Shown: positions 1 through 35,640 of the stretch, piece by piece
Position numbering within the stretch: position 1 is the stretch's first letter
Layout: every line of letters starts with the position of its first letter
From: Acetofilamentum sp.
GTDB lineage: Bacteria > CAIWAD01
Assembly: GCA_020726405.1 (NCBI GenBank)
Contig: DYSB01000009.1
Span: 1-35,640, forward strand
Length of the DNA: 35,640 bases
Reading direction: 5' to 3'
Notes under the pieces: model-generated
Databases searched by the model: none
Told to the model about the DNA's origin: nothing
Seen by the model: only the letters and a program-made list of their open reading frames with translations
Position numbers and translations under genes: made by a program

Positions 1-47
1 ATGGCTCCCGCGACGGCGCTCTAATCCTTCTAAAACACTTCCGGTCG

Positions 48-54
48 GCCTAAC
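48..54 (-). promoter_or_regulatory. attI: attI-like core recombination site
   Basis: Read on the minus strand these bases are GTTAGGC, an exact match to the integron core GTTRRRY and identical to the core of the class 1 attI site. Its orientation is correct: the integrase gene is on the other side and transcribed away from it, so cassettes would insert at G^TT and extend leftwards. A heptamer match alone is weak, but position and polarity next to a true IntI gene raise the likelihood. No paired attC-type RYYYAAC was found on the same strand, so it fits attI better than attC. Confidence 0.5.
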
Positions 55-146
55 GTGCTTTTCGATCAACGCTCTTCGCCCCACTGCAGATTCAGGCGCT
101 CGTTCTGGGATCTGGATTTGCGGCGTATGTACGGGGGGGGGCGGAA

Positions 147-175
147 AACGGAGGCAAGCTATAAAAGCCTCCGTT
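147..175. repeat. perfect 9-bp inverted repeat
   Basis: AACGGAGGC at 147-155 and GCCTCCGTT at 167-175 are exact reverse complements around an 11-base AT-rich loop. Read on the minus strand the stem is followed by only four T, so it is at best a weak terminator. It lies between the attI-like core and the integrase gene and could equally be a protein-binding palindrome. Confidence 0.6.
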
Positions 176-194
176 CGGATTCAAGGCATTTTTG

Positions 195-210
195 CTGTTC
201 TGAACGGCAG
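195..210. promoter_or_regulatory. LexA-like box upstream of intI
   Basis: The sequence is CTG, ten bases, CAG, and it fits the Proteobacterial CTGT-N8-ACAG operator with one mismatch. Integrase genes of mobile and Vibrio integrons are repressed by LexA and induced by SOS, so the match is suggestive. It sits about 118 bases before the chosen start. No clear -35/-10 pair for intI was seen, and LexA boxes differ between phyla. Confidence 0.25.
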
Positions 211-327
211 CTCTTCATTGGTTGTCAATCTCTTCGGTCAGCTTGAGCGGGAGCTTCCAGATTAGTGCGGCTGGACGGCACTTCTCGCGCGCTGAGGCGT
301 TATCCGTGCTCTTATTGGGGAGGGAGC

Positions 328-1308
328 ATGGAAGGTCCGCTTCGCCTGCTGGAGCATGTCAGTCAGGAACTGCGGAAGCGACACCGCAGCCCACGAACAG
401 AAGAAGCTTACCGCCACTGGATCCGTCAGTTCGTCCACTTTCACGAGCAGCGGCATCCGCGGGAGTTGGATGGCCGGGACGTGGAGGCCTTTCTGGGCTG
501 GCTGGCCACCACTCGCCATGTGGCGGCATCCACTCAGAATCAGGCCCTTGCTGCCCTGCTGTTCCTGTACAAGGTTGTGCTGGAGATTCCGCTGGGATCC
601 GTGGAAGCGTTCGCGCGCGCCCGCGTGCCGGATCGTCTTCCCGTGGTGTTTTCCATTGAGGAGGTAGGGCGGTTGTTGGAGCAGCTGCCGCGATTGCCCC
701 GACTGCTGGCCTCGCTACTTTACGGATCCGGTCTGCGGGTTCAGGAATGCATGACTCTGCGAGTCAAGGATGTCGATTTTTCCCGCCGACAAATCATCGT
801 GCGGCGTGGCAAAGGCGCCAAGGACCGGTCCGTGCCCTTGCCTTCCGCGCTGCTGGAATCCCTGCGCGAGCAATTGCGGCGCGTGGAGCTTCTGCACGCC
901 AGGGATCATGCCGCTGGTGTCCAGGTGCCGCTGCCGGACGACCTGCGTAGCAAGTACCCGCGGGCCAGTGGCGAGCTGGCCTGGATGTGGCTCTTCCCGT
1001 CATCTGTCACCCGCCCGTCCCCGGCCGGCGAGACCCTGCGCTGGCACCAGCCGCCCGACCGCCTGCAGCGCGCCGTCCATCTGGCCTTGCGCCGGGCCGG
1101 AATCCACAAACACGCCAGCTGTCACACACTGCGTCATTCCTTCGCCACCCACCTGCTGGAGGGTGGTGCCGACATCCGCACCATCCAGGAGCTGCTGGGC
1201 CACCAGGACTTGCGCACCACCATGATCTACACGCATGTGCTGGCCTTGAACCGCTCAGGTGCCCTCAGTCCGCTGGACCGCCTGGTCTTGACCCCGCTGG
1301 CGGAGTGA
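328..1308 (+). CDS. intI: integron integrase (IntI-type tyrosine recombinase)
   Basis: Catalyses recombination between attI and the attC sites of gene cassettes. The 326-residue protein has a SAM-like N-terminal DNA-binding domain (about 1-90) and the tyrosine recombinase catalytic domain: Arg in [25 protein letters not shown] and the nucleophile in MIYTH. What makes it IntI rather than XerC/D is the extra patch at about residues 200-223 ([12 protein letters not shown] then WMWLFPS), which corresponds to the IntI-specific insertion that binds extrahelical bases of folded attC, and a C-terminal SPLDRL as in IntI1. The ATG at 328 is preferred over an upstream in-frame GTG at 265 because GGGAGGGAG precedes it. 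An attI-like core lies upstream on the opposite strand. It is full length with no frameshift, so probably functional. Confidence 0.93.
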
Positions 1309-1344
1309 AGGACCGCTCGAGACCATGGCAGCAACAGCCCGAAA

Positions 1345-1372
1345 AGGAAAAGCCCCCGTGGCGCGGGGGCTT
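1345..1372 (-). terminator. intrinsic terminator of the tRNA operon
   Basis: On the minus strand a 9-bp perfect stem (AAGCCCCCG / CGGGGGCTT, 1364-1372 with 1350-1358) with a 5-base loop is followed by TTTTCC. It lies just after tRNA-Asp and faces the end of the integrase gene. Confidence 0.85.
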
Positions 1373-1378
1373 GAAGAG

Positions 1379-1452
1379 CGGACCGGACGAGACTCGAACT
1401 CGCAACTTCCAGCGTGACAGGCTGGCGCTCTAACCGATTGAACTACCGGTCC
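1379..1452 (-). tRNA. tRNA-Asp (GTC)
   Basis: Folds as a 74-nt cloverleaf. The acceptor stem is GGACCGG with CCGGTCC, discriminator G. The anticodon stem CCAGC/GCTGG encloses CTGTCAC, giving anticodon GTC. The T loop is GTTCGAGTC. The 3' CCA is not encoded. It lies 5 nt after tRNA-Val in the same transcript. Confidence 0.95.
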
Positions 1453-1457
1453 GGAAA

Positions 1458-1531
1458 TGGGCGATACTGGGCTCGAACCAGTGACCCCCTGCGTGTAAAG
1501 CAGGTGCTCTGACCAACTGAGCTAATCGCCC
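1458..1531 (-). tRNA. tRNA-Val (TAC)
   Basis: A 74-nt cloverleaf with acceptor stem GGGCGAT/ATCGCCC and discriminator A. The anticodon stem CCTGC/GCAGG encloses TTTACAC, giving anticodon TAC. The T arm contains GGTTCGAGCC. CCA is not encoded. Its first ten bases are also the last codons and stop of the upstream DUF3098 gene. Confidence 0.95.
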
Positions 1532-1722
1532 TTGCTCTTCACAAGAATGGCCGCCGGCAGCACCACCAGGTAGGCGGCCAGCAGCAGCAGAGGCGACAGG
1601 GTCAAGGAGACGAAACCGTTGTGCGGGCCTTGGGCTGAGCAGATGAAGCCGATCAGCAGCAGCGCCACGCCCAGCAGAAACAGCAGATAGTTGACTCTGC
1701 CGAACGGCAGGGCGCTCTTCAT
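1522..1722 (-). CDS. DUF3098-like small membrane protein
   Basis: A 66-residue protein with two predicted membrane helices (about 12-30 and 38-60) and a short loop. The motif NYLLFLLGVALLLIGF and the second helix beginning at a Ser-Pro resemble DUF3098, a small inner-membrane family known from Bacteroidota and relatives; its function is unknown. The ATG at 1722 is preferred over TTG at 1743 because GGAG lies 7-8 nt upstream. A strong promoter (1751-1779) precedes it. Oddly, the TAG stop lies inside tRNA-Val: bases 8-10 of the tRNA are the stop codon, so gene and tRNA overlap by 10 nt and must share a transcript. Confidence 0.75.
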   Translation of the reverse strand: MKSALPFGRVNYLLFLLGVALLLIGFICSAQGPHNGFVSLTLSPLLLLAAYLVVLPAAILVKSKGD

Positions 1723-1750
1723 CGTGCTCTCCAACGCCAACAAGGCCCCA

Positions 1751-1779
1751 AGTCTATCTTACCTGAATCGGTTTGTCAA
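1751..1779 (-). promoter_or_regulatory. sigma70-type promoter
   Basis: The minus strand reads TTGACA (1774-1779), a 17-base spacer, then TAGACT (1751-1756). This is a near-consensus promoter positioned to drive the DUF3098 gene, tRNA-Val and tRNA-Asp as one transcript ending at the terminator 1345-1372. Confidence 0.75.
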
Positions 1780-1824
1780 GGCCGTCGCCTGAAAGTCCCT
1801 GCTGGCCCTCGGGATCGGCCGCAT

Positions 1825-2598
1825 TCAAGCCTCGAAATCCAGCAGATCCCACTCGCGCCCCAGCTCGCGCGCGGCAGGCGTCAGCAGCATGCCGCGGCTG
1901 ATCCGGATCCGCAGTCCCTGCTCGCGCGCAGCCCGGATGTCCTTCTCGCTGACCAGGCGGCCCGTGGCCAGCCGGCCCGCGCCACCCTCGTTCAGTCCGC
2001 CGCCCAGCAGGCGCGCCGTGTCGCCCTCGGCCAGCCGCAGGGCGTGGGCGTCATCGCTGTCCAGCAGCAGCTCCAGTTCCCAGTCGTCGGAGACATGGAC
2101 GAAGATCTCGCCCAGGATGGCGTCGCGCACGGCTTCGCGCACCTCCGTGCGCCGCCGGCTGCGCAGGGCGCAGAGCACGCGGTCACCTTCCAGCAGGCCC
2201 AGCCGCCGGGCGTTTTCCCGGCTGCACGCCAGGCGGCGCGTCAGGCTGATCACACCGTGCTCCAGTTCCAGGTGGCCGCGCGGCCCCAGCAGCGTGATCC
2301 GCGGCGCGCCCTCCACATCGCCGCTGTGGCGCACCGGCGGTTCCAGACCCAGGGCCGTGGCCGCGCCCGCGGGACACTCCAGCCGCGACGGCCCGCCCAG
2401 TGGACCCACCACGGGGATGCCCGTCAGCCGGCCCAGTGGCGAGGCTGCGGCCACCTCCTGGACACCCAGGAAGCCCGCCTGCGCGCCCAGGGCCTGGCGG
2501 AATTCCAGCCGGGCATCCGCGCCGAAGAGCCGCGCGAAGTGCTCCTTGCTCAGGAACACGCGCGGCCCCAGGATCCGGATGCGAGGCAGCAGACTCAC
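1825..2598 (-). CDS. PduL-like protein lacking the zinc-binding histidines
   Basis: A homologue of PduL phosphate propanoyltransferase, which converts acyl-CoA and phosphate to acyl-phosphate in microcompartments. The fold is recognisable along its 257 residues: FLSKEHFARLFG near the N-terminus, PVVGPLG (62-68), PPVRHSGDVEG (88-97), then GVISLTRRLACSRENA (115-130) and LELLLDSDDAHAL (175-187). PduL binds two zinc ions through His pairs in RHVHLS, RHIHM and a His before IDTDEAN. Here these positions read R13/F15, R122/A124 and L178, and the usual Glu is Val or Gln. I infer a non-catalytic or structural paralogue. The GTG start is 6 nt after the hicA stop with AAGGA upstream. Its neighbour two genes upstream is the enzyme's usual partner dehydrogenase. 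Confidence 0.75.
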   Translation of the reverse strand: MSLLPRIRILGPRVFLSKEHFARLFGADARLEFRQALGAQAGFLGVQEVAAASPLGRLTGIPVVGPLGGPSRLECPAGAATALGLEPPVRHSGDVEGAPRITLLGPRGHLELEHGVISLTRRLACSRENARRLGLLEGDRVLCALRSRRRTEVREAVRDAILGEIFVHVSDDWELELLLDSDDAHALRLAEGDTARLLGGGLNEGGAGRLATGRLVSEKDIRAAREQGLRIRISRGMLLTPAARELGREWDLLDFEA

Positions 2599-2604
2599 CA
2601 GGCG

Positions 2605-2781
2605 TCAGTCCTTCAACAGTTTGAGTATGTGTTTAGCCAGACTTTCCTGGATTTCGCGATGTCGCGGAATGGGCTGACTGATCTTTGTGGTTGGGTTCTG
2701 ATACCAGTCATGTCGACCACCATGGCGAAGCAGCACACAGCCGGCCTGTTCCAGGGTTCGAATCAGGTCCAGGCGCTTCAT
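2605..2781 (-). CDS. hicA: HicA-type mRNA interferase toxin
   Basis: A 58-residue protein with the HicA dsRBD-like fold. It starts MKRLDLIRTLEQAGC and contains the signature HGGRHDWYQNP followed by QPIPRHREIQESLAKHILKLL. The catalytic His lies in the HGGRHD motif. HicA cleaves mRNA and tmRNA until neutralised by HicB. Its ATG overlaps the hicB stop as ATGA, giving translational coupling. The order is antitoxin first (hicB-hicA), as seen in some HicBA loci. The gene is complete and all signature residues are present. Confidence 0.92.
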   Translation of the reverse strand: MKRLDLIRTLEQAGCVLLRHGGRHDWYQNPTTKISQPIPRHREIQESLAKHILKLLKD

Positions 2782-2969
2782 GCAACCTTCAACTCCCCTG
2801 CGTGCAACACGTGGGGGATCTCACCGGAAACCAAGTCCTGCAGCAAGTCTCGCAGGTTCTCTTGCAGTTCGTCAAGGGTTTCCGCCTGGGTCCGATAGCT
2901 CGGAAACTCATCCAGCCAACCGATGAAGGCCGGGCCTTCTTGATACCATGTGAATTTGCGCGTTTCCAT
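2778..2969 (-). CDS. hicB: HicB-like antitoxin
   Basis: A 63-residue protein matching the short partial RNase H fold of HicB/UPF0150: a beta hairpin (FTWYQEGPAFIGWLDEFPSY) then the helix in TLDELQENLRDLLQDL. It binds and inhibits HicA. No separate ribbon-helix-helix DNA-binding domain is present, so autoregulation as in longer HicB proteins is not obvious. ATG at 2969 is chosen over TTG at 2984 because of the GGGAGCAAGGG stretch upstream. It begins 27 nt after the aldehyde dehydrogenase stop, so the TA pair is read with the metabolic operon. Confidence 0.88.
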   Translation of the reverse strand: METRKFTWYQEGPAFIGWLDEFPSYRTQAETLDELQENLRDLLQDLVSGEIPHVLHAGELKVA

Positions 2970-2996
2970 GACCCTTGCTCCCAATCATGGCTGCGT

Positions 2997-4541
2997 TCAG
3001 CACTTGAATTCCTTGACGATGCGGTCGATCTCCTCGTCGGACATCCCGCTCTTGCCGTACTGGTGCGCGGCGGTTCCGGGGATCGAAGTCGCGGCGCCGG
3101 CGCCGGCGGCCTGGGCCTGCACCTCGGTCTTGGGCCGGTAGCGGAACTGCTCGTCGTAGCCCCACTTCATCTCGGCGCCCTTGGCCGGCCCGTCCAGCGG
3201 GTTGATCTCCCAGGCCACGCGCTTGATGTTGACCAGGTGCAGGGGGCCAACGTTGTCGCTGGTGATGCTGCCGCCCCAGGTGCCCGGCCCCAGCGTCAGC
3301 GAGGGAATCAGGCCCGTGGTGTAACCGATGGCGCCGTGGGTGGAGGAGGAGTTGACGACAATGCGGAAGGCCGGCTTGTGCAGGCCGAACTCCATCACGA
3401 TGTCCGGGTCCTGGCAATGGATGGCGAAGGTGTGCCCCACGCCGCCGTACTCCAGGATGCGCGCGGACATGTCGCAGCCGGCCTTCCAGCCGTCCACCAC
3501 GTAGAAGCCCAGCACGGGACTCAGCTTCTCGCAGGAGAGCGGATCCTTGGGGCCCACGTCATCCAACAGCACGATCAGCGCGCGCGCGGCGGGGGGAATC
3601 TTGAGGCCGGCCAGGCCACCGATGTGCTGCGGGCTGCGCCCCACGATCTCGGGGTTCAAGTGTCCGCGCTTGTCCACCATCACGGCCTGCAGGCGGGCCT
3701 TCTCCTCGGCGGTGAGGAAGTGGCCGCCGGCGCGCCGCAACTCTTCCATCAGTTTGCCGGAGATCGGCCGGTCCGCCACCACGCTCTGCTCGCTGGCGCA
3801 GACCGTGCCCCAGTCGAAACTCTTGCCGGCGATGATGTCGCGGGCGGCCTTGGGCACGTCCGCCGTGCGGTCCACGTAGGCGGGCACGTTGCCCGGCCCC
3901 ACGCCGTAGGCCGGCTTGCCCGAGCTATAGGCCGCGCGCACCATGTCGCTGCCGCCCGTGGCCAGGATCACGCTGGTGAGCTTGTTGCGCAGCAGCTCCT
4001 GCGTCCCCTCCAGCGTGGGGATGGTCATGCACTGGACCAGGTCGCGCGGCGCGCCCACGGCGCAGGCGGCGTCGTGCAGCAGGCGCGCGGTCTCCTGAAT
4101 GCAGCCGCGGGCCTTGGGATGCGGGCTCAGGACGATGGCGTTGCGGCTCTTCAGGGAGATGATCGACTTGAAAATGGCCGTGGAGGTCGGATTGGTGCAG
4201 GGCACCAGCGCGGCCACAATGCCCATCGGCACGGCGATCTCGTGGATGCGGCGCCGCTCGTCGCGCGAGATGACGTCGCAGGTCTTCAGCGGACCCACGT
4301 ACTCCATCAGGTTTTTCGAGCTGAAGGTGTTCTTGACCGTCTTGTCCTCGATGCGCCCGTAGCCGGTCTCCTCAACCGCCATGCGCGCCAGACGCTTGGC
4401 GTTGGCCAGCGCGGCGGAGGCCATGGCATGGACCACCCGGTCCGTTTGGTCCTGGGAGAAATGCTTGAAGACATCCGCCGCGGCGCGGGCCCGCGTCAGC
4501 ATGTCCCGCACTTCCTGGATGGAGGCCAGATCTCGGTCCAT
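2997..4541 (-). CDS. CoA-acylating aldehyde dehydrogenase (PduP/EutE-like)
   Basis: Oxidises a short aldehyde to acyl-CoA with NAD and CoA, usually inside bacterial microcompartments. The 514-residue protein has the aldehyde dehydrogenase superfamily fold with [11 protein letters not shown], the nucleotide-binding part with [26 protein letters not shown], and the catalytic Cys at about 248 in [11 protein letters not shown]. After the catalytic domain comes an Ala/Gly-rich linker and a terminal amphipathic helix, [14 protein letters not shown]. This layout resembles the encapsulation peptides of microcompartment cargo, though no shell gene lies in the window. GAGGG precedes the ATG. It heads an operon with hicBA and a degenerate PduL homologue. 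Substrate (acetaldehyde, propionaldehyde or lactaldehyde) cannot be decided. Confidence 0.88.
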
Positions 4542-4713
4542 GGGAACCCTCTTGATCAGCTGGAAAGTCGGGGCTCAAGGTAGGAAAGGGCTCCGGCAGA
4601 GCGGAGCGCGGCGGCGGGGTTGTGGGAGCCGGCGCGGAACCTGAGCTTGCCCGCGTTCGACAGGCTGCGCGGCGTCCCGGGGCGTCCGGCTGGTCTTAGG
4701 GAAAGGAAGGGGC

Positions 4714-5451
4714 ATGGTCTCCACAGGCGCGCCGGCCACGGCGCTGATCACCGGCGGTGCCCAGCGCGTGGGGGCCGCCCTGGCACGGCATCTGTCCGCC
4801 CGGGGTTGGCGCCTGCTCCTGCACTGGCACCGCTCCCGCGCGGCGGCCGAGGCCCTGCGCGCGGAGCTGGGTCCGGAGCGTGTGACGTTGCTGCAGGCCG
4901 ACCTGGGCTGCGCGGCCGGCCGGGTGGATCTGCTGCGGCAGATCGGTGAGACACTGGGCGACCAGCCGCTCCAGCTGCTGGTACACAACGCCTCGCTCTT
5001 TCCCCACGTCCGGCTGGAGGAGTTGGACGATGCCCTCTTCGACACGCTCTTCGCCCTGCACGTGAAGACACCGCTGCTGCTCAGCCGGGATCTGGCACCA
5101 CGCCTGGCCGCGGGCCATGGGCTGATCATCACCATGCTGGACGCCGGAGCCGACCTGTACTGGCCGGGCTACTTGCCCTACGCGCTCTCCAAGCAGGCTC
5201 TGCGCGAAGCCACCATCGCCCTGGCCCGCCAGCTGGCTCCCGGCGTGCGCGTGAACGGCATCGCGCCCGGTTTCATCCTGCCGCCCCACGACGCCCCCGA
5301 CGCCTACCGCCAGGCGGAGGCGCGGCGCCTGACGGAGGAAGCCGGCGGACCCGCGCACATCCTCAAGGCTGTGGATTACCTGCTGGGAGCCGGCTTCGTC
5401 ACCGGCGAGATCCTCACCGTGGACGGCGGGCGGCGCTGGATCCGCCCGTAG
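4714..5451 (+). CDS. short-chain dehydrogenase, pteridine reductase-like
   Basis: A 245-residue Rossmann-fold SDR. The cofactor motif is TGGAQRVGAALARHL, whose A-x-RVG form is seen in pteridine reductase (PTR1)/FolM rather than the usual TGxxxGIG, and is followed by LHWHRS, which suggests NADPH preference. It also has HNAS, the catalytic Tyr-Lys pair in YALSKQA, NGIAPGF and the C-terminal TGEILTVDGGRR. Such enzymes reduce dihydrobiopterin, dihydromonapterin or dihydrofolate. AGGAAGGGGC precedes the ATG. It is divergent from the aldehyde dehydrogenase gene and convergent with the next gene. Another SDR substrate is possible. Confidence 0.8.
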   Translation: MVSTGAPATALITGGAQRVGAALARHLSARGWRLLLHWHRSRAAAEALRAELGPERVTLLQADLGCAAGRVDLLRQIGETLGDQPLQLLVHNASLFPHVRLEELDDALFDTLFALHVKTPLLLSRDLAPRLAAGHGLIITMLDAGADLYWPGYLPYALSKQALREATIALARQLAPGVRVNGIAPGFILPPHDAPDAYRQAEARRLTEEAGGPAHILKAVDYLLGAGFVTGEILTVDGGRRWIRP

Positions 5452-5489
5452 GAGCCGGCGAGCACATAAGCTGTGTGTGACACAGGCGG

Positions 5490-5843
5490 CTAGAAGGGCT
5501 TGAGGTGCGCCAGTGTGATCGCCGCCAGGCCCAGCAGTCCAACCACGGGCGTGAACCAGACACCGCCCAACCGGCCGCGGGCCATCAGCACGTGCAGGAC
5601 CACCAGCACGGCGGCCAGCGTCAACTTGACGTGGAACCAGCCCGTCAGGGTGCCGGAGTGCGCGTGGGCCATCAGCCCCAGTCCAGCCAGCACGGTAAGC
5701 ACCAGACCGGGCAGGGCCAGGGTGTTCAACACCCGGCGCCGCGTGGAGGGTTGGCCAGGCTGCTCGGGACCGCGCACCAGGCCGGCGGCCAACAGAGCAC
5801 CCAGCCACAACACCACACCCAGAATGTGGAGCACCCATTCCAT
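5490..5843 (-). CDS. small four-helix membrane protein, HemJ/CopD-like
   Basis: A 117-residue protein with four hydrophobic helices. It begins MEWVLHILGVVLWLG, has HAHSG after helix 2 and WFHVKLTLAAVLVVLH in helix 3. The conserved His residues and the WxHVKL pattern recall HemJ protoporphyrinogen oxidase and CopD-like proteins, which bind haem or copper. It is shorter than HemJ (about 140 residues), so I do not assign a function. The start at 5843 has a perfect AAGGAG 6 nt upstream, unlike the longer frame from 5882. Confidence 0.65.
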   Translation of the reverse strand: MEWVLHILGVVLWLGALLAAGLVRGPEQPGQPSTRRRVLNTLALPGLVLTVLAGLGLMAHAHSGTLTGWFHVKLTLAAVLVVLHVLMARGRLGGVWFTPVVGLLGLAAITLAHLKPF

Positions 5844-5914
5844 GAAAACTCCTTCGCCTATGGCAATATTTGATTGTGTCAACTATTTTGCAGGCCTGTC
5901 AAACGAGGTTCGCC

Positions 5915-6130
5915 ATGCCCTTCTTCGTCTACCATTGCCCCGACTGCGGAGCCGAGATCGAATTGCTGCGGCCCGCAAGCCAGCGCGACGAGCCCGTCCG
6001 CTGTGAAGCCTGCGGCAGCGAGCGCGCCACGCGCAGCGCGGCATCCTTCGCCTCGGCGCTGGGCTCCGGCAGCGGGGGCGGCCGCAGCTCGGGTTCTTCT
6101 TGTGGTGGTGGCGGCGGCGGCTTCACCTGA
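5915..6130 (+). CDS. FmdB-family zinc ribbon protein
   Basis: A 71-residue protein beginning MPFFVYHCPDCGAEIELL, with a second CEACG about 20 residues on. These two CxxC knuckles form the FmdB zinc ribbon, a putative regulatory domain. The rest is low-complexity Ser/Gly ending in a Gly run, as is common in the family. GAGG lies before the ATG at 5915. It is divergent from the membrane protein gene at 5490-5843. Confidence 0.85.
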   Translation: MPFFVYHCPDCGAEIELLRPASQRDEPVRCEACGSERATRSAASFASALGSGSGGGRSSGSSCGGGGGGFT

Positions 6131-6166
6131 GCCTGATCTCGTCCGCGGCGCGGACGGTTTGAGCTC

Positions 6167-8650
6167 TCAGGGATGCGCCGGGCTGGGCGTCTCCGGCGGC
6201 GCGTTCTTCAGCCAGGTGTCACACCAGCTGCTCATTTCCCACAGAACATGGCCCACGCTCTCCCGGGCTCGATAGCCGTGTCCCTCCGCCGGCAGGCGCA
6301 CCAGCCGCACCCTGGCCCCCAGTCCCTTCAAGGCCTCGTAGAAGCGGTCGCTCTGCAACGGGAAAGTCCCCGAATTGGGGTCGTCCATCCCGTGCACCAG
6401 CAGCAGGGGCCGTGTGATCTTGTCGGCCGCCAGGAACGGTGACATGTGCAAATAGGTCTCCGCGGCCTGCCAAAGCGAGCGGTCCTCCCCCTGGAAGCCG
6501 AAGGGCGTCAGCGTGCGGTTGTAGGCGCCGCTGAAACAGAGCGCCGTGCGGAACAGCTCGGTGTGCGCCAGCAAATTGGCCGCCGTGAACGCACCGTAGG
6601 AATGCCCGCCGATGGCCAGCCGCGTGGTGTCCCCGACGCCCAGGCGCGCCACCTCCTCCACGGCGGCCCGCGCCCCCGCCACCAGCTGCTCCAGATAGCT
6701 GTCGTTGGGCTCGCGTCCCTCTTCACCCAGGATGGGCAGCGCGGGATCGGCCAGCACGGCGTAACCCTGGGTGAGCAGGAAGAGCACCGAGGTGCCCACG
6801 GGTCGGCTGAAGGTGAACTCGGAAGTGGTCACCCGGCCCGCCGCCTCGCGGTTGCGGAACTCGCGTGGATACACCCAGAAGACCATCGGAAGCGGCGGAT
6901 CCACGCCCCGCCGATAGCCCGGTGGCAGGTAGAGCGTGGCGGAGAGCTCCACGCCGTCGGCCCGCGTGTAGGTCAGTACGTCCTTGATCAGACCGGCCAG
7001 CATGGGAGCCGGATCGGTTGCCTGTGTCACGCGGCGCGCCCGGAAATCCGCCGTGCCCAACGGCCGCTGCCGCCCGGCCCGGGGCCGGTCCAGCAGCCAG
7101 CTGTTCTCGGGTTCATCCGGTGACTGGCGTGAGACAAGCAGGCGTTCGCCTGTGTCGTCCAGCACGGCCTCCACGCTTTCATACCAGGGATCGCGGCACT
7201 CCCACAGCCGCTCGCGGCGCCCATCGCGGATCCGCATGCGGTCCAGGAAGGGATGCACGCCGGCGGGTCCGGCGCCGCGGCCCGACCAGTAGAGCCAGCG
7301 CCCGTCCGGCGACCGGCGCAGCACGGAGCGCCCGTTGGCCGTGCGCCGGGTCTGCGGACGGCCCGGCTCGCTGAAAGCGTCGTCGCTGTCGCGCTGCAGC
7401 AGCAGGGTCTTGGCGCCGGTGGACGGATTTAGCTGCCAGATACGTTCGCGGCGGTCCTTGTACCACGACTCCCAGACCAGCGCCAGCTCGTCGTCACCCC
7501 AGACCAGCCCGCTGAAGCGGTCCTGGAAGCGCGCCAATTGGCGCGGCGCGCCGTCGAAGGGCTTGGCCAGCTGCCAGAGGACATCTCGCTCCGCGGCCGG
7601 GACGCCGGCGTCGCCGCCATCCAGGGCATCGGCCCAGCAGAGCGTGGCCGGCTGGTCCGCCCGCCAGTGGACGAAACGTGGCCCGGGACGCACGGAGCCG
7701 AAGCGGATGGAGACCTCGTCCGCCAGGGGCAAGTCGGCCACCTGGTGAAGTTCGTGGCCTTGGCGATCCAGCACCACCACGCGTTGGGGAAAATCCTCCA
7801 GGGGCAGGCTGCGCGACCAAGGCGGATGGGCCGTGGTCCAGAGGATGCAGGAGCCGTCCGGCGCGATGTTGAAGTCCAGCGCGAGCTGCGGCCCGGTCAG
7901 CAGTCGTTCCTGGCCGTCCAGTGTGACTTCCACCAGTTCGGCCGTGGCGTGGTACTCCAGCAGGCGTTCGTCGTGCTGGCTGCGGATCAGGAAGGGATAG
8001 GTTCGCGCCGCCGCCGCCCGACCCTGGTTCTCCAGGATCACCGGGCCCTCCGGCGGACCCTCGACCGGTGCCGCGCCGCGCCCGGGCGGCACGCGCAGGC
8101 AGAGCAAGCCGCGGCTGTCGGGCAGCCACTGCAGGGGCGTGGTCACCGCGGGATTGAGCAGCAGCGTGCCCAGCCGCGCGCTTTGCCCGCTGGCCACGTC
8201 CGTGTGCCAGAGCTCGGTCCCCGAGTCCGTGGCGCGGCACCAGGCCAACTGCCGGCTGTCCGGCGACCACTGCAAATCGTGCAGGCGCACGTTCTCGGGC
8301 AGAGACAGAACGCGCCGTTCATGGCTCTCCAGCGCCAGCAGGGTCAGCCCGGTCAGGTGGCCTTCGTCCAGCGGTCCGCCCGTGAGCGGATTCAGACGAA
8401 AACCGGCCGTCTCCACCGCGGGAATGGCCAATTCGGCCACGGGCGGCAGTCGGCGCCGGGTGCTTTCCACCGCCTGGCGACCATCCGGCGCCAGCGTGAG
8501 CCCCGCGGGCTGCGGCGCATCCAGGATGGCGGGAATGGGATCCGGCGGCTGGCGGTAGACTGCGGCGTCCTGGGCGTATGACACGGTAATTCCCAGCAGG
8601 CCCAGCAGCAGCAGGCCCGCGCTGATTGAGGGATGTGAAGCGTGATTCAT
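6167..8650 (-). CDS. secreted S9D glutamyl endopeptidase-like peptidase
   Basis: An 827-residue serine peptidase of the prolyl oligopeptidase clan. A signal peptide (about 1-26, ending SYAQ) is followed by a beta-propeller region (about 60-540) and an alpha/beta hydrolase domain (about 570-827). The nucleophile is in GGHSYGAFTAANLL, the acid in HGMDDPNSGTFPLQSDRFYEALK and the His in LPAEGHGYRARES. These motifs match subfamily S9D, which includes chloroplast glutamyl endopeptidase (cleaves after Glu), better than DPP IV or acylaminoacyl peptidase. There is no ribosome binding site; TATATT ends 6 nt before the ATG, which would suit a leaderless mRNA. MutY lies 90 nt upstream on the same strand. 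Confidence 0.9.
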   Translation of the reverse strand: MNHASHPSISAGLLLLGLLGITVSYAQDAAVYRQPPDPIPAILDAPQPAGLTLAPDGRQAVESTRRRLPPVAELAIPAVETAGFRLNPLTGGPLDEGHLTGLTLLALESHERRVLSLPENVRLHDLQWSPDSRQLAWCRATDSGTELWHTDVASGQSARLGTLLLNPAVTTPLQWLPDSRGLLCLRVPPGRGAAPVEGPPEGPVILENQGRAAAARTYPFLIRSQHDERLLEYHATAELVEVTLDGQERLLTGPQLALDFNIAPDGSCILWTTAHPPWSRSLPLEDFPQRVVVLDRQGHELHQVADLPLADEVSIRFGSVRPGPRFVHWRADQPATLCWADALDGGDAGVPAAERDVLWQLAKPFDGAPRQLARFQDRFSGLVWGDDELALVWESWYKDRRERIWQLNPSTGAKTLLLQRDSDDAFSEPGRPQTRRTANGRSVLRRSPDGRWLYWSGRGAGPAGVHPFLDRMRIRDGRRERLWECRDPWYESVEAVLDDTGERLLVSRQSPDEPENSWLLDRPRAGRQRPLGTADFRARRVTQATDPAPMLAGLIKDVLTYTRADGVELSATLYLPPGYRRGVDPPLPMVFWVYPREFRNREAAGRVTTSEFTFSRPVGTSVLFLLTQGYAVLADPALPILGEEGREPNDSYLEQLVAGARAAVEEVARLGVGDTTRLAIGGHSYGAFTAANLLAHTELFRTALCFSGAYNRTLTPFGFQGEDRSLWQAAETYLHMSPFLAADKITRPLLLVHGMDDPNSGTFPLQSDRFYEALKGLGARVRLVRLPAEGHGYRARESVGHVLWEMSSWCDTWLKNAPPETPSPAHP

Positions 8651-8740
8651 GGCTGCAATATAGCCAGCCGCCCGCGGGGGATTCGGCGCTTCATTGGCCC
8701 CATTGCCCCAGCAGAAGCGCAGCGCAGCGGTTTCTCGTCT

Positions 8741-9826
8741 TCATGTGACCTCCCAACAGGGTTCGTCCAGAATGCGCCGATCCCGGGCGGAGAAGCCCAG
8801 CCGCACGCAGTCCGCCGCTTCCAGCCAGACGCTGCCGGCGGGGGCCTCGGCCTGGCCCGGCAGCTCCAATCGCCGGGCCAGCACCTGGGCCTGGAAGTGG
8901 CTGTAGACGTGTCGGAAGTGCAACGTTCCTGTCTCACGCGCGCTGGGGTTACCTACCAACGCGGCGCGCAGCTCCGCCTCCAGCGCCGACCAAGCCTCGT
9001 CCAGCCCGGCCGGATCCACGGGCCGCTCGGCGCCGGGCAGCTCCCAGAGGCCGCGCAGCATGCCCTCGTCCCCGCGGCGGCGCGCCAGCACCCGACCCGC
9101 GGTGTCCCGCACGAGCAGCACCAGGACGGCCCGGACGGGCACGCGGGGCCGCTCCGCGCGGCGGGGCAACTCTTCCTGCCGGCCCTGGGCGCGGGCCAGG
9201 CACTCCGTGGCCAGCGGACACTCCGCGCAACGCGGGCGCCGGGGCAGACAGACCCGGGCCCCCAGCTCCATCAGCGCCTCGTTCCAGTCGCCGGGCGCCG
9301 CGAATTCCAACAACTCGTCGGCCAGCACCTGCAGCCGGCTTCGCACAGCTGGGCGGGCGGGCGGATCCTCCAGCGCGAACAAGCGGCAGAGTACGCGGAT
9401 CACGTTTCCGTCCAGTGCGGCCAGCGGCAGCCCGAAGGCCAGGCTACCCACCGCCGCCGTGGTGTAGGGCCCGAAACCGGGCAACCCGCGCAGCGCTGCC
9501 GGGTCGGCCGGAAACTCGCCGCCATAACGGGTCTGAACCTCGCGGGCACAGGCCATCAGGTTGCGAGCCCGCGAGTAGTAGCCCAGCCCGGCCCAGCGCG
9601 CCATCACCTCGTCCTCGGGCGCGGCGGCCAGTTGGCCCAACTCCGGAAAGGCCGCCAGAAAGGCCGTGTAGTAGGGCAGGACGGTCCCCACCCGGGTTTG
9701 CTGCAGCATGATCTCGCTGATCCAGACCCGGTAGGGCGTGCGCTCGCGCCGCCAGGGCAGATCCCGCGCCACGGCCCGGAACCACTCCAGCAGAGCTTGT
9801 CGGACAGGGATAGAAAGTTCTTCCAT
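8741..9826 (-). CDS. mutY: A/G-specific adenine glycosylase
   Basis: Removes adenine opposite 8-oxoguanine in base excision repair. The 361-residue protein has the HhH-GPD domain with the catalytic Glu in SEIMLQQTRV, the hairpin LPGFGPYTTAAV and the catalytic Asp in LDGNVIRVL. The iron-sulfur cluster Cys are in CLPRRPRCAECPLATEC. From about 230 a C-terminal MutT-like domain recognises 8-oxoG (RGLWELPG, FRHVYSHF). Length and motifs are normal. It is the middle of a minus-strand run but is separated by the terminator at 9844-9867 from the outer-membrane genes before it. Confidence 0.95.
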   Translation of the reverse strand: MEELSIPVRQALLEWFRAVARDLPWRRERTPYRVWISEIMLQQTRVGTVLPYYTAFLAAFPELGQLAAAPEDEVMARWAGLGYYSRARNLMACAREVQTRYGGEFPADPAALRGLPGFGPYTTAAVGSLAFGLPLAALDGNVIRVLCRLFALEDPPARPAVRSRLQVLADELLEFAAPGDWNEALMELGARVCLPRRPRCAECPLATECLARAQGRQEELPRRAERPRVPVRAVLVLLVRDTAGRVLARRRGDEGMLRGLWELPGAERPVDPAGLDEAWSALEAELRAALVGNPSARETGTLHFRHVYSHFQAQVLARRLELPGQAEAPAGSVWLEAADCVRLGFSARDRRILDEPCWEVT

Positions 9827-9843
9827 CCTAACTTCGCAGCCCG

Positions 9844-9867
9844 AAAAAGGGCCCCGCGAAGGGGCCC
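9844..9867 (-). terminator. intrinsic terminator after the outer-membrane gene train
   Basis: On the minus strand GGGCCCC, loop TTCGC, GGGGCCC is followed by TTTTT. It begins 8 nt after the stop of the barrel protein at 9875-11056 and closes the long operon that starts near 20134. Confidence 0.88.
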
Positions 9868-9874
9868 GGATGAA

Positions 9875-11056
9875 TCAATTGCCCTTGTCGTCTTTGAGCT
9901 TGTCCTTCAGGCGCTCCAGCTCTTTCTCGGCCTGCCGGCGCTCGGCGCGGATCTTCTCCAGCTCCAGGTCGAGGAACTCGGCACTCTGGTCCTCGGCGCC
10001 CAGCCAGTCGATCATCTCGCGCTCGGTGACGCCGATCTTCTCCCGCATCTCCCAGTCCCGCTCGCTCTGGGGCCGCACCGTGGCGAATGTTTCCACGCGG
10101 CGGAAAGCCGTGGACGGTTGGAAGCTCAGGCGGGCCGCCAGACGCCAAGCTGGGTAGAACTCGGGGTAGTCGGAGTTCAGACGCTCGAGGTTGCGGTGCA
10201 CGCCCACCGGGCGGGGATCCTCGTCGGTGAAATAGACCTTGGGGCCGTTCTCCATCAGGCGGACATCCACACCCACGCTGGCCGAGAGGCCGCGGAAGAA
10301 GCGATAATTGATGCCCGGCTGCAACCAGATGGCATCGGCCTGGGTGAAGGCCCACTCCGGCAGGTCGCTCAGGAAGATGTTGCCGTAGAGCTCCGTGAAG
10401 AAGTCCCAGCGCAGGGTGGGGCGGCGATAGCCCAGCGAGAACTCCAAATCGTGGGTCACGCCGGAGAAGATGTTCAGCGCGTCCTGGCCGCTGTCGTTGT
10501 GGTTCAGGTAGCCCAGGTTGAAATGGGCGCTGGGCCCTTCGCCCGGGTAGAGCGGATTCTGGTACCAGCCCAGCCCGAAGGCCATACTGATCTCGTTGGC
10601 CGCGGCGTTGTAGGGCTCCAGGTACACGTTGGACACCTTGGAGGAGTTCAGCCGGAAGCCCAGCTGGGTGCCCCACTCGATGGGCGTCTGGAGCAGGCGC
10701 CCCTGGAAGCGGCCCAGGCGAAAGCGCATGTAGACATCATCGGGGGCATTGTAGGTGACGTTGTCCTGACTGCTGAAATTGAGGTCCTGGTAGAGCATGG
10801 GGACGATCTCCAGCTCCAGGTGCTTCCCGAAGCCGAAGTTGATCGCCAGGGCCTGGGACACGTTGCTGACGCTGCCCTCGGGCACGGCGTCCGCCCATAG
10901 CCGCGTGTGCCACTGAACGGTCATCTGGCCGGGCTCCAGGCTCTGGGTGGTCCAGGTGTGGAACAGCGAGTTGCCGCCCATGAATTGGGTGGCCGCCATC
11001 GCCGCGCCGTGCAGCAACAGGGTCGCGCCCGTCACAAGAATGCGCAGACCTTTCAT
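9875..11056 (-). CDS. outer-membrane beta-barrel protein with C-terminal coiled coil
   Basis: A 393-residue protein with a signal peptide (MKGLRILVTG to AMAA). The central part alternates hydrophobic and polar residues in strand-like units (FHTWTTQSLEPGQMTVQWHTRLWADAV, INFGFGKHLELEIVPMLY, WRLAARLSF), typical of a transporter-like barrel. The last 55 or so residues are highly charged and helical, FLDLELEKIRAERRQAEKEL then RLKDKLKDD, predicted coiled coil, probably periplasmic. I recognise no named family. The ATG at 11056 has GGAGGGAG upstream and is preferred over an earlier in-frame codon at 11128. Last gene of the run that includes the PorU/PorV-like genes. Confidence 0.75.
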   Translation of the reverse strand: MKGLRILVTGATLLLHGAAMAATQFMGGNSLFHTWTTQSLEPGQMTVQWHTRLWADAVPEGSVSNVSQALAINFGFGKHLELEIVPMLYQDLNFSSQDNVTYNAPDDVYMRFRLGRFQGRLLQTPIEWGTQLGFRLNSSKVSNVYLEPYNAAANEISMAFGLGWYQNPLYPGEGPSAHFNLGYLNHNDSGQDALNIFSGVTHDLEFSLGYRRPTLRWDFFTELYGNIFLSDLPEWAFTQADAIWLQPGINYRFFRGLSASVGVDVRLMENGPKVYFTDEDPRPVGVHRNLERLNSDYPEFYPAWRLAARLSFQPSTAFRRVETFATVRPQSERDWEMREKIGVTEREMIDWLGAEDQSAEFLDLELEKIRAERRQAEKELERLKDKLKDDKGN

Positions 11057-11096
11057 CGACTCCCTCCACCTCTCCGCGTCGCTTGCTGGTGCCCGA

Positions 11097-11606
11097 TCAA
11101 TCCAACCGCTGCATGAGAACCACGGCATTCAACAGGATGCCCACCTTGGCCACTACATCCACCGCGTTGGCGATCCAATTGTAGGCGCTGCCCGAGACAA
11201 CAACTGTATCACCCGGTTTGAGTTCCGGAATCAGGCTGATGTCGCCCGTGTTCAAATAACGGCGGACGTCGATCTCCAGGATTTCCTCCCGTTGATTGAC
11301 GAGCCGCACGATGCGCACGTTGTCCAGGCGCGAATAACTGCCGGGTCCGCCCGCGGCGGACAGCAGGGTCAGCAGGTTCGTGCCGCTGGGGACGTTGTAC
11401 TGCCCCGGCTTGTTCACCTTTCCCCAGACGTTCACCGTGATGTAGATGGCGTTCTTGTCGCCCAGAAAATACTGTGCCGCGCGTCCGCCCTCAGCTCCCG
11501 CGTCATCCGCCCGCAGGGCGTTGAGATCTTGGGCAATGGCATGAAGCGGCAGCAGCAGGGCGCTGAACAGAATCAGAATGCGGGCGAGTTTTCCAAGTCG
11601 GGTCAA
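11097..11606 (-). CDS. SLBB-domain exported protein
   Basis: A 169-residue protein with an N-terminal signal segment (about 1-25, ILILFSALLLPLHAIAQ). It has an SLBB ubiquitin-like fold at about 53-135: ITVNVWGKVNKPGQYNVPSG, TLLTLLSAAGGPG-like text, and ELKPGDTVVVSG. SLBB domains occur in polysaccharide export (Wza) proteins, but the Poly_export motif is absent, so it may be a periplasmic accessory protein. A final hydrophobic stretch (WIANAVDVVAKVGILLNAVVLM) could be a membrane helix. The only reasonable start is TTG at 11606, supported by AGGAGGGGGA. It sits 30 nt after the lipoprotein gene. Confidence 0.8.
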   Translation of the reverse strand: MTRLGKLARILILFSALLLPLHAIAQDLNALRADDAGAEGGRAAQYFLGDKNAIYITVNVWGKVNKPGQYNVPSGTNLLTLLSAAGGPGSYSRLDNVRIVRLVNQREEILEIDVRRYLNTGDISLIPELKPGDTVVVSGSAYNWIANAVDVVAKVGILLNAVVLMQRLD

Positions 11607-11636
11607 TCCCCCTCCTGCCGACTGGCATCTGGCTGG

Positions 11637-12473
11637 TCAAAAAGTAAAGGAAATCCAATAGGATTCCGAGCCGGACAAGGGACAATCATTCGGATTGGAT
11701 GGCACTTCCACCAACAGGGAATCCACCTGGGCCACCCGGTCGATCACCGTGTCGATGCGCAGGGAATAGCTCCCCGGCGCCAGGCCAAGTTCCGTCACCG
11801 GCCAGGCGGCGCTCATCTGGGGTTCCAGGTTGAACAGGACGTCCTCGCTCCAGACCAGGGTGCCGGCCGGATCCGCCACCAGCACGCGAAAGCCGCGGAA
11901 GCCCAGCGCGAAATAGTCCACGAACTCGTACTGCCAGGCCACATGCAGGGTGTCGTCCTGTACGGCCACCTGGCTCTCGAGGACCCGCGGGCTGGCCCAG
12001 AGCCGGTAGGTCACCGTGTCCGAAGGGGCGCTGGCGTTGCCGTCGCCATCAATGGCCCGCACATAGTACCAGAACCGCTCGCCCCAGAACGAGGTGGGCC
12101 GGACCACCGGATCCTGATCCACGAAATGGTAGTAGTCCGGCCGGCCCTCCAGGAAGCGCTCGGGATCCAGGGGCAGCTCCGCGAAGAGCGAATCCGGGTG
12201 CGGGGCGCGGTAGACCAGAAAGCCGTTCAGGTCCGCGGGTTCCTCGGCCATGTCCCATTCCAGCCGGATGCCGAAGCCCGCGCTGCCGTCGGCGTCCACG
12301 CCGGTTTCCGGCAACACGGCGCCGGTCTCCACGCAGTTGAGGTCCCGCATCCGCGGCGCGGGGGGCGCGGTGCGATCCTCGTCGCCGGAATCCTCCCCGC
12401 AGGCGAGGAAGACCAGCAACAGGCCGCCCAGCCCGGCGGCCAGACGGCTGCGGCGCAGCAGGTCAGAAGGCAT
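11637..12473 (-). CDS. lipoprotein with fibronectin III-like repeats
   Basis: A 278-residue predicted lipoprotein: Arg-rich start, hydrophobic core, and lipobox LACG with Cys25. Two beta-sandwich segments with fibronectin type III character follow (about 60-155 with FWYYVRAIDGDGNASAPSD, and 160-265 with LHVAWQYEF and APGSYSLRI). No enzyme motif is seen. ATG at 12473 overlaps the PorV-like gene's stop by 11 nt, so the pair is probably translationally coupled. It may be a surface or periplasmic partner of the secretion genes; that is inference from position only. Confidence 0.75.
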   Translation of the reverse strand: MPSDLLRRSRLAAGLGGLLLVFLACGEDSGDEDRTAPPAPRMRDLNCVETGAVLPETGVDADGSAGFGIRLEWDMAEEPADLNGFLVYRAPHPDSLFAELPLDPERFLEGRPDYYHFVDQDPVVRPTSFWGERFWYYVRAIDGDGNASAPSDTVTYRLWASPRVLESQVAVQDDTLHVAWQYEFVDYFALGFRGFRVLVADPAGTLVWSEDVLFNLEPQMSAAWPVTELGLAPGSYSLRIDTVIDRVAQVDSLLVEVPSNPNDCPLSGSESYWISFTF

Positions 12474-13497
12474 AGATGAAACTCATCCGGTGCAGCCGCC
12501 CCAGATCGTGATCCAGGCCGGCGTAATCCAGGTCCAGCGGACCCGCGTGGAAGCCCGCGCCATAGGTGAGGCGCCCGTCGCGGCCCTGATGGCCGGCCCG
12601 CAGGGCCAGCCCGCCGTAACGCAGCTCCAGCCCTGTCCGGGCCTGGGTGTCGTAGTGGTGGTCGTAATCGCGGGTCAGCGTCCAGGACAGGTCGCCCAGC
12701 CCGGCCCGCCAGGCCGCTCCCAGCACGTGGTAGTAGTGGATGGCGTCCTCGCCGCCGTCCCACTTCAGGCCCGTGTTGGTGAAGTTCTCCAGCCGCGCGC
12801 CCGCGGAGATCCGCCCCAAATTCTTCACGCCGGTCAAGTCCACCAGTTCAGCGTGGAGCTGCGCGCCGGCGTCCAGCCCGATGCCGCTGCCCGCGCTGGC
12901 GTCCAGCTCGCTGCGGATCAGCTTCAGATTGATGCCGAAGGGCACGCTGAGCGGGATGTCGTGATACAACCAGCCGAAGTGCAGTTTGGGCTCGTTGCGC
13001 TTGGCGAAGCTGAGCAGCAGTGCCTGGTCCACGCTCTGGAAATAGCCCAGCGGGCTGCCGCCGGCCTCCTCGATCAGGCGCCGGCGCTCCTCGAAGGTGT
13101 AGTCCGCGTCGTCATAGCCGGGAAAGCGCGGAATGTCGTCCACCTGGAAGCGCACATAGTTGAGCGCCAGGTTGCCGCCGCCGATGGGCCAGACCAGTCC
13201 GGCCTGGGCGTGCACGCCCAGGGGATCGGAAAAGCTGCCGAATTGGCTGGCCGCCATGCCCGACACGCTGCGGCGGTCCACCAGGGCCAGCCCGGCGGGA
13301 TTCCAGAAGCAGGAGAAGGCGTCGTCGCTGGCGGCCACCAGGGCCTGCCCCATGGCCAGGCCGCGCGCGCCGCCACCCAGGGACAGGAACTCGCCGGCGT
13401 AGCGGCCGGCCCGCGCCGCGGGCGCCAGCAGGGCCACGGCCAGCCCGAGGGTCGCCGCGCCGCGGCGGCTGATGATGCGGGATCGCGTCGTGCTCAT
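12463..13497 (-). CDS. PorV/PorQ-like outer-membrane protein (UPF0164-type)
   Basis: A 344-residue barrel. After a signal peptide ending ARAGRYAG comes FLSLGGGARGLAMGQALVAASDDAFSCFWNPAGLA; the GGGARxxAMGxAxVA...WNPAGLA pattern is the hallmark of the PorV/PorQ/UPF0164 family. The remainder has strand-like repeats and ends with an aromatic residue (FIYAF), as barrel proteins do. In type IX secretion PorV shuttles cargo from the translocon to the PorU sortase. Here the ATG overlaps the stop of the PorU-like gene (ATGA), giving the porU-porV order of Bacteroidota. Confidence 0.85.
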   Translation of the reverse strand: MSTTRSRIISRRGAATLGLAVALLAPAARAGRYAGEFLSLGGGARGLAMGQALVAASDDAFSCFWNPAGLALVDRRSVSGMAASQFGSFSDPLGVHAQAGLVWPIGGGNLALNYVRFQVDDIPRFPGYDDADYTFEERRRLIEEAGGSPLGYFQSVDQALLLSFAKRNEPKLHFGWLYHDIPLSVPFGINLKLIRSELDASAGSGIGLDAGAQLHAELVDLTGVKNLGRISAGARLENFTNTGLKWDGGEDAIHYYHVLGAAWRAGLGDLSWTLTRDYDHHYDTQARTGLELRYGGLALRAGHQGRDGRLTYGAGFHAGPLDLDYAGLDHDLGRLHRMSFIYAF

Positions 13498-16400
13498 TTC
13501 TGCCTCGCCACCTTGCCCGTGTGCTCCACGCGACCCTCCGGCCCTTCCGCCGTCAGCCGGTAGAAGTACACGCCGTTGGCCACCACGTCGCCCACGCGGT
13601 CCCGGCCGTCCCACAGCGTCTCCACGTAGTTGATCAGCGGGCCGGAGATATCCAGCCGGCGAATGAGCCGGCCGGCCACGGTGTAGATCTCGATCTTCGC
13701 GCCGTTGGCCACGCCGCTCAGGCTGAAGACGAAGCGGGTCTCGCGCTGGAAAGGGTTGGGATAGGTGCCCATGTATTGCAGCGCCAAGCGCTCGCCCACC
13801 ATGAACTCCGACTCGTGCAGCGTGCCGTTGCCCGCCGCGTCCTGGACGAAGAGTCGCAGGGCCAGCGGTTCGCCGCGCGGCGCCGAGCCGTCCAGCGCGT
13901 AGCGCACGGAGAGCCGGCCGCCAGCGGGATCCGGCAAGAGGGATAACTCCTCCGCGGCGACGCTGTCGCCGTCCATGGTCAGCTGGATGTTCTCCGGGCG
14001 CGCGTCCAGCCCGCCGGGATCGGTCAGGGTCCAGCTGAAGGCCGCCCGGGGCGGCACGAAACCGCCGCGGTCGAAGACCTGGCCGTCCACTTCCAGGTGG
14101 ACCACCGGGGAGCCGGAATCCGCCAAGCGCCCCAGCGCGAATCCCTCCGCGGAACCCAGCGTGAACGTCGCGCGCAGCGTGTCACCGCGCTCCAGCTGAG
14201 CCTGGCCGTCCAAGCGGGCCAACAGCTGTTTCGTCAACCCATCAAATTCCAGCAGTTCCGTGTCCAGTCGGCGCAGGCTGTCCAGGGAGGTCAGCTCCAG
14301 CTCTCCCTGGATCGGTCCTCCGGGCAGGCCGTCTCGCCATTCCAACTGCCAGGGACCCGCGTCCAGCCGCCGGCCCGTCTGCTCCACCAGCAGGCTGTCA
14401 ACAGGCAACTCGCGCACGGTCAGAGTCCGCCCCGTCTCATCGTGGCGGACCCGCAGGCCGCCGCCGGCAACGACCTCTGTCCAGACATCGGCCGGCACGG
14501 TTACGCGTGTCAGCGTGAAGTCCAGCGCCGCAGGCTGCGGGCCGCCCTGCGTCGGATCCCAGTCGGCCTCCACGCGGAAGGCCTCGTGCATGGTCCCCGC
14601 CGGCAGGGGCATGGATACCCGCCGGCTACCGCCCCTAGGTACGGGCGGGATCCGACCCGCCGCGCGGCTACCGTCGAGCAGGCGCACCAGCCGGCACGTC
14701 AGCGTGTCCGAATCACTCTCGCCGTCGTTGCCCACCACCACTTCCGGCCGGCCCTCGGTGTCCGTGCCGGGCAGCAGGGACCAGCTGATGAGCGGCCGGG
14801 CGTCCTCCACCCAGTACCAGGAGGTGGTGGTGCTGTCCGGGCCGTCCGCGGCGTAGAGGGCGAAGCGCAGGCCCACCAGCGTACTATCGGCGAAGGGACC
14901 GGCCGTGCCCGCGCTCTGCCAGCGCTGGGGATCGCCGGCCAGGGAAGTCAGGCTCAGGCGCAGCTGCGCGGCGGCCTCTTCCGGCTGTTGGATGCTGAGC
15001 AGCGCGGCCACGCTGTCCACCGGCTGCGCCGAGGCCACCAGCACTTCCGCGCGGAGCGGCAGACCGGGCCGCGGCGGATCCGGCAGCAGCCGTGCCTGCC
15101 AGACCAGCGAGCCGGACAGACTGTCCGCCGGGTGGAACCAACTCACGCCCGAGTGGCCCCCACCGTCGGCACCGGGCATCCAGACCCGCAGGGAGCCCGT
15201 GGCCCCGCCGCCGGACAGGCTGGCTGGCAGCGGCACCGCGGCCGTCCAGGCTCCGTCGGTCCCGGCACTCACCGGCACGCGGATCACGTCCGTCACAAAG
15301 TTGGGGCCAGACTGGGCCGCCCGCTCGGCGCTGGAATAGACTTCCACCAGCCCCTGGCCGCCGGGCGCCGCGCCAACGCCGGAGAGCTGCAGCACGCCGC
15401 CAGTTTCGATCACCGGATTGGCCAGCGCGGGCTGGCTCTCGCCGGGGAGCGCCAGCCGCTGCCAGGGCAGGCCGAGGATTGTGTTCATCACGTTGACCGC
15501 GTGCACGTACTTCTCTTCCAGGCTGCCTTCATGGCCCGGCACGCGCCGCAGCCAGAGCCGCTGCTTGGCCTCGCGCAGGGCCTGGCCCACGGCAAGTTCC
15601 GGGTTGCCCAGCAGCAGGGCCCAGAAATCCGTCACCAATTCCATCCCTGTGTCACGGAAGCCCAGTCCCGTGGAGCCCAGCACGCCGATGGCGCCCACAT
15701 CCGGGGTGTTGAGCAGCGCGCGTCCCAATGAACCCTGGTAGTCCAGGCTGGCGATGAAGCAGGTGGCGTTGGTGAAGAAGGCCAGCCGCTCGGCGTTGTC
15801 CAGCAGGGCCACGTCCTCGCTGCGGAAGAGCTGGTTGTCCTCCCAGACCGCACCGCCCCCGTGTCCGGCGTAATTCACCAGCAACTGGCCCTCGTTGACC
15901 AGGGCCAGCAGCTCGGGCCGCGAGCCGATGTAGGCCCCACCCTGCTCCCCGGCCAGGATGCGCCGAATGAAAAAGCGGTCCGGCACCTGCAGGCGGATCA
16001 GGTCCTCCGTCTGCTGCATGAAAATGCCCTCGTCCTGGGCGCGGGCGCCCGCGGCCAGCAGCAGGCTGTTGTTCCAGGCGCCCGGCGCGGCCGTGCGATA
16101 GGCCGCCTCCTTGGCCACCAGATTGGCCAGATCTTCCGGCGTGGCGGCCGGCCAGCGGCTGACCACCACGGGCAGCTGGGCGCCGTTCTCCTCGCGGGCG
16201 AACCAGTCGTCGCTGGAGGCCGCGCCCCACTTGTAGACCTGTTCGTACATCAGCGGCAGCACGGGCTCCAGGCCGGGCGTCGTCAGGCGCGCGGCGGGGG
16301 CTCCGTCGCCCACCAGCAGCACCCAGTCGGGCGGCGTGCTCCAGGTGCGCCAAGCGCGCAGGATCAGGTCCCGCAGGCCGTGGGGCCGCACCTTGCCATG

Positions 16401-18044
16401 ACTGAATTCGTCGTAGACCCAGCGATCGCTCACCAGCAGGACCTCGCCCTCCTGGCCGGCCACCTGCTGCAGCAAGGGCTCCAGCAGGTCGGCGCCCCCG
16501 GAGCGCCAGAGGCTGTCCGCCAGCACCACCAGCACCCCCGCGCCGCCCACTCCCTCGGCCAGTCCGTGGTATTCCACGCGCTCCCCGGCGTCCGGCGCAC
16601 GCAGGGAGCGCTCCGTAGCCGCCACGTAGCGCGTGCCCGCCAGGAATTCGTCCTGGAAGCGCAGCCGCCACGCGCCGGCCAGCGGCCGCACGATGACGCT
16701 GCGGAAGTGCGACTGGCCCAGCTTGAAGACGCGGATATCCTCGCCGCTGAAGCCGCTAACCTCGAAGTTCACCACGCGGCCGTCCAGAGCCGGATCGGCG
16801 CTGAAGAGCAGGCGGTCTTCCCGGGCTTTGTATTCGCGCTGGTAGGTCAGCTCCAGCCAATTGAGCAGGCAGGAGGAGAACTCGCCCGCCGGCGGCTCGT
16901 CCACCCCGGCCAAAATCAGCGTGTTGAGGCCCTCGACGAAGGTGCTGTGGTCGGGAAAGGCCTCAGCTCCGAACTCGGCGATCCGCAACTCCTGGTTGCG
17001 CCAGTTGCCGTCCGCGCCCACTTCCAGCGCGCCGCCGCCCGTGCTGTTCACGTAGAGGCGCAACCGCTGGTAAACGTCCGGTTCGCCCTCCTCGGCCGGC
17101 GCGCTCAGCCCGCGCAGGCAGACTCTCATCCGCACCGGCAGCGCCGAGTAGGGATAGAGGCCCGGCGCGTTGAAGGTCACGCTGCGCAGCGTGCCGCCGT
17201 AAATGCCCGTGGTCCAGAACATGTGGTCGGGATGGGGCTCGTCCAGCACGTAGGTGAGCCGGCTGAAGTGGTTGTACTCTTCCACATGCGCTGTGGCGGG
17301 AAAAGTCAGCGGCGCGCTGTAGCGCTCCGGATCGGTCTCGATGATCTCGCCCGTCTCCTGGGCGAAGCGCGGGCCGGGGTTGCCGTCGCTGGCCAGGAAC
17401 CAGACCTCGCGCCGGCACCAGGGATCCTCCTGGGTATCGACACCCAGTTCGGGCACGGCGGGCCGGCTGGGTTCGGCCCAGAAGATCAGCTGGTCGTCCG
17501 GATCGAAGGATCCGTCCTCGCAGCCTTCGGCCAGCATGGGCTCCGGCAGACCGTTGCGCACCAGGGTCCATGTGCGTGGATCGGGCAGCGCGCCCGGCAC
17601 GTGCTCGGCCAGCCAAGCGCCGGTGACCCGGATCAGCCCCTCGCCCTCCACCTGCAGCCGAGCGAAGGCGTGGCGGGCCCAGGGGTCGGGCGGCGCCAGC
17701 GCGCGCAGACCGGCGCTCCGGCGTTCCGGGGCGCGACCCTCCTCGCGCAAGAGCAGTCCGCCCTCGAGCAGGACCCGGGGCACCAGCAGGCCGTCGCAGC
17801 GCCCGTCGCCGGCACTTTCCAGCGCGCGCACGGGTAGATCCAGCCGGGCCCCGCCCGACGTCTCCAGCCGCAGCGCCTGGCCCTGGTGCCGGACCACCAG
17901 CGGCCACTCCGCCGGCAAATCGGCGGCGCCGTCCAGCCGCAGCAGCAGGCCGCCGTCGGGCTGGGAATGTTGCAGCAGGTGCGGCACGGAGCTGACGCGC
18001 ACGGCCGCCCGGGAGAGCGCCGTCAGGCCCAGCAACAGCGTCAT
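13494..18044 (-). CDS. PorU-like gingipain-family (C25) protease/sortase
   Basis: A 1516-residue secreted protein. A short signal segment (about 1-15) precedes a beta-rich region of about 470 residues. The C25 caspase-like domain spans about 490-860, with the His in LVNYAGHGGGAVW (about H728) and the Cys in TNATCFIAS (about C762). The spacing of 34 is close to that of gingipains and PorU. Beta-sandwich segments follow, and the last 90 residues (YPNPFQRETRF, WDGRDRVGDVVANGVYFYRL) are an FlgD-like/type A sorting domain. In type IX secretion PorU cleaves that domain from cargo and attaches lipopolysaccharide. The PorV-like gene overlapping its stop favours PorU over a cargo protease, but it is longer than PorU (about 1150). 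The start is uncertain; no good ribosome site precedes the ATG. Confidence 0.82.
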   Translation of the reverse strand: MTLLLGLTALSRAAVRVSSVPHLLQHSQPDGGLLLRLDGAADLPAEWPLVVRHQGQALRLETSGGARLDLPVRALESAGDGRCDGLLVPRVLLEGGLLLREEGRAPERRSAGLRALAPPDPWARHAFARLQVEGEGLIRVTGAWLAEHVPGALPDPRTWTLVRNGLPEPMLAEGCEDGSFDPDDQLIFWAEPSRPAVPELGVDTQEDPWCRREVWFLASDGNPGPRFAQETGEIIETDPERYSAPLTFPATAHVEEYNHFSRLTYVLDEPHPDHMFWTTGIYGGTLRSVTFNAPGLYPYSALPVRMRVCLRGLSAPAEEGEPDVYQRLRLYVNSTGGGALEVGADGNWRNQELRIAEFGAEAFPDHSTFVEGLNTLILAGVDEPPAGEFSSCLLNWLELTYQREYKAREDRLLFSADPALDGRVVNFEVSGFSGEDIRVFKLGQSHFRSVIVRPLAGAWRLRFQDEFLAGTRYVAATERSLRAPDAGERVEYHGLAEGVGGAGVLVVLADSLWRSGGADLLEPLLQQVAGQEGEVLLVSDRWVYDEFSHGKVRPHGLRDLILRAWRTWSTPPDWVLLVGDGAPAARLTTPGLEPVLPLMYEQVYKWGAASSDDWFAREENGAQLPVVVSRWPAATPEDLANLVAKEAAYRTAAPGAWNNSLLLAAGARAQDEGIFMQQTEDLIRLQVPDRFFIRRILAGEQGGAYIGSRPELLALVNEGQLLVNYAGHGGGAVWEDNQLFRSEDVALLDNAERLAFFTNATCFIASLDYQGSLGRALLNTPDVGAIGVLGSTGLGFRDTGMELVTDFWALLLGNPELAVGQALREAKQRLWLRRVPGHEGSLEEKYVHAVNVMNTILGLPWQRLALPGESQPALANPVIETGGVLQLSGVGAAPGGQGLVEVYSSAERAAQSGPNFVTDVIRVPVSAGTDGAWTAAVPLPASLSGGGATGSLRVWMPGADGGGHSGVSWFHPADSLSGSLVWQARLLPDPPRPGLPLRAEVLVASAQPVDSVAALLSIQQPEEAAAQLRLSLTSLAGDPQRWQSAGTAGPFADSTLVGLRFALYAADGPDSTTTSWYWVEDARPLISWSLLPGTDTEGRPEVVVGNDGESDSDTLTCRLVRLLDGSRAAGRIPPVPRGGSRRVSMPLPAGTMHEAFRVEADWDPTQGGPQPAALDFTLTRVTVPADVWTEVVAGGGLRVRHDETGRTLTVRELPVDSLLVEQTGRRLDAGPWQLEWRDGLPGGPIQGELELTSLDSLRRLDTELLEFDGLTKQLLARLDGQAQLERGDTLRATFTLGSAEGFALGRLADSGSPVVHLEVDGQVFDRGGFVPPRAAFSWTLTDPGGLDARPENIQLTMDGDSVAAEELSLLPDPAGGRLSVRYALDGSAPRGEPLALRLFVQDAAGNGTLHESEFMVGERLALQYMGTYPNPFQRETRFVFSLSGVANGAKIEIYTVAGRLIRRLDISGPLINYVETLWDGRDRVGDVVANGVYFYRLTAEGPEGRVEHTGKVARQK

Positions 18045-18066
18045 AACCAGGAGGCCCGTGGCGCGA

Positions 18067-19737
18067 CTAGTCGAAGTTTCGAATCTCGTAGCGATAGCCC
18101 TGCTCCGTCAAAAAGAGTTGCCGGTTCATGGCGAACTCCTGGTCGATGGTGTCACGGGTGACCAAGGTGTAGAACCAGGCGTGGTTGTCGCCGCTCTTGG
18201 GCCGCAGGACGCGCCCCAGGCGCTGGGCTTCTTCCTGCCGGCTGCCGAAGGTCCCGGAGACCTGGATGGCCACGTTGGCCTCGGGCAGGTCCACAGCGAA
18301 GTTGGCCACCTTGGAGACCACCAACACGCGCACGGCGCCGGTGCGGAAGCGTTCGTAGAGATCCTCGCGCACCTGGTTGCGCACGCTGCCCGTGATCAGC
18401 GGCGCGTCCAGCAGCGCAGCGATGGTGTGCAACTGGTCCAGGAATTGCCCGATGATCAGCACGCGGTCGTTGGGATGCTGCGCCAGCAAGTGCTCGATGA
18501 CTTCGAGCTTGGCCGGGTTGCAGGAGGCCACCGTGTACTTGCGCCGCGTCTCGGCCAGCGCGTACTCCAGCCGCAGGTCGTTGTCCATGGCCAGGCGGTA
18601 CTCGATGCAGCTGGCCTGGGCGATCCAGCCCTGGCGCTCCAACTCTTTCCAGGGGACGTCGATTTTCTTGGGTCCGATCAGGGAGAACACGTCGTCCTCC
18701 TTGCCGTCCTCGCGCACCAGCGTGGCGGTCAGGCCCAGTCGACGCCGACTCTGGATCTCCGCCACCGCGCGGAAGACCGGCGCGGGCAGCAGATGCACCT
18801 CGTCGTAGATGATCAAGCCCCAGTCCTGCTGGTTGAACAGGGCGAAGTGGGCGAACGGGCTCTTCTTGTTCTTGCGCCAGGTGAGGATCTGGTAGGTGGC
18901 CAGAGTCACCGGCCGCACTTCCTTGAACTCGCCCGAATACTCGCCGATCTGGTCCTCGGGGATGTCCGTCTTGTCCAGGACCTCGTGCTTCCACTGGCGC
19001 AGTGCCGTGACGTTGGTGGTCAGCACCAGCGTGTGCATGCGCACCTTCTCCATCACACCGATGCCGATCACGGTCTTGCCCGCGCCGCAGGGCAGCACCA
19101 GCACGCCGCTGCCGCCGCGCTTGTCGCCGCCGGCCCAGAACACCGAGATGGCGTCCTTCTGGTAACGGCGCAGTTCGAAGTCCCGCCCGCTGCGGCACTG
19201 CTCGCGCCAGCCGATGGCCAGCGGCGCGCCATTGGTGTAGCCGGCCAGGTCCTCCACCGGGAAGCCGATCTTGATCAGCGACTGCTTGAGATGTCCGCGG
19301 TATTCCGGCCGCACCAGCACGCGCCGGGCGTCCAGCTGCTGCCCCAGATAGGGCACCACCGTCTTGTGGCGGGTCAGCTCCATCATCAGCAGTTCGTCGT
19401 CGGATTCCAGCAGGAGGCCCAATACCTCGTCCCGCATCAGGCGCACGCGTCCGTAGCGCGAGACCGTTTCCCGGATGTCCTCCACCACGTTGGTGGGGAC
19501 CTCGTACTTGGAGTAGCGGTTGAGGATGTTGATGATTTCCGCGGCGCCCATCCCGCTGGAAGCGGCGTTCCAGAGGGAGAGCGGCGTGATCCGGTAGGTG
19601 TGCAGGTGCTCGGGGGACTTGTCCAGCTCAGCAAAGCGGCCCAGGTCGTCCCGGGCGTCCTCGAAGAGCGGATTGGCGGTCTCCAGGAATACCGTCCGAT
19701 CCGACTGGATGATAAGCGGATTGCTAGGGTTGTACAC
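18067..19737 (-). CDS. XPB/Rad25-type DNA repair helicase
   Basis: A 556-residue superfamily 2 helicase, the bacterial form of XPB. It has an N-terminal damage-recognition-like region (1-180), Walker A in LPCGAGKTVIG (about 222), and motif II as DEVH in IIYDEVHLLPAP. The XPB-specific RED motif lies in LVREDGKEDDVF, and the C-terminal RecA domain ends with QEEAQRLGRVLRPK. It opens damaged DNA with 3'-5' polarity. The nuclease Bax1, often paired with archaeal XPB, is absent. GTG at 19737 is chosen over the TTG one codon earlier because GGGAGG is then properly spaced. It overlaps yjbQ by 14 nt and ends 22 nt before the PorU-like gene. Confidence 0.92.
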   Translation of the reverse strand: MYNPSNPLIIQSDRTVFLETANPLFEDARDDLGRFAELDKSPEHLHTYRITPLSLWNAASSGMGAAEIINILNRYSKYEVPTNVVEDIRETVSRYGRVRLMRDEVLGLLLESDDELLMMELTRHKTVVPYLGQQLDARRVLVRPEYRGHLKQSLIKIGFPVEDLAGYTNGAPLAIGWREQCRSGRDFELRRYQKDAISVFWAGGDKRGGSGVLVLPCGAGKTVIGIGVMEKVRMHTLVLTTNVTALRQWKHEVLDKTDIPEDQIGEYSGEFKEVRPVTLATYQILTWRKNKKSPFAHFALFNQQDWGLIIYDEVHLLPAPVFRAVAEIQSRRRLGLTATLVREDGKEDDVFSLIGPKKIDVPWKELERQGWIAQASCIEYRLAMDNDLRLEYALAETRRKYTVASCNPAKLEVIEHLLAQHPNDRVLIIGQFLDQLHTIAALLDAPLITGSVRNQVREDLYERFRTGAVRVLVVSKVANFAVDLPEANVAIQVSGTFGSRQEEAQRLGRVLRPKSGDNHAWFYTLVTRDTIDQEFAMNRQLFLTEQGYRYEIRNFD

Positions 19738-20134
19738 CAAGGCCTCCCGGGATCCATTCCACCCAGACCTGACGCCGCCGGGGGCCGTCGAACTCGCAGA
19801 ACCAGACGGACTGCCAGCGTCCCAGCTTCAGGCGCCCGCCCTGCACAGGAACCCACACCTGGCAACCGCAGAGACTGGCCTGAAGGTGGGCGGCGGAATT
19901 CCCCTCGGCGTGCCGGTAATCCGGATCCTGGGCCAGCCGGTCCAGACGCAACAGCAGGTCGCGCGGGACATCCGGATCGCCGTTCTCGTTGAGAGTCACC
20001 CCAGCCGTGGTGTGGGGCACATGAACCAGGAACAGACCGTCCCGCCACCCTGCTCGCGCCAGAATCTCCTTCAGCTGGGCGTCCAGCCGCAGGAACTCCG
20101 CGCGGTTCTGCGTGAAGATTTCTTCCTCAACCAT
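19724..20134 (-). CDS. yjbQ: YjbQ/UPF0047 family protein
   Basis: A 136-residue single-domain protein with the UPF0047 signature: LFLVHVPHTTAGVTLNENGDPDVPRDLL, HAEGNSAAHLQASLCG, and the C-terminal LGRWQSVWFCEFDGPRRRQVWV. The conserved His and Asn/Glu residues form a likely metal or phosphate site. The E. coli homologue has weak thiamin phosphate synthase activity, but the physiological role is unsettled. First gene of the long minus-strand train; its end overlaps the helicase gene. Confidence 0.92.
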   Translation of the reverse strand: MVEEEIFTQNRAEFLRLDAQLKEILARAGWRDGLFLVHVPHTTAGVTLNENGDPDVPRDLLLRLDRLAQDPDYRHAEGNSAAHLQASLCGCQVWVPVQGGRLKLGRWQSVWFCEFDGPRRRQVWVEWIPGGLGVQP

Positions 20135-20204
20135 GCAGAATTTCTTGATTAACGGTGTGAAGTCAATGTGGCAAATGCCCGTCGCTCATTTCCTATGTTG
20201 CGGC

Positions 20205-20621
20205 ATGCTGGAACGTCCCCTCGACCTGGCCTGGAGCCACTGGCCGCCGCGCTCGCGTCCGCGGCAGTTCATCCTCTTGCTGGCCATTGTGATCCTCTCC
20301 GGTTCGCTGGTGTATTACTGGCTGGGCTTGAGTTGGGAAAGCAATGTGCTGATGGTGGCGTTCATTTTTTCTTTACGCAATCTTCTGTTTGCCCGCAGCG
20401 TCCTGCTCGCTGAAGACGGCCTGTCCCTGTCCCACCCGCTTACCGGGGCGCGATGCTGGAAATGGCCGGAGATCGCCGGGCTGGAACTAGAGAATGCGCA
20501 GCTTTATCTGTCTTTATTGAATAAACAACGAGTTGAATTGCCGGCACCTCCCGGCGCCCTTCACGCCAAGGTCCACGAGTGGCACCAATGGCTGACCCAC
20601 CCGCAGCGCGCGGAGGAGTGA
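20205..20621 (+). CDS. small membrane protein of unknown function
   Basis: A 138-residue protein. It has a short cytoplasmic start, two adjacent hydrophobic helices (FILLLAIVILSGSLVYYWLGL and VLMVAFIFSLRNLLFA), then a soluble domain of about 80 residues rich in beta-strand, with WPEIAGLELENAQLYLSL and LPAPPGALHAKVHEWHQWL. This layout resembles membrane proteins with a PH-like domain, but I cannot assign a family. In-frame ATGs at 20166 and 20175 are alternative starts; none has a clear ribosome site. Divergent from yjbQ and overlapping the next gene by 34 nt. Confidence 0.6.
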   Translation: MLERPLDLAWSHWPPRSRPRQFILLLAIVILSGSLVYYWLGLSWESNVLMVAFIFSLRNLLFARSVLLAEDGLSLSHPLTGARCWKWPEIAGLELENAQLYLSLLNKQRVELPAPPGALHAKVHEWHQWLTHPQRAEE

Positions 20622-20920
20622 GCGACCGCCCGCAGCCGGACCCCGGCTCGCAGTTGAGCGCGGCTGAGTGTGAACTCGCGCGCTGGCTGGCCCGGGAACT
20701 GGTGGAGCGCCGCTTGGGCGCTCCGGCGCTCTTTATGCTGGAAAGCCTGCGCCCGCTGAACTTCGTCATCAGCCAGGCTATGGCTTTTCTTTCGCCGATT
20801 ATAAAAATCGTTAGTGACCAGTCGAAAATCGACCAATTCCAAGAGTTGTTGGAAAAACGCGAGTCGATCCCGTACATTTGTAACGAGATTCACCAGCTTG
20901 AAGAGGTGCGCCGTGGCTGA
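20588..20920 (+). CDS. conserved small helical protein
   Basis: A 110-residue, mainly helical soluble protein. Its core, LGAPALFMLESLRPLNFV then SQAMAFLSPII, followed by FQELLEKRESIPYICNEI, looks like a conserved small-protein family I have seen beside other genes but cannot name. The hydrophobic SQAMAFLSP stretch could contact the membrane. It overlaps the preceding membrane protein gene at its start (34 nt) and the following deaminase gene at its end (8 nt), so the three are probably translated together. A GTG at 20618 is an alternative start but lies too near its GGAGG. Confidence 0.65.
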   Translation: MADPPAARGGVSDRPQPDPGSQLSAAECELARWLARELVERRLGAPALFMLESLRPLNFVISQAMAFLSPIIKIVSDQSKIDQFQELLEKRESIPYICNEIHQLEEVRRG

Positions 20921-22697
20921 TGCATCCAAGAAGTCCCGACCCGTTGCCAAGCCATCCACTGCCAAGAGCAGCAAGCTGATCGCCGGCAAATCCGCCGGGA
21001 CAGGGGCAAAGAAACCGCCCGCTCCGGCTCCCGCGTCGGCCCCCAAGGCAGCTGCCGGCGCCAAGTTGGCCAAGCCCGCCGCCAAGCCGCTCGCCAAGGC
21101 CAAGCCGCCGGCTCGGCCAGCGCCTGCGCTCGCTGCCAAACCCGCTCCCAAATCTTCGCCCATATCCGTCGCGAAAGCGGCGCCGAAGGTTGCGGCCAAG
21201 CCCGTGGCAAAACCCGCGGCACCCTTGGTGACCAAGCCAGCTGCCAAGCTGCCGCTTGTCGCTACGCCCAAACCGGCGCCCAAGACCGTGCACGGGGGCG
21301 CCCAGGCACCGGCCAAGTCCACACCCGTCTCTGTGCAGGATTTGAAGGCGCCGGCGGGGGCCAGTCTGCTCCTTCAGGGCGCCAACTGGGTGACCCTCAA
21401 CATGGTGCGCGAGATCATGCCGGGCGACGTGCGCGTGGAGCACGGCCGGATCACGGCCATCGGTGAGCGCCTGAAGCCCCGCAAGGACGAGCAGGTGGTG
21501 TCCGTCCACGGTCTGACGGCTTTCCCAGGCTTCGTCCAGTTGCACGTGCACCTCTGCCAGACTCTCTTCCGCCACATGGCCGAGGACCTGGCCCTGTTCG
21601 ACTGGCTGCGCAACCGGATCTGGCCGCTGGAAGCCGCCCACAACCCGGCCTCCCTGGCCGCCTCCTCGCGGCTGGGAATCCTGGAACTGCTGCTCTCCGG
21701 CACCACCACGGTTTTCACCATGGAGACCACGCACCACACGGAAACCGTCTTCCAGGAGCTGCTGGCCGGTGGCCAGCGCGCCTACTCGGGCAAGGCCTTG
21801 ATGGACAGCGGCCGCGGCGTGCCGCAGGAACTGCGCGAGGACACCGCGGCCTCGCTGGATCTGGCCCGTCGGCATCTGGCGGACTGGCACGGCAAGGGCC
21901 GCCTGAGCGTAACCCTCAACCCGCGCTTCGCCCCCAGTTGCAGCGCGGATCTGCTCAAGGGCGTGGCCAGCCTGGCCCGGGAAAGCGGCGCCTGGATCCA
22001 CACCCACGTCGCCGAGACCCGGGACGAGGTCCAGCTGACCCGCGAGGTCTTCGGCCGCAACCCCGTGCAGCTCTACGAAGCCCTGGGCTATCTGGAGGGC
22101 AAGTTCCTGGGTGCCCACGCCGTCCACCTGACGGAAGCTGAAAAGCTGATCATCGCCGCTCACCGCAACGCCGTACTGGCGCATTGTCCAAGCGCGAACC
22201 TCAAGCTGGGAAGCGGGATCGCGCCCCTCTCCGACCTGCTGGCGCGGGGCATCCGCGTGGGGCTGGGCGCTGACGGAGCCGCCTGCAACAACAACCTCAA
22301 CATCCTGGAAGAAATGCGCCTGGCCGGCCTGCTGCAAAAGGTCAGCCGCGGCGCGGCCACGTTGAGCGCCGAGACCCTGCTGGAGCTGGCCACCATCGAC
22401 GCCGCGCGCGCCATCGGATTGGAAGAGGAGATCGGCTCCATCGAACCGGGCAAGAAGGCGGATCTGGTCTTCTTCGATCTGAACCACCCCAGCATCCAGC
22501 CGGCGGGCACCCCCGCCCAACAGCTGGTCTGGTCAGCCTCCTCCCGGGACCTGGTGCACACCATGGTGGAAGGCGAATTCCTGGTGAAGGACCGCCGCGC
22601 CACCCGGCTGGACCACGAGGAAGTGCTCAAGACCGCCAAGCTCGAGGCCCGCAAGCTGGTCTCCCGCGCCGGGCTGGAAGGCAGGATCCGGCTGTAG
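20913..22697 (+). CDS. MtaD-like amidohydrolase with Lys/Ala/Pro-rich N-terminal tail
   Basis: A 594-residue protein with two unlike parts. Residues 1 to about 145 are low complexity, repeating AAKPxAK-type units with a strong positive charge, like the tails of histone H1-like proteins. From about 150 on it is a TIM-barrel amidohydrolase: QLHVHLCQTLFRHM, HTHVAETRDEV, AHAVHLTEAE, AHCPSANLKLGSGIAP, and LGADGAACNNNLNILEEM. These match methylthioadenosine/S-adenosylhomocysteine or 5'-deoxyadenosine deaminases, with zinc ligands present. TrzA-like chlorohydrolases are less likely. The GTG at 20913 has AAGAGG upstream and overlaps the previous stop. A terminator follows. The tail is not part of the usual family (about 430-450 residues). 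Confidence 0.85.
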   Translation: MADASKKSRPVAKPSTAKSSKLIAGKSAGTGAKKPPAPAPASAPKAAAGAKLAKPAAKPLAKAKPPARPAPALAAKPAPKSSPISVAKAAPKVAAKPVAKPAAPLVTKPAAKLPLVATPKPAPKTVHGGAQAPAKSTPVSVQDLKAPAGASLLLQGANWVTLNMVREIMPGDVRVEHGRITAIGERLKPRKDEQVVSVHGLTAFPGFVQLHVHLCQTLFRHMAEDLALFDWLRNRIWPLEAAHNPASLAASSRLGILELLLSGTTTVFTMETTHHTETVFQELLAGGQRAYSGKALMDSGRGVPQELREDTAASLDLARRHLADWHGKGRLSVTLNPRFAPSCSADLLKGVASLARESGAWIHTHVAETRDEVQLTREVFGRNPVQLYEALGYLEGKFLGAHAVHLTEAEKLIIAAHRNAVLAHCPSANLKLGSGIAPLSDLLARGIRVGLGADGAACNNNLNILEEMRLAGLLQKVSRGAATLSAETLLELATIDAARAIGLEEEIGSIEPGKKADLVFFDLNHPSIQPAGTPAQQLVWSASSRDLVHTMVEGEFLVKDRRATRLDHEEVLKTAKLEARKLVSRAGLEGRIRL

Positions 22698-22726
22698 GTT
22701 TCGGCAAGACCGACACTGGCACTTCT

Positions 22727-22760
22727 TCAGGGGCAAGCGCGATCTTGCCCCTGATTTTTC
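22727..22760 (+). terminator. intrinsic terminator after the deaminase gene
   Basis: A perfect 11-bp stem (TCAGGGGCAAG / CTTGCCCCTGA, 6-base loop) is followed by TTTTTC. It ends 10 nt before the next start codon, so it sits inside the leader of the GlmL-like gene and may attenuate as well as terminate. Confidence 0.85.
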
Positions 22761-22770
22761 AGGAGTCCCC

Positions 22771-24663
22771 ATGAAGGAAATCCGCTCCATCCTGGCCACC
22801 GATTGCGGCAGCACCACCACCAAGTGCATCCTCATCGAGAAGATCGGCGACACCTACCGCCAGACCATCCGCGGCGAAGCGCCCACCACGGTGGAGGCGC
22901 CCTTCGAGGACGTGACCATGGGCGTGATCAACGCCGTCACCGAGGTGGAGGAGCTGTCGCGCCAGCGCCTGACGCTCTCCGACGGCGCCGTGCGCGAGGC
23001 CACGCCCCAGCGGCGTTTCCTGCGCCAGGTGGCCGGCCCGGACGGCAGTGAGCAGTGGGAGATCATCGTGCCCCAGACGGGCGACGAGGGCGTGGACGCC
23101 TACATCTCCACTTCCAGCGCCGGCGGCGGCCTGCAGATGATGGTGGCCGGCGTGGTGGCCTCCATGACCGGCGAGTCCGCCCAGCGGGCGGCTCTGGGCG
23201 CCGGCGCCATCGTAATGGACGTGATCGCCTCCAACGACGGCCGTCTGCCCCACGAGAAGATCGATCGCATCCGCCGGCTGCGCCCGGACATGATCCTGCT
23301 GGCCGGCGGCACCGACGGCGGCAGCAAACTGCCCCTCGACCTGGCGGAGCTGATCGCCGCCGCCAAGCCCCGCCCGCGCCTGGGCCAGGGCTTCAACCTG
23401 CCCATCATCTACGCCGGCAACAACGCGCTGAAAGTCGAGATCCACGAAATCCTGGCCCCCGTCAGCGCCCTGACCGTGGTGGACAATCTGCGCCCCGTGC
23501 TGGAGCGCGAGAACCTGAACCCGGCGCGGGACAAGATCCACGACCTGTTCATGGAGCACGTGATGCAGCAGGCCCCCGGCTACGACAAGCTGATGAGCTT
23601 CTGCCGCTACTGGGACGACAGCCCGACGGGCGGCGGACCCGTCCAGGTGCCCATCATGCCCACGCCCGGCGCCGTGGGCAAGATCATCGAGAAGGTGGCC
23701 GAGATCCAGGACATCAACGTGGTGGGCGTGGACATCGGCGGCGCCACCACGGACGTTTTCTCCGTGTTCGGCGGCGTGTTCAACCGCACCGTGAGCGCCA
23801 ACCTGGGCATGAGCTACAGCGTCAGCAACGTGCTGGCGGAGGCAGGCCTGGAGAACATCCAGCGCTGGGTGCCCTTCCCGCTGGATCCGGGCGAGCTGCG
23901 CAACCGCATCGGCAACAAGATGATCCGCCCCACCACGATCCCCCAGACCATGGAGGACCTGCTGATCGAGCAGGCTATCGCCCGCGAGGCGCTGCGCCTG
24001 TCCTTCGTCCAACACAAGGAATTCGCCGTGGAGCTGAAGGGCGTGCAGCAGGAGCGCACCATCAGCGACGCCTTCGACCAGGACTCGGGCAGCCGCACGT
24101 TGGTGAAGATGATGGAGCTGGACCTGCTGGTGGGCTCGGGCGGCGTGCTCTCCCACGCGCCGCGCCGCGTCCAGGGCGCCTGGATGCTGGTGGACAGCTT
24201 CCTGCCCGAGGGCTTCACGCGTCTGGCAGTGGACTCGATCTTCATGATGCCCCAGCTGGGCGTACTGGCCAGTTTCCACGAGACCGCCGCCACCCAGGTC
24301 TTCGACAAGGACTGCCTGATCTACCTGGGCACCTGCGTGGCCCCACTGGGCCGCGTCAAGAATCCGGGCAAGCCCTGCCTGCGGATGACGGGCGAACTGC
24401 CGTCGGGCCCCGTGGACGTGCAGATCCCCCAGGACGAGCTGCGCCTGTTCCCGCTGGGTCCCGGTGAGGAGGCGGCCCTGCTCTTCCAGCCTGAGAAGGG
24501 TTTCGACCTGGGCGCCGGACCGGGCAAGGAAATCCGCCGGGTGGTGCTGGGCGGCGTGGCGGGCCTGATCATCGACACGCGCGGCCGGCCCTTCAGCCTG
24601 GCCGCCGACACGCCGGGCCGGCTGGAGAAGCTGGCGCGCTGGGACATCACCAAGCCTGCATGA
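22771..24663 (+). CDS. GlmL/MutL-family ATPase (glutamate mutase-associated)
   Basis: A 630-residue protein of the actin-like ASKHA ATPase fold. The first phosphate loop is LATDCGSTTTKCILIEK at the N-terminus and the second is VVGVDIGGATTDVFSVFGG near 330. The region between contains STSSAGGGLQMMVAG and LLAGGTDGGSKL, all typical of GlmL. GlmL proteins accompany adenosylcobalamin-dependent mutases such as glutamate mutase and ornithine/lysine aminomutases and are thought to reactivate them. No mutase lies in this window. The start has CAGGAG upstream. Gene length is normal and no motif is missing. Confidence 0.88.
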   Translation: MKEIRSILATDCGSTTTKCILIEKIGDTYRQTIRGEAPTTVEAPFEDVTMGVINAVTEVEELSRQRLTLSDGAVREATPQRRFLRQVAGPDGSEQWEIIVPQTGDEGVDAYISTSSAGGGLQMMVAGVVASMTGESAQRAALGAGAIVMDVIASNDGRLPHEKIDRIRRLRPDMILLAGGTDGGSKLPLDLAELIAAAKPRPRLGQGFNLPIIYAGNNALKVEIHEILAPVSALTVVDNLRPVLERENLNPARDKIHDLFMEHVMQQAPGYDKLMSFCRYWDDSPTGGGPVQVPIMPTPGAVGKIIEKVAEIQDINVVGVDIGGATTDVFSVFGGVFNRTVSANLGMSYSVSNVLAEAGLENIQRWVPFPLDPGELRNRIGNKMIRPTTIPQTMEDLLIEQAIAREALRLSFVQHKEFAVELKGVQQERTISDAFDQDSGSRTLVKMMELDLLVGSGGVLSHAPRRVQGAWMLVDSFLPEGFTRLAVDSIFMMPQLGVLASFHETAATQVFDKDCLIYLGTCVAPLGRVKNPGKPCLRMTGELPSGPVDVQIPQDELRLFPLGPGEEAALLFQPEKGFDLGAGPGKEIRRVVLGGVAGLIIDTRGRPFSLAADTPGRLEKLARWDITKPA

Positions 24664-24676
24664 GCGGAGCCGGAGC

Positions 24677-25198
24677 ATGACACTCGATCTACAGCCACTG
24701 GGACTTGCTGTCGAGACGCTCAAACAAGCCGTGCTGTTCTACGACTCGCATCATGGGCCCGAGGCCGAGCGGCTGTTGCTGCGCGATGGCCTGATCCAGC
24801 GCTTCGAGTGTGTCTACGAATTGTGTTGGAAGTACATCCAGCGCTGGGTGGGCCAAAACGTCAATTCGGAGTCCGCCGTCCCCACCTGGTCGCGCAAGGA
24901 GTTGTTCCGCCTGGCCGCCGAGCGCGGCCTCTTGGCGGATCCCACCGAGTGGTTCACATTTACCGAAGCGCGAAACCTCTCGGCCCACACCTACAATCCC
25001 GCCAACGCCGACACGGCTCTGCAGGCCGCCCGCCTCATGCCTGCGCGACTGACGGCTCTGCGCGAGGCCTTTGCCTGCTCGAATGTGCCCATCCGCATCG
25101 ATGTCGCCGACTTGCGTGCGCGGCCAATCGCGCCGCAACAGGGAGTCCGGGAAGCACACATCGTGCTTTGGAATCCCCGCGCTGGCGACCTTTTGTAG
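24677..25198 (+). CDS. HEPN/HI0074-type protein fused to a nucleotidyltransferase tail
   Basis: A 173-residue protein. Residues 1 to about 120 are the HI0074 nucleotidyltransferase-substrate-binding/HEPN domain: QRFECVYELCWKYIQRW, SRKELFRLAAERGLL, and RNLSAHTY with the HEPN R-x4-H. The partner in such loci is an MNT nucleotidyltransferase in the next gene. Here no such gene follows; instead the protein continues with SNVPIRIDVADLRARP and EAHIVLW, which resembles the last 30 residues of those nucleotidyltransferases (LPIRVDxxDW...VVL). I infer an in-frame deletion that removed the catalytic core with its GSxxxxxxDxD motif. The locus may now encode an orphan RNase-like toxin or a dead fusion. 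Its 3' end is overlapped by the PAS gene's open frame on the other strand. Confidence 0.8.
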   Translation: MTLDLQPLGLAVETLKQAVLFYDSHHGPEAERLLLRDGLIQRFECVYELCWKYIQRWVGQNVNSESAVPTWSRKELFRLAAERGLLADPTEWFTFTEARNLSAHTYNPANADTALQAARLMPARLTALREAFACSNVPIRIDVADLRARPIAPQQGVREAHIVLWNPRAGDLL

Positions 25199-26807
25199 CG
25201 GGCAGCGCGCGGTGCGCCGTCAGCCGTCGGCGCACGAGGCCGGGATCAGGGCAGGCGGCATTCGATTGAAGGTGATGTCCAGCCGCGGCTGGACGGATAA
25301 CCGGTTGTGCCTGCGGGTCTCCAACCCCAGCCAAACCGATACGCAAATGGACGCCACGGCGGTCACCAGCGCGGACGCCGCCACCACCTGCTCGCCGCTG
25401 ATCTTCCACCCTCGGCACAGCCGGGGACCAGGGCCGCGCCTGCGAAAGGTCAGGCCGGCCGCCGGCGTCTCCCAGCCCGTGCTGCACATACAAGGTCTCC
25501 GCGCAGTCCGGACAGAGGCCGTGGCTGAAGTTGGCTTCGGTGCGCTGGCTGATGTAGGCCTCCACCTGCTGCCAGTAGCCCCGGTCGTCGCGGATCTTCT
25601 TGCACTTGGCGCAGATGGGCACAATGCCCTTGAGAGTCTTGATCTGGTCCATGGCGGCGCGCAATTCCACGATCACACGCTCGCGCTCCGCCGCCGCCCG
25701 GCGGCGCTCCGTGATGTCCACCATGACGGTGAGGAAGCAATGGCAGCCCTGACGTTCCACCATGTCGCCCGCGAACAAGCCGGTGTGCAGCTGCCCGGCC
25801 TTGTCCCGCACATGCAACGCCACCTCCTCCACCTTGCCGTAGGTGCGGACCATCTCCGCCACCCGGGCCTGCTGCTCCGGGTCGGGAAACAGCTCCAGCT
25901 CGCGGCCGGTCCGGCCCAGCAGCTCCTCCCGGGAATAGCCCAGCACTTTGACGAAGGCCTCGTTGATGTCGACGAACCGCAGCGTCTGCGCCTCATTGAT
26001 CGCCATCAGCGCGGGATTCCGGCGGAACAGCGTCTCGAACTTCTGCTGGGACTCCTGCTCCTTGCTCAAGTCCTTGCAGAGACCGAAGCGGCAGGGTTGG
26101 CCGTTCCAGGTACCGGCCCAGATCCAGGTTTCCACGGGGATCAGCCCACCCTGCCGGTTGCGAAGCGGAAGCCGGCAGCTCGGCCGCGTGCCGGCGACGA
26201 GCTCCTCCAGACTGCGCGCGGCCTCGGGCTTGTCCCAGGTCGGATGCAGTTCCACCAGGGTCATGGCCTGCAGAACCGAGTCCGCATAGTCCAGTTTGCG
26301 GACGGCGGACGGGTTGGCGTGGAGGATGCGATCCCCGGCGCCGCTGATCAGCACCAGGTCGTCCAGGGTCTCCACCAAGGTGCGGAAGTTGGCCTCGCTC
26401 TGGGCCCGCCGCTCTTCCGCAGCCCGGCGGCGGGTGATGTCCTGCCCCGAGCAGATGATGTGGGAAACCGTGCCGGCGGCCGAAATGGACGGCGTCTTGG
26501 TGATCTCCAGCAGGCGCAGCTCGCCCCGCGCATCCGTCACCCACTCTTCCACCTCCACCGCGGCGCGACTCTCCAGCACGATCCGGTTGGAGCGGCGGCA
26601 GATCTCGGCCACGGCGGGGGGAAAGAGCTCCTCCAGCCGGCGGCCCTCCAGTTCGTCCTTGTCGCGACCCAGGAACTGGGCGTGGGCCTGGTTGACCAGG
26701 CCATAGGTGTCCTCGTCCGTCAGGTACCAGGTCTGGACAGCCAATTGGTCCATCAGCACGGTCAGCTGGTCCAGGATTCGCTGCAGGCGGGTGGGGTCGT
26801 CGCTCAT
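25035..26807 (-). CDS. triple-PAS sensor protein with C-terminal zinc ribbon
   Basis: Three PAS domains occupy about 15-130, 140-255 and 265-375 (VSHIICSGQDITRRR, RFVDINEAFVKVLGYSREELLGR, FLTVMVDITERRR). A short helix and the segment CAKCKKIRDDRGYWQQVEAYI ... FSHGLCPDCAETLY follow; this Cys-rich tail usually ends sensory and response-regulator proteins. There is no kinase or cyclase domain, so the output is unknown. In relatives the protein ends shortly after the tail. Here the frame stays open for about 130 more low-complexity residues, reaching across and antisense to the HEPN gene. I infer that the original stop was lost and the true end was near 25460. Confidence 0.8.
   Translation of the reverse strand: MSDDPTRLQRILDQLTVLMDQLAVQTWYLTDEDTYGLVNQAHAQFLGRDKDELEGRRLEELFPPAVAEICRRSNRIVLESRAAVEVEEWVTDARGELRLLEITKTPSISAAGTVSHIICSGQDITRRRAAEERRAQSEANFRTLVETLDDLVLISGAGDRILHANPSAVRKLDYADSVLQAMTLVELHPTWDKPEAARSLEELVAGTRPSCRLPLRNRQGGLIPVETWIWAGTWNGQPCRFGLCKDLSKEQESQQKFETLFRRNPALMAINEAQTLRFVDINEAFVKVLGYSREELLGRTGRELELFPDPEQQARVAEMVRTYGKVEEVALHVRDKAGQLHTGLFAGDMVERQGCHCFLTVMVDITERRRAAAERERVIVELRAAMDQIKTLKGIVPICAKCKKIRDDRGYWQQVEAYISQRTEANFSHGLCPDCAETLYVQHGLGDAGGRPDLSQARPWSPAVPRVEDQRRAGGGGVRAGDRRGVHLRIGLAGVGDPQAQPVIRPAAAGHHLQSNAACPDPGLVRRRLTAHRALPATKGRQRGDSKARCVLPGLPVAARLAAHASRRHRCGWAHSSRQRPRAEPSVAQA
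25220..25410 (-). pseudogene. fragment of a membrane-anchored protein
   Basis: In another minus-strand frame than the PAS gene, a stretch reads GEQVVAASALVTAVASICVS then VWLGLETRRHNRLSVQPRLDI and stops at CADG. A membrane helix followed by TRRHNRLSVxPxLxI is a common beginning of small anchored proteins of unknown function. The rest of such a protein is missing, and no good start codon is visible. I read it as the 5' remnant of a gene cut by the same rearrangement that removed the PAS stop. The left boundary is the stop; the right one is approximate. Confidence 0.45.
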
Positions 26808-26886
26808 TTCGGTCTCGACACTGGGGGGAGAATGCGGGTTGCCGAACCTGTCCTACGTCAAGTTGCGGATGTGCGGGCGGCCGCTC

Positions 26887-28644
26887 TCAATGACGAGTGG
26901 TGGGCCGGCTGCCCAGCAGCGTGCCCGAGACGTTCCAGGCACTGAAACTGCCACCCTCGGGCGCGCCCTGGGGAATGGCCACTTCCAGGCGGTGTGGGCC
27001 CGGCGCCAGCTCGGGCAGCTGGATGGTCACCGGTTCTGCCACCGCGCCCGGACACCAACCCGAGCGGCTTAAGTCCGAGGACGAGACGCCGTTCCAGAAG
27101 TTGCCCGAGGCTGGATTGAGGCTGCGCAGGCCGGCGCAATCGCTGCGCCAGGGCGTGACCGTGGCCAGTTCGCGGCCGTCCAGCAGGATCCGGTTGGGCT
27201 TGGGGTTGAACTCGTCGCCGCCGCCCCAGCCGCCGTGGCCCGTGCTCGTGTAGCGCAGGCGCAGTTCCGTCAGTTCGGCGGGCAGCTCGAAGTCCACGCG
27301 CAGCGTGTCCTGTTCGAAGAGGCGCCCGTACTCCTGGCCGGCCATCTCCAGTACGTTCAGCGTGTTGAAGAGCGGCTGGCACCAGGTGTCAGTGGCGGGC
27401 GCGGGCTGCACGGTACGCTCGCCGGGATGGTGGCGCAAGGTCAGGCTCAGCTCGTGGCCGCCGGTGTCGTAATTGCCCACGAAGGCGCCGATCCAAACCG
27501 GCCCCGCCAGCACGGGCAGCAAGTCGCTCAGCTCCATCCGGTAGATGACGGAATCCGCCCAGACCTCTCCCTTCACCTTGACCTGCTCGTTGTAGTGGCC
27601 GACCCCGAACGGCGTGATGAAGCGCAAGAGCTCCAACGGCGGCAGGTAGTCCGGCGTGGCCGTCAGACCTCGATAGTCGCGCCCGTCGCGGGTGGCCAGC
27701 CGCGGCAGCGCGCCGATGCCGCGCTCCAGGGCGTCGAGCAGACTCCCGCCGCGCTCTTCGGACAACAGAAAGAGCGAGCCCGTGCGGTCGTAGGCGTCGC
27801 CCCGGCTCCGCTCCACCAGTTCGGCGAAGAGCTGGCCCGGCGCCAGGCGGGGCAGCGTGAGCTTGCGCAGCAGCAGGGTCCCCGCGCCGAAGCGCAGCAC
27901 GGCGCTGCTGTCGGCGTCCCGGGCCGCGCGCAGAGCCAGCCGCATGGCGCTGGTGTCCACGGCCGCCGGGTTGAAGCAAACTTGCTCCCGCCGGAACACG
28001 GGCAGCGTGGTGACCCAGCCCGCCGTGACACGCGCCCGGTACTCGGCCGCGTCCACAGCCTCGCCGGGATCCGTCGGCCACAAGTCCGTCGGGCGCGGCA
28101 GCGCCTCCAGTCCTGTGGCGACGAACTCCAGCTCGCCGTTGACGAGAATGCGCAGCACCAGTCCGTCAGGATCCAGCAGGGAGAGCCGCGGCCCGCCACG
28201 CAAGCCGGCGGCCGTGCTGGACCACAGCTCGATGTGGTTGGAGTACAAGGTGGCGGTCCACTTGCGGCAGGGCAGGCCCAGGATCTCCAGCGTCTCGTCC
28301 GTCGCCTCCAGCGCGGGCAGCGCGGCGAACTCCGCCAGCGTGTGACAACGCCGGCCCTCCCGATCCACCAGGAGCTGCAGCGTGCGGCCGGCCGCGAAGT
28401 CCTGGTAGCCGGTCTCGCGCGGCGCGCCGGGAATCCACTCGCCGCGCGGCAGCTGGAGCACGCGGGCGCCCCGCGCGTCGCAGTCCACCTGGATGAGGCC
28501 CTCGTCCGGGGCCGCCTCGCCGTTGTGGCGGATCTCATACTCGACCCGGGCGGCCGGCGGGGTGGCGGCGCGCGCCAGGTCCATGGCCCCGGCCAGCAGG
28601 ATCAGGGTCAGCAGGCCGGCGATGCGGCGTGTGAAAACTCTCAT
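26887..28644 (-). CDS. secreted PNGase F-like glycoamidase
   Basis: A 585-residue protein with a signal peptide (MRVFTRRIAGLLTLILL to ARAA). The C-terminal half matches the two-domain fold of peptide-N-glycosidase F: ELLRFITPFGVGHYNEQ, MELSDLLPVLAGPVWIGAFVGN, then YTSTGHGGWGGGDEFNPKPN, LLDGRELATVTPWRSDC and SGWCPGAVAEPVTIQLPEL. PNGase F cleaves N-glycans from Asn. The Glu in GGGDEFNP may be the equivalent of a known acidic active-site residue, but I could not align Asp60. The N-terminal 220 residues are a separate beta-rich module. GAGGAG precedes the ATG, which overlaps the SRPBCC gene's stop (ATGA). Confidence 0.75.
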   Translation of the reverse strand: MRVFTRRIAGLLTLILLAGAMDLARAATPPAARVEYEIRHNGEAAPDEGLIQVDCDARGARVLQLPRGEWIPGAPRETGYQDFAAGRTLQLLVDREGRRCHTLAEFAALPALEATDETLEILGLPCRKWTATLYSNHIELWSSTAAGLRGGPRLSLLDPDGLVLRILVNGELEFVATGLEALPRPTDLWPTDPGEAVDAAEYRARVTAGWVTTLPVFRREQVCFNPAAVDTSAMRLALRAARDADSSAVLRFGAGTLLLRKLTLPRLAPGQLFAELVERSRGDAYDRTGSLFLLSEERGGSLLDALERGIGALPRLATRDGRDYRGLTATPDYLPPLELLRFITPFGVGHYNEQVKVKGEVWADSVIYRMELSDLLPVLAGPVWIGAFVGNYDTGGHELSLTLRHHPGERTVQPAPATDTWCQPLFNTLNVLEMAGQEYGRLFEQDTLRVDFELPAELTELRLRYTSTGHGGWGGGDEFNPKPNRILLDGRELATVTPWRSDCAGLRSLNPASGNFWNGVSSSDLSRSGWCPGAVAEPVTIQLPELAPGPHRLEVAIPQGAPEGGSFSAWNVSGTLLGSRPTTRH

Positions 28645-29138
28645 GCGGGCTCCTCGCGGCTTGGTGGAGCACCACCCGCCACACCCAGCAGGGCCGCCAG
28701 CCGGTCCAGGTTCTGCTCGTTGGCGGCCCGAATGAACTCGCGGATTCCGGCCAGGTCCTTGGCGGATTCGAAGCGCATGGTCCACACCAGTTCGGTGCCC
28801 GTCGGCAGCGGAGTCAGCCGCAGCTCCAGCTCGAAGCGGTGGCGGGGCCGCAGGTGGCGCAGCAGGATCCGCCGGGGCCGCTCCAGTTCGACGAACTCCG
28901 TCTCGTTGGGATAGGCCATTCCGTCGGGGGCGTGCATGGTGTAGCGCCAACGGCCGCCCGGGCGCGGATCGAAGTCGTGGAACGTGTTGCGGAAGCCAGC
29001 CGGCCCCCACCAGGCCGCCAGCTGGAGCGGGTCGATCACCGCATCGTAGACGCGCTCCGGCGCGGCGTCCAGGCGGCGGATGTGGACGACCTCGCGCTCC
29101 GGATCCGGCGCGGGCACAGGCGTGGAGGTGTGTGTCAC
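28641..29138 (-). CDS. SRPBCC/AHSA1-family protein
   Basis: A 165-residue helix-grip fold protein: VVHIRRLDAAPERVYDAVIDPLQLAAWWGPAGF, then RPGGRWRYTMHAPDG and a final long helix. This is the activator-of-Hsp90 homology/START-like family of COG3832, which binds hydrophobic ligands; no ligand is known here. GTG start with GGGAG upstream. The GTG overlaps the stop of the ancestral RDD frame as GTGA, and its own stop overlaps the PNGase F-like start, so three genes are tightly coupled. Confidence 0.88.
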   Translation of the reverse strand: MTHTSTPVPAPDPEREVVHIRRLDAAPERVYDAVIDPLQLAAWWGPAGFRNTFHDFDPRPGGRWRYTMHAPDGMAYPNETEFVELERPRRILLRHLRPRHRFELELRLTPLPTGTELVWTMRFESAKDLAGIREFIRAANEQNLDRLAALLGVAGGAPPSREEPA

Positions 29139-29742
29139 TCCGGACTCCCTTCCGTGGCCGCAGGAAGCTGCGCGGACGCAGGCTCCGAGGTGGGCGCCAT
29201 GGGTTCCGGCTCGGCCACGGGAGCGGGCACGCCGTCATCTGTCGGCACGAGCGCGGCGCGAGCCTCCACGCGGGTCACAATGGTCTCCGCGATCCGGTCA
29301 TGGACGGTCTGGCGGTTGGGGTGGATGTAGTACCGCCCTCCAACACGGAGGCCGCATGGCCCAAGGAGCGCTCAACGGAGTGCCAAAGCGTCAGGCGTTC
29401 GTGGACCAGGGATTCCACCCGGATTCCCAGCCACTTCTTCCCGGGAGTCTGGCCACGCCCCCACCACGTCAACAGGCCGAAGTACAACGGGAGACTCAGC
29501 AGCGGCCAACCGTGGAAGGGATCGATGTCCATGGTGAAGTCCATGTTGACCTGACCGTCGCCCGAGCCGTGCAGAGCGCCGGGCAACAGGCAGAGACCCA
29601 GGCCCAGCGAGAGGAGCCCGAAATCCACGCCGAAGGTCAGGGCCCGGCGGCGGAACGAGGCGAAACGCGCGCCCGCCAGGGCTTGTTGCCGTCCCAGGCC
29701 GATGGGTTCGAAGTGGGCGCGACGCGGAGTGCGGTGCTTCAT
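29135..29742 (-). pseudogene. RDD-family membrane protein, frameshifted
   Basis: From ATG at 29742 the protein begins MKHRTPRRAHFEPIGLG and has the RDD pattern: FRRRALTFGVDFGLL, a second membrane helix, then GRGQTPGKKWLGIRVESL. After HAASVLEGG, near 29345, the frame runs out at 29275. The next frame resumes with the expected RDD ending, RYYIHPNRQTVHDRIAETIV, followed by an acidic Pro/Ala tail to a TGA at 29135. One missing base (or two extra) near 29340-29350 explains this. The downstream SRPBCC start overlaps the stop of the restored frame, which argues the intact version was recent. A sequencing error is equally possible. Confidence 0.8.
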
Positions 29743-29809
29743 GGCGCTCGTTCCCGAATTGGTGTGATACATGCGCGGGCCAGAGCCGGCGCGGCGCGGA
29801 GCGGAGCCC

Positions 29810-30709
29810 TCAGGTCAGCAGGTACTCGCCGCGGAGGCGGGTCACGGCGCCGCCACCGAAGGAGAGGTGCCAGTCGCCGTCGTCCGCGCGCCGGGCCTTC
29901 AAGCGCACCCGGTTGGCGTAGTCGCGCCGGCCGTTCTGTTCCAGGATCAGGGGCGCGCCGTCCCAGTCCCCGCTTAGCAGCAGGTGATGGCCCAACGCGG
30001 CGCTGCCGGAGCCGGTGGCCGGATCATCGAGGTAGCCGAAGGTCGGGGCAAAGACCCGCGTGCGGAAGCCGTGCGCCGGGTCGACGGTTTCGCGGCAGTG
30101 GACCAGCACGATGTCCAACCCCTATTCCAGGCAGAAAGCCCGCAGCACGGCAGAGTCCGGCGCCAGGGCCAGCAGCGCGTCCAGGCTCGCCACCGGCACC
30201 AGCAGCGTCTCCAGCCCGGCGTTGACCACGTCCGCGGGATGGGTGCCGTCCAGCGCGGCAGGCGGCAGGCCCGGGGCCTCCGCCAGCGATCCGGCCGGAG
30301 GCGCGGTGGCGGCGACGGGCGGCGCCGGAGCCGGAGCCGTGATGTAGACCGTGTCCTCCGCCGCCAGCTGGTTTTCGACTGCCAGGATTCCCTTGCGGGT
30401 GATGATCTCCACGACGGGGCGGGCCCGCCAGGAGGTGTCCGTGGCGAGCAGGTCGTGCAGGGCGGCGATGGTGGCATGGCCGCAGAACTCCACCTCGCGC
30501 TCGGCCGGGAAGAAGCGCAGCGCCAGGCGCTCGCCTTGCGGGGCCAGAAAGGCCACCTCGTTGACGTAGCCCTGCAGCTCGGCCGCCAGGCGGAGCATGT
30601 CCGCCACGCTCAGATCATCGGTTGCGGCCAGCTGCACCACGCCCGCCGGATTGCCCGTCGAGGCGTCGGTGGCGAAGGCGTCGACTTTGCGAAAGGGAAG
30701 GGTGCGCAC
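29810..30709 (-). pseudogene. PhzF-family isomerase with an in-frame stop
   Basis: Two consecutive pieces in one frame make a single PhzF/YddE-like protein of about 299 codons. The first (30709 to 30122) has KVDAFATDASTGNPAGVV, YVNEVAFL, and FCGHATIAALHDLL; the family's catalytic Glu is in NEVAF. It ends FCLE then TAG at 30124-30122. The same frame continues GLDIVLVHCRETVDP, GYLDDPATGSGSAALGHHLL, the second half of the phosphate or substrate loop. A CAG-to-TAG change fits. GTG start with AGGAG upstream. Neighbouring genes use TAG as an ordinary stop, so readthrough is not expected. PhzF homologues isomerise diverse substrates; this one's is unknown. Confidence 0.85.
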
Positions 30710-30784
30710 GGCTCACTCCTGCTGTGTCCGCTGACGGGACTGGGGGATCCAGGCTCAGCGCCAGCCGGCGGAGCGGTCAACACG

Positions 30785-30833
30785 CGTCCGCCCCGGGGCA
30801 CGTCTCCCGGAGGAGGCGCTGGCGGGGCGGACG
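30785..30833. repeat. inverted repeat between PhzF and the small basic gene
   Basis: CGTCCGCCCC at 30785-30794 is the exact reverse complement of 30824-30833, with 29 bases between that can form a smaller CTCC/GGAG hairpin. It follows the small Lys-rich gene (minus) by 17 nt. There is no T-run on either side, so it may be a processing or stabilising structure rather than a classic terminator. Confidence 0.45.
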
Positions 30834-30850
30834 GAGGTCAGCGTCAAGGA

Positions 30851-30931
30851 CTACTTCTTCGGCTCTTTGGCCTTGGTGTCCTTCTTGGGCTTCTTGGTCT
30901 CTTTCTTGGGGGGATTGGCGCCCTTTGCCAT
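30851..30931 (-). CDS. 26-residue lysine-rich protein
   Basis: A tiny open frame starting MAKGANPPKKETKKPKK and ending EPKK, with 11 Lys in 26 residues. The ATG is preceded by AGGAGG with 4-5 nt spacing, one of the best ribosome sites in the window, which is the main support that it is translated. It resembles very short basic proteins with the pattern MAKxxxxKKExKKPKK that I have seen in diverse bacteria; their function is unknown. Strong positive charge suggests nucleic acid or ribosome binding. A 10-bp inverted repeat lies just downstream. Confidence 0.75.
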   Translation of the reverse strand: MAKGANPPKKETKKPKKDTKAKEPKK

Positions 30932-31076
30932 GGGGTCCTCCTGGTCTGACAAATGGAAGTGCCTCGGCGTCGGAGGGCGATGCCGCATCACGCGGCCCGC
31001 GTCGACGGCGGGAAAGGTCGTTCACCTGTGGCGCGTTCGCCAGCCGTTGCCCCTGACTTCGCGCCGGTGCGCCGAT

Positions 31077-31505
31077 TTATGCCTCGTCCGGAATCTCCGC
31101 CTCCACCAGCAGGGCCAGGGATTCCTGCCAGCCCAGGTGGCAGGCCTCGGCGGGAACCACCGCCGGCACGCCGGCCTGGGTGATGGTCAAGTCCGTGCCG
31201 CAGGAGACGGTCTTCAGCTCCACGGTGACCACCATCTCGCCGGGCAAAATGGAGTCGTCGAAAGCGTCCGTGTGGACGATGCGCTCGCCGGGCACCGGTT
31301 CCAGGTAGCGGCCACCAAAAGAATGGCTGCCGCCGCTGCAGAAATTGGTGAAGGACATGCGGTAGCCACCGCCCACGCGGGCATCCTGCTCGTGAATGGT
31401 GGCCGTGAAGCCGTGGGGCGACATCCATTTGGCCAAGGCGGCGGGATCCAGGAAGGCCCGGTAGACGCGCTCGGCCGGGGCCTTGAGCACGCGACGATAG
31501 GTCAA
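31077..31505 (-). CDS. SRPBCC/AHSA1-family protein
   Basis: A 142-residue helix-grip fold protein: [54 protein letters not shown], and a C-terminal helix with [18 protein letters not shown]. It belongs to the same superfamily as the protein at 28641-29138 but to a different branch (ligand-binding YndB-like). The only start codon in frame is TTG at 31505, with no ribosome site, so the true start is uncertain. The protein looks complete apart from that. Catalytic role none seen. Confidence 0.8.
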
Positions 31506-31653
31506 GGTGTGGGAGGGCCTGGTTCTACCTTTCGCCGTTGTGGTCGTGTTAGGCTGGGCGAGGAGTAAGAGTTCGGACGCCTTCTTCCCTCACGCCGCAA
31601 CGGCCTGGTCCAGACAAAACAGGCTCGGATCCGGGAATGTGGGCGGCGCGGGA

Positions 31654-32034
31654 TCAGGTCCGCTCGAAGGGCGCCAGTTCCGCCTTGTGCCCGCAATACA
31701 GGCAGGTTCCGGTGGTCTTCTGCAGCGTCTTGCCGCAGGCCGGACAGTTGCGGATCGCCTCCTTGACCGCCTTGCCGTCCGGCCTTCCCGCCTCGGCCTC
31801 GATCTCCTTGAGTTGCGCGATCAAGTCGGCATCCGAGATGTCGTGGTGGCGCTTGATGAAGTCCCACAAGGCCTGGCTGGTCATGAGCAGGATGGCCACG
31901 CGGCGCTCCAAGGTCTCGACGCGGTCGTCCAGGTCGCCGGCCAAGTCGCGCGCCCGGTCGGCTTTGTGGGCGGCCTCGCGGATGCGGATGTTCTGGAAGA
32001 GGTCGTAGAGGTCGAAAAATATCGGCGGCTCCAG
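31654..32034 (-). CDS. small coiled-coil/zinc-ribbon protein, start uncertain
   Basis: The coding sense is clear over about 125 residues: [25 protein letters not shown], a helical part [26 protein letters not shown], then the ribbon [20 protein letters not shown] and APFERT. Such proteins, a helix with a CxxC...CxYCG ending, are common and of unknown role. No ATG is in this frame; the first possible codon after the upstream stop is CTG at 32034. An ATG at 32047 leads in if the TTTTT run near 32017 lost one T, giving [17 protein letters not shown]. Either a CTG start or a one-base error or mutation is possible. Confidence 0.65.
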
Positions 32035-32047
32035 GCTGGGGGTTCAT

Positions 32048-32418
32048 CAAGTCAATGGGAGAAGGGCGCTGCCGGACGGCGCAGGGCCAGGATCCAGGCC
32101 GCGCCTCAGGCGGCGGGCCGGGCTCACCAAACGGGTGGGTCGGGATGTCGCCACTTGCTCCATGCCACCTCCAGGATGCGGCTCCGCTGTGCGGGATGGG
32201 TTGAAGGACTACAGGGAAGGAGGCAATCCTGCGCCTTGGCGACAAAAGAAATCATGAATGCGCAGCGGCGTCAACCGTCATCCCAGGGGCCTGTCATCCC
32301 AGCTTCCGCTGGGATGACAGGCTATGGTTGGCAGGCCATGGGTGTGCTTGGACGCCAACGTGACAGAATGGGGCGCCGCCCTTCGTACCTTGGTGCCAAT
32401 TCACAACCAGAGGGCTAC
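32048..32418. other. intergenic region before ettA
   Basis: No gene is supported here. It carries the palindrome at 32289-32322 and a direct repeat of GTCATCCCAG (32277-32286 and 32293-32302). Open frames through it are composition artefacts. I saw no convincing promoter for ettA. Confidence 0.6.
32289..32322. repeat. REP-like palindrome
   Basis: A perfect 15-bp inverted repeat, GCCTGTCATCCCAGC and GCTGGGATGACAGGC, with loop TTCC. A further GTCATCCCAG copy lies 16 nt upstream in direct orientation. The TCATCCCAGC-type arms recall the intergenic palindromes dispersed in many bacterial genomes. There is only one in the window. Confidence 0.75.
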
Positions 32419-34086
<1,668 letters not shown>

Positions 34087-34157
34087 GCCCGCAGTCGAAG
34101 CGGGCGACTCCTGACGGTTTGCCACTTTCCGCCGGCAGCGATCAAACCCGAGGCTCC

Positions 34158-35276
34158 ATGGCAACCTCCTTCACTCCCGGCCTGCGCGTGGCGCGCGGCA
34201 CCATCGTCACCAAGGAACGCCGCCTTCCCCTGCTGGGCGAGGTGACGGTCCAGGTGGGCCAGCGGGTCACCTTCGATCAGGTGGTGGCGCGCACGGATCT
34301 GCCCGGCGACATTTATCCCGTCCAGGTGGCTCACGCCCTGGGCGTGGAGCCCGGCGAGCTGCGCGACGCCATGTTGAAAAAGGAGAAGGATCCGGTGGCC
34401 AAGGGCGAGACGCTGGCCCTGACCCGCTCCTTCTTCGGGATGTTCAAGTCCACGTGCGAGAGCCCCATCGACGGGACCGTGGAATCCATCTCCCTGCGTA
34501 CCGGCCAGGTGATCCTCCAGCGTCCGCCGGTGCCCGTGGAGGTCACGGCCTTCATGGACGGCGAGGTGATCGCCGTGCACGAGCGCGAGGGCGTCACCAT
34601 CCGCACCCAGGGCGCCTACATCCAGGGCATCTTCGGCGTGGGCGGCGAGGCCTGGGGTCCGCTGGAGCGCGCCACGGCCGGCCCGGCGGACCTGCTCACC
34701 GTCGCCCAGCTGAAGCCAGAGCAGCGCGGCAAGCTGCTGGTGGGCGGCGCAGGCGTCACGCTCGAGGCGCTGTTCAAGGCCCGCGAATTGGGCGTCAGCG
34801 GGATCATCGCCGGCGGCTTCGACAAGGGCGATCTGACCGAGTTGTTGGGCTTCGAACTGGGCGTGGCGATCACGGGCAACGAGGAGATCGGGATCACGCT
34901 GATCCTGACCGAGGGCTACGGCGAGATTCCGATGACCCAGCGCACCTGGGACCTGCTGGGCGAGCTGCAGGGCCGCCACGCCTCCGTCAACGGTGCCACC
35001 CAGATCCGCGCCGGCGTGATCCGGCCGGAGATCGTGGTTCCACTGCCCGAGAAAGCGCTGGTGGAGGAGTCGCGTCACACGGGCGCGCTGGAGATCGGCA
35101 GCGAAGTGCGGATCATCCGCCAACCCTGGTTCGGCCGCAAGGGCCGGGTCAGCGCGCTGCCCGCGGAACTAACCGTGGTGGAGAGCGGCGCCCGCGTGCG
35201 CGTGCTGGAGGTGGAGACGGAGGGTGGCGAGCGCGTCACGCTGCCCCGGGCCAACATCGAGCTGATTGAGAAATAA
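34158..35276 (+). CDS. conserved protein of unknown function with KOW-like C-terminus
   Basis: A 372-residue soluble protein. The N-terminal 150 residues look like barrel-sandwich (biotinyl-like) segments: GEVTVQVGQRVTFDQVVARTDLPG, CESPIDGTVESISLRTGQVIL, and MDGEVIAVHEREGVTIR. The middle is an alpha/beta domain with LLVGGAGVTLEALFKARELGVSGIIAGGFD. The end (about 315-370) resembles a KOW/SH3 module, GSEVRIIRQPWFGRKGRVSALP. No catalytic motif was found. Similar proteins exist in FCB-group genomes to my recollection, but I cannot name the family. GAGG before ATG. It lies 71 nt after ettA and 14 nt before the next gene, so may share its transcript. Confidence 0.75.
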   Translation: MATSFTPGLRVARGTIVTKERRLPLLGEVTVQVGQRVTFDQVVARTDLPGDIYPVQVAHALGVEPGELRDAMLKKEKDPVAKGETLALTRSFFGMFKSTCESPIDGTVESISLRTGQVILQRPPVPVEVTAFMDGEVIAVHEREGVTIRTQGAYIQGIFGVGGEAWGPLERATAGPADLLTVAQLKPEQRGKLLVGGAGVTLEALFKARELGVSGIIAGGFDKGDLTELLGFELGVAITGNEEIGITLILTEGYGEIPMTQRTWDLLGELQGRHASVNGATQIRAGVIRPEIVVPLPEKALVEESRHTGALEIGSEVRIIRQPWFGRKGRVSALPAELTVVESGARVRVLEVETEGGERVTLPRANIELIEK

Positions 35277-35290
35277 GCTGAGGACTCAAG

Positions 35291-35640
35291 ATGAAGCACT
35301 TGACGTTCGGACTGGCCGGCCTGGCCGGCCTAAGCCTGCTCGCGGGCAGTGCCGCGGCCCAGAACATGAAAACCCTGCCCATCAACCAGCTGATCGACAA
35401 CCCCACCGCGGGCATCCTGCAGAAGGGTGATTTCAGTTTCGACATGAACCTATACGCGGAGGGTGGCGTGCTGCTCGCCTTTGGCGTAGGCCTGCTGGAC
35501 CGCCTCAACATGGGCGCCTCCTTTGGTGGCACACGGATCATCAGCGACCAGAACCCGGACTGGAACGGCCGTCCGGAGCTGGCGCTCAAGTACCGGCTCT
35601 TCGACGAGACCGTCACCTGGCCCGCCCTGGTGCTGGGTTA
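35291..35640 (+). CDS. outer-membrane YbjH-like barrel protein (partial, runs off the edge)
   Basis: The first 116 codons of a secreted protein. The signal peptide is MKHLTFGLAGLAGLSLLAG to AAAQ. The mature part has IDNPTAGILQKGDFSFDMNLYAEGG, LDRLNMGASFGGTRIISDQNPDW, and LALKYRLFDETVTWPALVLG. These patterns fit the YbjH/exopolysaccharide-type barrel family in which PTAGILxKG is typical; the strands and aromatic residues suit a barrel. The 3' end is outside the window. Confidence 0.7.
   Translation, partial: MKHLTFGLAGLAGLSLLAGSAAAQNMKTLPINQLIDNPTAGILQKGDFSFDMNLYAEGGVLLAFGVGLLDRLNMGASFGGTRIISDQNPDWNGRPELALKYRLFDETVTWPALVLG

Follow-up and report, generated by a model that had tools for sequence, protein, structure and literature searches.

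PduL is regarded as a core CoA-recycling enzyme inside metabolosomes. In the enzyme from Rhodopseudomonas palustris (PDB 5cuo), Zn1 is bound by His48, His50, and Glu109 and Zn2 by His157, His159, and His204, while Arg103 touches the phosphate; the metal ligands of PduL have been reported to be absolutely conserved (PMC4784909). Metabolosomes of the sugar phosphate utilization (SPU) type are believed to break down deoxyribose phosphate derived from DNA (PMC4207490, PMC8217296). Because SPU loci of Marinimicrobia have been reported without PduL (PMC4207490), this type may tolerate losing its internal phosphotransacylase. EutQ of Salmonella is essential for encapsulation; association with the shell is a property of its helices H1/H2 (deletion of residues 9-41), and the encapsulation peptides of the cargo associate with H3/H4 (PMC12487888).

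Here we describe a PduL homologue, psi-PduL, in which the zinc site has nearly vanished. It is encoded in a 35,640 nt stretch of DNA, the whole of which is called the window and to which all positions refer unless a locus is named. In the open literature (mostly without subscription papers), we found no earlier report of a PduL pseudoenzyme or of microcompartments in Delongbacteria.

Identity and fold of psi-PduL

The psi-PduL gene (1825..2598, minus strand) codes for a degenerate homologue of PduL-type phosphotransacylases with 257 aa and a GTG start; its reading frame has neither a frameshift nor an internal stop. The protein matches the Pfam PTAC domain PF06130 at 101 bits (cut-off 25) and PDB 5cuo with E=1.8e-20, and a profile search found it to be the sole PF06130 match in the window genome. 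Its AlphaFold model (mean pLDDT 91) agrees with 5cuo at a TM of 0.94-0.95 and an rmsd of 1.5-1.6 A. The barrel also shows a weak resemblance to p97 N domains (E about 0.003), to which we gave no weight. An encapsulation peptide is absent from the N terminus of psi-PduL, the first core strand starting the protein. In PduL, such a peptide is common but not universal.

Zinc site and substrate contacts

In the alignment with 5cuo, the six zinc ligands correspond to Arg13, Phe15, Glu74, Arg122, Ala124, and Leu178 of psi-PduL. Five of the six are replaced, and these are all five His (codons CGC, TTC, CGC, GCG, and CTG); an earlier note on this DNA, made from its letters, had listed the same changes to Arg, Phe, Arg, Ala, and Leu, and a proper alignment puts no His at any of these positions. 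Motif 1 (Arg13-Val-Phe15; 2554..2562, minus strand) replaces the Zn1 ligands His48/His50, and motif 2 (Arg122-Leu-Ala124; 2227..2235, minus strand) the Zn2 ligands His157/His159. The remaining Zn2 ligand, His204, is replaced by Leu178 (2065..2067, minus strand), a change private to the window species. The single retained ligand is Glu74 (2377..2379, minus strand), which corresponds to Glu109. The statement that the whole zinc site is replaced thus holds for the five His and is slightly too strong for the site as such.

The contacts to the substrate are affected as well. Arg103 of 5cuo corresponds to Gly68, and most CoA contacts are gone, the equivalents of Lys70, Arg97, Leu99, His204, and Asn211 being changed and those of Gln107 and Gln74 (5cuo numbering) likewise lost. 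From 37 core positions which are conserved across canonical PduLs, psi-PduL keeps 24, compared to at least 81% in canonical members. The lost positions are mainly contacts to metal, phosphate, and CoA. Ser92 is retained, fold-type Gly, Pro, and Asp positions are mostly kept, and so is the fold.

The fact that ligands and contacts are lost while fold positions are kept makes it very likely that zinc-dependent catalysis has been lost. The evidence gives good support for a loss of zinc chemistry; the loss of catalysis we infer. Glu74, Ser92, and the His which relatives have at position 178 could still contribute to a residual ligand site or to a new one. By descent and fold, psi-PduL is to be considered a PduL; as it lacks the ligands that define the family, we avoid the name PduL enzyme for it.

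Distribution in the phylum and selection

All six ligands are kept in each of the 82 aligned homologues examined outside the window's phylum. Within the phylum, five genomes were examined; each has one PduL homologue, which is degenerate in every case, and a PF06130 search found no intact pduL in the window genome or its four relatives. The substitutions of psi-PduL recur in part. Residues other than His also occupy the first four His ligand positions in three further genomes of this family (RVF/RRLA, RAF/RRLE, and RVF/RRLC), with Arg13, Phe15, and Arg122 invariant in the family's four genomes and position 124 non-His, but the fifth change (His204 to Leu) is restricted to the window species, its relatives retaining His there. 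In genome G004, which belongs to another family of the class, only His50 and Glu109 are lost from the six ligands (four of the five His are kept), and Arg103 is missing as well. Residues at the old site thus differ between the two families, and they are still changing within the genus.

In a tree of PduL homologues, for which the ligand columns were left out, the five phylum sequences form one clade (support 98/95). The order of ligand losses is uncertain because G004 is on a long branch. Chance, an assembly error, or a private pseudogene could be rejected because three further genomes share the first four losses while all outside homologues keep their ligands. PduL homologues from the phylum score 70-113 bits against PF06130. 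Full-length matches in two other phyla never score below 208 and 252 bits, respectively, lower scores being confined to fragments, and low-scoring PduL as a general event was thus rejected.

The psi-PduL gene is under purifying selection. Within the genus, pairwise comparison by the Nei-Gojobori method gives a dN/dS of 0.17-0.31; between genera, synonymous sites are partly saturated. In most pairs, dN/dS is higher than for the neighboring dehydrogenase gene. Homologues are thus selected as well, and these values, together with the conserved gene pairing described below, agree with the proposal of the earlier note that selection has lasted while the chemistry was lost, the loss of activity being deduced from the sequence.

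Gene neighborhood

Directly upstream of psi-PduL in all five phylum genomes, save for one insertion in the window, is the gene for an acylating acetaldehyde dehydrogenase of 514 aa (2997..4541, minus strand), a predicted metabolosome cargo which scores 600.6 bits with TIGR02518 (cut-off 620.1) and has the catalytic Cys conserved in an alignment with EutE. A predicted encapsulation peptide of 20 aa (3000..3059, minus strand) at its C terminus is conserved in the five genomes; it is amphipathic, follows a variable linker, and has the look of such a peptide, whereas EutE is devoid of one at that end. The dehydrogenase and psi-PduL genes are joined by an ATGA overlap in genomes G003 and G004. The insertion, a HicA toxin and HicB-like pair between the two genes (2605..2969, minus strand; PF07927 2.6e-11), is present in the window species only and missing from its relatives; the match of the HicB-like antitoxin is below cut-off. 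According to the gene lists, a small membrane protein of 66 aa (1522..1722, minus strand) is encoded downstream of psi-PduL and is its neighbor in three relatives, too.

Near the contig edge, the window also carries an integron integrase (265-1308, plus strand; TIGR02249 with 400 bits, exceeding the cut-off). Judging from a GTTRRRY-type core at 48-54, an array may be located beyond the contig; such cores are no commoner in the window than expected by chance.

Metabolosome genes of the genome

From its gene content, the window genome is predicted to encode a scattered SPU metabolosome. The shell domains PF00936 and PF03319 have four matches each, and the shell classes BMC-H, BMC-T, and BMC-P are all present, distributed over several contigs. 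The shell genes are accompanied by DeoC, phosphopentomutase, and an RnfC/PduS-like protein; DeoC (PF01791), with an encapsulation-like N terminus, adjoins BMC-P, and in G003 DeoC has a pyrimidine nucleoside phosphorylase gene beside it. Two RpiB (PF02502) are encoded in the window genome. Its SPU genes are spread over at least five contigs, and they are also separate in the better assembled genomes G002 and G003; a single main SPU locus holding enzymes and shell genes was not found in any of these three. A classical Pta is encoded in all five phylum genomes and acetate kinase in the three of the genus. Pta/AckA fragments on contig G000:C37, which have the appearance of a contaminant, were left out.

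Additional observations were made in the loci used for comparison. RpiB-like proteins in PduL/SPU loci from several phyla (L107, L004, L111, L126, L074, and others) have an IDGxG motif. The Asp of this motif occupies the position of the usual catalytic Cys of RpiB (CGSGIG), and the protein is possibly another altered enzyme of the compartment, as judged from this motif. Nine loci (L057:6213-8573, L059, L065, L078, L080, L084, L086, L101, and L134) code for proteins of ~780 aa with PduL as their C-terminal part; a domain scan, which covered L057, assigned the remainder of that fusion to a cyclic-nucleotide-binding domain and acetate kinase. A deoxyhypusine-synthase-like gene (L137:5782-6756) is located directly upstream of two BMC-P genes and also occurs in G002.

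The C-terminal module

Residues 211-257 of psi-PduL (1828..1968, minus strand) form a C-terminal module, two helices in the AlphaFold model, which is homologous to the shell-binding N-terminal helices H1/H2 of EutQ. Residues 212-250 align with residues 3-49 of E. coli EutQ (hhalign 93.3%, E=2.8e-7), and a search with the module profile retrieves EutQs from Sporomusa (E about 1e-10). The hhalign alignment stops at EutQ residue 49, so that H3/H4 have no counterpart in psi-PduL, and a Pfam scan gave no match to a cupin domain. The module is also weakly similar to E2 peripheral subunit-binding domains (E about 0.1 for the best single domain); this was not used as evidence.

Identity in the module is higher than in the core for all 10 psi-PduL pairs, whereas among 21 pairs of module-bearing intact PduLs only three show this; the comparison covers 37 module columns from related sequences. 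These intact PduLs are seven proteins which keep their ligands and have the same module at the C terminus (L006, L069, L089, L115, L116, L118, and L133); in L089 and L115, a dehydrogenase gene is found just upstream. Other module-bearing proteins sit in BMC loci. A stand-alone module protein of 73 aa is encoded in the SPU locus L107. In another SPU locus, an 87-aa protein encoded beside shell genes (L126:14628-14888) consists of an encapsulation-like peptide and the module and, from this makeup, looks like a minimal shell-cargo adaptor.

The idea that the module is unique to psi-PduL within its genome had to be rejected, as weak matches turned out to be N-terminal extensions of the second RpiB. 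A second RpiB with an N-terminal module is encoded in all five phylum genomes (L177, L178, L179, L180, and L173), the match being weak in L173, and G004 being the genome in which it is weakest; on SPU RpiBs of other phyla, no N-terminal module was seen in the loci examined. Consequently, psi-PduL is not the sole possible tie to the shell, and the module may serve mere targeting. The EutQ-like module is possibly a general shell tie which moves between cargo proteins.

Possible roles of psi-PduL

We favor, with moderate confidence, the interpretation that psi-PduL was once a phosphotransacylase, has lost its zinc chemistry, and now serves an SPU-type (deoxyribose phosphate) metabolosome as an adaptor between shell and cargo. 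The beta-barrel core of psi-PduL, produced together with the acetaldehyde dehydrogenase, would most likely stay with the enzyme core, and the EutQ-like module would tie it to the shell. Acetyl-CoA would not be converted to acetyl phosphate by psi-PduL inside the shell; instead, acetyl phosphate could be made outside by the housekeeping Pta, which in the genus is accompanied by AckA. Encapsulation, binding to the shell and to the dehydrogenase, and this fate of acetyl-CoA are what we would expect from such an adaptor.

This adaptor interpretation is favored by the loss of ligands and contacts with the fold kept, by its recurrence in all five genomes and the low dN/dS, by the pairing with the dehydrogenase, by the homology to EutQ, by a module which is better conserved than the core and is borne by other proteins in BMC loci, and by the presence of SPU genes. 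It is weakened by the missing counterpart of the region (H3/H4) with which EutQ binds encapsulation peptides, by the module on the second RpiB, by the retention of Glu74, Ser92, and the relatives' His178, by the small number of columns in the identity comparison, and by a dN/dS that is mostly above that of the dehydrogenase. Since the zinc site is nearly all lost while the gene is maintained and carries a shell-tying piece, psi-PduL is probably a catalyst turned assembly part. The earlier note had suggested either a pseudoenzyme whose role is structural or regulatory or a protein with a new activity; this is supported, and the EutQ-like module points to the structural option.

A less likely role is that of a non-catalytic sensor, or of a protein which binds a new small molecule (a sugar phosphate or CoA) at the old site, the tail being a targeting tag. 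In one family, a conserved pair of Arg has newly arisen where the two metals used to be bound; this pair and the tail on RpiB would fit, but residues at the old site vary between families and within the genus, and nothing in the results points to a ligand or partner of psi-PduL. It is improbable that psi-PduL is still a phosphotransacylase which works without the two zincs, closer to the metal-free Pta, with Arg13, Arg122, and Glu74 holding phosphate and CoA. Although Arg13, Phe15, and Arg122 do not vary across the family, Glu74 and Ser92 are kept, and the gene remains beside that of an acetyl-CoA-forming dehydrogenase, the equivalents of Arg103, Gln107, Gln74, Arg97, and Asn211 are lost, mostly without a conserved new set, the ligands are invariant in all other homologues, and the genomes have a classical Pta.

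That psi-PduL is a relic in slow decay without a present role is very improbable and fits the selection data worst: a further ligand (His204) is lost in the window species only and dN/dS exceeds that of the dehydrogenase in most pairs, but dN/dS is well below 1, the frame is intact in five of five genomes from two families, the gene pairing with its ATGA overlaps is conserved, and so is the module, more than the core. Finally, it is hardly credible that an intact PduL was missed by assembly and psi-PduL is a divergent paralogue, since, although completeness is 92% for the window genome and 67% for G004, a single degenerate copy is found in each of the five genomes, two of which are 97-98% complete.

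Extending the adaptor interpretation to the whole lineage (two families, perhaps the phylum), we tentatively propose a deoxyribose metabolosome in which the CoA-recycling enzyme has become an adaptor between shell and cargo that no longer catalyzes; such an organelle would have no private CoA pool and would either exchange acetyl-CoA/CoA with the cytosol or use some other route to recycle CoA. A conserved lineage without the PduL ligands offers a natural way to ask if a metabolosome needs an internal phosphotransacylase and a private pool of CoA, and it suggests a route from a core enzyme to an assembly part.

Comparison with known systems

With the PduL in 5cuo, psi-PduL shares the fold, the domain order, the fold-defining Gly/Pro/Asp, Glu109, and Ser127, and as in PduL there is a genetic link with an acylating aldehyde dehydrogenase. 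It differs in being devoid of five zinc ligands, Arg103, most CoA contacts, and the N-terminal encapsulation peptide, and in bearing the C-terminal EutQ-like module. The module resembles H1/H2 of EutQ from the Salmonella/E. coli Eut system, shell binding being suggested by homology, but it is at the opposite end, fused to a PduL core, and lacks H3/H4 and the cupin. As in SPU metabolosomes (PMC4207490, PMC8217296), the genome codes for a DeoC-type aldolase, an aldehyde dehydrogenase, a PduS/RnfC-like protein, and shell proteins, and as in other SPU loci for an RpiB-type isomerase with the Asp motif; unlike in these, the genes are distributed over many loci and PduL is degenerate. The seven intact module-bearing PduLs have the same domain layout as psi-PduL, but all six zinc ligands are kept and the core is usually better conserved than the module.
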